Positions 1 through 64,000 of a DNA stretch of 64,000 nt are shown here, piece after piece. Origin of the DNA: Pristionchus mayeri (taxonomy: Eukaryota; Nematoda; Chromadorea; Rhabditida; Neodiplogasteridae); contig BTRK01000002.1 of the NCBI GenBank assembly GCA_036245805.1, positions 40,902,661 through 40,966,660 of the forward strand, written 5' to 3'. Under the pieces are notes generated by a model. The model did no database searches, was not told the DNA's origin, and saw nothing but the letters and a program-made list of their open reading frames with translations. Both the position numbers and the translations under genes were made by a program. Position 1 is the first letter of the stretch, and every line of letters starts with the position of its first letter.

Positions 1-59
1 ATGACAAACCCTATTTTTTATTTGCTCATGGTTGAAAGAGGAAATGTGATATGGGCATA

Positions 60-310
60 ACTAACATGCTATTGTAGAGTGCAACAAGTGGGCATGTTTT
101 CTATTGCAAAACAATAAGAACGCCCCATTATGTCAACTTGGGATCAGCGCTAATGTTGAAAATTTCACTGAATTGAATTTTGTTGTTCAGCATTTCTCAT
201 CCCGGAAGATTTAGCGATTGATCCAGAAAGCTCAATTGTCGTGAGTAGTGAAGTACTCGGCATGATTAGTGTTCACCTTAAATTGGAAAGTGGTGCACCT
301 AACTGTTCGT
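60..310 (+). pseudogene. Decayed exons similar to relic at 58.6-58.9 kb
   Basis: Two short open stretches resemble exons upstream of the zinc-finger gene near 59 kb. Around 75-115 the frame reads like IVECNKWAC, against IAKCDDWAC at about 58650. After an acceptor near 190, the frame starting FLIPEDLAIDPESS matches the 58750 stretch at positions such as the P-E, the L-A and the I-V-V, ending in a Glu-Gly/Ser-Gly-Ala region. Neither copy extends into a long coding model. I infer decayed paralogous exons of a cysteine-containing protein; the function is unknown. Confidence 0.35.
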
Positions 311-762
311 AAGCTACAGTTTTTCAAATGATGAAACCGAAAATTGTTCTTTGAAATCAGCCTTTTTTGCAATCTGCAGCTTCCAACACATATCGAATGC
401 CGGATGTTATGCGATAATATGGATGTACAACTGTAGTATAGTCACCCTTCAAAGCAGTAGGAGCATTTGGTAGCTCTTATTCAAAAGGCTGAGTTCAAAA
501 CATAACACCATAAAATCGTCATTTTCAGAATTTTTGAGATTTTATTTATTTACTCGCTTTGTATGCGAAATATAATCGACTTAAACATGTTGATGCATAC
601 TACTTACATCACTTCAACTCATGGTAAATTGAATTTCCAGACAATTTATTCAGCCAAAAAAAAATGGTAAAATAGTACGCGACAGAACTTTCTTACCAAC
701 CTAATAGTTGAAATTGGTGTTTAGTAAAATTGTTTTATGAAAAATTAGTTAGTAATTGTCAG

Positions 763-837
763 TTTGTCAACTCCTACTACAACGAGGCCGCGCCTCCCCA
801 CTGGTTCATCGCAAGACACACACCTACGAGGGTGTAG
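763..837 (+). pseudogene. Last-exon copy of the secreted gene at 14.7-18.1 kb
   Basis: After a TTGTCAG acceptor there is a 24-codon open exon plus TAG, exactly the length and phase of the final exon at 18068-18142. Shared residues include F-V, F/S-Y-x-E-A, P-P-H, F-I/V-A-R-H-T-P and the final R-V-stop. No other exon of that gene was found upstream within the window, so this is either the tail of a gene starting before the window or an isolated duplicated exon. The preceding 450 bases hold only decayed material. Confidence 0.5.
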
Positions 838-1935
838 AAGATCCGTCGCCCCTTTAATATGGCACTACATAAATAAAACTTTTGTTCTCTATTAATCGTT
901 GTACATACATGCATTTATACATCTCAAAAAGCGCCATAAGAAAACAATATAGGATCAATTAAAGCTCATTTTGTCAAAACAGTACTCATATCGATGAGAG
1001 CGAAGAATTTCTTAATCCTCAAGGTTCTTTTAGACTAGAGGCGATGTGAAGCGATATGAACAATTTTGTTACACACGGTCATACAGACCAACGGACATGC
1101 AATGAACAGACCGACATATATGTACTGCGATATTTCTTCATATAGCAACTGCGCCTATTCCAATACTGTACAGGACGGTATTGTGATGGCCGTGAAATAG
1201 TTCACATCAAGTGAGACGGGCTTTCGAAGTGAGGCTTGTCGAAAACGGATACGAAACCAGCATGACAAAAACGCATTATCATAGATGGATGCATATCAAG
1301 ATCTGACATCTTTAAAAATATTATATAAAAAATAAAAACACTAGGTTCGTAACGTCCAAATTTGTAATAGTACTCGATAATGATTAAAGTAAACGGGAGA
1401 AGGTTATGATGTGTATAATATTTAAAAACATTGTACCATTCATAACCAGCGATGGCTAGTCGGGCGATACTGTGTCAGTTACGAGACCTTTCAAGGACAA
1501 TCGGGGTCATAGTATCATTATTGGTTCATTTCAGGCACAATAACATAAAATTCACTTCAAAATCATGTTTTACGCAATATCCATTCTCGCCCGTGTCAAT
1601 TGTTTTACCATATACGATATAACATCATAGGAACATACAAAAATAATTAACGATATCGGCCTAAATTAAAAGTAACGGATTCATATATATTACCCCAGAA
1701 AACACAATGAAATATGCAACGTTGTTCAATGATCATAGTTGAAATTGCTTATTCGTGACTCGCGCCACTTTTGGCCGTCCCTTGGCGCCTAATTGGAACT
1801 CCGTACCGGAACGCACTAATTGATGAGACAAACGATGTAATAGTTCGAGTCTGACGATGGCATGATATTATTTGCATTAAGCATATGGTATACCAAGAAA
1901 ATCAGAATAGTGGTGGAGTAAGTTCACAAGATTAT
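838..1935. other. No supported gene
   Basis: AT-rich intergenic DNA. Around 1190-1260 there is a decayed stretch matching 25715-25790 (shared K-W/stop-F/Y-T-S-S-E reading with stops in both). Around 1750-1815 a short block containing CCTTGGCGCC resembles 12680-12745. I see no intact gene. Confidence 0.5.
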
Positions 1936-3425
1936 GAGTGACTATCTGAGAGAATTGAGCTATTCCACCTATGAGCCGTACAGCAAAAAATGAAAGTTCA
2001 TATAAATATGGTCCTATGGGTAACTTTTCACGTAGAGTTCGAAAATCGACCTTAGGAAGCCGTATCTCTCACTCCTCATTTCTTGTTCTGCGCTTTACTT
2101 GAGCGGTCGGTTTTTGTAATTTTTGAACGGCGCATCCAATGCCCATACATGTATAGTAATTCTGAAAGAACTCGAGGAGATAAGCATTTTTACTGTTGGA
2201 ATTGAAAGGCTAGCTCATCTTTGAAAAATTTTGAGGCCATTTGAAATTTTAATATTTTTATTGTGAAAACATATATTCCGACGTGTAATTTTAAGTATGT
2301 TCATTGGATTCCTCGTGAAAAGTTGTCCCTGGATCCAAATTTTCACTCTCAAATTCGCGACGCAATAATATTTCCCGAAATTCGGAAAAGGGAAGTATTG
2401 TGAATCAGTGAGTTTCGAAAATCTCGTACATTTGCGATTTCAAAATTTTATCAATTAGGAAATGTTCTCAATACTGTACTTCAACGTTTTATGCATAATT
2501 AGAGAGTGTTCTCTTCAATAAACATGACTTACGACATAAAAAAAATATTTTTTTTCACTTCAAAATTTCTCAAATTTACACGTTGCAAACTCATCATTTC
2601 GAATCCGCTTGACGGTTTCGGCTTCGCCCCATTCCAACTTTTTCGGATCGCCCTCAAAAAAATTAACTCCCAAAATGAATTTAAATATTTCGGACGTTTT
2701 CATCAAAGCCATATTCGGGCGTCAATAACTAGAGCCCCGACACATTGGAGGAGGACTCTTCCACCAATTTTTACAAATGTCGAGGCATGCTACAACACAG
2801 GTAGAGCGTCAAGCGGACTCGAAATTGTGAGTTTGCAAAGTGTAAATTTGAGAAATTGTGAAGTGAAAAAAATATTTTTTTATGTCGTAAGTCATGTTTA
2901 TTGAAGAGAACACTCTCTAATTATGCATAAAACGTTGAAGTACAGTATTGAGAACATTTCCTAATTGATAAAATTTTGAAATCGCAAATGTACGAGATTT
3001 TCGAAATTCACTGATTCACAATACTTCCCTTTTCCGAATTTCGGAAAATATCATTGCGTCGCGAATTTGAGAGTGAAAATTTGGTTACAGGGGCAACTTT
3101 TCACGGGGAATCCAATGAACATACTTAAAATTACACCTCGGAATATATATTTTCACAATACAAATTTTAAAATTTCAAATGGCCTCAACATTTTTCAAAG
3201 ATGAGCTAGCCTTTCACTTCCAACAGTAAAAATGCTTATCTCGTCGAGTTCTTTCAGAGTCTTTCAGAGAACATGAAATGAGGAGTGAGAGATACGGTTT
3301 CCTAAGGTCGATTTTCGAACTCTTTTCGAATTTTCGAACGTGAAAAGTTACCCCTAGGACCATATTTATATGAACTTTCATTTTTTGATGTACGGCCTGA
3401 GGTCAGTCCTCTCAGATAGTCACTC
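1936..3425. repeat. 1.5 kb foldback element
   Basis: Two arms of about 680 bases (1936-2620 and 2800-3425) are near-perfect reverse complements around a ~175-base spacer. The tips read GAGTGACTATCTGAG and its complement, and both sides are flanked by TTAT, a possible 4-base target duplication. Open frames across the hairpin are by-products of the arms. It carries no transposase and abuts the next element directly at 3426-3430. Confidence 0.85.
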
Positions 3426-3430
3426 TTATG

Positions 3431-4563
3431 AGAGGAATCGCGAGAGAATAGACCACACCGCGGCAGTAGAATTCAAGTTGGTCGTATCTGGCTACAATTT
3501 GGCCTCTTGGTACTTCAGATGACGCTCTTTCAAACTGCGTCGTCAGAATTTTGATATCGGTCGTCGTCTTCGAGATTCAGAAGGCCAAACTTGGTACTAT
3601 CACTTTTCGACAGTCAAATCGCGCTCACTTAACTGATCATAAGTTCGTTTAAAATTGAGATAAAAGGTCGTTCTTTTTTTCCAATGAAAGCTACCATCAT
3701 GCGCTACAACTTTTATGTTGACTTCATCATTCCTGGATTTCTGCCTGGTGCGGGGTGGTCGGGTGCACCAAAACTTTCATAACTTTGGAAATCGGGAAAA
3801 CGTTTTGAGTTATCATGCTTAAGTTGTAGTGCATATATGTGCGTTACTTATCGCCAAAAATTGGAGAAATCGGAGAGGGGAAAAAAAGTGGCGCTCACTT
3901 TTGTCCGGTGGCCGAAAATGGGTACCTGACAGCAATACTTCTTGACCTCCCATTGCCCGTATTTGGACTGAAATACTTCGAAAATCATCCAAAACAACAT
4001 TTTAACTCGTTTTCCCAATAGTTATACCATGGTCATTGGGCAAAAACTGCGGAAGAACTTGAAATTTATGAATCGATACTTTGACTTTTTTCAAGCTGTG
4101 AGGTGTGCCCACATGAGCTAAATCGCTTCCAAATAACGAAGGAACGGCCCTCTAAAGTAGCCATAGAAACGGCGTTACTGGAAGTACCATATTTTAGCTG
4201 AGGATTCCATCAAAAGGTGTAAAACTGTACCTTAGGTCAAAATTGACTTAGCGACCTGACTCTTGCACAGCAATGCAGAGAATTATGAGCTAAACAACTT
4301 ATCCGTTGAAAGTTAGGTTGTATCATTTCATTTAGGCGCGCTACAGCGCTCAGAAGTAGGCAAAAACGCCCTAAATGGAGGGGAGGGAGAGGGAGGTCAG
4401 GCGGCGAGAGCGCTAGACGGGTAGAGCGCGCGCTCACGGGGGAATTTTGGCGGTTTCTCGCTTACCCTCTGGCTGTCCCTTTCTGTCACCATGTATTTAT
4501 TATCTGTGTATTCCCTCTGGTTATGCTGGAGCTATAGATGTCTCTATGAGCACGTCGGAACTA
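3431..4563. repeat. Left terminal inverted repeat
   Basis: Matches the reverse complement of 10314-11458 almost base for base. Apparent open frames at 3839-4021 and 4237-4437 recur in the right repeat on the opposite strand and differ by one residue, so they are repeat sequence rather than genes. The inner edge lies just after the GAGCACGTCGGAACTA stretch. Confidence 0.85.
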
Positions 4564-4763
4564 TCCATTGATCACCTGTGGGCATGCTGGATCAATCACT
4601 CTTCGGCACCGTTTTCGTCGGATGTAATTCTGTTTATTAATTTGTACTTGGTCCAAAATAGCATACCCCTGTCTCCATCCCCGCTGAGTTCTACGTGCTT
4701 CTCGCTATTATTCATTTATTTATATTCCCAATTAACATTTCGCATTAATGCCTAAATTTTCAG

Positions 4764-7700
4764 GAAAGGACAAAAGTGACAATTGAAAAAGCGAAAGGCG
4801 ATTTACAGTCATGCGATTTTATCGTCAGTGAGATAGACGCTCAAAGAAATCAGAAATCATGTAATTTTTTGTATCTTTCGAAATGTTTTACATTCGAAAA
4901 TATACATTTCGTTTTCAGCTGGAGGACCTAAACATTGGGACCCTCCTGGAGAAGAAACAGAACGAACGGAAAAAGTAGCGCTTCCGCTTCAGGAATGCTC
5001 ACTTTTGACTTCCTTCAAGAAGGTTAAAAAAAATAAGAAGACAGGTAAGACCTATCACGGAGCTAACATTTAAAATTGTATTTTTATAGCTATTGGTCAC
5101 ATATACGTTCCTGAATTCGCCAATCCAAGATGTCTGACAATGGAAGACCGAGAGAAAATGAAAAACTGCTATGATACAATCCTTTCCAAGGAATGACTTC
5201 ATAAGTGAGTGCATAATCAAAAATCTGAATTTAATTGTTCTTTTCAGAAAAATCGAAGGCTTCTCGCAAAGGGTATGCAATATCCATGTTATAAATATAT
5301 TATATCACATCTATAAACATTACATAAATATTAGTAAAGATAAATCAAATATGTCTTTTAATCCCGTTTCGTCAGGAGTTGCTCGGTAGGGTAATATCAT
5401 CGTCTGCCACAAAGAACTGCAAAATGCCGAGGCAAAGATAGCAGGTGATGATTCAAACACTTATTCCCCACAAACATAATTATTAAATACATAACATTTC
5501 TATTTTTATAATGAAATTATTGATTGGAAAATGGAAGACAATGGATCTGCTCGGCTGAGGCTGACATGATTATGTCCCGGATTGGAGAGTTCAATGTGAA
5601 CTGGGATGTTGAAGTATGCCAATTTACTAGCTATTGTTTGAATTCAAATAATTCCAGGAGCACACAATATGCGATCGCCATCTTAAGATTCTTCTTGAAG
5701 ATTGGAAGAATCCATTCTATAAAAATATTAAAATTCGAGATGGGAACATGCAGTGTTCGTTTCCTGAACATAAAGGTGACTTGATTGTTTTGTGAATTGC
5801 CTTAAATTATATTCAGGATCACGACCATTTTTACTTCGTGAGACTCCTCGAAGGCTGCTTGTTACTAAATCGGATTTGCAAAGATGGCTTAAGAAGAAAA
5901 AAAAAAGCTTACTTCCTGTTGGAACACGTAAGTATCATTTTCCGATCGTTTCATTAGTCTATACTATTTCAGCCCTCTGTGACGAAGATATGGCATTTCT
6001 TCGTGGTCCAGAGTTTGACAAGATGAGAAACGAAGATGAATTCAAGATTCAATCAGGTAACAAAGTCTGAATTTGGAATATATCACTTACACAAACACTT
6101 AAGATGACTCAACTTTAAATCTGAACATCGTTCGTCCTCCTTCAAAGAAGACTCAATGCACTTTGACTGACACTGTTCAAAAGGCAGTTAAAGATCTACT
6201 AGTGGCACTAAAATTTGTCAAAAATACTGATCGAAGGGAGGTATGTAAAATTGATATTATTTTGGTGAAGTACTGAAACAATGTCTCTAAGGACTGGAAC
6301 AATATCGGAGATCGACAGAGACGGGAGAAGGTTCGAATTGCAAGCGCTGCTTTTGACGCCGTCTGCGAATCCCTTGCCCCTGATGCAAAAGAGGAGTTGA
6401 AGAATAGGGTATTCCAAGGAGCAAAATTACTGGTAGGTTACATCCAATTAATAATTAAACATAACTTGTATTTACAGCAACATGACAGCGGTGATTCGTT
6501 GAGGACCCTGCTTACGGAAATAGCTGATTTGTATGAACGTGCTGATACAAAAATGAATAAGATCTTCGTTCTTGCTACCGTTGCGCACCTTCCTTTCCCT
6601 ATTGTGAGTGTCATTTAATTTTTTTAAAAATATTAACACATTATGTTCTACAGCTGAAACGATTCATCCCCGGTCTTACGGAATATTATCATAAAAAGGC
6701 TAAATGGGTGAAGCTGAAAGGATCTACCGATAATGCAGAAGGTGTAAGGCGAGTTCGATATGATGAGGCTAAATTGGACAAGCTGCTGGAGTTCATTCTC
6801 AGGTTCGATCATAACTCTTTTTTCTTTGGAAAGACAATTTTCCAGCCCTCTTGTCGTTCTCGACTTGCCGTTCAATGAGAGGCAAGAGAACATGGACGAT
6901 GGAACCACGACTTCGATGCCCAACCTGATGCGACTACAGACCATCGAAGAAGTGTACAGGATGTATCTAGCCGTTAGTTAACCATTTAAATAACTGAACT
7001 AGATTCACAATTCGTTTCAGTACTTGAAAGAAGAGGGTCTTTCTAAAATGAGGCTGGAGGAGACCACGGCCAAATACATCATCAAGCTTGTGGCCCCGAC
7101 TCGTGGTAAGAATTTAACATGCGTCGACGAGAAGATTGCAGATGGAATGAAGGTTTAATGTTCAACTATTCGATATATCGATATCATTACTAATCAGGCC
7201 TTCGATGAGCTATTCTCAACGGTATCTGATTTGCTCCAAAAGGATATCATCGACAAACAGACCGCTGCCAAGTTAACCAAGGATCTGCAGGCGAGCAAAT
7301 CGTATCTCCGAGGAGACTTCAAGGTGAATACATGTTAAATATGTTTGATAGAATTATGTTGCAGGTGCACGTAAAGATGCACAGTGATTGCGCGGATCAC
7401 TGCGCGACTTTCGCTCTCTCAGATCCCAATAATCCATTTTTCTGCCACGACTGCTCTACTGGACCTAATGCACATGCCCACAATAATATTTGTGACAGGT
7501 AATTTAACAAGTAGAACAAAAATAATTTCATTTCAAGTTGTACGAATGTGGACACCACTTCGAGCAATATCAAAGAATTGCTGCAAAGTGCTATGGGCTC
7601 TTCAGATACTCCCGCTGAACAGTATGTACCTACAAATATTGAAAATGAAATGTAGTTGAAATTGTTATTTTTTGCAGTCAGCATTTCTCATTTCTCAGTG

Positions 7701-10130
7701 AAGAGTGTGATCTTCATGCTGATGCGATCTACGAAATGAAGAAGCATCAGGTATCAGTTGAACATATCATTAAAGCAGGATTCTCAGCAAAGTGCGTCAC
7801 GGTCAAATTTGAATGCTTTAATTTAACCATTACTCACTTCTAAATAGAGATTTCAAAATCGGAATTTCGAAAATGAATTACGGTTTACGATTATCTCGAA
7901 ATTGCCTTGTCAGTTTGCCCTGTCTAGTTTTGCTGATAGTATAAAAATATAAAAATATAATTTTTTATACTATCTTTAATATAAAAATATTTTCAGGTCC
8001 GAGCAGTACTTTCCCATCTAGAAAGAGCTGAATTCGTTGACAAACTGGAAGAAGGCGAAGCACTCATCGTCCTCGATTGGGCGCAGAAGCTTACTCCCTT
8101 TTATGCAAGGGAGAAGCAGGTGGAATACTACGCTAAAACGGGAATCGCATATCACATCTCCCATGCTTTGACAAAGATCAACGGAGAGGAGGCTGAGCAT
8201 CTTTCCATTCACATATTCGAGCCCGGAGAGAAGCAGGTATGAGTCACCTGTAAGTATTCAAATAAAAAGAAATTACAGGATGGTACCGCGGTCTCCCTCA
8301 TTGTGAAGGCATTTCTGGAGGAGCTGAAGGAAATGGGAATCAGAAAGGTTCTCATCCGCTCCGACTGCGCTGGTAAATCAATGATACACGGTTAAATTTG
8401 CTAAAATAACTAAAAATATTATACATTTATTATTTTCATTTTAGGCTGCTACAGAAATGCGCCCCTCGTATCGTCCCTGTTCCATCTTCAAGCCGAAATT
8501 GGGACTATCATTGACGGACTTCTGTTTTCAGAAGCACAGGCTGGTAAAGGACCGTGTGATAGAGGTACATTTTGATTTCTATGAACAGCAAATATTTTCT
8601 GATTTTTAGGAGCTGCCAGAGCCAAGGGGAAAGCGAGGGATCACGTCACCTCTGAACGTGGTAAAGTGGAGACGAAGGAAGATTTCTTCGACGCTCTCGT
8701 CGCGGGGACGAAGATGAATGGAGTCAGCGTCCATATCTGCTCTATCTCCAATGTGAAGAATGTGAAGGCGATCATCCCAAACATCACATCATACTTCAGC
8801 TTCGATTTCGAGGTACGCATGATTTCCTTCTTCTAGGTTCTCTCAAAAGTTTGTGCCGATTTGCAGACTTTATTTTCTTTGTTTGATTAGTGCAGCGAAA
8901 TACTAAGTTTTTTTACCCGGAAATAACTGAAAAAAGCAGCACTTGCTGAGCTTAGGCTTGCTGAGTTAGGCTTCCTGAGAGAATTGGTACGATTGAGGGA
9001 TCGCTGTATGTTGTGCAAAAAAGTCTCATAAAATCGATTGTTTAATCAAAACATTAAGAGACTTAATCGAAGCCGATTTAAAATCGGTAAAAACTGTTGC
9101 ACCAACCCAACCTTGATAAAAGTATACCTTACCTAAATTCGTTCTTTTCAGCACAATGGGATTCTCGTACGTCGTCATCGTTTTATCGGAGACGGTGTTC
9201 TCCATGATGCTACTCGAATTGCTCCATGCAAAGTACAGCTGACGATCATCAAATCGGATGGACACACAGCGGAAAAGCACCCTGATCTCTTCTGGTTATC
9301 GAAGACTTCACGCCATCCAAGAGCTTCGAAACCCGCTGTCTCTATCCCTAAAGCCGATACGCCTGCTGGCGTTCTTCACTGTCCTGAAAATAACTGCGAT
9401 GCCCAGTTTCGGTCTTTCCACAATCTTGAAAAACACATCTTCAAGGGAAAGCACAAGTATATACTCGAGCGCAAAACCCTCCATGACTACTGCGCCGAAA
9501 TGGCATCAGCAAGCGTGGAACTGATGATGTCCAGTACAGGACTGGGATCCGCTGTTTCCACTTCCGTACGTGGTGTTTCCCATCTAAAACAAGGATGGGC
9601 ACTCCGGGAAGTGAAGAAGAGGAACGCTAATGGCAAGCCTGCTCGTGAGCTTATCAAGCAGTATTTCGAAGGCAGGAGGAAGGTCGGAGAAAAGGCCATG
9701 CCAACGGATGCAGATAGATACATGAGGAATGCGAAAAATCCAGATGGATCGATTATGATCCATCCGAAGGACAGGCTAGTTCTGACCCAGATCAAATCGA
9801 TCATTAATGGACTTCTGAAGAAGGAACAGCTCCTTTCATCGAAGAAAACCAAGAAGAAGGCCAATGTGCAGCTTCAGACTGAATCATCAGTGGTGAGAAT
9901 CATATTTTAATCATATCGTCCGGGGAAGGAATGGTATTAAATATTATTAAAAATTCATTTTTCAGGAACCAAGTGATGATGAAGACGAGGATACTGATTG
10001 TGAGGAGAGTGATGACGAAGATGCACTGAGGACTCTTATACTCAGTCACAAGGATGTACTCTTCGAGGAATCAAGCACGGAACAAGAAGATGGGCATAGC
10101 AAAAAGCGTGCCCGACGTTCTGTCTCGTAA
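4764..10130 (+). CDS. DDE-type transposase-like protein with C2H2 finger
   Basis: A spliced gene of more than fifteen exons ends at TAA 10128-10130. The 3' two thirds read continuously. A cysteine/histidine block follows at 7370-7560 (H-x-D-C...A-L-S-D-P-N-N-P...C-H-D-C, then C-D-S-C). A core contains LDWAQK (Asp codon at 8075), IRSDCAG (Asp at 8363) and SEAQAGKGPCDR (Glu at 8531), a plausible catalytic D-D-E. A C2H2 finger (C-x4-C-x12-H-x5-H, ~9395-9460) follows, then a basic region, an acidic run and a terminal K-K-R-A-R-R signal. From memory, the order of core, G-K-G-x-C-D-R and finger matches a family of uncharacterised transposase-like proteins in cnidarians, molluscs and fish. The 5' exons (4764-5620) are less certain: the frame breaks near 5190 and the start codon was not found. 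Confidence 0.75.
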
Positions 10131-10313
10131 TTAATATGTTTAATACGTTCCTATTACTGTCATATTAGGATCGCAAAATTTGTTTCTTTTATGTAGATCG
10201 CGTGATATTTGCATCTGAAGAAAATAAACTTCCATTTTTTGTCATATTGCAGTTTGTCTTTAATGTTTGCATAATACCCAGTGTATAGTAGGAGATAGTA
10301 AGTCCCCAGCTGG

Positions 10314-11458
10314 TAGTTCCGACGTGCTCATAGAGACATCTATAGCTCCAGCATAACCAGAGGGAATACACAGATAATAAATACATGGTGACAGAAAGGG
10401 ACAGCCAGAGGGTAAGCGAGAAACCGCCAAAATTCCCCCGTGAGCGCGCGCTCTACCCGTCTAGCGCTCTCGCCGCCTGACCTCCCTCTCCCTCCCCTCC
10501 ATTTAGGGCGTTTTTGCCTACTTCTGAGCGCTGTAGTGCGCCTAAATGAAATGATACAACCTAACTTTCAACGGATAAGTTGTTTAGCTCATAATTCTCT
10601 GCATTGCTGTGCAAGAGTCAGGTCGCTAAGTCAATTTTGACCTAAGGTACAGTTTTACACCTTTTGATGGAATCCTCAGCTAAAATATGGTACTTCCAGT
10701 AACGCCGTTTCTATGGCTACTTTAGAGGGCCGTTCCTTCGTTATTTGGAAGCGATTTAGCTCATGTGGGCACACCTCAAAGCTTGAAAAAAGTCAAAGTA
10801 TCGATTCATAAATTTCAAGTTCTTCCGCAGTTTTTGCCCAATGACCATGGTATAACTATTGGGAAAACGAGTTAAAATGTTGTTTTGGATGATTTTCGAA
10901 GTATTTCAGTCCAAATACGGGTAATGGGAGGTCAAGAAGTATTGCTGTCAGGTACCCATTTTCGGCCACCGGACAAAAGTGAGCGCCACTTTTTTTCCCC
11001 TCTCCGATTTCTCCAATTTTTGGCGATAAGTAACGCACATATATGCACTACAACTTAAGCATGATAACTCAAAACGTTTTCCCGATTTCCAAAGTTATGA
11101 AAGTTTTGGTGCACCCGACCACCCCGCACCAGGCAGAAATCCAGGAATGATGAAGTCAACATAAAAGTTGTAGCGCATGATGGTAGCTTTCATTGGAAAA
11201 AAAGAACGACCTTTTATCTCAATTTTAAACGAACTTATGATCAGTTAAGTGAGCGCGATTTGACTGTCGAAAAGTGATAGTACCAAGTTTGGCCTTCTGA
11301 ATCTCGAAGACGACGACCGATATCAAAATTCTGACGACGCAGTTTGAAAGAGCGTCATCTGAAGTACCAAGAGGCCAAATTGTAGCCAGATACGACCAAC
11401 TTGAATTCTACTGCCGCTGGACCCCCTCAAATGGTCGATTCTCTCGCGATTCACCTCT
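10314..11458. repeat. Right terminal inverted repeat
   Basis: Reverse complement of 3431-4563. Near its tip it has TTTGAGGGGGTC where the left repeat is shorter, which accounts for most of the length difference. The transposase gene ends 180 bases before its inner edge. Confidence 0.85.
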
Positions 11459-11569
11459 TATGTACAATTCCCATGAACAACATGCTATGTATGTTGTCGA
11501 ATACAAAATCTTAACATTAACTTGCTCGGGCCAGTACTTGAATCGTTAAACTACTACTTGAGTCGTTAG

Positions 11570-12502
11570 TTAAATTACCAGATTAAATTTGGCTCCGACT
11601 TTCATGGCTTCATCATTGATTTGTCTACAATAATTTACTTTGTTACGATCTGAGGTAAAACTGCTGATGAAATATTGATTAATGGATTAAACCCACCTGA
11701 CAGCTGACTTATTCGCATTCTTATCTATGATAACAGTCAATCGATCAACTTTGATCTCAGCGAAACATTGACAAATTCTGTTGAATGAGGTCTCATTCAC
11801 GTTGTTGATCCACAGATGTTTGATACTCTTGATATATTTTACAGTTGAATTAATGATCTCAACTGTATCATTCAGATAATGCGCCTTTGCAGATCCGATG
11901 TTGAATAGCTGTAAGGCGAAATTATAATTCTTCGATTTTGTTTGCTTCTTTCAATTGTAGATATTAGGTCATATTGAAAGATCTATGACTATTAAGCTGA
12001 CTCACTGTTTCCTTCACATTATCGAAACCGATTCTTTTCCACTTGTTGTTTCTGAATCGGGGAAGACACATCAACGGAAGTCTCATGTCATAAGTTGATT
12101 CGCTATACTTGCCAAACTTGAGATACATGCCGTCAACTGGGACTTTTCCCAATTCCTCGTTTATTATATACCATCTTGGACAAATCTGAAACCAGTGTTT
12201 TGATTTATGAGGAGATTGTGATCCATTTTCGGGTTTGTTCAAAATGTTCTAAATAGCTGACGCTGATGAGGTAGCTCTTGAAACCTAACAGAATATCAGA
12301 TTACATGCACATTTTCATCATATTTGAAATTAATGATGATAAGCTTTTGAATTTTAGAAACTCAGTTACCAATGTATTGATTCACAGTTTTTAGCGCTCC
12401 TCAATTATCACACATCGGGATAATGAGTCTGACAAGATCATCATGGAGGTTGTAAGGAGTGAGTTCAAATGAGGAGATTCCGTATTGGTGATTGGTGTTC
12501 AT
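11570..12502 (-). pseudogene. F-box-like family member, with in-frame TGA
   Basis: Exons run right to left. The first (12502 down to ~12370) starts MNTNHQYG and has an F-box-like core L-H-D-D-L-V-R-L-I-I-P-M. The middle exon is C-P-R-W...V-D-G-M-Y-L-K-F-G...W-K-R-I-G (about 12190-11995). A leucine-rich exon includes F-N-R-I-C-Q-C-F, and the last short exon is Q-I-N-D-E-A-M-K-V-G-A with its stop at 11570. The same exon order occurs at 26.2-27.4 and 37.5-38.5 kb. Here the codon matching the Leu of D-E-L-G-A is TGA (near 12405), and the N-terminal part present in the other copies is missing. Probably a pseudogene. Confidence 0.55.
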
Positions 12503-12917
12503 CTAAATTTATGGTAATTTAATGGTAATTGAAAGGATATTTTTTGCGATACACAAATAACCAATAGGTGTAACTGAATTGAATTTGAAGATGGCATGAC
12601 GAATTAAAAGAAATATAACAATTCATCTGTCTCGATCGTAAAAAAAACTGTAATACAAATACAACAGATAATTATTCATAGCGTGCATTCGTGCTCTCGC
12701 GTCATTTGTGTTCCTTGGCGCCAAATGGAAAATTAGCTCGGGACCCGGCTAGTTAAAATAGTTTGAGTATATTGCAAACGGGATGTTATTTATTGTTATA
12801 TGAAAACAAAAAAAAACAATACATTTCTGAAAATTGAAACAAGATTATAACCGATTATTAATACTATCTTAAAGGAGAAGTAAATTCAAACGCGCGCCCG
12901 GTTGGAATATGTTTCAC

Positions 12918-13430
12918 CTAGGAACGTACTCTCTTCAAGTCGCGTGCTATCTCGCCCCTTCCCTGAGCCTTCCCTGATCTGGCTCCCTGCCAACTAGCTA
13001 TAACTCTTTTCGGAAGGGAGATAACAATGTGAACATTTCGGAGCTCCTTATAGTTGTGGAGCTCTAGGCCGTACATGTGATAGCTTAAAAAATTGAATTT
13101 TGAGTTTACTCCTCCTTTAATATTATCGTAAAAAATAACATTTCGTTTCTCTGGATTTCCTGTATATAAGATAAATTTATAATTGGCTCCGATTTTCATG
13201 GCTCCGTTGATTTTCCGTATCTACAATAATACTTTGGGGGTCAGTCGGGTATCGCTCAGGATGGTCAAAACCGTTCCAGGAAAACAATCCGAAATTGTAA
13301 TTTTAAAAAAAAGTTTCAAACACAATTTTTCCTGTTGCGAAAGTTCCAATGTGATATTAATGTTCTCTAAAAATATCCAGAACTCAGGTTCCGAAAAAAA
13401 ATGTTCATCCCACAATTAAAATCCTTCATT
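12918..13430 (-). pseudogene. 3' part of an F-box-like family member
   Basis: A terminal exon (about 13211-12918) begins I-R-K-I-N-G-A-M-K-I-G-A-N, matching the short last exons of the family at 11.6, 26.2 and 37.6 kb, but it runs on for about 85 more codons to a TAG. Upstream, 13230-13430 is weakly similar to the penultimate leucine-rich exon. No F-box-like exon was found. It lies just 5' of the copy at 11570-12502 on the same strand, suggesting a broken tandem duplicate. Confidence 0.4.
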
Positions 13431-13526
13431 ATTTTCAGGAGGTGATCTATTCACATCTTTCCATCCCTTATCTTATCAGTCTTTCCGAGTACACAGTGTA
13501 TCCAAGCCAGGGTTATCGGCCAAAAG

Positions 13527-13592
13527 AAACGGCCGAGATCGATGCCACAAACGGCCGAGATCGATGCCACAAACGGCCGAGATCGATGCCAC
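13527..13592. repeat. 22-base tandem repeat, three copies
   Basis: AAACGGCCGAGATCGATGCC plus AC is repeated three times without change. It lies in non-coding DNA between the F-box-like relic and the secreted-protein gene. Confidence 0.9.
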
Positions 13593-14650
13593 AAAATTAT
13601 TGAATCACTTAGGATTCAATAATCTTTTACAACAACTGTAAATATTCAACAATACATTGTTGTTCGAGAAACGTTGTTAAGGATCGATACGACTCATCAA
13701 AATGCGAACTGGCCAACAATATGATCTCAAACACAAATCTGTTCGTTCGTACAAATCTGTTCGTTCTGGGCGCGATTCCGAGTTGCCCCCATTTTGGAGA
13801 TATTTTCCCCGAGCTTCCCTGAATGTTTCATCATCCTCACTCCCCATTTTTGGGATGATTTCATTGTTCACGCCATTATTGAATTCAATTCAATTCAATT
13901 ATTTATCTGCCGGGTTACATATCGAGGAGAATGAAAGATATTCTTCGACAGCTTGCGGTGGATGTGGTTTTATACAGGGTTCATATCGAATCTAACGCCC
14001 CCCAGGATCGCTAACGGAGTCGAGGGTGAAGAGGATTATGAACGCACAGATCGGTAATTTGTAATCAGAAGTTCAATTTTTAATCAGAAGTTCAGTCTGA
14101 TAAATTTGATTGTTTGAATTGCAATATTTTTTCCACTGCCTCGTTATTTTCCGGTAGTGGTCGATTCGGATATACCTTTGCTCTTTCACACTTCAAACAT
14201 CATCTAAAATTCTGCGATATAGGATGGGTGTGGCCCGGTTCTTATCGGCCGTTATTGTCGCGCCTTCGAGTATTATCTGTGAGAGCGAGAGATCGGAGGG
14301 AGACGAGCGTGGGTGCACATAAATATCAAAGCACAATATGTTTAAATATCGTGTTGATGAAATTTACAAGGCATTAATTATGGAAATTGGATTGTTGGCA
14401 TTGTCACGCCTTCACGATTCCGTCATTAATGTCGGAAGATCCAATGTCGAAGGCGTGGGTTCGAGTGGTCCTGACGAGTGAAATTCTAGAGATCAGCCTA
14501 TTCAAGGCAAAGATGAGAGGGAAGAGGAGGTAAGGGGTGAAAAGAAAGGCTTTATGGCGTGAACCATGCTGGAGAAGAAGTGTAGGCACCTGTGGCAAAT
14601 GTGCGTTTTGTAGCCTCGACAAAGCAATGGTCCGAAAATCGCATACGCCC
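13593..14650. other. No supported gene
   Basis: Short open frames exist on both strands but none has splice sites, a conserved pattern or codon use that supports it. The last 100 bases are the promoter region of the gene starting at 14701. Confidence 0.45.
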
Positions 14651-14654
14651 GTCT

Positions 14655-14664
14655 ACTATAAAGG
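14655..14664 (+). promoter_or_regulatory. TATA box of the 14.7 kb secreted gene
   Basis: CTACTATAAAGGG lies about 40 bases before the ATG at 14701, the same spacing as the TATA boxes in the 44-55 kb cluster. Inferred from position and sequence only. Confidence 0.5.
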
Positions 14665-14700
14665 GCAATCCCTTTGAAGGGGATTCTCACACATCCCAGT

Positions 14701-17700
14701 ATGTTTCCTCTCGTCTGTCTGCTAGCTCTAGCTCACGTTACGAGTACGTCCACGTTCAGTTTTCCTAAGATTACTTACTTCAACCGTATGAAACTTTAGT
14801 TTATGATAATTTTTACTACAAGCGTAACGCAAGTCGTAACGCAGTAACTCTTGTTTCACGAGGTTTTATTTTAAATTTGTAAATGTTACTGTAAATTGCA
14901 TTAATTGGGCAGGCGGTGCGGTAGAATTCTCGCACGCGACACTCTACGATATCTACGATTTCGCCGGAGAGAAGGAGGTTTAAAAACGAAAATTTTAATT
15001 TATAATATGCTTTGCTTCTAACCATATTTTATTTGTTAAAGCGTGTTAATGCACTGGGTAGAAAATAATGAAATGTGTAGAAAAAGTGGCGCTGACCCCC
15101 TCATTAAAATACCCCGGCACAGAAATCTTTCTAAGGTTCCCCTTCCCCGCTGTGATAATGGCTGCCTCATCTTCGCTTCGATCCAGCCGAGTCAGGTATG
15201 AATTTCTGAAAAAAATGACAGGTCGTTTGTTTTTGTTTGTTGTTTTTTCCCAAATGCCAGTGAAAATGACGTTTTAAGCACCCGTACATTGACCAACTCA
15301 TCGTCCATGACTACACGACTGGCAAGGATATGAGGTGATGATCGCCATGATTACAAATGTATTGAATGCGACGAAGGATATTTCTAGCCAGTCGTTGGCA
15401 ACAATCACATCTTTGATATTTAAAGTGCAACTTCTTTAACGTTGAAAGTGAAATGTTGCAGCATCCAAGCCATCTCCAAGATGCAGCAGGACAGCACTTC
15501 GCAGAAGCTCCCCTACGAGCTCTCAGTGAGTTTTGCGCCGCGTTATTTTTTGTACACACCATTGCCATGCAATTCCACACACTTTGAAGTCAGAGGTCTC
15601 TTCCAAAGTACACGGTCGGCCCATATAATCACTGTCGGGATCGACATTGCATGTCGATTCAAATTAGATTCGCATAATAACGAACACATAACTGTACATT
15701 AGGTGAAATACTGACAGAATCCAAATCCAGACGTAATGCAACTTTATCTTAACTTTACAGGTGAAAGGCCGCTACTCCATCCTCAACTTGAATGACTTCT
15801 TGACTCCGTATATCATGATGACTGACGTCGCCGTCTATGTCGTCGACCGCGCCTATGGTAAGACTAGTAATAAATCTTTCGTCGGTCAGACTGAGCCAGA
15901 AACCTTAAGTTTGATAATAATTTATTTTCCCAGAATAATAGTAATAGGTTTGTTACATTCCTGCCCTATCCGTCTACTATTAGATCAAATATATCTTACT
16001 TATATAACTAAGACTTAATAGCACTAGACTTATCCTAGTTCTCAACCCCTTGTCTTATCATACGTTTTAGCCCAATCCGTCGACTACGAGATCTACGATG
16101 CTGGCTCGATGGCGCGCGCTAATGTCGTGCCCAAGGGTGTCGTCACTGTGATGGGCGCGAGGCAGATGTTCGTCAAGGCAGATAAGGGAGCGGTGAGTAT
16201 GTTTTTTTCAGGAAATGGGTAGGATGATAACTATTTCAGCATTTGGCGTTTGATATATCAAAAGTGGAATAAATCAATAGTTCTTGTGCCATTTTGTCTT
16301 TGCTCTAAAATACCAATCAGATACAACCCTTCCAGTTTACATTTGTGTGACTATATGCGATTACTGAACACATGATGTACTGCGAAAAATGAAATCTCTC
16401 CAATAGAGGGCACTAGGGGTAACTTTTCTCGCATAATTCGAACATCATAAATGACCATATACTTCGCAGGCGAACTCTTTCACCGCCCGTCTCACTGGCT
16501 TCGATAACACCGCCGACAACAACGTTGACGAGTGCACCTACGCCTACAAGACGCAGTAAGCGAGATTTAAATACACAACGCACATAAAGTGAAAACAATA
16601 TTAACATTTTAGTATAGTGGTAAAGTCGTAGCATAAATCATAAAACATATGACATGATAATGATAGCGAAACAGGAAATCATAACAACGTGTTAATATTT
16701 GAAGGACATTCGAGGGCTTCGAGTTCCACGTTAACGGCCCTCTGATCTCCGTCGTCTTCGACAAGAAAAACCTCGTCGCCATTCAGGCAAACTATAATTG
16801 GCGTAAGATTTACATTTTGAGAATTTTTATCGAAATAACTATAATTGTACGTGAATATATCTGGCAAAAAATATTAATCAGATAATTTACCATTATGCAG
16901 AGAACTTCCGCGACCTCTCCAAGGCAGGTTTCATCGCGCCTCCCGGCTACAATGGCTGCGCCAAACTCAACCCGGCCAAGGTTAGGAATGAGAAATCGGA
17001 ATATATATCACCGATTACGCAATGACCTTTGTTACCACTCCCATTTCAGAAGAATAAACAGTGATATTCACTCGCAATCATGTTGATCGTATTTTTCGAC
17101 AAAATACGGCGTTTCAGGTCTTCCGCCAGTTGGACAACGGTTTCTACGGCGAGGAGTTCGACTTGCACTCAACAGGGTAGATCTCGAATATATTTGAATC
17201 TGGAAATAATGTAAATCATAATTTACAGTAACATACATATCAAGTTTTTGGGCATGCAATTAAAGTGTATGTGATAAATTTATTGTTTTTAGCAAGGTCA
17301 GCGCGACTTGGGACATCGATTGCAACGTCACCCAGGACCTCGTCATCAAGGACATGACCAACAGCAAGAGGAACACGTAAGGATATATTATTTCTCAGAT
17401 TAATATTATAATATATTAAGGCATTTCGAGTTTAAGGTTATGATAAACATGCGTATATATTTAAAGGGAATTATGGTATTGTCTTGCAATAAATCATTTC
17501 CAGCGTGACCGGAGTGAAGAAGAACGCGCAGATCGTTACGGAGAACACCGATGTGAGTGGATATGTTTTGTTTATTTTTAATTCAGGACCTGTATATAAA
17601 ATGCTCGCTGAAAATTAGCTTCAGAATATTTCGACTAACAAGGGGACGTCGCGGAGTGTCCATGGAGTTTCATAACGAGACCTAGCGCATTCGAAAGAGG

Positions 17701-18142
17701 AGACAATTCTAAGAACTTCTGTTGTTTTCAAATTTGCTAAACGATCTTGTGGAGGTGTGGGCTCATAGTGAGGAAGGGCCAAAACTAGGCTATTTCTGAG
17801 ACTGTTCCTTAATTTCCATAAAGCCCAGACCTCCACAAGATCGTTTAGCAAATTTGAAAACAACAAAAGTTCTTAGAATTTTCTCCTCTTTCGAATGGGC
17901 TAGGTCTCGTTATGAAACTCCATGGACACTCCGCGACGACCCCTTGTAAGTAGGTAACTAAGTAGACCAAACCAGCATTCAACTTTGAAAGAACGATATT
18001 TCCGCTCTGAATTTCGGATGCAGATCTGCGATTTATTATTTCTTTATTAACAAATTTCCCTTTTTAGTTCGTCACCTTCTTCTACAGCGAGGCCACGCCT
18101 CCCCATGGATTCGTCGCAAGACACACGCCCTCTCGTGTGTAG
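14701..18142 (+). CDS. Secreted protein, about 12 exons
   Basis: The ATG exon (14701-14743) encodes a hydrophobic signal peptide (MFPLVCLLALAHVT). Further exons are at 15279-15334, 15462-15525, 15761-15857, 16071-16192, 16470-16555, 16705-16802, 16901-16980, 17118-17176, 17293-17376, 17504-17552 and 18068-18142. From the second listed exon on, every junction keeps phase with GT...AG borders; how exon 1 joins it is not settled (phase differs by one, so a small exon may be missing). Cysteines are sparse (E-C-T-Y, N-G-C-A, D-C-N-V). Beta-rich stretches around F-x-V-x-G-P-L-I-S-V-V-F-D vaguely recall nematode CUB-like secreted proteins, but I cannot confirm a family. It looks intact and uses G/C-ending codons. 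A foldback sits in its last intron. Confidence 0.75.
17639..17946. repeat. 308-base foldback (MITE-like) in an intron
   Basis: Starts CAAGGGGACGTCGCGG and ends with its near complement. It is flanked on both sides by TAA, a likely target duplication. The arms are ~130 bases. It lies wholly inside the last intron of the secreted gene and so should be spliced out. Confidence 0.85.
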
Positions 18143-19068
18143 GAGAACCATACTAGGCAAATGGACGAGCTCTCCTTGTTTTTTTCTCTCTCACTATCTG
18201 CCCGGTGAGAGCATTCAAAATCAGGCGCGTGCCGTGTTGTCGCCACTAACCCATATCTATACCAGGCAAGATCAATAAAGTATATTTTCATCATCATGAT
18301 GCGATTTTCGAGCTATCATTCAATATACTATTTGGCCAATACAAGAACAGAATATAAAATCAAGCAAAATCATTGCACTTCAGAGTTAAATTAGACTGAA
18401 ATGTAAGTTGACAATTGTCCATTGAGTCATCGTAAAATACATGCTCACACGAGTGGATCTAGCATGTACTAGTAATAAAGCTGCTTCAAATTTGATATTG
18501 TGGAGACTCTGATTGTTGCATAACACATGATTATTGCCAGGTCATATTAAAGGGAGTTTGATGTGAAATATAATTCTTTATTGTTTCATTCCTCGCAGTT
18601 AATTATGTTGAATGAAGTAAAAAATATTTAATAAATAATTAAATTAAATATTTAAAATAATGAAGCAAAGCTACAGTAACCAAATAAACTGTTCCGCGAA
18701 TTGATTTGTTGACTACTCACTGCTAACGAAATTACGCCGGGGAAGCCGCCTAACCACGCCCACTCCCCGCTTCGCGGTTGGCATTTTACGTGTTTTATCG
18801 ATGTTTTCTCGCGGTTTTACATTTTGAATTCACTTGATCTAATAATGTATCACTTACATACACCTTATTCGACCTTTGTGAACGTGGTTTATGACCTGTA
18901 CGCTTACCTCGCCGTTTCCGCGTCGTCTTTTATGACCGATTGATCGTTTCTATAGTTGCCCTGTCTGTGTGAGAGCGATACTACCAGTTATTTTGAAAGT
19001 CTTTATTGCAATAATCGTCTTAGCACAATTGTGAGAGCATATATGGGCGATTACTCGTTAGTTGCCGC
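18143..19068. other. Intergenic, no supported gene
   Basis: 3' flank of the secreted gene (possible AATAAA signal near 18275), then AT-rich sequence and a GC-richer stretch at 18725-18960 without a defensible open frame. Confidence 0.45.
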
Positions 19069-19484
19069 TCAATCCGAGTCTTCTCCCATTTCTAGCTCTC
19101 CGTCGTTCTCCCCCTCTTCATCCTCCCCTTCCAGTCCATTTCCACCCTCTTCTCCCTCCTCATACTCCTCATACTCATATTCTCCCCCTTCCTCTCCCCC
19201 ATCTTCCTCTTCTAGTCCGTTTCGCTGCTCGTACCAAGTGTTGATCTCGTCAAAAACGAGGTCAGAAGGGACTCCCAGTCGACGCGCCACCCGTGTTTCT
19301 TCCAGTTCCTCCCTCACGCACACGCTCTCTGCCAGAATCTAAATTTTATATTTTATTAAGGGCAGCGTCGCGATAATTGGTTCTCTTTTTTTCCGTGTTA
19401 TCTTCCTAGTGTCACTTTACGTGCTCTCACGCGTGCTTGGCTGAGTGCACTCATAATTGATATGGCATTTTCGCGCGATGTCAT
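19069..19484 (-). CDS. Small acidic protein, two exons
   Basis: Exon 1 is 19484-19431 (18 codons from ATG); exon 2 is 19338-19069, ending TGA. The junction is CGC|GTGAGA...TTTAG|ATT in phase 0. The 107-residue product has a likely helical first half (A-L-S-Q-A-R-I-L-A-E-S, E-E-T-R-V-A-R-R-L-G-V-P, F-D-E-I-N-T-W-Y) and a second half of Glu, Gly, Asp and Tyr (E-Y-E-Y-E-E-Y type). There is no signal peptide or membrane segment. I do not recognise the family. The opposite strand is also open as a Ser/Pro run, but only as the complement of the acidic codons. A foldback begins 38 bases upstream of the ATG. Confidence 0.55.
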
Positions 19485-19521
19485 CCGAATTCTTTTCTGC
19501 TTAATATTTAATTACTCATGT

Positions 19522-19803
19522 TTTTCAACGCAGGATGCGCGCCACTTTTGCAAAGCGGTGCCGACACCTTACAACGCCACCTCGCGAACGTATTCCGCTG
19601 GTTCGTGAAAGTTGCGCCGCCACTTCATGTAAGTAACGCCGCAGCTTCGCGAAGTGGCGCAGGCTATTTAAATAACCCAGCACTTTCGCGAAACTGCCGC
19701 GTTACTTACATGAAGCGGCGCCGTAACTATCGGAATACTTTCGCGAGGTGGCGTTGTAAGGTGCCCGCACCGGAAAAGTGGCGCGCATCCTGCGTTGGAA
19801 AAC
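19522..19803. repeat. GC-rich foldback element
   Basis: The outer arms read TTTTCAACGCAGGATGCGCG and its complement ending at 19803, with further internal palindromes (GTAACGCCGC, CTTCGCGAAG). It is about 280 bases and much richer in GC than its surroundings. Open frames across it are artefacts of the palindrome. Confidence 0.8.
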
Positions 19804-20338
19804 CGGAGTATTTTGTGCTAACCTCCTTTCGCCACGGGTGTGGTCCCGATTCCCTCTTAGTCTTCACTGATGGGGCAACTCTGCCTGGCCGTTGAACAAT
19901 GTTTGCGCCCTTATCCTTCCGCAATCCCGAAGAATAAGGGAATTGTGGTGCAGCATGCTCAGTTTCATCTTGATGTTATAGAAGAATGGGGAGCTGCGGT
20001 TATAATGATATTATATATTTCACTACCCCTTTCATTACCATGCGAATCGCTTAGGAGCATACATTAGGGACAGTGAATGATAGGATTCATTTAGTGCCGT
20101 ATCAATAAGCGAAGAACTGCCGAGAAATGCCTTCTCGAAGTGTTTTGAATACAACATTTCTTCAATCAGTTTGTAATCTTTCGAAGTTGCCTGTTCAGAA
20201 AGGATATTTCATGAAATATTTAGTGGCAGGAAACCTTCAGAGTAGGGCGGGGCGGGTCTCCTTTCTTCCTCCTTTTCAGTTTTTCGTGGTCGCAATTTGG
20301 AACTTCTTTCCCTATTCGTATTTCGATTAATCTCATTG
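19804..20338. other. No supported gene
   Basis: Short frames only; nothing with splice structure or similarity to other parts of the window. Confidence 0.4.
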
Positions 20339-20759
20339 CTATAATTGCATGCCCACCGTCTTCCAGCTGTGCTTGCCCTGCACATGCATTAGGAAAGATC
20401 GAACCAGTTCCAAAGCCTTCGGTCTGTCTTCTTTTTTCGGGAAATTCTTATGGCAATAAAACAAATGGTTGAAGAAGGAAGAATAGAGTTGTGCGAGAAC
20501 TGGGGAGGCCTTCATTGCCTGTGTTTTCGATTATAAATTTGCTCATTTGGTCGATCACACACCTTCCACCATTCCTTTTTGAGTGGTTTTTGAGTATGCC
20601 ACCAATCGTTCTCTGCCACAATCGACTTCGTTTTTGGATGTTCTCGCAATTTCTTATCTACCATCTTGTTCCTATCCGAAACGCGCGATCTAAAATTCGT
20701 TTGTTTGGCTTGACCCTTTCGTGGGCACTAGGTTGGGTGCATAGCTGTGCACGAGCCGC

Positions 20760-20816
20760 CCATACATGGTATGAGGGGTGTTTTCCCGGGAAGGCATCCC
20801 CATACCATGTATGGTC
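20760..20816. repeat. Short perfect hairpin
   Basis: CCATACATGGTATG with its complement CATACCATGTATGG about 28 bases later, around GGGGTG...CATCCCC. It sits inside the broken transposase-like gene, next to the 20856 foldback. Confidence 0.75.
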
Positions 20817-20855
20817 ATGGTGATAATCGATAGTAGGCCATGGGGAGGTCAAGAC

Positions 20856-21258
20856 TAAGCACCATAACCAATCGATAATGCATTATCGATTGATACCGTA
20901 TATATGACTACCGTAACCCCTGATTATCGCAAACTAACTTTATTTTTTTAAAAGTCCTGATACCGTGCCCAATAGATTCCACAGTACTCAAGCAACTACA
21001 ATAACCCAGTTACATGGGTCAAATATGTTAGGATAGTAATTTCATGCTCGATGTTAGATTTTTTAGAAAAATGTTTGATTCAAAGAACAAGACCTGACCC
21101 AAGGAACTGGGTTACGGTATTCACTTGGGTACTGTAGAATCGGTTAGGCACAGTACCAGGACTTAAAAAAAATAAAGTCAGTTCGTTATAATCGGGGTTT
21201 GCGATAGCCATATAATGTATCAATCGATAATGTACTATCTATTGGTTATGGTACTTAG
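20856..21258. repeat. 400-base foldback inside the transposase relic
   Basis: TAAGCACCATAACCAAT at the left matches the complement of ATTGGTTATGGTACTTAG at the right, with arms of about 165 bases. It separates the upstream and downstream exons of the broken gene, so it was probably inserted in an intron or after the gene decayed. Confidence 0.8.
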
Positions 21259-22308
21259 CGGTCGCACGTTCAATGATAGATCGCGAGAGAGCATGTGTGG
21301 GAGAGGTAATATATTTTGTTAGTGATATTCTTATAGTCAGCTCACTTTATCACAAAGCCGTCATCTATTAGTTCCACCATCGCTCGTAGAACCCCAGTTG
21401 ATTCCATTCTGATCGATACACCATCCTCTATATTCTAACCATATATTTCGCACTATTCCAACCTATTCCCGGCTCCTTTTTGTGCACACTGCACCCTGCG
21501 ATTGCCAATTTCGTCTTCGCATCCATCACTGTGGCTTTACAATTAGAACCATTCCATCCTGGATTATCATACTGCCCGTCGATGGCAACCGATATTCCAT
21601 CAGGCTGTAATTTATTGTCCAATGCGCTTATTTGCCGTAGTTCACCTCTGCGGCATTCTTTGAAACTTCCCGTGCATCATTTTGCCAGATCAGGAAAACC
21701 CTCTCTATCGCGGGACAACCGATGTCGCGGATTGCCCTCCGCATGGCTCGTTCACTAGGGAGGCCGAGACCGAGCAATTTTCCGAAATCGTCAAATCTCT
21801 GAAGCGATACGCATTTTGTTCGTTTTTGCGCGATTATTATTCTCACCGGGATTTGGACTCCAGTTATGAAGGCGGCAATGGAAATCGATTGGTTCCCCTC
21901 GAATACCTTACTCTTCCCCTTTCCAATTTGCTTTTGACTCTGCCAACAGACGAAGGCGCCGCACGCAAGACAGTCATACTCGACAGTGCATGCGCATCCT
22001 TCCTCGCGCACTATTATCAAACTTCTATCGAGCAGTTTGCCGCATTCTTTGCATCGATGAAACAATTCCAGGAGTTCCTCGTGTCCCACAATCCGAAACT
22101 TAGTCTCTCCCCGTTGAATCGATTCATCGTCGTCACTTTCCTCACTCTCTCCATCACTTTGACTAGATGGCACATACTCCGACCCCTGTGAGAGAGCTAC
22201 AGTAACCCTATTCGAGATCTGACCTACCTTATCGATTGTCGTTTCCGTTCGAATACTCGATTGAGTTTTTAATCGTTTCGGAAGTGTTGCCATATCGCCA
22301 TAATACAT

Positions 22309-22938
22309 CTCGTCATTGTGATACCCATTCAGGCCAAGGGACTCGACTCGAAGAGGAGAAGACGGACGAGCGGGCGAGAGGATAGGAGGAGTGGCCAGGC
22401 CGGGCTATTGATTTATTGTTTTTTTAAAAACTTGTTTTGTAGAACTAAGCGCCGAAAACAGTAGATAATTTGCCAATTTTGATTCAGATTAGATCGGGAA
22501 AGTCGATTTATATTATTAGTCAAAAAAATCGTTAGTAATGACTAACTTTTGTTACCGAAATCGATATATTTTGTCCATACATACTTTGATTGAATGGTTG
22601 ATAATTTGAGGCATTTTTTTCAGTATAGTTTCCTTCAAATGATATCCCGTTGGCTCATCCCATCGAGCAAGGCTGTATGAAGAACAATCAAAATGATACC
22701 CGAGCCGTAATCATGGAAAAGGTTGCAATTTTATATTTGACCAAACATTGAAATATAAATCTGCCAAGTGTGAATTTTTGAAAAAAAAATCCTTTGCGCC
22801 CTGTGAATTCCAATTCGTGATTTTTTTTTAAATTAGACATTTTGGATGGATAAACATGTATGAATTCAATTGGTAGGGAATAGGGGAGGTTGTGACACAA
22901 GCCCAACTTATTACCAATAGCTGATTATTCAACTTGTT
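22309..22938. other. Mostly non-coding, with a relic exon
   Basis: At about 22705-22780 on the plus strand, a broken copy of the last exon of the THAP-finger gene occurs (shared I-M-E/D, V/A-A-I-L/F and K-S-A-K), with indels and stops. The rest is AT-rich and shows nothing. Confidence 0.45.
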
Positions 22939-23390
22939 AGCTGCTTGAGAGTTGTTTCATTGTTACCAGTATGCGCACCACTACATTACTCTGATTTGAT
23001 CCGGTGACCAGGTGATAATGAGTTTCGCTTCCCACCTATGTATGGGATCATGGTTCAATTCTAGTAATTGAGAGGATAGCAGTGGTTTGATGAACGCAAA
23101 CAACCGTATCCAATTGATACTACAGTACCCACTCAGTTTGATGGATCAGCTTCAGTTGGTTAGATCACACGTTTGCAAAAACAATCCTTGGGTACTGTAC
23201 TGCATTAACTGTAGTATCGATTGTATACGGTTGTTTGTATTCATTAAACGACGGCTTTCCACTCTACCAGAATCGAACCATGACCCCTACATAGGTGGGA
23301 AGCGAAACTCATTATCACCTGGTCACAGGATCTAATCAGAGTAACGTAGTGGTGCACATACTGGTAACAATGAAACAACTCCTGTAGCTA
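22939..23390. repeat. 450-base foldback with tRNA-like arms
   Basis: AGCTGC...GTTTCATTGTTACCAGTATG at the left is the complement of the right end. Each arm contains TTCGCTTCCCACCTATG...GGTTCGATTC (or GGTTCAATTC). This reads like a glycine-type tRNA anticodon arm (CCC) followed by a T-arm/B-box motif. The two tRNA-like units are in opposite orientation around a ~150-base centre. The acceptor stem is not recognisable, so it is not called a tRNA gene; a tRNA-derived SINE pair or pseudo-tRNA inverted repeat fits better. Confidence 0.65.
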
Positions 23391-24056
23391 GATCTAATAT
23401 ACAGCAACCTGTAATGCGCAGTATTTTTGTCACTCTCTTGACAAGAAAAAAATCATAGCCATTTATATCGTTCGAAAACTTTCTTTCTGACTTCTCAACA
23501 CCAGTCGTTAATTACATGGAAGATAGCAAATTAGGCTGCGAATCAATGTGAAATCGATTTTTTAGTGAGTATGTATGCAAGGGAATATTTCGATATGTGA
23601 AGTGTGATGCGCGAAATGTTGGGATGGATAATGGTGAAGGAATCAGGGGATGGGAAGATGAGAGAGTATGTAGACCGATGAGGGACGAGAGATAGATAGA
23701 GGCGATTCAAGAGATGACAAATTCTCTATTCCTTCTCTCCACCGTTCACAATCTCTTCTCCTACTCCTCTCTCGAATCCCATTTGTCTCTCTCTCTCCTC
23801 CCTCTCTTTCTCTCGTCCCTCCTCGTTCCAAACACTTTCTCATCTCTCAACACTTCGCGCATCACGCTTTGCTTTTCGAAAAGTTATGCCCTTGCTTTCC
23901 CAATCACTAACTAATATATCGATTTTCGTTTTCTCCTCTCACTAAATATGCACTGATTCTCCTAGTTTGTGATCTTCAATGAAGTTAACAACGAGTAATG
24001 ATGAACTGTCAGTGCGAAACAAATGCAATAAAAGCTTGTGATCTGCCTCTTTTCCA
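23391..24056. other. Low-complexity pyrimidine tract, no gene
   Basis: 23640-23850 is dominated by CTCTCT/GAGAGA runs, which produce spurious Arg/Glu or Ser/Leu open frames. The remainder is AT-rich with no supported gene. Confidence 0.5.
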
Positions 24057-25019
24057 TTATTCTGAAAGAAATTGCTCAGTTCTCAAAATCACACCCTTGG
24101 CAGATTTCTGTTCCACTAACTGGTCAAATATAAAAATTGCAGCCTGATCCATGATTCCAGGTAGGGTTGGCTGACTAAACTCTTTATTTTACTTGCGCTT
24201 TCGTTTGTCGGGCATAGAGTGCAGAATGAGGAGATAATTTCATACGAAGCCAACTCTACTTCTAGTTCGCAGATATTTTTGAAATCTCTATCGTATTACA
24301 TTTCTGACGTAAATAAACATGACTTCATAAATGCATAATATAAAGATACTATTCCCTAATTGTGTTTCACATGCTTCTCCAAAGTTGATTGTATCGTCAT
24401 TGTTTGATTTATGTATAAACTTTTTGTTCATTCGCTAAGATAGTTCGAATAGTATAAACGAGTACTGTTTACAGTATCATTATTGCCTTGTCTATGGAAG
24501 CGTATAAACTGTTTCATGCTAACCTCGTCCACATCCATCTCAGAGTCAGAGGCAGCGGGCGTAGCAGATACGGTAGGGTTGCGGTATCGCTGTTGAAGTC
24601 GCTCAAATTGAAGCTCAGGCCTTAGCGGGCAGGTTTGGAGAGAAGGCGAAGGATTAGGACGACACTGAATCCATGGGTTGTTTAGTTAGTATAACTGATG
24701 TGGACGTCCACTAATCATTACAGTTTGTTGATATAGCTCGTTTCTTATGTAGTGGCATAGTTAACCGACGAGATAGTGTAGATAGACTCACATCCTTAGG
24801 CAGGCCAACTGGAGAATCAAAGTGCTTTGAGCACCATCGTATGTCTGCCCCCTTGTCTATCTTCTGCCGGTAGTCCGCCAGTTTTCCCATGGTCTCCTCT
24901 TCAGTCAACCCAAGACGATCAATCCACCTTTTCTGCTCTGCTTCCCGTGAGTTTGCGTAAAACTTTCGTAGCGTATCATCAACCAATGAACAGAGGTAAC
25001 ACGTTCGTTTTCGCTTCAT
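24057..25019 (-). CDS. THAP-type zinc-finger protein, three exons
   Basis: Exons 25019-24792, 24664-24524 and 24170-24057 join in phase 0 with GT...CAG borders to give 160 residues. The first exon encodes C-Y-L-C near the start and W-C-S-K-H-F at the end, about 50 residues apart, with R-W-I-D-R-L-G-L between. This is the C-x2-C...C-x2-H layout and F/W positions of a THAP DNA-binding domain. The second exon is Pro/Gln/Arg-rich with an acidic end (E-M-D-V-D-E). The last (P-T-L-P-G-I-M-D-Q-A-A-I-F-I-F) ends in TAA. No catalytic domain follows, but a broken transposase-like gene lies 1.7 kb downstream on the same strand, so both may derive from one THAP transposon. It could be a small domesticated protein or a relic. 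Confidence 0.55.
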
Positions 25020-26149
25020 TCTGAAATCTACCGCCCAAGGTTATCGACGAATATCGAAACGATAGCGAACGTTGTACACCATAAACTGTGTTATCAGGAT
25101 CAAAATGATAATTATGCGCATCTTTTGTTCAAATCGACATTATAAATACCGAAAATACACAATAAATAATTAAAATTAAATAAAAATCAATATTCCTGAG
25201 CTACGGTAGAATAGTTGTGTACCAAGCGTGCAGCGAGTGTGCTCCGGGCGATCCCTCGCATAAACCACTTTACGGCTCCGGATTCCTGACTTTGTTCGCT
25301 TCTAGTAGGTTCAAAATTAAACAATGATTTTTCGTATTTTTCCTGTTTAATCATAACCGAAAACTGCGTTTTCTGAGCTCAACATGCCTAAACTAGCCGG
25401 CTCCCTTTAAAAGTACTTATACAAATTAAATCAGCGCCAGCGAGAATCGAACGATATGCTGATAATTCTTTAAGGAATTGCGATATTTTTTGAAAGCGCA
25501 TGAAATGAATTTAGCAAAAGTCTTATAAAGGACGAATGCGCAATGCATTTGATGATATTACTGCAGATCTAATAGAGAGTTAAAAAAGCAAAATTGGACG
25601 AAGGGGAGGACTCACAACCACTCCACATGCCGCGAAACCAATGAGGTAATAAGGTAATATCCCGAAAGTACCTTGGTTCGGTTGATGGTCCTGTGTTTTG
25701 GACGCTATCCAGGCGGCCGCGAAATGGTATACATCAAGTGAGAAGGCCGAGTAGTGTTTGGGTCATCGTAAATGGAAACGAAATCGGCCTGAGCGTACAC
25801 TTTTTTACATTGATTGTTTGTTATTCAAAATTTTGAACTGAATTCTAATATACCCAATTATGGTTATTGATTTTCCAGGCTTTTTCTATTCTCATAGAAA
25901 ATTCAATAACTTCAGCCATTAGCTCTCATTCATTTTTCCATCCACATCCATCCATTGTTAAATTTATTATTTATGGTATTTACAGATGACATTACAATAA
26001 TTTTGTCGGATTTGTGGATAATATTGGGAAATTTAAAAATTTAAAAAAAAGTTGGAAAATGTAAAAACATGGAAGATGAAGAATTAATACGGTGAAGGAT
26101 CTGTTGCATCATTAAAATACAACGAATGTTCCCAATTTAATTTAATTTA
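25020..26149. other. Intergenic, relic only
   Basis: No gene seen. 25715-25790 matches 1190-1260 (K-W/stop-Y/F-T-S-S-E reading, stops in both), apparently two decayed copies of an unknown exon. Confidence 0.45.
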
Positions 26150-27409
26150 TTATACGATTACGTGGTGATTCGCTTCAATTTTCAAGGCGTGGTGTTTGAT
26201 GTAACTGCAATTAGCTTATTCGTTAGCATTATATAATTTGCATGATGCCGTATATTTAGGAACAACAATGCCGGTTTCATTCTCATTAAAATATATAAGG
26301 CTTACCTGATTGATGTTTCTAATGCATTACTATTCACTGTAACTTTTACGTTATTAACATTAATTGCTCTGAAACATCCACAAATTCTGTTGAATGATTT
26401 AGCAACAACATTTTCGATGGTCAGCTTATTGATGCTCCTAATATGCTTGATATTTGAATGAATTAAATCGGCCAAATCACTCTGACGATGAACATTTGCA
26501 ATGACGATGTAAAACAACTGCAATGTGGCATTTATACCACCAGCTACGTTCTAGAAATATGTTTAAATAACGATTATGAAATATTCAGTACGCTACGTTG
26601 CGACTATAGTTCGAGAAATGAAACCACGGTCTCTCCATTTCCCACACTCTCTCGCCAATCGATCGGTCGAGAGATCGTGGAAACTGAAGAAACTGCGACC
26701 CGAATTGCGAACTCTAGTTGCGACGTTTGATGTATATATCTGTTAGTTGTTTTTTCATCATAAAATTCAAATATACCGTATAATTAGGAACAACAAACAA
26801 TACATTTGATGTGTAGGGAATATTCTAGTAGACTTACTGTCAGGCCAAGATGATCGGTTCCCATTCTTTTCCAGTTTTGTTTTCTAATTCTTCTGAACTT
26901 AGACAGTTCCGACTTCGGAAGTTTCATATCAATCGTTAGTTCGTCATTGTCTCCAAATATGAGATAAAGGCCGTTAACGAAGACTTTACGCGATTCATTA
27001 ACTAGCATATTCCATCTCGGGGAGATCTACAACAACGTGATAACATCATGCAAAAATTAATCCTACTTAAAATTAAACAAATTAATAATAATTGGCATAC
27101 TTTACGTTGATACTGATAATAATTGAAAATATCTCTCACAACTTTCATCGCTCCCAGCTCGTCAGACATCGAGATAATAAGCCTGATTATATCGAACGGA
27201 AGGTTGGCAAGGCTAAGTCCACGTGCCAAGAGTCGGGGAATGTTTTTCATGCAAATGGCTGGCAATGTTGTCTGAGAGTCGCTATGATGCTTGTGCACGT
27301 CTATTGAAATGTCCGTTAGGAACACTTCGGGAGATTTCAACGCCGATAGTTCGGGTTGACTAATTGATAACCCCATTCGACTTCTCGGCTGATTTCTTCT
27401 CGGTTTGCA
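26150..27409 (-). CDS. F-box-like family member, partial model
   Basis: Exons from the right: 27409-~27105 begins C-K-P-R-R-N-Q and M-G-L-S-I-S-Q-P-E-L and contains the F-box-like core L-P-F-D-I-I-R-L-I-I-S-M-S-D-E-L-G-A-M. Then ~27030-26840 reads I-S-P-R-W-N-M...V-N-G-L-Y-L-I-F-G...W-K-R-M-G. Then comes a leucine-rich exon (~26520-26315) with I-E-N-V...F-N-R-I-C-G-C-F. A final short exon ends at 26150. There is no in-frame stop in the exons I could trace, making this the best-preserved copy of three or four. The F-box assignment rests on the L-P-x-D-x-I-R-L-I pattern only. A 5' exon is missing from the model. A hairpin repeat lies in one intron. Confidence 0.5.
26613..26715. repeat. Hairpin repeat, GAGAG family
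   Basis: GAAACCACGGTCTCTCCATT...CACTCTCTCGCC pairs with the GGTCGAGAG...GTGGAAACTGAAG side. It shares core sequence with the hairpins at 53.3, 39.1, 50.4 and 63.0-63.2 kb. It lies in an intron of the F-box-like gene. Confidence 0.6.
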
Positions 27410-27819
27410 CTGAACACAATCATACATTTGGAGATTTGGGAAACAAAATCGAAAATTTAAATTCATGATACGCCAGAAACATATCGATTAGTCCACAAAA
27501 TATTCACTCTCGGTCTTCATCATTGTGCATAAGTGGCAAATTCATGTAATTTCGTGTCTTTTGTTATAGTTTGCGGATTCAATTTGGCGCCAAAATGCTG
27601 CGTTGTGACTGTTGCACATCTGGGAGACGATATACGGCAGGGCCGGGTGAGGAACCGGAAAATACCTAAAAGCCGGTTCTTCGAAAAATGCCAAAAATTT
27701 TCTCATGTCCAATATACTCTAGAATAAATATCTCTTGGATATTGCTCAAACTTTCGGCTCCTGGTTCCTCGTGGTCATGCATTCTCTCAGAAGACGCGTG
27801 TTATGAAAAGTATTTTCCT

Positions 27820-28388
27820 CCAACTGCTCACTCTTGAATCCACATGGTCTGCACCGATTCTCTTCCACATGCTGATTTTGATTCGGGGAAGTGACTTTTG
27901 AGGAAGTCTCATCTCAACTTTTTGTTCGCCATCGGCTCCAAACATGAGATACACGCCATCAATGAGAACGTTACGCGCCTCATCGACTATGACATTCTAT
28001 CTTGGAGATATCTGATATTGCCATGATTTTTTTTAATTTTTAAAGTTTTAAACCCCACTCCCCTCTTAACTGGCCTGCCGTGACACCGTCTCCGCCTCAC
28101 CAAGGCGCCTATCCATTGGGGACGAGGAATTGGTAGTCGTGACTATATCACGCAGGTAAATAGGTCTGGTGAAAGGTGGGCACTCCGGACTGAATCCGCC
28201 CAAATTGACACTGGTATAGCAGTGTTCTCCCGCGAGCCCAGTCTCGAAGACGGGATGTACCTTTCCCTTTACCTTTTTTACCCCTCTTAAAAATCGCATC
28301 AACTTTCACAGAAAATATGCCTGACCGACTTCATTGCTCCCAATTCGAATGATATCCGTAACTAGCTTACGCGTAGAGGAAGCTTTAA
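27820..28388 (-). pseudogene. F-box-like relic cut by repeats
   Basis: 28380-28305 reads F-E-L-G-A-M-K-S-V-R-H-I-F, matching the D-E-L-G-A-M core of the family. 28015-27840 reads I-S-P-R-stop-N-V...I-D-G-V-Y-L-M-F-G...W-K-R-I-G, where the invariant Trp codon is TAG. Between them (28060-28290) is a ~230-base sequence partly repeated at 39376-39450, absent from the other family introns. The F-box-like exon stops at the TTAA where the next foldback starts. A dead tandem copy of the gene at 26150-27409. Confidence 0.55.
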
Positions 28389-29650
28389 CTTATCAGGAAG
28401 CTTTATCATGAGTCAATGGAGGTGGCCGAGAACATTTTCAAAAAAGTTGTTCCCGATTTACTTCGTATAATAGTGACAGAATGTTCCAGAGACAAGAATT
28501 CGAAAAATATAGGTCATTGGTCCCAGAGCCGGCTTTTAGGAAATTTCCGGTTTTGCACCTGGCTATACTGTATCTTAGCTCCCAGATGAGCTACAGAGGT
28601 GGCATTGGGCTCAAAATGTGCGGAAAATTATTTCCAGAAACTTGTATGTTCAGTACAAGACGATTGGACAATGAGTAAGAATCATCTGAATGAAAAACGA
28701 CTTTTCACATCAACATATAAATATTCACACTATCAAGCGGTGTCGTGCTACAGATTTTTAATGCAGATTATGAAAGAACATACATGTGTACATGAAATAA
28801 AAATATAAAGAGCAAAATTGAAGATAGGTGAAATTGGCATTTTCCACTCAAACATGGCTTACTGAAGAAAAAGTCGAAAAAGTCGTAAATTTTAATTTTG
28901 TTCTTTCTTTATCAAAATTTTCCAAATTATTATTATGATAACATATAGGAGGAAAATACTATTTTGGAAGTCCATCTTGCGATTATATACTCAAAATTAA
29001 ATTATTTGTTAAAAATACCCTATTTCAAGTACAATTTGCCATTTTGAGCATATAATAGCAAGATGGCTTTCCAAAATAGTATTTTCCACCTGTCTGTTAT
29101 CCCAATAACACTTTGAAAAAATTTGATGAAGAAAGAACAAAAATATAATTTACCACTTTTTCGACTTTTTCTTCAGTACACCATGCTTGAGTGGAAAATG
29201 CCAATTTCACCTATCTTCAATTTTGCTTTTTATATTTTTATTTCATGTGCACATGTATGTTCTTTCATAATCTGCATTAAAAATCTGTAGCACGACACCG
29301 CTTGATAGTGTGAATATTTATATGTTGATGTGAAAAGTCGTTTTTCATTCAGATGATTCTTAATCATTGTCCAATCGTCTTGCACTAAACATAAAAGTTT
29401 CTGGAAATAATTTCCCGCACATTTTGAGCCCAATGCCACCTCTGTAGCTCATCTGGGAGCTAAGATACATTATAGCCAGGTCCAAAACCAGAAATTTCCT
29501 AAAAGCCGGCTCTGGGACCAATGACCTATATTTTTCGAATTCTTGTCTCTGGAACATTATGTCACTATTATACGAAGTAAATCAGGAACAACTTTTTTGA
29601 GAATGTTCCCGAGGTGCCTGCTTTTCATCCACTGACTCGTGATACACGTG
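28389..29650. repeat. 1.26 kb TTAA-bounded foldback
   Basis: Two arms of ~600 bases meet near 29020. Both ends are bounded by TTAA (28385-28388 and 29651-29654). The right tip CACGTGTATCACGAGTCA (complement strand) and much of the arm, including a shared GCTCAAAATGTGCGGAAAAT stretch, match the TIRs of the adjoining 29655-37222 element. It looks like a non-autonomous relative. Mirror-image open frames in the arms are not genes. Confidence 0.8.
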
Positions 29651-30120
29651 TTAACACAGGTATCACGAGTCAGCGGAGGTGGGCGGGAACATTTTCCAAA
29701 AATTTGTCACCGTTTTCGTCTATATTTGGGTGGGAAAATACCCAGAAGAGATGCTTTCGAAAAATATAGGTCATTTGTCCCAGAACCGGCTTTTAGGAAA
29801 TTTCCGGCTTTGCACTTGGCTACGCTGTATTTCAGCTTCCAGACAAGCTACGGAGTTGGGAAAAATATCATTCAATCATTCATATTTATAGGAAAAATAT
29901 TGGCGAAGAAAATATCGGTGCCTTCAAACTCGATATGCCGAGGCAAACGTAGACATATGATAAATATACTGAAAAACCCAAAGTTCGATCAAGATTTAAA
30001 AATTGATTTTTCCAACCTCAATTTCTCTGATGTTTGTACATTAATAAATCCGCTCGTTGAATAATACATCCAGAATGAAAAGGGATATTTTGTAGTAGAT
30101 ACCGGGTAGAGTTGATAAAT

Positions 30121-30552
30121 AGTTAAATTGGCAGGTTCATGGTTTTGCATCTTTTGAAATTGTCACTCAATTATGCTTCCACGTGAGTGTCAAAACTAAT
30201 AAAAATCTGTTTTCAGCTGAAATTTAGTGGTTACTTATCGGAATTGTGCATCTAAAGTCATGAAAATATCGTTTTAGTCAGAAAATTCAATTATAACGTC
30301 ATTTGAATGGGCATAAAAAATTGATTTTTTTTCGATATTGAAATTTGTGATATGTTTATAAGCGTTTTGATTTAGAGATTTCTCTACGATTCCGACTGAA
30401 AAGATATTTTCATGATTTTAGATGCATAATTCCGATGTGTAACCGCTAAATTTCAGAATAAAACATATTTGTATTAGTTTTGACACTCCCGTGGAAGCAT
30501 ATTTGAGTGAAAATTTCAAGAGAGGCAAAACAATGAATCTCCCAATTTGACT
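30121..30552. repeat. 432-base foldback nested in the left TIR
   Basis: Begins AGTTAAATTGGCAGG and ends with its near complement CCCAATTTGACTG. It interrupts sequence that is continuous in the right TIR (around 36500). It therefore inserted after the TIRs were formed. Confidence 0.8.
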
Positions 30553-30796
30553 GTATATAAAAAGGGTCAAACTAATTTGTCTAAGAGATAACATCAGATT
30601 GGTGAAACTCATATTTTTCTTTGATTAGAAGTGCTCAAAAATAGAATTTTGTCGCAAGTTTGGAAAATATGTTCTTTGAAGCGTATATTGCATATTAATT
30701 TTTTTCGTTTCTGCAATTTCAATGTTTTCATTCTTCAAGACTTGAATATACGTTTTGAATGCGGTACCATAAATTATTTATCGTTCATATTCACAA

Positions 30797-33270
30797 TTAG
30801 TTAACGATGTACATTGATTTGGGAGTGAGCTTCGTAACGTGGGGATGATCTACTCCAATTAAGAGGATAGAATTACTTCCTCGCGCAAGTATCTCATAAG
30901 TTGCGAGGGTCTCGGGCATATATTTCTTGATCTTGATAATTCGATCCTCTAGCTCGTTCATGAGTGCATCACTACACATAAGTTCATTCGCACCCTTCGC
31001 AACCACTCCGAGTAAATGTTCCGAACCATTATCAAAAGAATCTGCAAATAATTATTAAATTTTTGTGGTTGAAAAATTGCAAACCTTTATCAAAATCAAT
31101 CGTATTGATTTGAATTGTATTAGCAATTGACTGGGAACAATTTAAGAATAAAATCAACGTGTTTCCGGATCCTCCTATTTCCTTACACTTTGAGAGTAAT
31201 TTCTCAAGATTCTAAACTGCACATTGGATTCGTATTCTGATATAGTTCACCTCTATGTGATTCCCGGAAATGATGGCGAAATCGGGGACGATTTCTAACT
31301 GATCAACTGTTTCAATACCATTGGTGCTGTTGGCACAATCAATTTCCTGCAGCTTCTTGACGAGCGCACTCACATAATGATTTTTTAGTACAAATTTTTC
31401 CAGTTTTAGCTTCCTGGATATATTCGATTAGGTTGCGACTCGATCACTCTCGTCCTCCCCCCTGCACGTTTTTCAAGTTGAAAATCGTGCAATTTACTCT
31501 CTCACTCCGAATGATTCGAATTAGAAATAGTACTCACTCAATATTTAGAATCATTTTCTGCACAGAATTGGAGTCATCGAGATAGATCATTGCTGCCAGT
31601 TGTTCGTTACTCAACTCCCTTTCGTTTTTCTTCCGGCGGCATTGAGCAAAGATTGGATGCTCAATTGCAGTCAATTGCTGAATTTTCGGGATAATGAAGG
31701 AGGTGAATGAAGAAATGTATTACCCTCCAACCTTCGACCACACATAATGCACCTGTAGTTAATCTCTCTATGATACTTTGAGTCACAAGTGGCGATCGAT
31801 AGAAACTTCCATGTGCGTCAAGCATGAATCTCCAAACGAATAAATTGTATACACATTTTTTTCAACATCAAGTGTTCGTATTAGTTTTTCATTTCTTATA
31901 ATTTTTTTAAAAACATTTTAGCGAACCTCAAATTCTTGAAATCCCTGCGATCGTTGTGGTAGTATGCCGATTGCTTACACTCTCTCTCTTTGGAAGAATC
32001 CACCTTAATTCGAAAGCAAGGAGTGACTATTAGGATATACTATAATTACCTTTATTATATTTCCATTGTTGAATTTATCCATTAAGCTTTGCATCAAGAG
32101 AAACAGAGGAGTAGACATTTTACAAATGGCGACAATCGACGTCAGCTAACAAATTTGAGTATAGAAATAAGTACTCCAAAATACCGGGCATGTCGGCTCT
32201 ATTACAAGGGCGTATGCTCTAATAGACTTGGATGTAATTGAATTACGTTCCTTTACCGTGAGACTTTCTCCGAGAATCGAGCGAACAATTGTGGCCTGCG
32301 TTAAAATATAATAAAGGTATTTAAAAAAGGACAAATACCGTTTGGATAGTTGTGAGAGGTAATCTCGAATCTTTGTTATTGACATCCGACGTCACGACAA
32401 GTCGTTCTTCTTGTGTAAGTTGCAAGTATACTTTGCAAGTCACCACCCTTTCTTGTTGCGGATGACGAATTTCCTCATAGTATCTGCAATTTGCTATATT
32501 GCTGAAAATGAAGGCTAACATCGTTCACTTTTGAAGAGCTGCGAGTCGAATATTGCCGTCCAAAGTGGTATACTTGCCATTTGAAAGCTCTACGATAGGC
32601 ACGAAACGGGACAACTAAAGTAAATACCACATCGAAATTAATAAAATAAATTGGGAAATTGATCGAAAGAAATTAATGCCTCGATTGTTCGGGAGCGCAT
32701 CTTATGGAGAAAGTTTTCAACTTCATTTTCGTCAATTGATCACCGAATTTCTCCCAAAGAGAGATCATTTAGATGTATAACTTCTCGTTCTGATGTTGTT
32801 GATTCGATTTATTTAATTTCAATAAGCAAACCTTTCTTTAGTTTATCACGCACGATCTCATGATACACGGGAAGGGCTGGAAAATCAACAGCCTCGATAG
32901 TATTCCTCCTCAACATTATATAAATTGAAGTTGGAATTTTTTTTAAATACCTAATCGATGTCCTGCATTTTTTTGCACTTCGCATAACGTCAACTTCTTC
33001 TATTAACGAACTTTCGTCTTCCATTATTGAACCGTCATGTTCAATGTCAATCTCCTGAGTTAAAATAATCAGTAAGTGCTTGCAATCTGATTAGTACAGT
33101 TTCAGCAGGTCGTTTATTCAATTGACGCACGTAATCAGTGGACTCTTGGTATCCTAAATTTTCTGCAAGTCTCTGAACTATTGGAAATGAAACATACCCA
33201 ATTCAACGGAGGTTTCTCTATCAGCACGATTGAATAAGTCTACCAATTCATTATTCGGCTCTTCAGCCAT
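30797..33270 (-). CDS. ParB-like-domain protein encoded by the TTAA element
   Basis: ATG at 33270 (MAEEPNNELVDLF), stop at 30797. At least fourteen exons keep phase. After an acidic N-terminus, exons 32789-32680 and 32614-32529 read V-I-H-L-N-D-L-S-L-G-E-I-R and V-P-I-V-E-L-S-N-G-K-Y-T-T-L-D-G-N-I-R-L-A-A-L. This is the layout of the ParB/sulfiredoxin N-terminal fold, with D-G-N-x-R-x-x-A matching the ParB nucleotide-binding G-E-R-R type box. About 400 further residues follow with no domain I recognise (Q-L-T-A-I-E-H-P-I-F, E-I-V-P-D-F-A-I-I-S-G-N-H). Oddities: an in-frame TGA at 32740-32742, a GC donor after 32680, and only 27 bases between 32529 and 32501. Role unknown; DNA binding is an inference. 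Confidence 0.6.
31429..31515. repeat. Inverted single copy of the 35.2 kb tandem unit
   Basis: CGATCACTCTCGTCC...CACGTTTTTCAAG...ACTCTCTCACTCCGAATGATTC is the complement of one unit of the 106-base repeat at 35155-35465. It lies in an intron of the ParB-like gene. Confidence 0.8.
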
Positions 33271-33839
33271 TGCAAATCGTGAGAGAAAAATCAAATTCGA
33301 TCGAATTTGTTGAACGCATCACAGCCTGAAAGAATCTTGAATAAAGTCGTTGTTATTCCTATTCCTTACGAATAAGCCATTAATTTGCATTTCAGGATAC
33401 ATTTCGTTCAAATATGCCATTACGTGGGATCTTTCAGAAACAGACATCAACATAAGAACATAAGAGGCACTGATAAAATATTAAATGCTAACACAATTTA
33501 GCTTTGTAAAGCTACGTCAAACCTTTCAGCGAAACACGAGTAGAGTGCCGATGTATTAATGTCGAATAATTGCTTCCCATATTCAGTACATTTGACAACA
33601 AGCGCGACCGGAGGTCCAACAACAGTAATCTGAATAAAGGTGGATACCTATGCAAATATAAAGTTAAACATAATAATAAAAAAAATAACAAAAACAAACC
33701 ATGCTGAACGTTGGAATTGCATCTAATTCGCTTGTTCTCCACATTTCAGTATATTCAACAGTTTCACCATCGAATAACACATATTTTTCATCCTAAAAGC
33801 GAACCTTAAAAAAATATTACAAAAACTAGAACGAACCAT
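33263..33839 (-). CDS. Unknown protein upstream of the ParB-like gene
   Basis: A start ATG at 33839-33837 is followed at once by a GTTCGT donor. The next exon (from 33792) gives D-E-K-Y-V-L-F-D-G-E-T-V-E-Y, then V-S-T-F-I-Q-I-T-V-V-G-P-P-V-A-L-V-V, then S-A-S-Y-V-L-M-L-M-S-V-S-E-R, and A-V-M-R-S-T-N-S-I-E-F-D ending TGA at 33263. All junctions hold phase, giving about 125 residues. Alternating hydrophobic residues suggest a compact beta-rich fold; no family recognised. Its stop overlaps the start of the ParB-like gene by 8 bases, suggesting one transcript or trans-spliced operon. The single-codon first exon is the weakest part. Confidence 0.5.
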
Positions 33840-34014
33840 TTGAGAGACCGCCCGCGACCAGTGACCGAGGCGAGAGTGAAGGAGAGAGTGAATAATAAAA
33901 GTAAAGTGCACAATTTTCATATTCCGATTTATTCAAAATGACCTCTCACTTTCTCACGTCTCACTCTCTCTCTCTCTCATTTATTATCTCGCCATTCCCT
34001 CTTCGCGATCAGTC

Positions 34015-36178
34015 GATGCGGCGATCCAGAAGTTCTTCTCCGAGTTGGAGGCGCATCTGTCTTCCGGTTTCGAGGTCTACCGTTTTGGATGTCATCAGAG
34101 AAGACTTGCGCAGTAACTCCACCAAATTTGCATTCGGTGAAATCTTTGGAAAGACTTGTTGCCCTCTGCAATGTCTATCTCACCTTACAAAGTAAGTCAA
34201 TTGTTATATTTATCCAATCTAAAAAAGTTTTCAGGTTGGATGTTACTGCTGCACGACTAGCCGCGAAGGGAAATTATGAAACAACTCGTAATCACATTCT
34301 CTCGGTCATTCAATGCTGCATAAGAAAAACTGCTGGAGAGCGATGTGAGGGCGCTTAATTCCATATGGGCTTCAGATTCTTCGTTATACTTTCAATTAAG
34401 GTTTTGAATTAAACTGGTGCGGAATCAATCTATGCAGCCAGGCTTTCTGTTGGATCTATATGATTTCGGAGAATAGGTTTTTTTTAATTTGATAAAAAAA
34501 TTATTGTTCCAGTCTCTCAACAATGAAAGAGTCAGTACTCAATGGTGAAATTCGGTCAGTACATGGAAACTTATTCAAGAAGAAATTGGATACAAAAACA
34601 ACTTCGGATGAAGCTAACGTGAATTATTGGCTCCATGAACATGGCCAATTCCACCCCGTTACTGGAAAAATATTCATCGATTCTCGCCTCCCAGCAAGGT
34701 ATATACAACTTATTGTTTTAAATTAAAATTTAAAAAAATACAAATTCCTTTGAAGAGTAATCGCTCATCAAAGTGACGTTTCATCTGTCTTTGAAGAGAA
34801 TGATAAAGTTGCCTTCCACATTATTTATTCAGGTATTTTGATTAATTACGTATTTCAAAAATTGTTTGACATTCAGGTAGACGGAAGTAAGTGTAACAAA
34901 AACAGAGCGATGCTTCTCTTTCTGGCATATTTGGTGGATCGAGGTCTATTCTCTAAGGTATTATTTCATAATATAACTAGTTAATACATATATTGTTGAG
35001 ATATCACTCATGTTTCTTCCTGTTGGACATAGTCATGCGCAGCTGACAGATTTTTCGGAGTGATCAGGAAGAAGTTAAACCAATCTGATCAATTCATGCC
35101 TTCAGGTAAATGTTTACTAGTTGTGATATAGAGAATTGCACAATTTTCAACAACAGTGAAACATAATCAAATCAATTCGAATCACTCGGAGTGAGAGTGT
35201 AAATTGCACGATTTTCAACTTGAAAAACGTGCAGGGGGGAGGGGAGAGTGATCGAGTCTCAGTGAAACCTAATCAAATCAATTCGAATCATTCGGAGTGA
35301 GAGAGTAAATTGCACGATTTTCAACTTGAAAAACGTGCAGCGGGGAGGGGAGAGTGATCGAGTCTGAGTGAAACCTAATCAAATCAATTCGAATCACTCG
35401 GAGTGAGAGAGTAAATTGCACGATTTTCAACTTGAAAAACGTGCAGGGAGGAGGGGAGTGATAGTATGTGAAATCAGAATTTAACGAGTGAATGTCCAGT
35501 CTAATATTAATTTCAGAATTAACTTCGGTTATCTCTGAATGCAGCGGCGTGCGGTCTATTCGGCATGACCGTATCAATTTCAACTTTAAGGAATGGCTGG
35601 AATCTCAATCCGGGAAAGCTCTAGATGGGATTTTCAGCTACATGTTCTATGAGTTTGAAAAAGAAAGAGGCAATGACAAATGTCTTTTGTTACTAATCTT
35701 GACTATTTCAGGTAAAACGATTGTTTCTTGTAGGCCAAAAGCAAGTAAACCTGATAATGAAATTCGCAAGGAATTACCGAAAATTATCGGTGAACCAAAG
35801 TGGAGTATCAGGCAAGCACATTTCTTTTTTAAGTATAAGCCTTAACTATGCATTATAGATCTACCGATACTAAAGCTGTGGATCGTCTTATAGAAGTTGC
35901 AGACGGTGAATTGCCTGCTGGAGTAATTTCGGAATGGAATATGACACGAACTAGAATATCGACCCTTCCCGAACCAGGTGATTCAGTTTCCAACATGTAT
36001 GTACACTATCAAGATCCCTTAAGTTCAATGGTCAGACTTCCTCGACCAACTTCTTTCAAAAAAGTCGGATAGAGTTGGAAGAAGAGAAGAAATTGCTGCT
36101 CAAGACTCTCAGAAATTGGCCGCATTTGTCATATCTAAGAAAAACAGGAAGCGTAAAGCAGCCGAAATTACCGATTAA
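34015..36178 (+). CDS. Unknown gene of the TTAA element, frame-broken
   Basis: Exons read plus-strand: ~34015-34194, 34236-~34345, 34510-34700, ~34756-34959 (V-I-A-H-Q-S-D...V-D-G-S-K-C-N-K-N-R-A-M-L-L-F), 35033-35105 (S-C-A-A-D-R-F-F-G-V-I), 35516-35811 (E-L-T-S-V-I-S-E-C-S-G...F-N-F-K-E-W-L-E), 35859-35980, and a basic tail R-K-R-K-A-A-E-I-T-D to TAA 36178. One intron appears to use a GC donor (35812). The frame is inconsistent at 34110, between the second and third exons, and near 36065 where an A6 run breaks the tail. No known domain recognised, so whether it is the transposase is open. A 106-base tandem repeat fills the intron at 35106-35515. Confidence 0.45.
35155..35465. repeat. 106-base tandem repeat, ~3 copies
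   Basis: Units start at 35179, 35285 and 35391 with GAATCA(C/T)TCGGAGTGAGAG. Each contains TTGCACGATTTTCAACTTG with its own small palindrome. It occupies an intron of the plus-strand gene of the TTAA element. Confidence 0.9.
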
Positions 36179-37547
36179 TTACGTACCCGATTGATGCATT
36201 GTTTTTCGTATTTGTTTTCGTATATGTTTACGTGTCAGATTTATGGTTTACAACAAACATGATAAATGTTATACTTTAATAAATACATCCAAATCGCATT
36301 TGCAAAAACAACAATACAACAATAAATACAACATAATACTATTTTCTTGAAAATTTCATAATTTTTTTAAATGTCATGATTTATTCCAAAACAAGGAATG
36401 TACAAAATTGAGATTTCAGTGCATTTTCGATTTGCACAAGTTGAGTTTCATCAAACTGATGTTTTCTGTAGGACAAATTAGTTTGACCCTTTTTATATCG
36501 ACTCTACTCGGTATCTACTATAAATATCCCTTTTCAATCTGGATGTATTATTCAACGAGCGGATTTATTAATACACAAACTTGAGAGAAATTGAGGTTGG
36601 AAAAATCAATTTTTAAATCTTGATCGAACTTTGGGTTTTTCAGCATAAACTTACTCATCTGTCCCATAAAAATCTTAAATTATATATATTTGTTACTTTA
36701 AAGCAAACTACGGTGACATTGATTGAGTTCATTCGGAATATTTATCATATGTCTACGTTTGTCTCGGCATATCGAGTTTGAAGGCATCGATATTTCCTTC
36801 GCCAATATTTTTCATATAAATATGAATGATTGTTCTTTCATATTATGCAATAAAAATCCATTGAAACTTTCCTGCGTGATGGTTAAAACAATTATTTTCT
36901 GATTGTGAATTCAGTTTTGCGGAAATAGAATTTGTATTTGTTGTTCCCGTGAAAAGTTTTCAACATAAAATTTGCAGGAAATAATTTTCCGCACATTTTG
37001 AGCGCTTCCCACCTCTGTAGCATGTCTGGAAGCTGAAATAGAGCGTAGCCAGGTGCAAAACCGGAAATTTCCTAAAAGCCGGTTCTGGGACAAATGACCT
37101 GTATTTTTCGAAAGCATCTCTCCTGGGTATTCTCCCACCCAAATATGGGCGAAAACTGTGACAAATTTTTGGAAAATGTTCCCGAGAGGTCCTTTTTCAT
37201 CCATTGACTCGTGATACACGTGTTAAGTGAAAACAAACACATCAACGGAAACATAAAATTGTAAATAGCCAACTATATTTAAAAAAAACACATAAGGAGC
37301 CGGATATCTTCTGATACCCACTCGCAGTGGACTTCGTCCATAGTCCCCACGCTACAGTTCGTAGACTACGAGAAGGGATCACCCACAATAGTTACCTCGT
37401 TTCAATTTCAGTATTCGCACCAACATTGTACAATGTTCGAAATTACGTTATATATTGCGTTAATTAACTCTAATTAAAACATCAAAGTATTTGAAAAAAA
37501 AGAAAACGATTGATGGGATGGAGTATTATCATTGCTATACATTTACA

Positions 37548-38512
37548 TCACATATTCAGTACGATGTACGATGGAATGATTACATAATGGCTTGCTTTAA
37601 TTTTCGTGGCTTTGTTATTGATGTTCCTACAATAATGTAAGCAGTCTCGTTTGTTTAGGAGCAATTACGATGCATTTACCTGATTTCTCTTATTGATGCA
37701 TTCTCGTTAATTGTAATTGTCAGACGTCGAAACTTAATTGTACTGAAACAATGACGAATTGTGTTGAATGCTATCTCATCAACATTTGAAATCCACAATG
37801 TTCGTATTTCCTTCACGTCTTTTAAACTTGAGCGAATGAAGTCAACTGAATCGCTGAGCGAATACGTCTTTGCCGAAACAGCACGAACAAACTATAAAAA
37901 CATTTTGGATCAGTGGATGATTTATGGCCACGACCTTCGCAAACCAGTATACATATTTAGTGTTAAAATAGGATCATATGGTATAAGATAAGCTCACATT
38001 CTTATCCAAACTATCGACACCGATTGTCTTCCACTTGCAGTTTCTGAATCGGGGAAGATATTTCCGCGGAACTCTCATCTCCACGCATAGTTCACCATTA
38101 TCGCCAAATTTGAGATATAGTCCGTCAACGGTAATTTTAATTTTACACAACTTTAAAGCCAGCATACTCCATCTTGCATCGATCTGAAACGCGTATTAGC
38201 CGCTTTTATTTTATTTTTAAGGCAAAAAAGTTTAAAAGAAAAAATAACTTACAGCGTCCATTGCTCCTAACTCATCCGTCATAGGAACTATGAGTCGTAT
38301 ATTATCAGTAGGAAGCGTGGATAGGGTCAGTTCATGTTTTAAGCGTCTTGGAACATTGTTCATGCGAACAGCTGGTAAAGTCATGCCAATAATTGGCTCT
38401 CTAGAGCGGTTGATTAAATCGAGCGCCCTTCCCGTTAGGAAGACATCGGGTAATGTCGACGCCAACAATTCAGGTTGACTCAATGAGATTCCCATTCGCC
38501 TTCCGTAAAGTT
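37548..38512 (-). CDS. F-box-like family member
   Basis: From 38512 after a TTCAG acceptor: E-L-Y-G-R-R-M-G-I-S-L-S-Q-P-E, then L-S-T-L-P-T-D-N-I-R-L-I-V-P-M-T-D-E-L-G-A-M-D-A-V. Next exon ~38185-38000: A-R-W...V-D-G-L-Y-L-K-F-G-D-N-G-E...W-K-T-I-G. Then a leucine-rich exon (~37905-37690) with W-I-S-N-V-D-E-I-A-F-N. Last exon N-I-N-N-K-A-T-K-I-K-A to TGA at 37548. The order equals that at 26150-27409. No in-frame stop seen; the first exon is not located. F-box-like by pattern only, presumably a ubiquitin-ligase substrate adaptor if the assignment is right. Confidence 0.5.
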
Positions 38513-38890
38513 CTGAATGATGTCATTTAGATAATCATAGGACTAGGGCATTTTTAATGGAAACTTTGCGCAGACTAGGTGACAAATAATATTGATGGAA
38601 AACATTAACTAGCATATTGGATCAAAACACCACCCTAGAAAGCATTATATAATAAATTAAACCGTAATTGCATCATGTCAAGTACAAAAATTCGAAGCTA
38701 AATAATGCGGCTGTCAATAGCTCATTAATTAAGTCTTATCGCGAAGTGATGGATACAGTATTCAACTTCGCGCCCACGCCGTCGTCCCTTCAACGCGGAA
38801 AGGTATCCAATGTCACATGGATTTGGTTACAGGAATTGTTTGTTTTTTTGCTACTTTTAAAATTATTAAGGTAATTCTTATTACACTAAG

Positions 38891-41734
38891 ATGCCGACAA
38901 AAAAGCCAACGTGTAAGAAGAACGCAAGTAAGGCCGAAAGAGCGATGACAAGAGAGGATATCACAACTCTTGATGATACCAGGGACACATCACAAGCTGG
39001 AGCAGACAATAGATTTGGAATAATGGTTAGGAATCTCTACACTTTTTTCGAAATAATGAGCAATCGTCTGACTCTCTTCAGTTTGCACGCTCTCTAGCCG
39101 GTCAGAGATACGAGAGAGCGTGCAAACTGAAGAGAGTCAGACCATTGCTCGAAATAATTCTACGTACTTTCTCGTCAGTCGCCAGAGAGTTTGTATAGTA
39201 ACTATTTGCCAATATATCCCCATTCTTGACATATATCGTGTACCGTGTCAATATTTAAACAGTATAATCTGATACTCACAGGACCTCATTTCTCCGCTTC
39301 CCGGTGATTGTATCCTGAACATCGTTCACTATCTTTCATCGTAAGTTACCAACTACTTCCTACTAGTAATTACAACTGCACATTGGGGATGGTAATCATG
39401 ATTGGGTCACGCGGGTAAATAGGGCAGGCGAATGGTATGTCTGGGAAAGGAAGTAAAGAAAGTAATACCCTTAACCAGGTTAGATAAGGGTGAGATGGTG
39501 AGCGCATAGTAGTTACAATGAAACCACGCTTAGTTGCTAGACCACCTCCCAGCAAACGGTGCTTCGTTGCGCGTTTGCCCGCTTCCAGTAGTGTTATCCT
39601 TCGAGATCGGTCTCTAAGTTGGAATGTTTATATGCCTTTATCATAATAGCATCATTTATCTATGCCCGTGGCGCGACGAAACAATGAGAAAATATACTTA
39701 AAGAGTGCAGGTGGGGGACCTCCAAAATCATTGCAAATTACTTTATATAATTCCTACTTTCAGTCTCGATATCTGCCGTTTGATGTTTGCTAGTCGGAGG
39801 TTCTACAAAATATTGAACACACCGTGCACTAATGCAATGTGGACAGGAAACAATGTATGGAACGGAGAAGAAATTATCATTTATCAGGTCTCTTATAATC
39901 GGCTTGAAACCTTGGCATGTAATTACTTTTAAGATAACAAACCGATACGCCTTTCGTCTTCTATGTAGGCTTCCTGGACAAACGGCATATAGCATGAAGG
40001 GTAAGAATTGCATTTATGAACTGGAAATCGTAGATGCCCGTAATGAAATATATTTTGAAGGCAGAAAAATAAAGAACAAGAAATATGGAACTATGGTTTG
40101 TAAATTTGTTTTCTTCCGAATACAAAACATATGGCGGTTCTCGAGGTCCCATGCCTTTACAATTACAGAATCCATCACTGCCTGCAAGGTCTCGCCATAG
40201 TCAACCATTGCCCAGGCGTTTCTACGATGAGATCGACCAGTTTCTCCGGATTCGAGACTTTTGTGAACTGTCCCTGATTAATGTCTGTTTAGAGTTCAAT
40301 TATCAAATCAAAAAGTAATCAATTAATTTAATCCTTACATCTTAGACATTGCGAAATCGGAGGATGTTTGTTCCAAAAAAAATTGCAAACCGTATTTTTA
40401 TTCAGTAATTTATAGCTAAAAATCGACACTACAATGATCACGAGACTATCTAATGCGTCTAAAGGATTTGAAATACGCCTAGTTGGAATTGAAGAGTCGA
40501 CCGGCGACCCAGCCAATAAAGATTGGATCGAAGGGTAATATTTTTTTGCAAATTCCAATACATTATGATCGAAAATTCTTGAATTGCAAAGTTTAAAAAT
40601 AAAAAAAAATTGATGACGTTTTTTATAGATTGACGAAAATGATCGTTTCGAATGGTGTTGTAAGATTTTGGATCTCAAAATCGCCACAACTCATAGAAGC
40701 CGGTCTAATAAATGAAAAATTCATTCGCAAAGTTCACGGATCGGCTCTTTTCAATATGGTAATCCTATGCGGCTGGAACACAAATTATGTGAGTACAAAA
40801 ATCGTAATTCGAAGACATTTCGTGAAAGTGAACAGGGGTTTTCAGTGATTATTCGTTAACAAAGCCTCGTTAGAGTTTTGAGTGGATGTTGGTCCAAATA
40901 CCAACGAACATGGCCAACTTCATTTCGAAAACTGCAGAAATGCCGCTTCTATCCTTCGAAATCGATTCTTCCTCTACTAATGGGGTACACATGCTGCATT
41001 ATTGTGCCTTTCATGACGCTTCAGGCTATTTGGATCCCAAAGCTTCTAATCGTGATGTATTTATTCTCTTGATGTTTGACATCCGATCTGTTACAAGATT
41101 GTTCTTTGCAGTATTGATGAAATTTGACCGATCTATGAATGGGAACTTCTTCCTGCGAAATTTTGATGAAACTGATAATGAGATTATTTTTTTTCATTTC
41201 AGATGTTCATGGATACAATCGGGTCTAAGATGAATGTTGCTTCTTGGATGGTTGTAATTGATCGTCTCCTTACACAGATGGAGATTTCAGATGAAGTCAT
41301 ACTTAGAGGCTGCGATTACACGGTCAGTAATGAGAGCAGTACTCATAACAAATGACGTCATTATGCTGCTCAACGTACAATACTACTCACGGAATAGGAA
41401 ATCATTTTTTTCTGCAAATAATTCCGTTCCACGAGTACTATTGTGATCATGCTAATTGTTTATGTTCGAACTACTCGCAAAGTGTGCAATACTTCAGAAA
41501 TTAAAATACTTTCAGTACGATCGCATTATGGATGGTAATGGCCTGCATCGGATTACAAATAAAAGCAATGGAGTCGCAGCGAGATTTCTGATGAGCGAGA
41601 AACTTGTTGATCCCACTCAGGGAACAAGAATGTATTATGCTGATATTGTATGCACTTCACCTAATCTGTCGCATAGACTTCCACGCACAATTGAATATGG
41701 AGAAGTGAAAATGCCAATAACGACCGTTTTCTAA
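38891..41734 (+). CDS. F-box protein
   Basis: Exon 1 (38891-39025) starts MPTKKPTCKKNASKAERAM, basic and polar. Exon 2 (~39281-39341) and exon 3 (39764-39887) join as L-P-G-D-C-I-L-N-I-V-H-Y-L-S-S-L-D-I-C-R-L and S-R-R-F-Y-K...A-M-W, a clear F-box. Later exons read R-Y-A-F-R-L-L-C-R-L, then ~40095-40315, D-T-T-M-I-T-R-L-S-N (~40420-40538), T-K-M-I-V-S-N-G-V-V-R-F-W-I, M-F-M-D-T-I-G-S-K-M-N-V (~41203-41320), and Y-D-R-I-M-D-G-N-G-L to TAA 41734. F-box proteins recruit substrates to SCF ubiquitin ligases. Phase at the exons near 40095-40320 is unresolved, so the middle may be mis-modelled or damaged. Intron 1 holds a hairpin repeat. Confidence 0.6.
39058..39150. repeat. 93-base near-perfect hairpin
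   Basis: GAGCAATCGTCTGACTCTCT...GCACGCTCTCT and its complement, loop around CCGGTCAGAGATA. Located in intron 1 of the F-box gene; closest relative at 63146-63239. Confidence 0.9.
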
Positions 41735-41951
41735 AGACAACATAATTTCCTCTTCATCAATTTGATACCAACTGCATTGATTTAAATCTATGATTTAAAT
41801 CTTATCCAGCTGCATGATAAACTAGGTACACAGTGCATTGATTTCTTCAACATCTGGTCCAATCCTTTAGGTCCAATCCTTGCTTTTTTATGAATTTCCA
41901 TCAATATGATTAGCATTTTATCATGGCATTTAGAACACCCTCTACACCCTC

Positions 41952-42050
41952 TCAAACCCCGGATCCGCGCTCGAGTGATGGACACTCCCATGAACTCCCA
42001 GGCGGTGCCGGCTGCGTTGCACGTGGTAGTAACTTCACGGGATCTATTCG
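41952..42050 (-). pseudogene. Duplicate of the last exon of the 42-43 kb gene
   Basis: Reads T-C-N-A-A-G-T-A-W-E-F-M-G-V-S-I-T, matching the intact exon's T-C-N-A-A-G-T-A-W-E-Y-M-G-V-P-I-T, then loses frame before the final V-E-C-G. An isolated partial duplicate 140 bases downstream of the gene. Confidence 0.65.
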
Positions 42051-42185
42051 ATAAGACTCGTTAAAATCACCGGGATATCAACTGTTTTCGAAATTGTTAC
42101 TGTTATGTAGTATCTATAAATGCCATTTTATTGTTCACAGCGTGACTTTACAACGGATTGGTATTTTCAATACCATGTGACCGTC

Positions 42186-43341
42186 TCAGACCCCCGATCC
42201 GCACTCGACTTGAGTGATGGGCACACCCATGTATTCCCAGGCAGTACCCGCAGCATTGCAAGTGACAGTAAGTTCTGCCAGGGCTGGGTCGGCCGGCTCG
42301 GAAACAACACCAGCATTTCCGTTGATCTGTGATTAGAGTTTGTAATTATGTTATTAGTAATTAGCAATAAACTAATAATTAGTAATTTGTTTAAAATGTG
42401 ATTAGTATTTCGTGCACAAGGTAATGAGCGAGTGTTGAGATGGTGTCATACTCAGTGGTGATGTAAAATGCATACATTTCCCTCCAAAATTCACCTCGAT
42501 ATTCGCATTCGCGCCTCTGCACGTGAAGTTTCTCTCGGAGCAGCCTGCTCCGTTCTGACCTGTAAATCCGGCAATCGATAAAATCACATTATCATTCGAT
42601 CTATCGATGAATTGTAAAGCCAATGATCGCATCAGTAAGCCATTGTGCATTCAATCAATGATAATCAATGATGTATTGATGACTTCAATAAATATCGCAT
42701 CATTCTCACCCGTGACGTCACCGTCCATTGGATGAGTGCCCGGTCTACTGACAGTCTTGCGGATCAGGCTTCCAGCGCACGATTTGCAGCCTGAAACGAC
42801 AATCATATACGCTCAATTTGAACATAGTATTGCCTTGTTTATGAATTGAGGATCAGAATTGAGGATCAGATGTGCACTACAGACATGAATTGAGGATCAG
42901 AATTGAGGATCAGATGTGCACTACAGACATACTTGATCGAAAACTCAGAAATGCGTAATCGCACAGGCTTCAAATGCTGGTGGTTGCAATTCGAGGTGGG
43001 CAATAACTTGCTAGACAAAACATCGAACACCACTCACTTAAGGAAGGCCGTGCCGTGGTAGTCCTCTTTACGCAGCCTCCTCCTCGGAAAATGATGTATC
43101 CGAATCCTCGCTTCCGCCTATTGCCAACAGGATCTTCTATCTTGGTATCGGCATCTCTCTCGGTCCTTTCCTTTCCGGGGCGACGTTCAATAAACGCATT
43201 GGGCTCTGGGGGATTGGAAGGGGATTCGAGTCGTTCTTTTCCGGCGCGGCGTTCGATAAAACCGTCAATCGATGCGTTGCCGGAGAGAGGCTGGGCCAGG
43301 CACATGAGGGCCAGTGGAAGGAAAACTACGATGGTCCTCAT
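42186..43341 (-). CDS. Secreted cysteine-rich protein, C6-domain-like
   Basis: ATG at 43341 encodes signal peptide MRTIVVFLPLALMCLAQ, then two copies of a F-I-E-R-R-x-G-K-E-R-x-E motif and a basic R-R-K-R-G-F-G stretch. Later exons give C-K-S-C-A-G-S-L-I (~42792-42712), Q-N-G-A-G-C-S-E-R-N-F-T-C (~42560-42500) and I-N-G-N-A-G-V-V-S ending C-N-A-A-G-T-A-W-E-Y-M-G...V-E-C-G-S-G-V and TGA at 42186. Phase holds throughout. The cysteine spacing and the W-x-x-x-G...I-T-x-V-x-C ending recall the nematode C6 domain, from memory only. The dibasic sites between the signal and the Cys domain could be processing sites. Intron 1 contains a 44-base tandem repeat. A TATAAG lies about 55 bases upstream. Confidence 0.65.
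42841..42928. repeat. 44-base tandem duplication
   Basis: ATGAATTGAGGATCAGAATT... is repeated exactly twice, each unit itself containing two GAATTGAGGATCAG copies. In intron 1 of the secreted Cys-rich gene. Confidence 0.9.
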
Positions 43342-43449
43342 ATTTCGTGAAGGAACTGAGGATGTAAATGATGAGAAGTGGAGGGAATGGGCTTATATCC
43401 TACTTTACTGCCCACACTACCTCGGATGGGACGGTTGCGAGAGAGCGTA

Positions 43450-44208
43450 TCAAATTGAGAAACCGTGGTATCGCTTTTCCAATTCAGTGCAGAAGACATC
43501 TAGTCAAACAGAGTGAGCAACTCATGTCATACACGGGCGAAATGACGGCAGAGGGGAACACATCCTGAACATTTCCAGATGTTTTCCTAGATACCTGATG
43601 TCGAAACATTAAGAAATACGAGAAATATAAGGATAACAATTCAAATGCATTTTCAGAGATTTGGCTCTCCTATATTTGTGTTGTTAAACATGTTAATTGC
43701 GTTGACGGGATAACGCGATGATTACTGCTAAATCAGAATTGCGTACATAATATATTTCAATACTCTGTTTGCATTCTCTCAATTGCTTTTCTGAGTCGCG
43801 ATAGGACGCATTGAACTGTGATTCTTAGCCCTGGTGATTCATAGCTCCTTCATTCGACACCCACTCAACTCCAGAAATCAGATGGGCTTCAATGTAGTGA
43901 GAAACGAGTCACCCGCATGCGCTCCCACGCATGGGCACGAAATCGAACGAAAATTTCTGACAAGCATCTGGTATAACAGATGTTCTGCTTTCGTCCCAGT
44001 TTCGTCCTCCCCTTCTACCCAACTTTCTCCGATATTTGTACTTTATGTTGTCCGTTTCGGAAAATAACACCTTCATCTAATTACATTCTTCATCCGTTTA
44101 TCCGGAACAACTTCCTTAAATAAATCGAGTTATTGCAGTTAAATGTGATCTCAACAGTACGATAATACAAAAAAAAATGAAAATAGCGCTTCAATTTGGA
44201 AAATACGT
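43450..44208. other. Intergenic, nothing seen
   Basis: Between the 5' end of the Cys-rich gene and the 3' end of the next cluster; short frames only. Confidence 0.45.
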
Positions 44209-45162
44209 CTAAAAATGAGTGTTCAGAATCATGTGATTCTTCTTAGGATGATATTGATCGGATGGGGGATGGGGTGGTGACACCGAGGCAATGGCCGCGA
44301 AATACGCTTCCTCCGCATCCGGGCCATGCGCACGAAGGATCTACAATACAAGCATAACGTTGGCTTGACTTTTGATCCATTCCCCTCCCCATACCCTTGC
44401 TGCCTATCAATCTTCAACCGATTCAATCCAATCGACGGACATTTCTTGTAAACCCTCTCGTTATTTTTGGCATTTCACACAATCTAATACATGAATAAAT
44501 GATCGTTCGCCACGTCATTCAGTAAGAAAATGTACATACATTCTCCGGTGCCTACAACCATGGTGCGACAATCACTTTCGGCCCTAAAACTACAACAACA
44601 ACAAATCATACTTCTTTGATGTTCCATCTCGTGCTCCATTCCTTGATGGGATCGAATTTCTGTCCGTCAAGTGGGAATTGGTGGAATCCGGATGCCTGAA
44701 AATAAACTTTTATTTACTAATGTAACCTGCATAAAATAGGAAAAAAACTGAAACTAATATCTCAAAAATCTAAATGCATCTAAAAATCATTGTTCGCGCT
44801 TACAAAGTAGTCGGCGATGGCTTCCTCCGGGAGATTGAGGCTCTTGAGCATCGTTGCGATCTGAACAATACATCGATTGCAATATGCCTAGAAATTGGTC
44901 TACTGTGTTTCAGAGCATTCCAGCGCGGAACATGCAAACAGTTGATTACGAAAAGCGACATCGCATCACGTTATTTGCCTAGCCCCATCATCCTCTAGCA
45001 CTGACCTCTTTCTCTGTTTCACCATGTTTTTGATGCACCGCTTTTTCCACGATTGTTCTGCCTAAAATGAGCACAGTAGAGCAGATATTCTCAAATAAAA
45101 TAACTTTTAGTGGGTGCCGCACAAACGACTGCGAGTAAAATCGCTCCAAGGAAGAGGCGCAT
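44209..45162 (-). CDS. Secreted protein, cluster family member 1
   Basis: ATG 45162: MRLFLGAILLAVVCAAPT signal peptide. Following exons, all in phase: R-T-I-V-E-K-A-V-H-Q-K-H-G-E-T-E-K-E; I-A-T-M-L-K-S-L-N-L-P-E-E-A-I-A-D-Y-F (~44862-44806); A-S-G-F-H-Q-F-P-L-D-G...K-E-W-S-T-R-W-N-I-K-E (~44698-44615); I-L-R-A-H-G-P-D-A-E-E-A-Y-F-A-A-I-A-S ending in a Pro/His/Lys tail and TAG 44209. About 130 residues, no cysteine in the mature part, mostly helical. Family unknown to me; helices and secretion are faintly like nematode SXP/RAL-2 proteins but no signature supports that. Appears intact. Confidence 0.7.
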
Positions 45163-45678
45163 CTTGAATGGTGGAAAGTAAGTGAAGAGGAGTGGGGTTA
45201 GTGAGAGGGGGGCGATGTATATCTACAAGTGTATAAACAAGATGCATATCTCATATGGTGAAGGAGAAGATGGCCATCTCGAATGGAGAAGAATTCATCC
45301 CATTTGCAGTCGGTCGAATTTTAATCATAATTTATCGAAATTAGAAAAACAAGTTTCTGATGTAGATGTCACGGCTGCGACACTTTCATGGCTTGTTTGC
45401 TGCAATAGAAGACGCAAAATTCTCACTACAATTGTATTCCTTCCCCTTCCATGCTTCTTTCACCCTCTCGAACAAATATTGTGATGAACTGTGCGATAAT
45501 CATTCAATTAATCAAGAATACTCTTCCGTTCTCTGTGAATAGACTTGATGAGGAATGGTCTCGCTCTCTCCATATGACATACTCTCTCGCTCCTCTGATC
45601 GACGATGGGTAAGTGAATTAACGAATTAACGTATCCATTGATGAAACGACGAGCCATATTATTTTGGATATCGTCATG

Positions 45679-46845
45679 CTAATGATGATGTTTCGATCGC
45701 AGTCTGGCTATGGCTTGGAAGAATTCTGCCTGTGCATCGTGCGCGTGTGGAAGAAGGATCTGCAGTATAATATTTCCTTTCAAAATCGGATGACTCTTGT
45801 ATATTACACACTATTGATCCCATTGGCCCTCATATTTACATCTCCGTTTGAGGAGCAGGGAGGGGGGGGGGGTGTTTCGAGCGAAAACAACCAGTAAATT
45901 GTGAATGGTACCTCCTGGACGTTCCACTTCTTGCTCCATTCCTTGAGGCTCTCGAGCTTATCTCCGTCGAGTGGGAACCGCTGGAATCCATCCGCCTGGA
46001 AAAAAATAATTGCAATGTTCACAGCTTACTGGTGTTATTTGAGTATATTACAAATAATTATTTTTTTTTTTCGAAAAATATCAGCACTTACGAAGAATTC
46101 CACTACTGCATCTTCATTGAGGCCGAGGTTCCTGAGCGTTTCAGCAGTCTGGCAATGTTAAGAGGATTTTATGACATTTTCAATAGTTTTTTTCTTTGAC
46201 GATGTTGAAAACAGACACGGAAATTCAGGACTCTGTATTATGTACGATCTCACTTTGTACAACGCCTATACAGGTGCAAAATGGAGCCTAGGTCGGACGA
46301 TCACCGTCCGATGGTAACCTACTGGATGATAACCAACAAATTTACCATTCTGCAGAACTTTCACAGTAGGTTCAAAAAGTGTCAAAAATAATTCTGTGAA
46401 GGTTCTACAAAATGGTTATTTTTTGGTTATCATCCAGTAGGTTATCATCCGACGGTGATCATCCGGCCTATTGCCGCCAAATGAGCATGTGCCCAGGATT
46501 TCGAACTATCATCTGAATTCTTTCACTGCATCCGCCTGCATGTGATGCCCTGCGTGCTTGAGAGATGAAGTGACTGACAAATTTAATAAATTAAAAAACA
46601 ATTTTGGTCCCCTTCCCGGAATCGGCTGATTTTTAGTCGGTTGTGGAACAGATTCAGTTATTGTGTGGTGATCATCGATAGAGGGTACTCCGCCGTCGAT
46701 TTTGATGACGATCTGTAAAAAAACGTCTATATTAATTTGCCTTCGTGACGTAGATAAGATCGTTGAACCGTTAAATTTTTGAGCTTACCTCCACCGGAGC
46801 TGCAGAGGCAACGGCTATTAGAATTGATCCAAGGAAGACGCTCAT
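45679..46845 (-). CDS. Secreted protein, cluster family member 2
   Basis: Exons 46845-46789 (MSVFLGSILIAVASAAPVE), ~46712-46490 (I-V-I-K-I-D-G-G-V-P...), 46148-46092 (T-A-E-T-L-R-N-L-G-L-N-E-D-A-V-V-E-F-F), 45995-45912 (A-D-G-F-Q-R-F-P-L-D-G...W-S-K-K-W-N-V-Q-E) and 45759-45679 (I-L-L-P-H-A-H-D-A-Q-A-E-F-F, His-rich end, TAG). Same exon order and phases as the gene at 44209-45162. The 3' border of the second exon is unclear: no good donor was seen before a foldback at 46289. The remaining exons look intact. Confidence 0.65.
46289..46471. repeat. 183-base foldback in an intron
   Basis: TAGGTCGGACGATCACCGTC pairs with the complement at the right end (GACGGTGATCATCCGGCCTA). The inner arms share GGTAACCTACTGGATGATAA. 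Located directly after exon 2 of the second cluster gene. Confidence 0.8.
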
Positions 46846-46876
46846 CTCGAATGGTGGAGTCGATTGATCTACTTAT

Positions 46877-46884
46877 CTTTTATA
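46877..46884 (-). promoter_or_regulatory. TATA box of cluster gene 2
   Basis: CTATAAAAG about 35 bases before ATG 46845. The same arrangement, TATAAAAG then CATTCGAGATG, stands before the starts at 51945 and (TAAAAAGG form) 47220. Confidence 0.6.
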
Positions 46885-47219
46885 GTGGGGGATGACGTTA
46901 TCCAGACGGTTAGCGCGCATGTTTTGACGGGTAGGATGAAACAAGCAGCCTACGCCGGCTTACCATGTTGGAGATGCATGAATCCAGACAACCTGTAGGT
47001 AGGAGTTGTGTTTGCGTGCAAGCACTGATTAGCTTCATTGAGTACCTACAAATCCATCTCAGATAAACTTGAATATTTTAAATGGAAATACATGTCCTAG
47101 CACAAGGTACGCACCAGTTGGCGGCTTCCTCATCCTCCCCCGTCACAATATATGCGTTGAATAACGTCATATTAGCTCCATAAAAAGGAGAGAGAGATCA
47201 ATCGACACCATCATTCGAG

Positions 47220-49961
47220 ATGCGCCTTTCCTTGGATCGATTCTACTACCAGTCGCCTATGCAGCTCCGATTGAGGTTGGAAATAATATTCTATTGTGGA
47301 GCATATTCTGATAATTTGATAATATGGAGTTAATTTACTTTACACAGGTCGCAAACTCAAGTCTCTCTATGCAGGTCAACGATGGAGTTGCAGAGACTGC
47401 ATCACTTCCGACGATCGAGGGAAAGCCTGAATCTATGGCAACAGGTTTACAATTGGACACTCTCAAATACATGAAATACTTCGACAATTTGCTGGATGCT
47501 GCTTTTATATTTCTCGTTTTATTCACTATTTGAAGGCACAGCGGTGCCAACGGACGAGGAACACAGAATCTATGAAGAGCTGACCAAGGCAGTGAATGAG
47601 GTTGTTTGCATGTTTTTAAAATTATTTTTTAGTTGCTTTATATGATGAGGTAGAACTGCCGACCTTGCGAGCAAAATAAATAGGTTTAACATTTTACCCT
47701 TTCCTCTTACAATAAGTGTCGTTGTCATTCGCAGAGTGCGCTATTCAACGTTCTATTCGCCATGTGATCGCAATCTTCCCAATCCGAACAAGACGAGGGA
47801 ATCGCAGAAACTACAACGCTTCTACCTACGACCGAGGAAAAGCCTGTGTCTATGGGATCGGGTATTAAATTTGAGACTTTCATTCACATAGAAACTCACC
47901 GAAAACGCATGGGATAGTGGTCATGCGAAACATATATTATGAGGTAGAACTGTCAGCCTTGCATGGAAGATAAATACTTTTTTAAAAACTTTTCTACCCT
48001 TTCATCATAAAATGGATTTGGTTGTCATTCGCAGAGTGCGCTTTTCAACGTTCTTAGCTGCTTTATATGATGAGGCAGAGCTGCCGACCTTGCGTGCAAA
48101 ATACATTTTTTTTTTAAAATTTTACCCTTTCCTAATAAAAATTCAAATTTCCCACAAGTGGAGTGTTCTTTCTCTCACTTGTTTAGTGATAAATTATACC
48201 TCCATGAGTGGTAATTGAACGCACTTATGTTAGTCACTGTTGTTGCAATTCTGGATTCAGAAGAGTTGGTCAAGTTGGCTACGAATCAGCGGCTAACCTT
48301 ACACTCAGTGAAGTATATCTTTGGTTCCGCTCAACATAGCACCATATCTGGCGTATATTTTGAAAGAGCATTGACGGGGTATATCACCATGCTGTAGAAG
48401 TTTGGTTCATTATTCATCTCTGCGAACTAGCACCCGATCAAACGAATTAATAAAATCTGCACCAAATTTAAATCAGTTCATATTAATATTTTTCGCATAG
48501 CCAGCGTGCGCAGTTCAGCTCTACCCTATGGTTTGAATGTGCATGAACACCCCAAACATATACTAGGAGGTCAGGCATTGATAATGTTTGAGAAGTATCC
48601 TTCATGGAAATATTGTGAACCTCCGAAATGCGACAAAACTTATGTTACAACCTAATACTTCGACAATTTGCTGGATGCTGCTTTTATATTTCTCGTTTTA
48701 TTCACTATTTGAAGGCACAGCGGTGCCAACGGACGAGGAACACAGAATCTATGAAGAGCTGACCAAGGCAGTGAATGAGGTTGTTTGCATGTTTTTAAAA
48801 TTATTTTTTAGTTGCTTTATATGATGAGGTAGAACTGCCGACCTTGCGAGCAAAATAAATAGGTTTAACATTTTACCCTTTCCTCTTACAATAAGTGTCG
48901 TTGTCATTCGCAGAGTGCGCTATTCAACGTTCTATTCGCCATGTGATCGCAATCTTCCCAATCCGAACAAGACGAGGGAATCGCAGAAACTACAACGCTT
49001 CTACCTACGACCGAGGAAAAGCCTGTGTCTATGGGATCGGGTATTAAATTTGAGACTTTCATTCACATAGAAACTCACCGAAAACGCATGGGATAGTGGT
49101 CATGCGAAACATATATTATGAGGTAGAACTGTCAGCGTTGCATGGAAGATAAATACTTTTTTAAAAACTTTTCTACCCTTTCATCATAAAATGGATTTGG
49201 TTGTCATTCGCAGAGTGCGCTTTTCAACGTTCTTAGCTGCTTTATATGATGAGGCAGAGCTGCCGACCTTGCGTGCAAAATACATTATTTTTTTTAAATT
49301 TTACCCTTTCCTCTTTCAATAAGTGCCGTTGTCATTCGCAGAGTGCACTATTCAACGTTCTATTCGCCATGCGATCGCAACCTTCTGAATCCGAGCAAGG
49401 CACTGGAATCGCTGAAGCAACAACGCTTCTACCAACTATCGAGGACAAGCCTGCGTCTATGACAGCAGGTATTCCATTTGACACTCGCAATGACACATAA
49501 AGGCGCCGAAATTAAATGTGTACTAAATTTATTTGTCTCATTTTATTCACTGTTTGAAGGCACAGCGGCTCCGGCGGATGAGGAGCACAGAATGTATGAA
49601 TAGCTGATCAATGCAGTGAACGAGGTCGTTTGCATATCTGTATTGTATCGTTGTTGTGCATGATGATACTGTAAAGCCCGATTTGTGTGGAAAAGAAATA
49701 CATTTTTATCATTTTCTCGTACAATGCACGTTATTTTAATTCAGCAAACAATATTGTCATACTCCGGAGTGACCCAATAAAACTTCAACAAATAGTGCAT
49801 ATTTTCATAAAAAGCAAAATACAAAAAATACATATATACATTTTTTTCAGATCACCCGTTTGGAGGGCCATGAAGCCGAAGCTAGTGCGCTATTCAGCGC
49901 GATATTCTTTCTTCGATCTCAGCCGTCCCTGTCCGAGGAAGACGTTCCGAAGAAGAACTGA
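47220..49961 (+). pseudogene. Secreted family member, frameshifted and partly duplicated
   Basis: The start context and signal peptide are recognisable, but one T is missing in the CTTT(T)CC run just after the ATG, shifting the frame. Downstream are V-A-N-S-S-L-S-M-Q-V-N-D-G (47349-47451), T-A-V-P-T-D-E-E-H-R-I-Y-E-E-L (~47538-47600), and S-A-L-F-N-V-L-F-A-M-stop-S-Q-S-S (47732-), where TGA replaces the CGA seen in the third copy at 49347. The last exon is I-T-R-L-E-G-H-E-A-E-A-S-A-L-F to TGA 49961. The block 47477-48130 is repeated at 48658-49310. Several exon copies are thus present but no intact frame. Confidence 0.65.
47477..49311. repeat. Direct duplication, ~650 bases, offset 1181
   Basis: 47477-48130 and 48658-49311 are nearly identical, including ACTTCGACAATTTGCTGGAT and the in-frame TGA; one visible difference is CAGCCTTGC against CAGCGTTGC. 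Between them is ~530 bases of other sequence. A further, more diverged partial unit covers 49330-49490. Confidence 0.85.
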
Positions 49962-51006
49962 AAGATGCTGAATATTTTTCCGCCATCCACGGGTGCTAAC
50001 TTACCAACTATTGGGTAAACAATTGCCCCACACCTCTTCTCAATCTCCCCCACAGTTGTTCTAATACAATATGCTCGCTTTCCCCTTTCGGTTCCAACTA
50101 AGCCTAAGTGTACGATAACTTTTATGATAAATAATACATGTCATATGCTATACTGTGTCATCTCTGCTTTAATCGAAATTTACATTCAGTGTCAATCAAC
50201 TGTACGAATTTTAAATAGTGACCTCCATTTGAGGCTATCGCTTGGAAAAAACGCAGCATCTTCAGGAATATCATGTGTAAGATTAGGGAAAATATTATGC
50301 ATACACAGGAAGATCAATCAAATTTCTAGTTTCTACACAATAAAATCAAACACTTTCATCAAAGTTGGTTCCAAAATTCTGAGGCATCGTATGACTCTCT
50401 CCAAACCATACGCTCTCTCGGCGATCAGAGTGAGAGAGAGAGAGAGAGAGAGTATATGATATGGAGAGAGCGAGATCACTGCTCAAAATTCTAGTATTTA
50501 TTGAAGCAAGCGAGTGTCTCCCCATCAAGTCGTCCAACACCTCGGATTTGGAGATTTGTCTGTCTGATTTGTGACATCATTAGGATCGTCATATCTTCGA
50601 CACTTTATTTCAATTGCATTATGTGATCTATTCTAGCATCTTTGCTGAATTTGATTTGGATTTTTCGGAACACTAGTTGAAGAAGAAAGAATACGCTCAG
50701 TAACATTTATGTAGAATGTATGAATATTAATCACAATTGATATACGAGTTAAGATCCGGTCCCCGTTTATAATTCAAACATACAATACATCAAGAGAAAT
50801 GCATACAAGAAGAGCGAAAACAAAATAATTTTGAGTATGTAAAGATGGAACATCCACGAAAGATGGATTAGTGATAACGAGTGATGTAAGGCGCGCTAGC
50901 ACTGGTTGTATTGTGTGTCAAGTGTAACGGTTTTTTTTCAGCATGGAACCAAACGTGGCCACCAACAAGGATTTCTTCTCGTTCGCTTTCTCGGAATGTG
51001 CTCAGA
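49962..51006. other. Intergenic with hairpin repeat
   Basis: 50389-50485 is a GAGAG-family hairpin (TATGACTCTCTCCAAACCAT...GAGAGAGAGAG...). No gene is supported in the rest; the 60-codon plus-strand frame at 50943-51125 lies antisense to a pseudogene exon. Confidence 0.5.
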
Positions 51007-51945
51007 AAGCATCCTCAGAAAGTCCGAGGTTTCTGGCCGGACTAGCGATCTGGAAATGCCATCTCACAGAATCAATAATGGACTCGTCTTTGGAATTTGC
51101 CGATCTCATCAACACTGAGGATTAAAAATCAGGGATATATATATACCTAAAAATAAGAGGGGTGGACCAAATATCGAAGAAGTGCCGAATAATGTTAACT
51201 ATGAACTCACTACAAGATCGAAAAAAATATCAAATTTTGGAGTTAGCAGAATGCCAAAAATTAGTTTACCTCATCCACTGCATTGGTGAGCTTTTCGCGT
51301 TCCTGTTGCATTAGTGTTGCCGAGCATTAAAGAATGGCAAGGGAACATATTACCGTTTCGCCGGAACAATATTAAAATACAAAGAACGTTGCTGATTACC
51401 TGAAGCCGTAGTCCCAGATTTTTCAATCGTCGATTGAAGCGATCCGGTCGCTTTACGACCAGAAACGAGTGGGATTGTTCCATCGTCAGGCTTCGCGGAG
51501 AGACTTGAGTGTACTACCTGAAAAATGTAAATGTATTCGGACTTCTGGCTTCCAGGCTAGTCTATCATTGCTACACATACGATAGGGTGGCACAGAAATG
51601 TAATCAGCAAGGAGAAATGATGGGACGTTACTGTCGACGATCTCACTTGGCAATAGTTTCGTTGTGGATGTCCCTGGGTGGTAAGAGTGCGCAGGATTGG
51701 AAGAGCGCCTCTCTCGTTTTCTTTCACATTAGTTTGCCACACTTATTTTGTACACCCTCAATTTGACCAATAATCTATCCAGCGACCGAAATGAGTGTCA
51801 CAACAGTTAGAAAATTTGTTAAGGTGCCACTAGTTTCCGTTTTTTCACAGAAATCCAGAGGCAATCAATATTTTAAGGTTATTCACCTGAGTTGGGACAG
51901 CAATGGCGACCGCCAGTAGAATCGACCCGAGAAGAATTCTCATCT
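50995..51945 (-). pseudogene. Secreted family member, truncated
   Basis: ATG 51945 with signal peptide MRILLGSILLAVAIAVPTQ, preceded by TATAAAAG. Next exon (~51519-51400): V-V-H-S-S-L-S-A-K-P-D-D-G. Then Q-Q-E-R-E-K-L-T-N-A-V-D-E to 51270. At ~51060-50995 comes I-A-S-P-A-R-N-L-G-L-S-E-D-A-F followed by TGA where others continue to a donor. The middle F-P-x-D-G exon and the last exon were not found. A dead copy with an intact front. Confidence 0.6.
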
Positions 51946-52319
51946 CGAATGATGTGGATGATTCATCCGATTGTCTTTTATAGAGAGGGTGAGTGACGCC
52001 GAAATTGTGATGCGATGAGAAATGATGAGACGTTTAAGGAATCTCACTTTCACTTTTCCTTTTTCAATGAATCACACCGATAGAATATTGTATTCGCTGC
52101 GAGCGCACCCCTCTCTTTCTCCTCTCCTTGCATGTGATGGGATCAATGAGATAGGGTGACGGAGCGTTTATTTTCATTCCTCTCACTGTTTCTAAGCATG
52201 CGGGCGTCAGTAGTCTTCAGCCTACCATAAACACAGATGGCATTGTGATTCGGCGCAGCGAGGAGAATTAAATTATCGAACGAATTGTAACTTATATATA
52301 CGGTTATTTAATGACAAAA
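51946..52319. promoter_or_regulatory. Promoter region of the truncated copy
   Basis: TATAAAAG on the minus strand at 51975-51982, about 35 bases before ATG 51945. The rest of the interval is featureless. Confidence 0.45.
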
Positions 52320-53171
52320 TCATTCGAATTTAGGTGCATGAAGAAGCTTGCTTAGCTCCGTCTCCTTCTCGAGTTCGTACTTGGGTGCGACTATCTTCTC
52401 AATGTCTGCTCGCACTCTATTGATAACTTCGATATCGTGTTGAGTTGCTTGAAAAGAGCTGAAACAATGCGGTAATATATTTTATAATTTTTTATCAAAG
52501 TAAGTATCACTATCATGGGGTCAGCGTTCATAGAATAGCGAAAACTGTTGTGTCGTAGAATTCACAACTCGGACAAAAATCTCTGGTACGACATACTCTT
52601 GACTGATCGATAACCTATGTTGATTGGAGATATGGTTACCCCTAATTAGGGACTCAATTTAACAAGCTTACCCTTTTTAATCGCCCGTTCCTCATCCACG
52701 TAGATTCCGTCGGTCATAGATATCCGGCGCAGTATGCCGTAGATTTCGTGTGCGTTGGAGAATATACGATACATCTCTTCGATTATCAAAAAAAATGTTT
52801 ATACAGTATCACCGATCGATCACTCGAGCGAGATTTCAAAATGAAGTCACATTTCCGAATTTCAAACTCTAATCGAAAAGTGAATGAGTACGAGAAATAT
52901 TATGCAAATTCCAAAAAAAAATTGCCATTAAATTCATGAAATTTGCAAACTAACTTCCTGTTCCTTCTGCCTCGATTTCCTGTCGATGATCTCGTCTATC
53001 TGAGCATATCTTACACAACATTTATAGCGGAACGGTTCAAAATTTTGTAGATTTCTAAATCTACAAAATGTTTAAAATACGTACCAGCTCAATATTCCAC
53101 TTTTCATTCCATGCGTCACGAGCTTTGCCTTTTTCCCGACGCCACGGAAATTTGCCACCGTCATCATGAGC
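52320..53171 (-). CDS. Secreted family member without located 5' exon
   Basis: Exons: 53171-~53085 (A-H-D-D-G-G-K-F-P-W-R-R...W-N-E-K-W-N-I-E-L, the family's conserved middle exon), ~53003-52956 (I-D-E-I-I-D-R-K-S-R-Q-K-E-Q-E), ~52775-52673 (M-Y-R-I-F-S-N-A-H-E-I-Y-G-I-L-R-R) and ~52457-52320 (G-S-F-Q-A-T-Q-H-D-I-E-V-I-N...), ending TGA. Phases agree. It has the long C-terminal half shared with the gene at 54787-55556. No signal-peptide exon was found before the divergent gene at 53573, so the 5' end is lost or unseen. Confidence 0.55.
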
Positions 53172-53296
53172 CTGTAGATTAATTTAAATTTACAAGTTTA
53201 CCAATATAGTTGGTTTGTTCAAATCGAGGATGGAGGTAATGAAACGATGCTGCCATCGTTTCATTACCTCCATCCTGAATTCTTCATTCTGTACAC

Positions 53297-53395
53297 TAGA
53301 GAGAAATGAAACCACGGTCTCTTCATTCTAAACACGCCATTCGACCGGTCGAGATAGAGTGTAAAATGAAGAGACGGTGGACCGAATTACGAAGT
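53297..53395. repeat. Hairpin repeat, GAGAG family
   Basis: GAAACCACGGTCTCTTCATT...CATTCGACCGGTCGAGATAG...AATGAAGAGACGG; about 80% like the copy at 26613-26715. It lies between the divergent family genes. Confidence 0.7.
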
Positions 53396-53572
53396 CTACT
53401 GTACACTCCTCACCACGGGGCAGCCAGCCTGGGCAGCCATGTCCTCGGGAGATGCCGACACATCATCCTGATATTCGAAATCCCGATTTCCTGACATGCT
53501 TTCCTGATATTCGGTCGAGTGAAAAAAGTGATACATTATGGGTCAATTGTCCATTTTCCGGGTCGATTCTTT

Positions 53573-54335
53573 CTCGGGTCGATTATCCTCGCGGTCGCCT
53601 ATGCAGCTCCGGTGGAGGTTAGCCCATTTTTGATAGTGTTTTTGCAGTAAATTGCATGCAGATCTACTTTTTCAGGTCATCTATTCAAGTCTATCTGTGA
53701 AGTTTGACGATGGAATGAATTCAGCCATTACCGATCATTCTGCGATAGAATCGTTTCTATCGGCAATCGAGAAGCAGTCTAAAGATGCTGGTACGTGTAC
53801 ATCCTCGATTTTCTGAGTTGTGTGAGCTCTCTCAACATATTTATCAGATTCTGCGTCCATCTTTCTCGTTTTATTCACTTTTTGAAGGCACTTCAGTTCC
53901 AATGGAGGAGGCACGCGGAGTGAAAGACGAGCTATCCTCGTCATGGAGCAAAAGGAGGAAAGGTAAAAAGGCAAGATTCTCTGAAAATAATACACAAATG
54001 TCGATACCCTAGTAATGATGCATAAAATAATACACAAATGTCGATACCCTAGTAATGATGTACCACATTAGGTGTGCAGAGTGCATCGGAACTTTTGTTG
54101 GGGACTGCATTAATCTTGTTTCTAAATCGATAAAACATCGAGAAACAGAAACAATGTTTTCTTTCAGAATACTCGTCTCCAGGTTGAAAATGAAGAGAAT
54201 GGTCGGTTCTTCGACATGGACTCTATGATAATACCACGTCGCCGATCCGAGAACGACATTACGAAGAAGAGGACTAGACGATCTGACTTCTTCAGACAAA
54301 TTTGCCTTCAGTTTAATGAACCTCGCAATTGCTAA
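53573..54335 (+). pseudogene. Secreted family member with lost start
   Basis: The signal-peptide exon reads R-F-F-L-G-S-I-I-L-A-V-A-Y-A-A-P-V-E to 53617, but the codon before it is GGT rather than ATG and no alternative start keeps the frame. Following exons: V-I-Y-S-S-L-S-V-K-F-D-D-G (53675-), G-T-S-V-P-M-E-E-A-R-G-V-K-D-E-L (~53888-), and N-T-R-L-Q-V-E-N-E-E-N-G-R-F-F to TAA 54335. The last junction needs a GC donor or a frame shift. Probably a recent pseudogene, otherwise an unspotted upstream start exon exists. Confidence 0.5.
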
Positions 54336-54786
54336 TTGCCCATTGTATCGATTGTGCAAAACGAATAAAGCATGAATAAATACAATACTACTCACCTCCA
54401 CTTTCTAGAATTTTCCTACACTGATTTTAGTGATTTTTCCCATTTATTAATTATTGCTACGTTGCCGAAATAGCTCTTCGAATATTCGACCGGTTTTCGA
54501 AAACTGTTTGCATTTTTTTAAAACTTTTGTCACGCTCTACGCAACTGTACTGCAATTGATCGCATGCCTTATATTCTACCGCATCGAAACTGGTTATCAC
54601 TCGGCTCGTTGCAAGGCAGGCCTTCGAAGCACGTAACGCGCGATCAGGTCCTCACTCTAAACCGGCGAAGCTAGTGCGCGCTCCTTCTCTATTTATGATA
54701 GGACGCGTTTTGGATTGATTGGATTTTCACAACATACCAAATATTATGTGCAAAGGACTGTTTATTAGAAAGTACGGTAATTGTAT

Positions 54787-55556
54787 TCATTCCCATTTAT
54801 TCGCGAATCCGTACTTCGCAGCGAGCTGTGTCGACACATCATTATTGATTTTCTCGAGAACCACTCGCTCGTACTCGGGGAACTGGTCGACAAGACCTGC
54901 AAAAATGTATTTTTCGAATCAATTTTTAAATTGTTTTTCATACGTTCTACTAGTTCAATGACCATCTAATGATTCGACGTTGTATGCTTACCTTTGATAA
55001 TATCTCGCTTCTCCTCATCTGATATATCTTCATTGTCGGACAGCTCGCCCATTATTCTTTGGAATGTGTAGATGTTGGTCACGATGTGAGAAACCTCGTT
55101 GTCTCTTTGAAATTGATTATCACTTAAATTTATTTAAAAATAACTTAAAATTATGACCTCATTTTCGAACGCGTTCATTCTAAGAGTGTTTTCGCTCCTG
55201 GTTCTCTCCTCCTGAAAATATATAATTATCTTCAATAATGCATGTTTTATTGCATTCAAAATTCAAAAGTGTTTTGCCATTTGTATTTGATAAATTGCCG
55301 AACCATTTGCATCAATAACTTCATCATAACCTCAATGATTCTATCTTGTTCGGAGTATCGGTGTCTCGGAGGGGAAGCTTCGGGAAGAGGGTCCGCCATC
55401 GGGTCCTCTCTTATGATCCACACCTACATGCATTTGGTGTTAATTGATGCATTACGTATTTTGGAAATTATTTACATTCTCATTTTCCTGGCCAGCTTCC
55501 GTCGTTGTCTCCGGAGATTCAGTAGTCGCGATAGGCTTTGGAGATTCAGATTCTGC
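54787..55556 (-). CDS. Secreted family member, 3' part
   Basis: Five exons in phase from 55556: A-E-S-E-S-P-K-P-I-A-T-T-E-S-P-E-T-T; V-W-I-I-R-E-D-P-M-A-D-P...R-I-I-E; E-E-R-T-R-S-E-N-T-L-R-M-N-A; E-V-S-H-I-V-T-N-I-Y-T-F-Q-R-I-M-G-E-L; and L-V-D-Q-F-P-E-Y-E-R-V-V-L-E to TGA 54787. The last two match exons of the gene at 52320-53171 in length and phase. Thr/Glu/Pro-rich front. The 5' exons are not located; the sequence upstream (55557-56697) shows none. Confidence 0.55.
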
Positions 55557-56697
55557 TAAATGTGTTACATTTATAAATGAATTGAAATAAACCATAAGCG
55601 AGTAGAATTGGGATAACGCATATGGGAGCCGAATGATTTTTTCGAAAATATAATATTAGGTTGTTCATAAAGTTTTGTCCGATTTCCGACACCGACTTTG
55701 AGTTCGTATAATTTGTTTGGCCCAAATCGCCATATATAGTCATGATGCCGATATATAGGGACATGTTCGGCCTTTTGAATATTATCGTTGAAATGGTGCA
55801 TGTATCTCTACTGTGCGAGAAATACGCGCCTGTGTAACTTTGAATTTTTCACATAAAATACTATTTTCCTTAAAGTTGCTGTACTTCGCAGAGAAATTTT
55901 TAGATGGAGGCTCACAAAGTTTATCAAAAAGCACTAGTCGTGCACTACCTAGTTTCAAAAAGAGAGAGCTGCTACATTCGTTTTGTGTTTCGTACAGGTC
56001 GATGAATCATGGACATTTAGAAAAATCATAGTTCTTTCGAAAAAAATAATCTGTTTCGAGGATTGACGAGACGGACCTACCTATGGGCGCTATCATCACT
56101 ACTTTAAGGGTTCTCTATTACATAAATATTTAAGAGACATTCCACGAGAAAACGTACCAACCTTCGGATGACTTTTTTGCAACCCCCCTTAATATCTCGC
56201 TGGTGAAGTTCCCATACCAAGTGCTGATATTTGGCCCAATATAAAGGGCTGTGGTGCACTTTCCGAAAAATGCCAGACAAGGCCCAAAAAAAAATCGGAA
56301 ATTTCAATTTTTTGAAAAGTAAGATATTATAGGTTTTTCAGGATCATTTTTCGATGAAAATAACGAAAAACCTACTCTGGAAACGATCAGATGCCGATAA
56401 AGTGACGAAAACAAAACTAAAGTCATTTTCGGATTCTCCTTCAAAAACTGCATATAATATCCAAATTTCATGAAAATTAATATGTGCGCTCGGAAGTTAT
56501 GTGTTCGAGAAGAAGGCTACCTTAGAGCTAACTTGAAGATACAAATAATCACAATTTGTCCACATCGTGCCAAATGGACAGTTTTAAGCTTCGGAACTTG
56601 TTTTTACAACAAATACATTAATTTGAGACCATGAACTGGCAATTTGAAGCCTTTAATTTGAAAATTTCATTTTTGGAAAAATTTCGACATTTTTTCG
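55557..56697. other. Intergenic, nothing seen
   Basis: AT-rich; no supported exon on either strand. Confidence 0.4.
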
Positions 56698-57236
56698 CGA
56701 TTATTATGTTCGCAATGATCAGCAATGTCCCAATAAGCCATATTATTATAGAATAAGCTTCTGTATAGTAGATTGCGTATGTTAAGCACACAATTTCGTA
56801 CCCTAATGATTTGAAAACTCGAGAAAACGCGATTTTTTTCGTTTTTTTTTAAATTTTGAGAGTTTGGGGTACTCTGAGATTGCTAGATGAAGTTCACTTA
56901 CACGATATTTCACTAAGAATTACTAAACCCAATCCAAATAATGATTTTCGACAGTTTTGGAAACCATATGCTGAAAAAAATATTTCCATAAAAAAATTTC
57001 CACTTCAGCAATTATGAAAAAAAAAATTTCAGCAGATGGTTTCCAAAACTGTCGGAAATCATTATTTGGGTTGGATTTAGTAATTCTTAGTGAAATATCG
57101 TGCGAATGAACTACACATAGCTATCTCAGAGTGTCCCAAACTCTCAAAATTTTAAAAAAAAAACGAAAAAAATCGCGTTTTCTCGAGTTTTCAAATCATT
57201 AGGGTACGAAATTGTGTGCTTAACATACGCAAACTA

Positions 57237-58472
57237 TTGGGGTGTCCGGAAAGTTCGTATAATTTTTTGTTTTTATTTTTTATTCAATGCTTTACAATTC
57301 TCAGTGACCAATGTATGCCCCCTTCTTTCTCACTACCCCCCCCCCCCCAGCGATTGGGCAGGGTCTCGATTCCTCTCTTCCAGAATGCGGGTTTCTTCGA
57401 GACCGCCCAGTTCACGAAAGCCCTCACAACTTCATCTCGATTCTTGAACTTCTTTCCTTTGCAGAAGTCAGAGAGAGAGAGCGGAAGCAGTGGTAGTCGC
57501 ATGGGGAGAGATCCGGGGAATACGGTGGATGGGGAATCCTCTCGATCTTCAGCTCGTCCATTTTCTTCTGGGTCATCTTCGCTCGATGTGGGCGAGCATT
57601 GTCCATCAGAAGAAGAATTTTGCCCTGGTTCAAGAGTCTGGGAGGGACTCTGATCGCGACATCTTCCAGTTGTTCAGAGAAGAGGTCGGCATTGATGCTG
57701 GTGCCAGGGGCGAGGATCTCCCAGTAGATGGGACAGAGCACTGAGAAGAAGAAGCAGAGGAGTTCCTTTTTTCCGTGCTCTTCCTTCTTCGGGACGGGCG
57801 TGGGCTTCTCATCTGCATCCACCCATTGCAGTCTCCTCACAGGGTTATCGTACGTGATCCACTTCTCATCTGTAGCGATGATGGAATTGACCCATCGAAG
57901 ATTGGATCTACGATGGAGTAATTCCCGACAGTCTTGAACACGATTTTTCAGCTGTTCGGGGGAGAGGTCATGGGGAATCACTTGTGGGAGTTTCGCTTCT
58001 TCCCAGATCGATGGAGGATATCGGACACCGTTGATCTGGGAGTACCAGTATCCTTGTTCAACTCACGCACACTGGCCATGGGCTTGCGCTTCAGTGTGAG
58101 GAGAACGAGAGGCTGATCGAGGGAGGGAGGGCGTCCAGAGCGGGGTTGATCATCGAGACCAAACTCCCCTTTCTTGAAGCGGGAGAACCACTTATAGCAG
58201 AAGGGTATGGAGGGGGCGTCAGCTTCTTCCGACTGGGCCAGGGCAGAGTGGGCCTCCTTCACGGATCGGCCAAGACGGTAGTAATGAAGTAAAACTGCTC
58301 GGAGGTAGAGATGGGAGTCCATCACAAGAATCAATGTAGCAACTAGGAGACTGATTAAATCCTCTCACTACTCAACGTCAGAATGATGCAATACATTGTT
58401 GACACAATCACTGCATTTGATCGCGAACTGATTTTTTTCCGAAGCATTATACGAACTTTCCGGACACCCCAA
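57237..58472 (-). mobile_element. Mariner (Tc1/mariner) element, 1236 bases
   Basis: Inverted ends of 27 bases starting TTGGGGTGTCCGGAAAGTTC are flanked by the TA duplication at 57235-57236 and 58473-58474. Size and ends are typical of mariner. Inserted in the right arm of a foldback. A C12 run near 57350 suggests later slippage. Confidence 0.95.
57284..58334 (-). pseudogene. Mariner transposase, two frameshifts
   Basis: The N-terminal part (from 58334) has helix-turn-helix features and the linker W-F-S-R-F-K-K-G-E-F...D-D-Q-P-R-S-G-R-P. The catalytic part has T-D-E-K-W-I-T-Y-D-N, L-L-M-D-N-A-R-P-H and Y-S-P-D-L-S-P-C-D-Y, with 34 residues between the second and third Asp (DD34D, the mariner signature). 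A one-base loss at about 57980 separates the halves, and CT-repeat slippage near 57480 shifts the frame before the K-G-K-K-F-K-N-R-D-E-V block. The C-terminus is degraded. Therefore inactive, though the catalytic residues remain. Confidence 0.9.
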
Positions 58473-58599
58473 TACTTTAGAGAAGCTTATTCTATAATAC
58501 TATGGCTTATTGGGACATTGCTGATCATTGCGAACATAATAATCGATACAACAATCCGTTAAATTTTGCAAAATTGATTTTCAAATTAAATTTTTATAA

Positions 58600-58890
58600 G
58601 GTCATTGCTAAATGGGGAAAAGAGATAGGGGTTAATCATGCATACTATTGCAAAGTGTGATGACTGGGCATGCTCGTAAATGCAATTCAGTATCTGTGCG
58701 CCGTAATGACAAGTTCAGATTAGCGTCTGCTTAGATATTAACGTGAAATTCATTTCTTCAGAATTACATTTCATAGCCCCGAATGTTTAGCCGTTGGCCC
58801 AGTAAGACATATTGTGGTGGACATTGAAGTGCTCGCTAGTATTAGTATTGCCTTTGAGCTTGAGGGGGCCACTCGTGAATAGCAGTATAA
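58600..58890 (+). pseudogene. Decayed exons matching window positions 60-310
   Basis: Two open stretches (I-A-K-C-D-D-W-A-C near 58650; S-P-E-C-L-A-V-G...I-V-V-D-I-E-V-L after a TTCTTCAG at 58760) pair with those at the start of the window. They might be upstream exons of the 59279 gene, but the next 400 bases add nothing convincing. Confidence 0.35.
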
Positions 58891-59278
58891 TACAACAAAA
58901 TTACGAAATTTGAACAACGAAATCAGTAATTTTGATAATTCTTAGCTTTCAACGCCTATTGAACGTTGGATATTTTCTAATTTTCTTGAAGACCAATTTG
59001 TGTAGTATCACTCTTGAAATGGGCAAAATCTATTGTTAGCGCGTTTTCAAATGGTAGCAAAGTACACTAAAAATCGTAATATTTTGGGATTTGGACATTT
59101 TCTTTATTTTTTCCCGTAATATTCTTTCCAGGATTGAATTGATCCTGCGAGTGTAGCCGACCTATATACCCACATCTACTGTTAAAGGGAAATTACAGTC
59201 AGGCAAAGATGGCTAGAGAACGTTAAAAAAATAAAATAGGGAGAAACTTTTGCACCAACCTAATAAATTCCATTGCAG

Positions 59279-60255
59279 TGCCGCACGTCGAATTTTGATC
59301 TGCTACCGAAGGAGAAGGTTAGTTGCGTCATGAGATTTTTTTCGAAAAGCAACAAAGCAATAAATTGTGGGTCATGTGAAAAAGGAAAACTTATCTTCTG
59401 CCTTGTTCTCTCATATTCTGGAAATGAGAAATTGCACGCGAAATGCGCGGTCGCTGTGTTTCTCTTCAAACTGAAAAAATAGCTAGATTTTTAGCTAAAT
59501 ATGAAAAGAAATTATTTCAGAAGACACCACAGTGCATCCATTGTGAGGTGAGCGTATGAGTATGACTACCGGTAACGATGACGCCTGCCGACACATGCTA
59601 ATGCTCAATTGATGTTAAGAAACTACTACTATGTTTACAACATAATCTGGTTTCCAAATGTACGGTGACTGAAACATATTGATAGACGGCATTTGGGTTT
59701 GGTTATCAAATCGAGTGTGTTCTACTGAGTGTGAATATAAATTGTTTTTCTCAGAAGTTCCCCAAAACTCCTTGCGGATACTTCGATCATCTGAAGAAGT
59801 GCCATCACGGCACCACACTGAAAGAGGTTGGAAAATCAATATTATTATAGGCAATGCAAGCCCGATATAGTGGTGTTGCAATGGGAAAAAAAAAGATAGT
59901 TTCGATGAAAATAATGGATGGCTAACGATTTTGTTCATCCGACCTAGCAAACTAGTATTCCTACCCCTTCCCGGCTGCTTGTATTGCCAACCTTATTGAA
60001 ATTCATTTCTGAAGTATTTGTTTGATATTCATTTCTGAAGTTAATGTTTCTTCACCAGATCGGGAAGTACATACTGTGTGCGTGCGGCTTCCGCATTAAC
60101 GAGTACAAGGATCAGCGGGAGCACACCGATAGTCAAGGAATGAAGGTACCTTCTTTCCTTTGATTAATTATTTGCTAAATGCATAATCGATTTGCTTTAA
60201 TTCCTTTCAGTGTCGTGGATATAAATTCACTCTTCACGACGCGATCCAGGATTAA
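59279..60255 (+). CDS. C2H2-like zinc-finger protein, 3' exons
   Basis: Exons 59279-59317, 59521-59547, 59755-59826, 60059-60145 and 60211-60255 all join in phase 0. They read C-R-T-S-N-F-D; P-Q-C-I-H-C-E; C-G-Y-F-D-H-L-K-K-C-H-H; L-C-A-C-G-F-R-I-N-E-Y-K-D-Q-R-E-H-T-D; C-R-G-Y-K-F-T-L-H-D, TAA. Spacing gives C-x2-C...H-x3/4-C-H and C-x-C...H patterns suggestive of two to three linked zinc fingers, so nucleic-acid binding is likely. Exons are GC-richer than the introns, supporting selection. The 5' end is uncertain; earlier exons may have been disrupted by the mariner/foldback region. Confidence 0.6.
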
Positions 60256-61673
60256 ACAGAAGAACTATCAATCACCGAGCATCCATCCCTATTTCATCTA
60301 TTCAGAGCCACTGGCAATCTCTCCAAAAATTCCATTTCCCATTGTTGCTATTCAATGCTAAACTCATTATCGGCAGATTCGTTCTCTCTCTCGTCAAGAC
60401 TATTTATTAATCGTATCACTCCTCATATTGCATCCCGTCTTCTGTAATCATTTTCTCAGTTCTAATTTATTCCCTTGTCTGCTTTTTTCTCCACATGTTA
60501 TGTTGCGATAAAGACATGCATGTAGAATCACCATCACCAGAGATCTATCACCTGGATATTGTCGCACAAGTTTATAACAAGCTAACAACTTGTGTTCCCC
60601 GACGCTCAAGTCGATGTACAACGTGCTAACTAGTCAAACATTCTTGTTTACAAGTTGTAAATCGACTTGGGCGTATGGTGGGGTCGGGGGCATACTTGGT
60701 CTAAGCTTGTGCGACTACACCCGTGCATCCATATCCTTGTTGGTTGCTACAATTGATGCTAAGTCATCGTTCCGCTCTCTTAATGTCCTCTTCCTTCGCT
60801 TTGGCAAAACATTTCATTTGCTGAAGTCATAGCACGTGATGAAAATAATAAGTGAACTTGCGACGTTTTGCACGAAGTTATCTACAAATTAGTTGATAGT
60901 AACATTGAAAGATGAGATTTAAAAAAATGCTCATCATTACAGGATTTAAATCATGAAGAGAAACCAGGCTTAAAAAGTTATGTAATCAAAGGAAAGTGAG
61001 ATAGACAGTCTTGCGAAAAGATGGCTATGATATGTAAATTTGTCGTCAGAAAGATCAAAGAGCATGGTGCGGTTTTCAACGGTGTATTACAAGTTTTGTA
61101 TCAGGATTGAATGTCAGAATTAAGTGCGAATTTCAGTGTCCTATCCTCTCCGTACCATCCGATAAGCTCGTTCGCACACTAAAGAATACTTCGAAATTCA
61201 TTTCAGATGTTTCATTTTTAGGGATGGCATCGCAAAAAATGATTGGATGCAGTCTCTCCTCGGTCTAGCTCAGAGAAATAGTGTAAATAATGAAAATAAA
61301 GAATGGAGGACGAAATTCAACGGTTTCTCTCCCGAAGAGAGGAGATAGATAAAGAGGGGCAGGGAAACAGTGCCCACATATCAGACGTATACACGTGTTG
61401 CTAGAGAGTGGACACGAGGGTCGTGTATCAGAGTTTATCTTTACTGGGTGTAGGTCAAGGATAGTCGATAATTGATATTGCTCTAGAACAAGAACTAAAA
61501 ATATCCGAGAGTTAAAATTAACGATTGTTATAGAAATGAGAATCGAAGCGGAGAAGTAATTCAAAGGTAATTACTTTAAATGAACGTAAATATTTTAGAC
61601 AAAAGTCGAGGATGAATAGCGGATGTGAGGGAATATAGGAAGGGGGAATAGTAATGGATGGCTGGGAATCGTT
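60256..61673. other. Intergenic; imperfect inverted repeat at 60559-60714
   Basis: GTCGCACAAG...TCAAGTCGAT and the complement ATCGACTTGG...CTTGTGCGAC form an imperfect foldback of ~155 bases. No gene supported elsewhere. Confidence 0.55.
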
Positions 61674-63400
61674 TTATAATTGGCCATTTTTGGGGCCCAT
61701 CTTCTGTTCCACGCCTGCTAACGAGATATTCCCGAGAGCCGAAGGGTCGCTCTCGATGTACTGAATTATGGTATTAGAGTAGAGTAGTGATTGGAGGTGT
61801 ATCGGTGTGGAGGGGCTATTGCCTACGTAACGTGCACGGACTCGATACGTTGGCAGAAGTGTTTCCTTTTTCTCCCATCGTTGCATATGAAGGCGAGAGA
61901 CCGGCGAGTGAACTGGAGAAATTGAGAGACTCAGACAATAGTTAAACTGACGTTGTGTATGATTTTGATTAGCTGTTGGGAAGTGGATCTCCAGGGGAGG
62001 TCAAGGCCCAGATGTGCTCCTACCGCGTAAGCCTGAATAGCACGACTCTATTCTTTGATGCCATACGATCTCGTCCGCATTGAGAGCGAGAAAGAGTGGA
62101 GAAAGAGGGAGGTAGATAGAGGGGGAGAGGAGGAGAAGGAAGAGGAAGGGGAAGGGAGAATGAATATGAGGTAGATAGAGGGGGTGAGGAGGAGAAGGAA
62201 TATGAGGTAGATAGTGGGGGAGGGGAGGAGAAGGAAGATGAGGAGAAGAAAGAGGAGGTTGATAGAGGGGGAGAGGAGGAGAAGGAGGAGAAGGAGAAGG
62301 AAGATGAGGTAGATAGAGAGGGAGAGGAGGTAGATAGAGAGGGAGAGGAGGAGAAGGAAGAGGAGGTAGATAGAGGGGGAGAGGAGGAGAAGCAAGAGGA
62401 GGAGAAGGAAGAGGAGGTAGATAGAGGGGGAGAGGAGGAGAAGGAAGATGAGGAGAAGAAAGAGGAGGTTGATAGAGGGGGAGAGGAGGAGAAGGAGGAG
62501 AAGGAGGAGAAGGAGAAGGAAGATGAGGTAGATAGAGAGGGAGAGGAGGTAGATAGAGAGGGAGAGGAGGAGAAGGAAGAGGGGGAGAGGGGGGTGTTAC
62601 CTGTGCTATGGTCAATTCGGAGAGAGGACGGGCGCCAGCTGGCGTCCTTTTGTACGTGGGCCAGCGGATCCTATGATCCACGGCCCCCGGGAAGGTCTCG
62701 TTGAACCACTGCAAGGGGATACGGTAGATATGATACTGTAGGTAGCGTGAACAGTAAAGGAACTGAGGAAAGACACTGCATGCTACAGGGAGTGGGCGAT
62801 TATTGACTTGATGGAGTTTACCTGATAATATTGTTCATATGTATACATGAGTGGTAAAATAGGTGGGAAGGGAGAGAGAGGCGCATGGAAAGAGAGTGAA
62901 TTGGTAGGATAGGATACAAGAGCAATGTTCACGCTCTCTCCATAGCCCACACTATCTCGCCCACTCTGATCGACGAGTGAGTGTGTGGTTTGGAGAGAGT
63001 CAGACGATTCCTCGGATGCAAGGATCTCACGATGTGCTTGACGGTGCGTCTCGCTCTGGCCTTGATGCTCGTCCCCTCTCTGAGGACCTCCTTCTGCCTG
63101 GCGGTACGCTATAAAAAGAGGGATATGAATAGGGATATGAAATATGAGCAATGGTCTGACTCTCCTTCTTTTACACACTATCTCGTCGGCTAGAGAAAGC
63201 GAGAGAGCGTGCAAATTGAAGAGAGTCAGACGATTACTCTGAAATGTATAGAGTGTAGAACCAATATTTCGGGGGCCATTTACCTGTGATAGTGAACGAG
63301 GAATGTTGGGCGTGAGTAGAATACGATCCGACTCTACTGAAGGGCTTCTGCTCTGAAAAAACCTCGATTGTGCGCAGGAGCAAATGCGTCTGAGAGCCAT
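61674..63400 (-). CDS. Basic protein, five exons, family unknown
   Basis: Exons 63400-63284, 63108-63031, 62762-62601, 62032-61952 and 61760-61674 join in phase 0 (174 residues from ATG 63400). Content: R-S-P-S-V-E-S-D-R-I-L-L-T-P-N-I-P; R-T-A-R-Q-K-E-V-L-R-E-G; F-L-Y-C-S-R-Y-L-Q-Y-H-I-Y-R-I-P-L-Q-W-F-N-E-T-F-P; A-Y-A-V-G-A-H-L-G-L-D-L-P-W; Y-I-E-S-D-P-S-A-L-G-N. If ATG 63400 is real, the Arg/Ser/Cys-rich start resembles a mitochondrial presequence. Alternatively a strong TTTTTTCAG inside exon 1 makes it an internal exon continuing the coiled-coil exons at 63675-64000. I cannot name the product. Introns hold two hairpins and a purine minisatellite. Confidence 0.6.
62100..62590. repeat. Purine-rich minisatellite
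   Basis: Nearly all A/G on the plus strand, built from GGAGAGGAGGAGAAGGAAGA and GGAGGTAGATAGAGG blocks in irregular higher-order repeats. It fills the intron between exons at 62601 and 62032. The opposite strand gives a long Pro/Leu/Ser open frame that is an artefact. Confidence 0.9.
62930..63013. repeat. Hairpin repeat, GAGAG family
   Basis: CACGCTCTCTCCATAGCCCA...CTGATCGACGAG...TGTGGTTTGGAGAGAGTCAG; in the intron after 63031 of the basic-protein gene. Confidence 0.7.
63146..63239. repeat. Hairpin repeat, GAGAG family
   Basis: GAGCAATGGTCTGACTCTCC...GAGAGAGCGTGCAAATTGAA; the same outer arms as the 39058 hairpin. In the first intron of the basic-protein gene. Confidence 0.8.
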
Positions 63401-63674
63401 CGCATTAATTAATGCATTAATTAAAGTTAATTAACTGGAAATAATGTGCCACCGAATTCACTTGACGTACTCTCTGTTCGTTTTTCTATGTACCATGATT
63501 TCTACACCTCTACGGGCTATCGACCCAAAGCGATTGTCGACCACTCATAGCCATTTTGTGCAGGAGTTATGATTTGCAGCCACAAACGTTGAATAAGTAA
63601 TTATTTCGCCAGAAAAAAAATTATAGCGAGTGCAATCAGTTTTCGCAGGAACAAGAAATTTAGATGGCACTCAC

Positions 63675-64000
63675 CAGCACCAAATTATTTTCTGCCCTCC
63701 TCAATCTCTCTCTGAGATCTTCCTTCTCCTTCTCTGACTCGAATCCTGAAAGTATGTCTATCATTATGTTTTCCAAAATTGGTTGCCTCAAGGAAATAAT
63801 TAGAATTTTACCAACTTCACTTTTTCCTCTGTAGCTCGTCGTTTCTCCTCTGCTATTTTCTCCGTCAGTTCAGCAACTCTAAAACGAATTCTCAACGCTA
63901 AGTATCTCCATAATATTAGCTAACCTCCCGGGAGAAAACCGAAAGCGATGTGAACATTTCTATCAATATTAGAGTTCCAAATGCGGGTAGTTGTATCTTC
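63675..64000 (-). CDS. Coiled-coil exons, cut by window end
   Basis: Exons 63878-63812 (V-A-E-L-T-E-K-I-A-E-E-K-R-R-A-T-E-E-K-V-K-L) and 63745-63675 (S-E-K-E-K-E-D-L-R-E-R-L-R-R-A-E-N-N-L-V-L) are charged and heptad-like; an earlier open stretch reaches the window edge. Either the 3' part of a separate coiled-coil protein or the front of the gene ending at 61674. The acceptor of the second exon is ambiguous by a few bases. Confidence 0.5.

Follow-up and report, generated by a model that had tools for sequence, protein, structure and literature searches.

The window analysed here is a 64,000 nt stretch of Pristionchus mayeri DNA (GCA_036245805.1, contig BTRK01000002.1, positions 40,902,661-40,966,660 of the forward strand). 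It contains a region of about 7.6 kb with TTAA letters at both edges, which raises the question of whether the region is one transposon and which ends belong to the genes inside it. The apparent 7.6 kb element is two nested elements: a common gene-less repeat that is split by a rarer 5.9 kb coding transposon. In the reading that we hold with high confidence for the whole locus, a cut-and-paste transposon of about 5.9 kb, encoding a putative DUF7869 transposase and a ParB-like accessory protein, lies inside an unrelated long-TIR repeat that duplicates TA.

A coding transposon inside a gene-less repeat

The outer element (29654..37223, no strand assigned) is MITE-like and interrupted, as established from tip statistics, empty-site matches and the related locus L071. 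It is flanked by TA (29652-29653 and 37224-37225) and consists of a left terminal arm on the plus strand (29654..30117), a hairpin middle without assigned strand (30112..30558), whose 172 bp arms are 85% complementary, and a right terminal arm of about 0.73 kb on the minus strand (36499..37223). The two terminal arms are identical in 428 of 461 aligned columns (93%). The long inverted ends described in an earlier note on this DNA are therefore real, although the left one, as read there, runs on into the hairpin middle. The matching tips of that note were borne out and exceed chance: within the 291 Mb genome, their 13-base core (GTATCACGAGTCA) has 2,022 exact occurrences (1022+1000), whereas the reversed control gave 0/2. 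The copies that were read are gene-less. The base T is found at -8 in 41 of 43 tips and A at -7 in 42 of 43, whereas the outer letters of TTAA are present in just 18 (first T) and 21 (last A) of them; these tips match the core with one mismatch or none, three two-mismatch tips being left out, and include some near-duplicate copies. The outer ends duplicate TA, not TTAA, and the TTAA letters, which do stand at both edges of the region, are coincidental.

The inner coding transposon (30559..36494, 5,936 bp, no strand assigned) was delimited by empty-site comparison and by tips common to other loci, and its insertion point separates the right arm of the outer repeat from the hairpin middle. When its two flanks are joined with ATAT kept once (240 bases), at least 42 matches are found in the genome, of which at least 39 cross the junction; at least 38 of the latter lie outside the window, at 77-91% identity and about 25 loci. 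These counts are lower bounds from 40 scored out of 182 candidates, and one palindromic copy can yield two matches. The window's own flanks are present in this search as halves only. An uninterrupted relative of the outer repeat is found at L071, where both sides align to the outer right arm (about 732 bp at 80-81%) and the middle aligns to the hairpin middle of the window at 71% over 449 columns. Because the joined flanks match uninterrupted outer repeats elsewhere and L071 is itself uninterrupted, the locus is not one element. The earlier view of a single transposon of 7.6 kb, flanked by TTAA and holding three genes between long TIRs, does account for the letters at both edges, the matching tips and the genes between long inverted arms. 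Against it stand the TA target, the empty sites at 38 or more places elsewhere and the paralogues of the gene cassette, in which the alignment starts at the ATAT boundary and runs inward while the flanks differ, and it can be given almost no credence. The check set in the earlier note, whether another copy has the same ends and gene set, goes against the outer unit: among the copies read, its ends turn up without these genes, which in turn are found with different ends.

The actual ends of the coding transposon are formed by AAAAAGGGTCAAACTAATTTGTC next to ATAT. The left TIR, starting with this sequence (30559..30611, plus strand), is matched in L097, L118, L030, L034 and L011, and the right TIR (36442..36494, minus strand) is its inverted copy; both are 53 bp and they are identical at 47 of 53 positions. 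Empty sites and tip pairs place the copies of the ATAT target-site duplication at 30555..30558 and 36495..36498 (both plus strand). Facing pairs of inner tips are found on all six large contigs, with equal 4-bp flanks in 14 of 14 pairs (ATAT in 13, ACAT in one), these pairs having been chosen with ATAT inside the search pattern and three of them lying within longer palindromes. With a flank-free tip pattern, 28 of 28 tips are preceded by ATAT (25) or ACAT/ATGT (3), and the control gave 0. The flanked pattern with up to two mismatches gave 114 sites versus 300 for the reversed control, so copy number is not derivable from that pattern. A 2-bp TA duplication was considered for the inner element and rejected; the MITE and LINE target sites fit both TA and ATAT, and 4 bp is preferred because of the ACAT/ACAT pair and the 28 tips. 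One coding copy (L062/L063) lies inside a LINE reverse-transcriptase frame, and in our own reading its flanks give FIIYINDL when ATAT is counted once. The inner transposon jumped into the unrelated long-TIR repeat and duplicated the 4-bp ATAT.

The two genes of the inner element

The plus-strand gene (34016..36178, intron-containing, start approximate) matches Pfam PF25273 (DUF7869) at E 1e-18, with a conserved pattern D...NK...VGHxH...D; a probable transposase is therefore present where the earlier note had recognised no piggyBac-like or other DDE core. Scores are 68.1 bits for the window, 85.7 for L062 and 52.2 for L064 against a curated cut-off of 26, the queries being hand-spliced exon models, of which that of the window has an X at the frame shift and that of L062 includes an L063 exon. 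Three conserved aspartates are present in L062 and L064 (S[LI]DDMSN, VDGSR and GHSHA..DRFF). In the window, the exons with the second and third (VDGSKCNKN ... VGHSHA ... DRFFG, with an intron between) are at 34877..35107 on the plus strand, and a further conserved exon (ELTSVISECSGVRSIR...; 35512..35711, plus strand) is 65% identical to L063 over 52 aa. The first-D exon, expected at about 34756-34877 and present in L062 and L064, is missing from the window copy, and the VGHSHA exon is frame-shifted near 35033-35045; this copy can no longer encode an intact transposase.

The DUF7869 protein, which Pfam labels as a domain of unknown function, is probably a transposase, and we propose an RNase H-like DDD enzyme in which the three aspartates would serve cut-and-paste transposition of the element. 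Searches of the protein database with this protein gave 0 matches, and 0 solved structures in the PDB matched its profile. No paper on DUF7869 was found among open-licence papers, which is no proof of absence. A profile search found more distant DUF7869 genes in the same genome, at C5:25071144/25073405 and C4:9670492. These share the domain and the D...NK / VGHTH...D pattern, but have longer open frames and a GC content of 47% (inner element: 37%) and are, in the aligned part, 24-27% identical to the proteins of the inner element. Searches near them revealed no ParB-like gene.

The minus-strand ParB-like gene (30797..33830) has many short exons and an approximate start, and possibly represents two genes; in the window it is broken by an in-frame stop. 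A single open frame in L062 (4984-4574) spans both minus-strand pieces of the window (a weak match, 22.7% over 97 aa, E 4e-4), and one gene is more likely. Of the three divergent genes claimed earlier, the divergent frames thus remain, and their number is more likely two. The ParB-like core is at about 32336-32790 (minus strand), with the motif PIVELSNGKYTTLDGNIRLAALQK at 32528-32599. In ParB proteins, a P-I-V strand is followed by a conserved G-x-x-R-x-x-A box. This box appears as PIVExxxGxxxxLDGNxRxAAL in the window and L062 and as PIVE...VIDGCNRVRAL in P0001. An alternative exon reading, EIRCAPEQSRH, which some of the protein queries contained, was abandoned in view of the alignments with L062 and P0001.

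The ParB assignment is made at motif level, and the ParB fold is putative. No profile match to a ParBc domain was obtained, and DUF6551 stayed below its cut-off (L062 E 8.9e-4, 19.3 bits against 26.8; window E 0.01; none for P0001/P0002). NCBIfam and PHROG searches gave weak or unnamed matches only, and the best PDB match had an E of 0.66. Against plasmid F SopB the profile hit the expected box at E 0.34, which is not significant next to the SopA control (E 0.24). Four phage records (best E 0.6) were discarded, and the outcome was 0 of 37 pattern matches for viral contigs and 1 of 48 for prokaryote genomes. The latter one was spurious, lying antisense within another reading frame, which presumably encodes a flagellar hook protein. 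No methyltransferase domain was found in the gene. Outside the P. mayeri genome, a profile search of the protein database retrieved just two relatives, both Pristionchus fissidentatus proteins (E 2.6e-26 and 8e-7). Within this genome, the ParB-like gene is seen only beside the transposase gene (3/3 loci). Differences at codon positions 1/2/3 amount to 15/9/30, 27/16/46 and 11/4/24 for the transposase and 103/71/163 and 152/86/196 for the ParB-like gene, indicating that both proteins are conserved. The ParB-like protein may bind the element's own DNA and thereby aid transposition.

Coding and non-coding members and their internal repeats

In direct protein searches, the two genes turned up at three loci only, one of them in the window and all on contig C2. 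These loci are diverged, with the same gene arrangement and per-exon protein identities of roughly 34-90%. Inner tips were mapped at both ends in the window and L062/L063, and at the left end alone in L064. The inner unit is a little-described DNA transposon with a ParB-like gene, as the earlier note had suspected for the locus, and it withstands the check set there, since two further loci have similar ends together with both genes. Every coding copy found is damaged (3/3), so activity cannot be inferred. In six other members (L097 and L118 inspected whole; L030, L034, L011 and L042 at least partly), likeness to the window element is confined, in the parts read, to the TIR and the satellite, and such non-coding members may be mobilised in trans.

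This satellite is a 106-bp tandem repeat inside a transposase intron (35154..35471, plus strand, 2.9 copies according to TRF). One of the introns of the ParB-like gene contains a single inverted unit, 97-99% complementary to units of that array (31454..31522, minus strand). Related repeats are found in the non-coding members and L064. All six members inspected inside hold related sequence, about one unit in L097, although four of the six had been found through the repeat. In L062/L063, the same transposase intron holds a 112-bp array without detectable similarity to the 106-bp unit, and the satellite was therefore rejected as a hallmark of every coding copy.

Alternative readings and relationship to known transposons

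Whether the two genes drive the element that carries them has to be weighed against a reading in which both are captured passengers of a non-autonomous ATAT element that an unrelated transposase moves. The limited likeness of the six non-coding members, in the parts read, and the confinement of the genes to three loci on one contig would fit this, whereas the shared arrangement at three diverged loci, the inner tips at both ends of two coding loci and at the left end of the third, and the arrangement of the three aspartates, which is as expected for a transposase, speak against it, making it unlikely. A different proposal treats DUF7869 transposons as a two-protein lineage of their own, in which the AAAAAGGG ends would be cut by the transposase and the ParB-like partner would load on the internal repeats and pair or mark the element, like bacterial ParB on clustered parS. 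It would account for the inverted repeats and tandem repeat kept by non-coding members; the unrelated 112-bp array of L062/L063 counts against it, and we regard it as very unlikely.

The chances appear evenly balanced that the inner element belongs to the Sola superfamily, as a Sola1- or Sola2-like member equipped with a ParB-like accessory gene. Most Sola transposons are 2-9 kb long. According to excerpts of the respective papers, Sola2 makes 4-bp AT-rich duplications that include ATAT (PMC3627910), Sola transposons have a DDD transposase, TIRs of 11-1124 bp and a TSD of 4 bp (PMC10741241), and in the 21.5 kb Ectocarpus element Sola1-1_Ec32 the strand that does not encode the transposase holds a ParB-like plus methyltransferase gene (PMC12477816). 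The ATAT/ACAT duplication, the TIRs, the length and the proposed DDD-like enzyme of the inner element are compatible with Sola, and the ParB-like gene is likewise opposite the transposase. The likeness is one by description, and Pfam assigns no function to DUF7869; compared with the Ectocarpus element, the inner element is 5.9 kb rather than 21.5 kb and has no detected methyltransferase domain. The TTAA families Kolobok and piggyBac, which also move by cut-and-paste, are excluded, as both duplicate TTAA according to an excerpt of PMC9587614, and the duplications here are TA (outer) and ATAT (inner).

If the preferred reading of a DUF7869-driven transposon is true, this domain gains a transposase role with defined ends and a defined target site, and its relatives elsewhere become classifiable. 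With the inner element, ParB-like accessory proteins of DNA transposons would seemingly occur in an animal as well, next to the case from algae in the excerpt of PMC12477816. Among open-licence papers, none was found on a ParB-like gene with a nematode TIR transposon. The locus also illustrates that one element nested within a long-TIR repeat can look like a new large transposon. The outer repeat, for which no transposase is known, shares its TA duplication, high copy number and lack of genes in the copies read with Tc1/mariner-type MITEs, and differs from them in its own arms of about 0.73 kb and its hairpin middle.

The outer repeat and the sequence nested in it

An earlier note had described one TTAA-flanked 7.6 kb element (29651..37226); the tips, long inverted arms and divergent reading frames that it reported are all present in the window, at the coordinates given. 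The 13-base core of these tips has 1022 forward and 1000 reverse sites across the 291 Mb genome, where a control pattern has 0 and 2; the outer tips therefore belong to a high-copy family. Among 43 tips with at most one core mismatch (excluding three two-mismatch tips and the overlapping locus L006), nearly all of them on contig C1, within its first third, and including some near-duplicates, 41 have T at -8 and 42 have A at -7, and the bases further out vary freely. The duplicated target of the outer repeat is therefore TA, and not the TTAA of the earlier note, a target duplicated by Kolobok and piggyBac according to the accessible text of PMC9587614. Fully read copies of the outer repeat are 1.0-1.9 kb long. 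A second outer repeat (28403-29651) abuts the left of the first, and the TA is common to both, placing two outer repeats side by side.

Both sides of L071, an uninterrupted relative on C1, align with the right arm in the window (~732 bp, 80-81%), and its middle (~440 bp) aligns at 71% with a hairpin that appears inserted in the left arm. These alignments show that the window contains one whole outer repeat (29654..37223), consisting of the left arm, the hairpin middle, a foreign stretch of 5.9 kb (30559..36494; 5,936 bp) and the right arm. The insert ends in AAAAAGGGTCAAACTAATTTGTC and its complement and is flanked by ATAT on each side; joining its flanks with a single ATAT restores the length of L071. 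A 240-base query of the joined flanks gave at least 42 matches, of which at least 39 cross the junction, one being the window's own opposite arm. With 40 of 182 candidates scored, at least 38 junction-crossing matches lie outside the window, at 77-91% identity; because the outer repeat is palindromic, these reduce to about 25 loci by our count. The window's own flanks are matched as halves only. The uninterrupted junctions elsewhere are decisive for nesting, and the reading of the whole as a single element is thus abandoned.

The inner family

The inner-tip pattern without its flank has 28 genomic sites (control 0), preceded by ATAT in 25 cases and by ACAT or ATGT in three, and all 28 are also found by a pattern that contains ATAT. 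Fourteen facing pairs, the window's included, were selected with a pattern already containing ATAT and have equal 4-bp flanks (13 ATAT, one ACAT); they are 0.6-19 kb apart and spread over all six large contigs, and three (C3:33.64, C4:36.4 and C3:6.17 Mb) sit inside longer palindromes. Since the ATAT-containing pattern with two mismatches gave 114 sites, below the 300 of its reversed control, copy number was not derived from it. The 53 bp TIR of the inner element recurs at the loci L097, L118, L030, L034 and L011, and no trace of the inner genes was found in the parts read of these loci and of L042.

When gene-region DNA of either gene is used as a query, only a short tandem repeat is matched beyond the window, which sets the inner genes apart from the high-copy outer tips. 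In genome searches every match of either gene falls at one of three loci, which the two genes have in common (transposase 11/11 and 12/12 matches, ParB-like 15/15). The second coding copy, L062/L063 (C2:36.672-36.682 Mb), is sited in LINE reverse-transcriptase sequence, its flanks, with ATAT counted once, reading ..GVPQGSAICPLLF-IIYINDL by our own reading.

The two inner genes and a possible Sola affinity of the element

The plus-strand gene matches Pfam DUF7869 (PF25273), as do the models from L062 and from L064, the third coding locus. Invariant in five sequences from two lineages are a D, N-K, VGH-x-H and a later D, and an upstream exon with SLDDMSN or SIDDMSN is present in L062 and L064. 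The search for this first-D exon in the window gave a best match of E 0.58, a protein search gave no match to that part, and the VGHSHA exon of the window is frame-shifted. We infer that the gene encodes a putative DDD transposase and that its window copy is dead. More distant DUF7869 genes were found by profile search at C4:9.67 and C5:25.07 Mb, and none were found in 14 control genomes. The C5 site, L117 (C5:25069500-25075500), holds a tandem duplicate, 2.26 kb apart, of this other DUF7869 gene lineage, and a further relative is in L119.

The minus-strand frames in the window bear PIVELSNGKYTTLDGNIRLAALQK, and their L062 counterpart PIVEHREGRFILLDGNSRVAALKS. In Pfam the ParB-like gene matches DUF6551 only, below cut-off (8.9e-4 and 0.01), and its profile finds two hypothetical Pristionchus fissidentatus proteins (E 2.6e-26 and 8e-7), the reading of which supports the exon order. 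In a comparison of profiles with plasmid F SopB, the match fell on the expected box but was not significant (E 0.34; SopA control 0.24). Differences at third codon positions are roughly double those at second positions, in blocks that include some intron ends, showing that the protein stayed conserved as the element diverged. An in-frame stop is present in the window copy.

In the accessible text of the following papers, Sola transposases are described as DDD enzymes with a 4 bp TSD and TIRs of 11-1124 bp (PMC10741241), Sola2 as having AT-rich 4-bp TSDs, ATAT among them (PMC3627910), and Salpingoeca Sola1 as having a 32-bp ITR and a 4-bp TSD (PMC6875170). In Ectocarpus Sola1, a ParB-like/methyltransferase gene lies opposite the transposase, with a suggested role in binding and modifying the element (PMC12477816). 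The inner element thus resembles a Sola-type transposon in its mode of action, with the ParB-like protein as a putative accessory factor; its membership of Sola, judged on these published descriptions, is given an even chance.

Tandem repeats, damage and neighboring features

Repeats related to the 106-bp unit of the window (35154..35471) are present in L097, L118, L030, L034, L011 and L042, and in L064 (E 1e-6), while the control loci L071, L117, L119 and L005 gave nothing below E 0.09. All five satellite loci obtained outside the window with gene-region searches either adjoin inner tips given by the ATAT-containing pattern or are enclosed by them. In L062/L063, the intron corresponding to the repeat-bearing one of the window holds a 112-bp array of 18.7 units with no detectable similarity to the 106-bp repeat. 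A two-protein lineage in which the ParB-like partner of the DUF7869 transposase would load on the element's own tandem repeats is considered very improbable, slightly more so in view of this unrelated array. L118 (C5:3358500-3364450), a gene-less member with 110-bp arrays in opposite orientations (TRF 8.9, 7.8 and 10.8 units), is a transposon turned mostly satellite.

No undamaged coding copy of the inner transposon was found in this assembly. The window copy has no first-D exon, a frame shift and a stop. In L062/L063, an inverted duplicate of the right end, together with ~107 bp of LINE flank, has taken the place of the left part, and the break lies in the satellite of this copy; this 1.1 kb copy with its LINE flank (L062 1887-3029) is 99% identical, and the replacement apparently arose via recombination at satellite units. 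L064 is interrupted by an outer-type repeat, past which there is no gene match.

Elsewhere in the window, 39075-39135 (+) matches Rfam mir-8364 (69.8 bits), which we take to be a Pristionchus microRNA. Taken together with the P. fissidentatus protein relatives, this match points to a diplogastrid nematode as the probable host. Open frames at 57427-58364 (-) resemble mariner transposase and bear ATDEKWIT, presumably a motif of that enzyme, and a purine-rich, low-complexity tandem repeat is located at 62155-62587.
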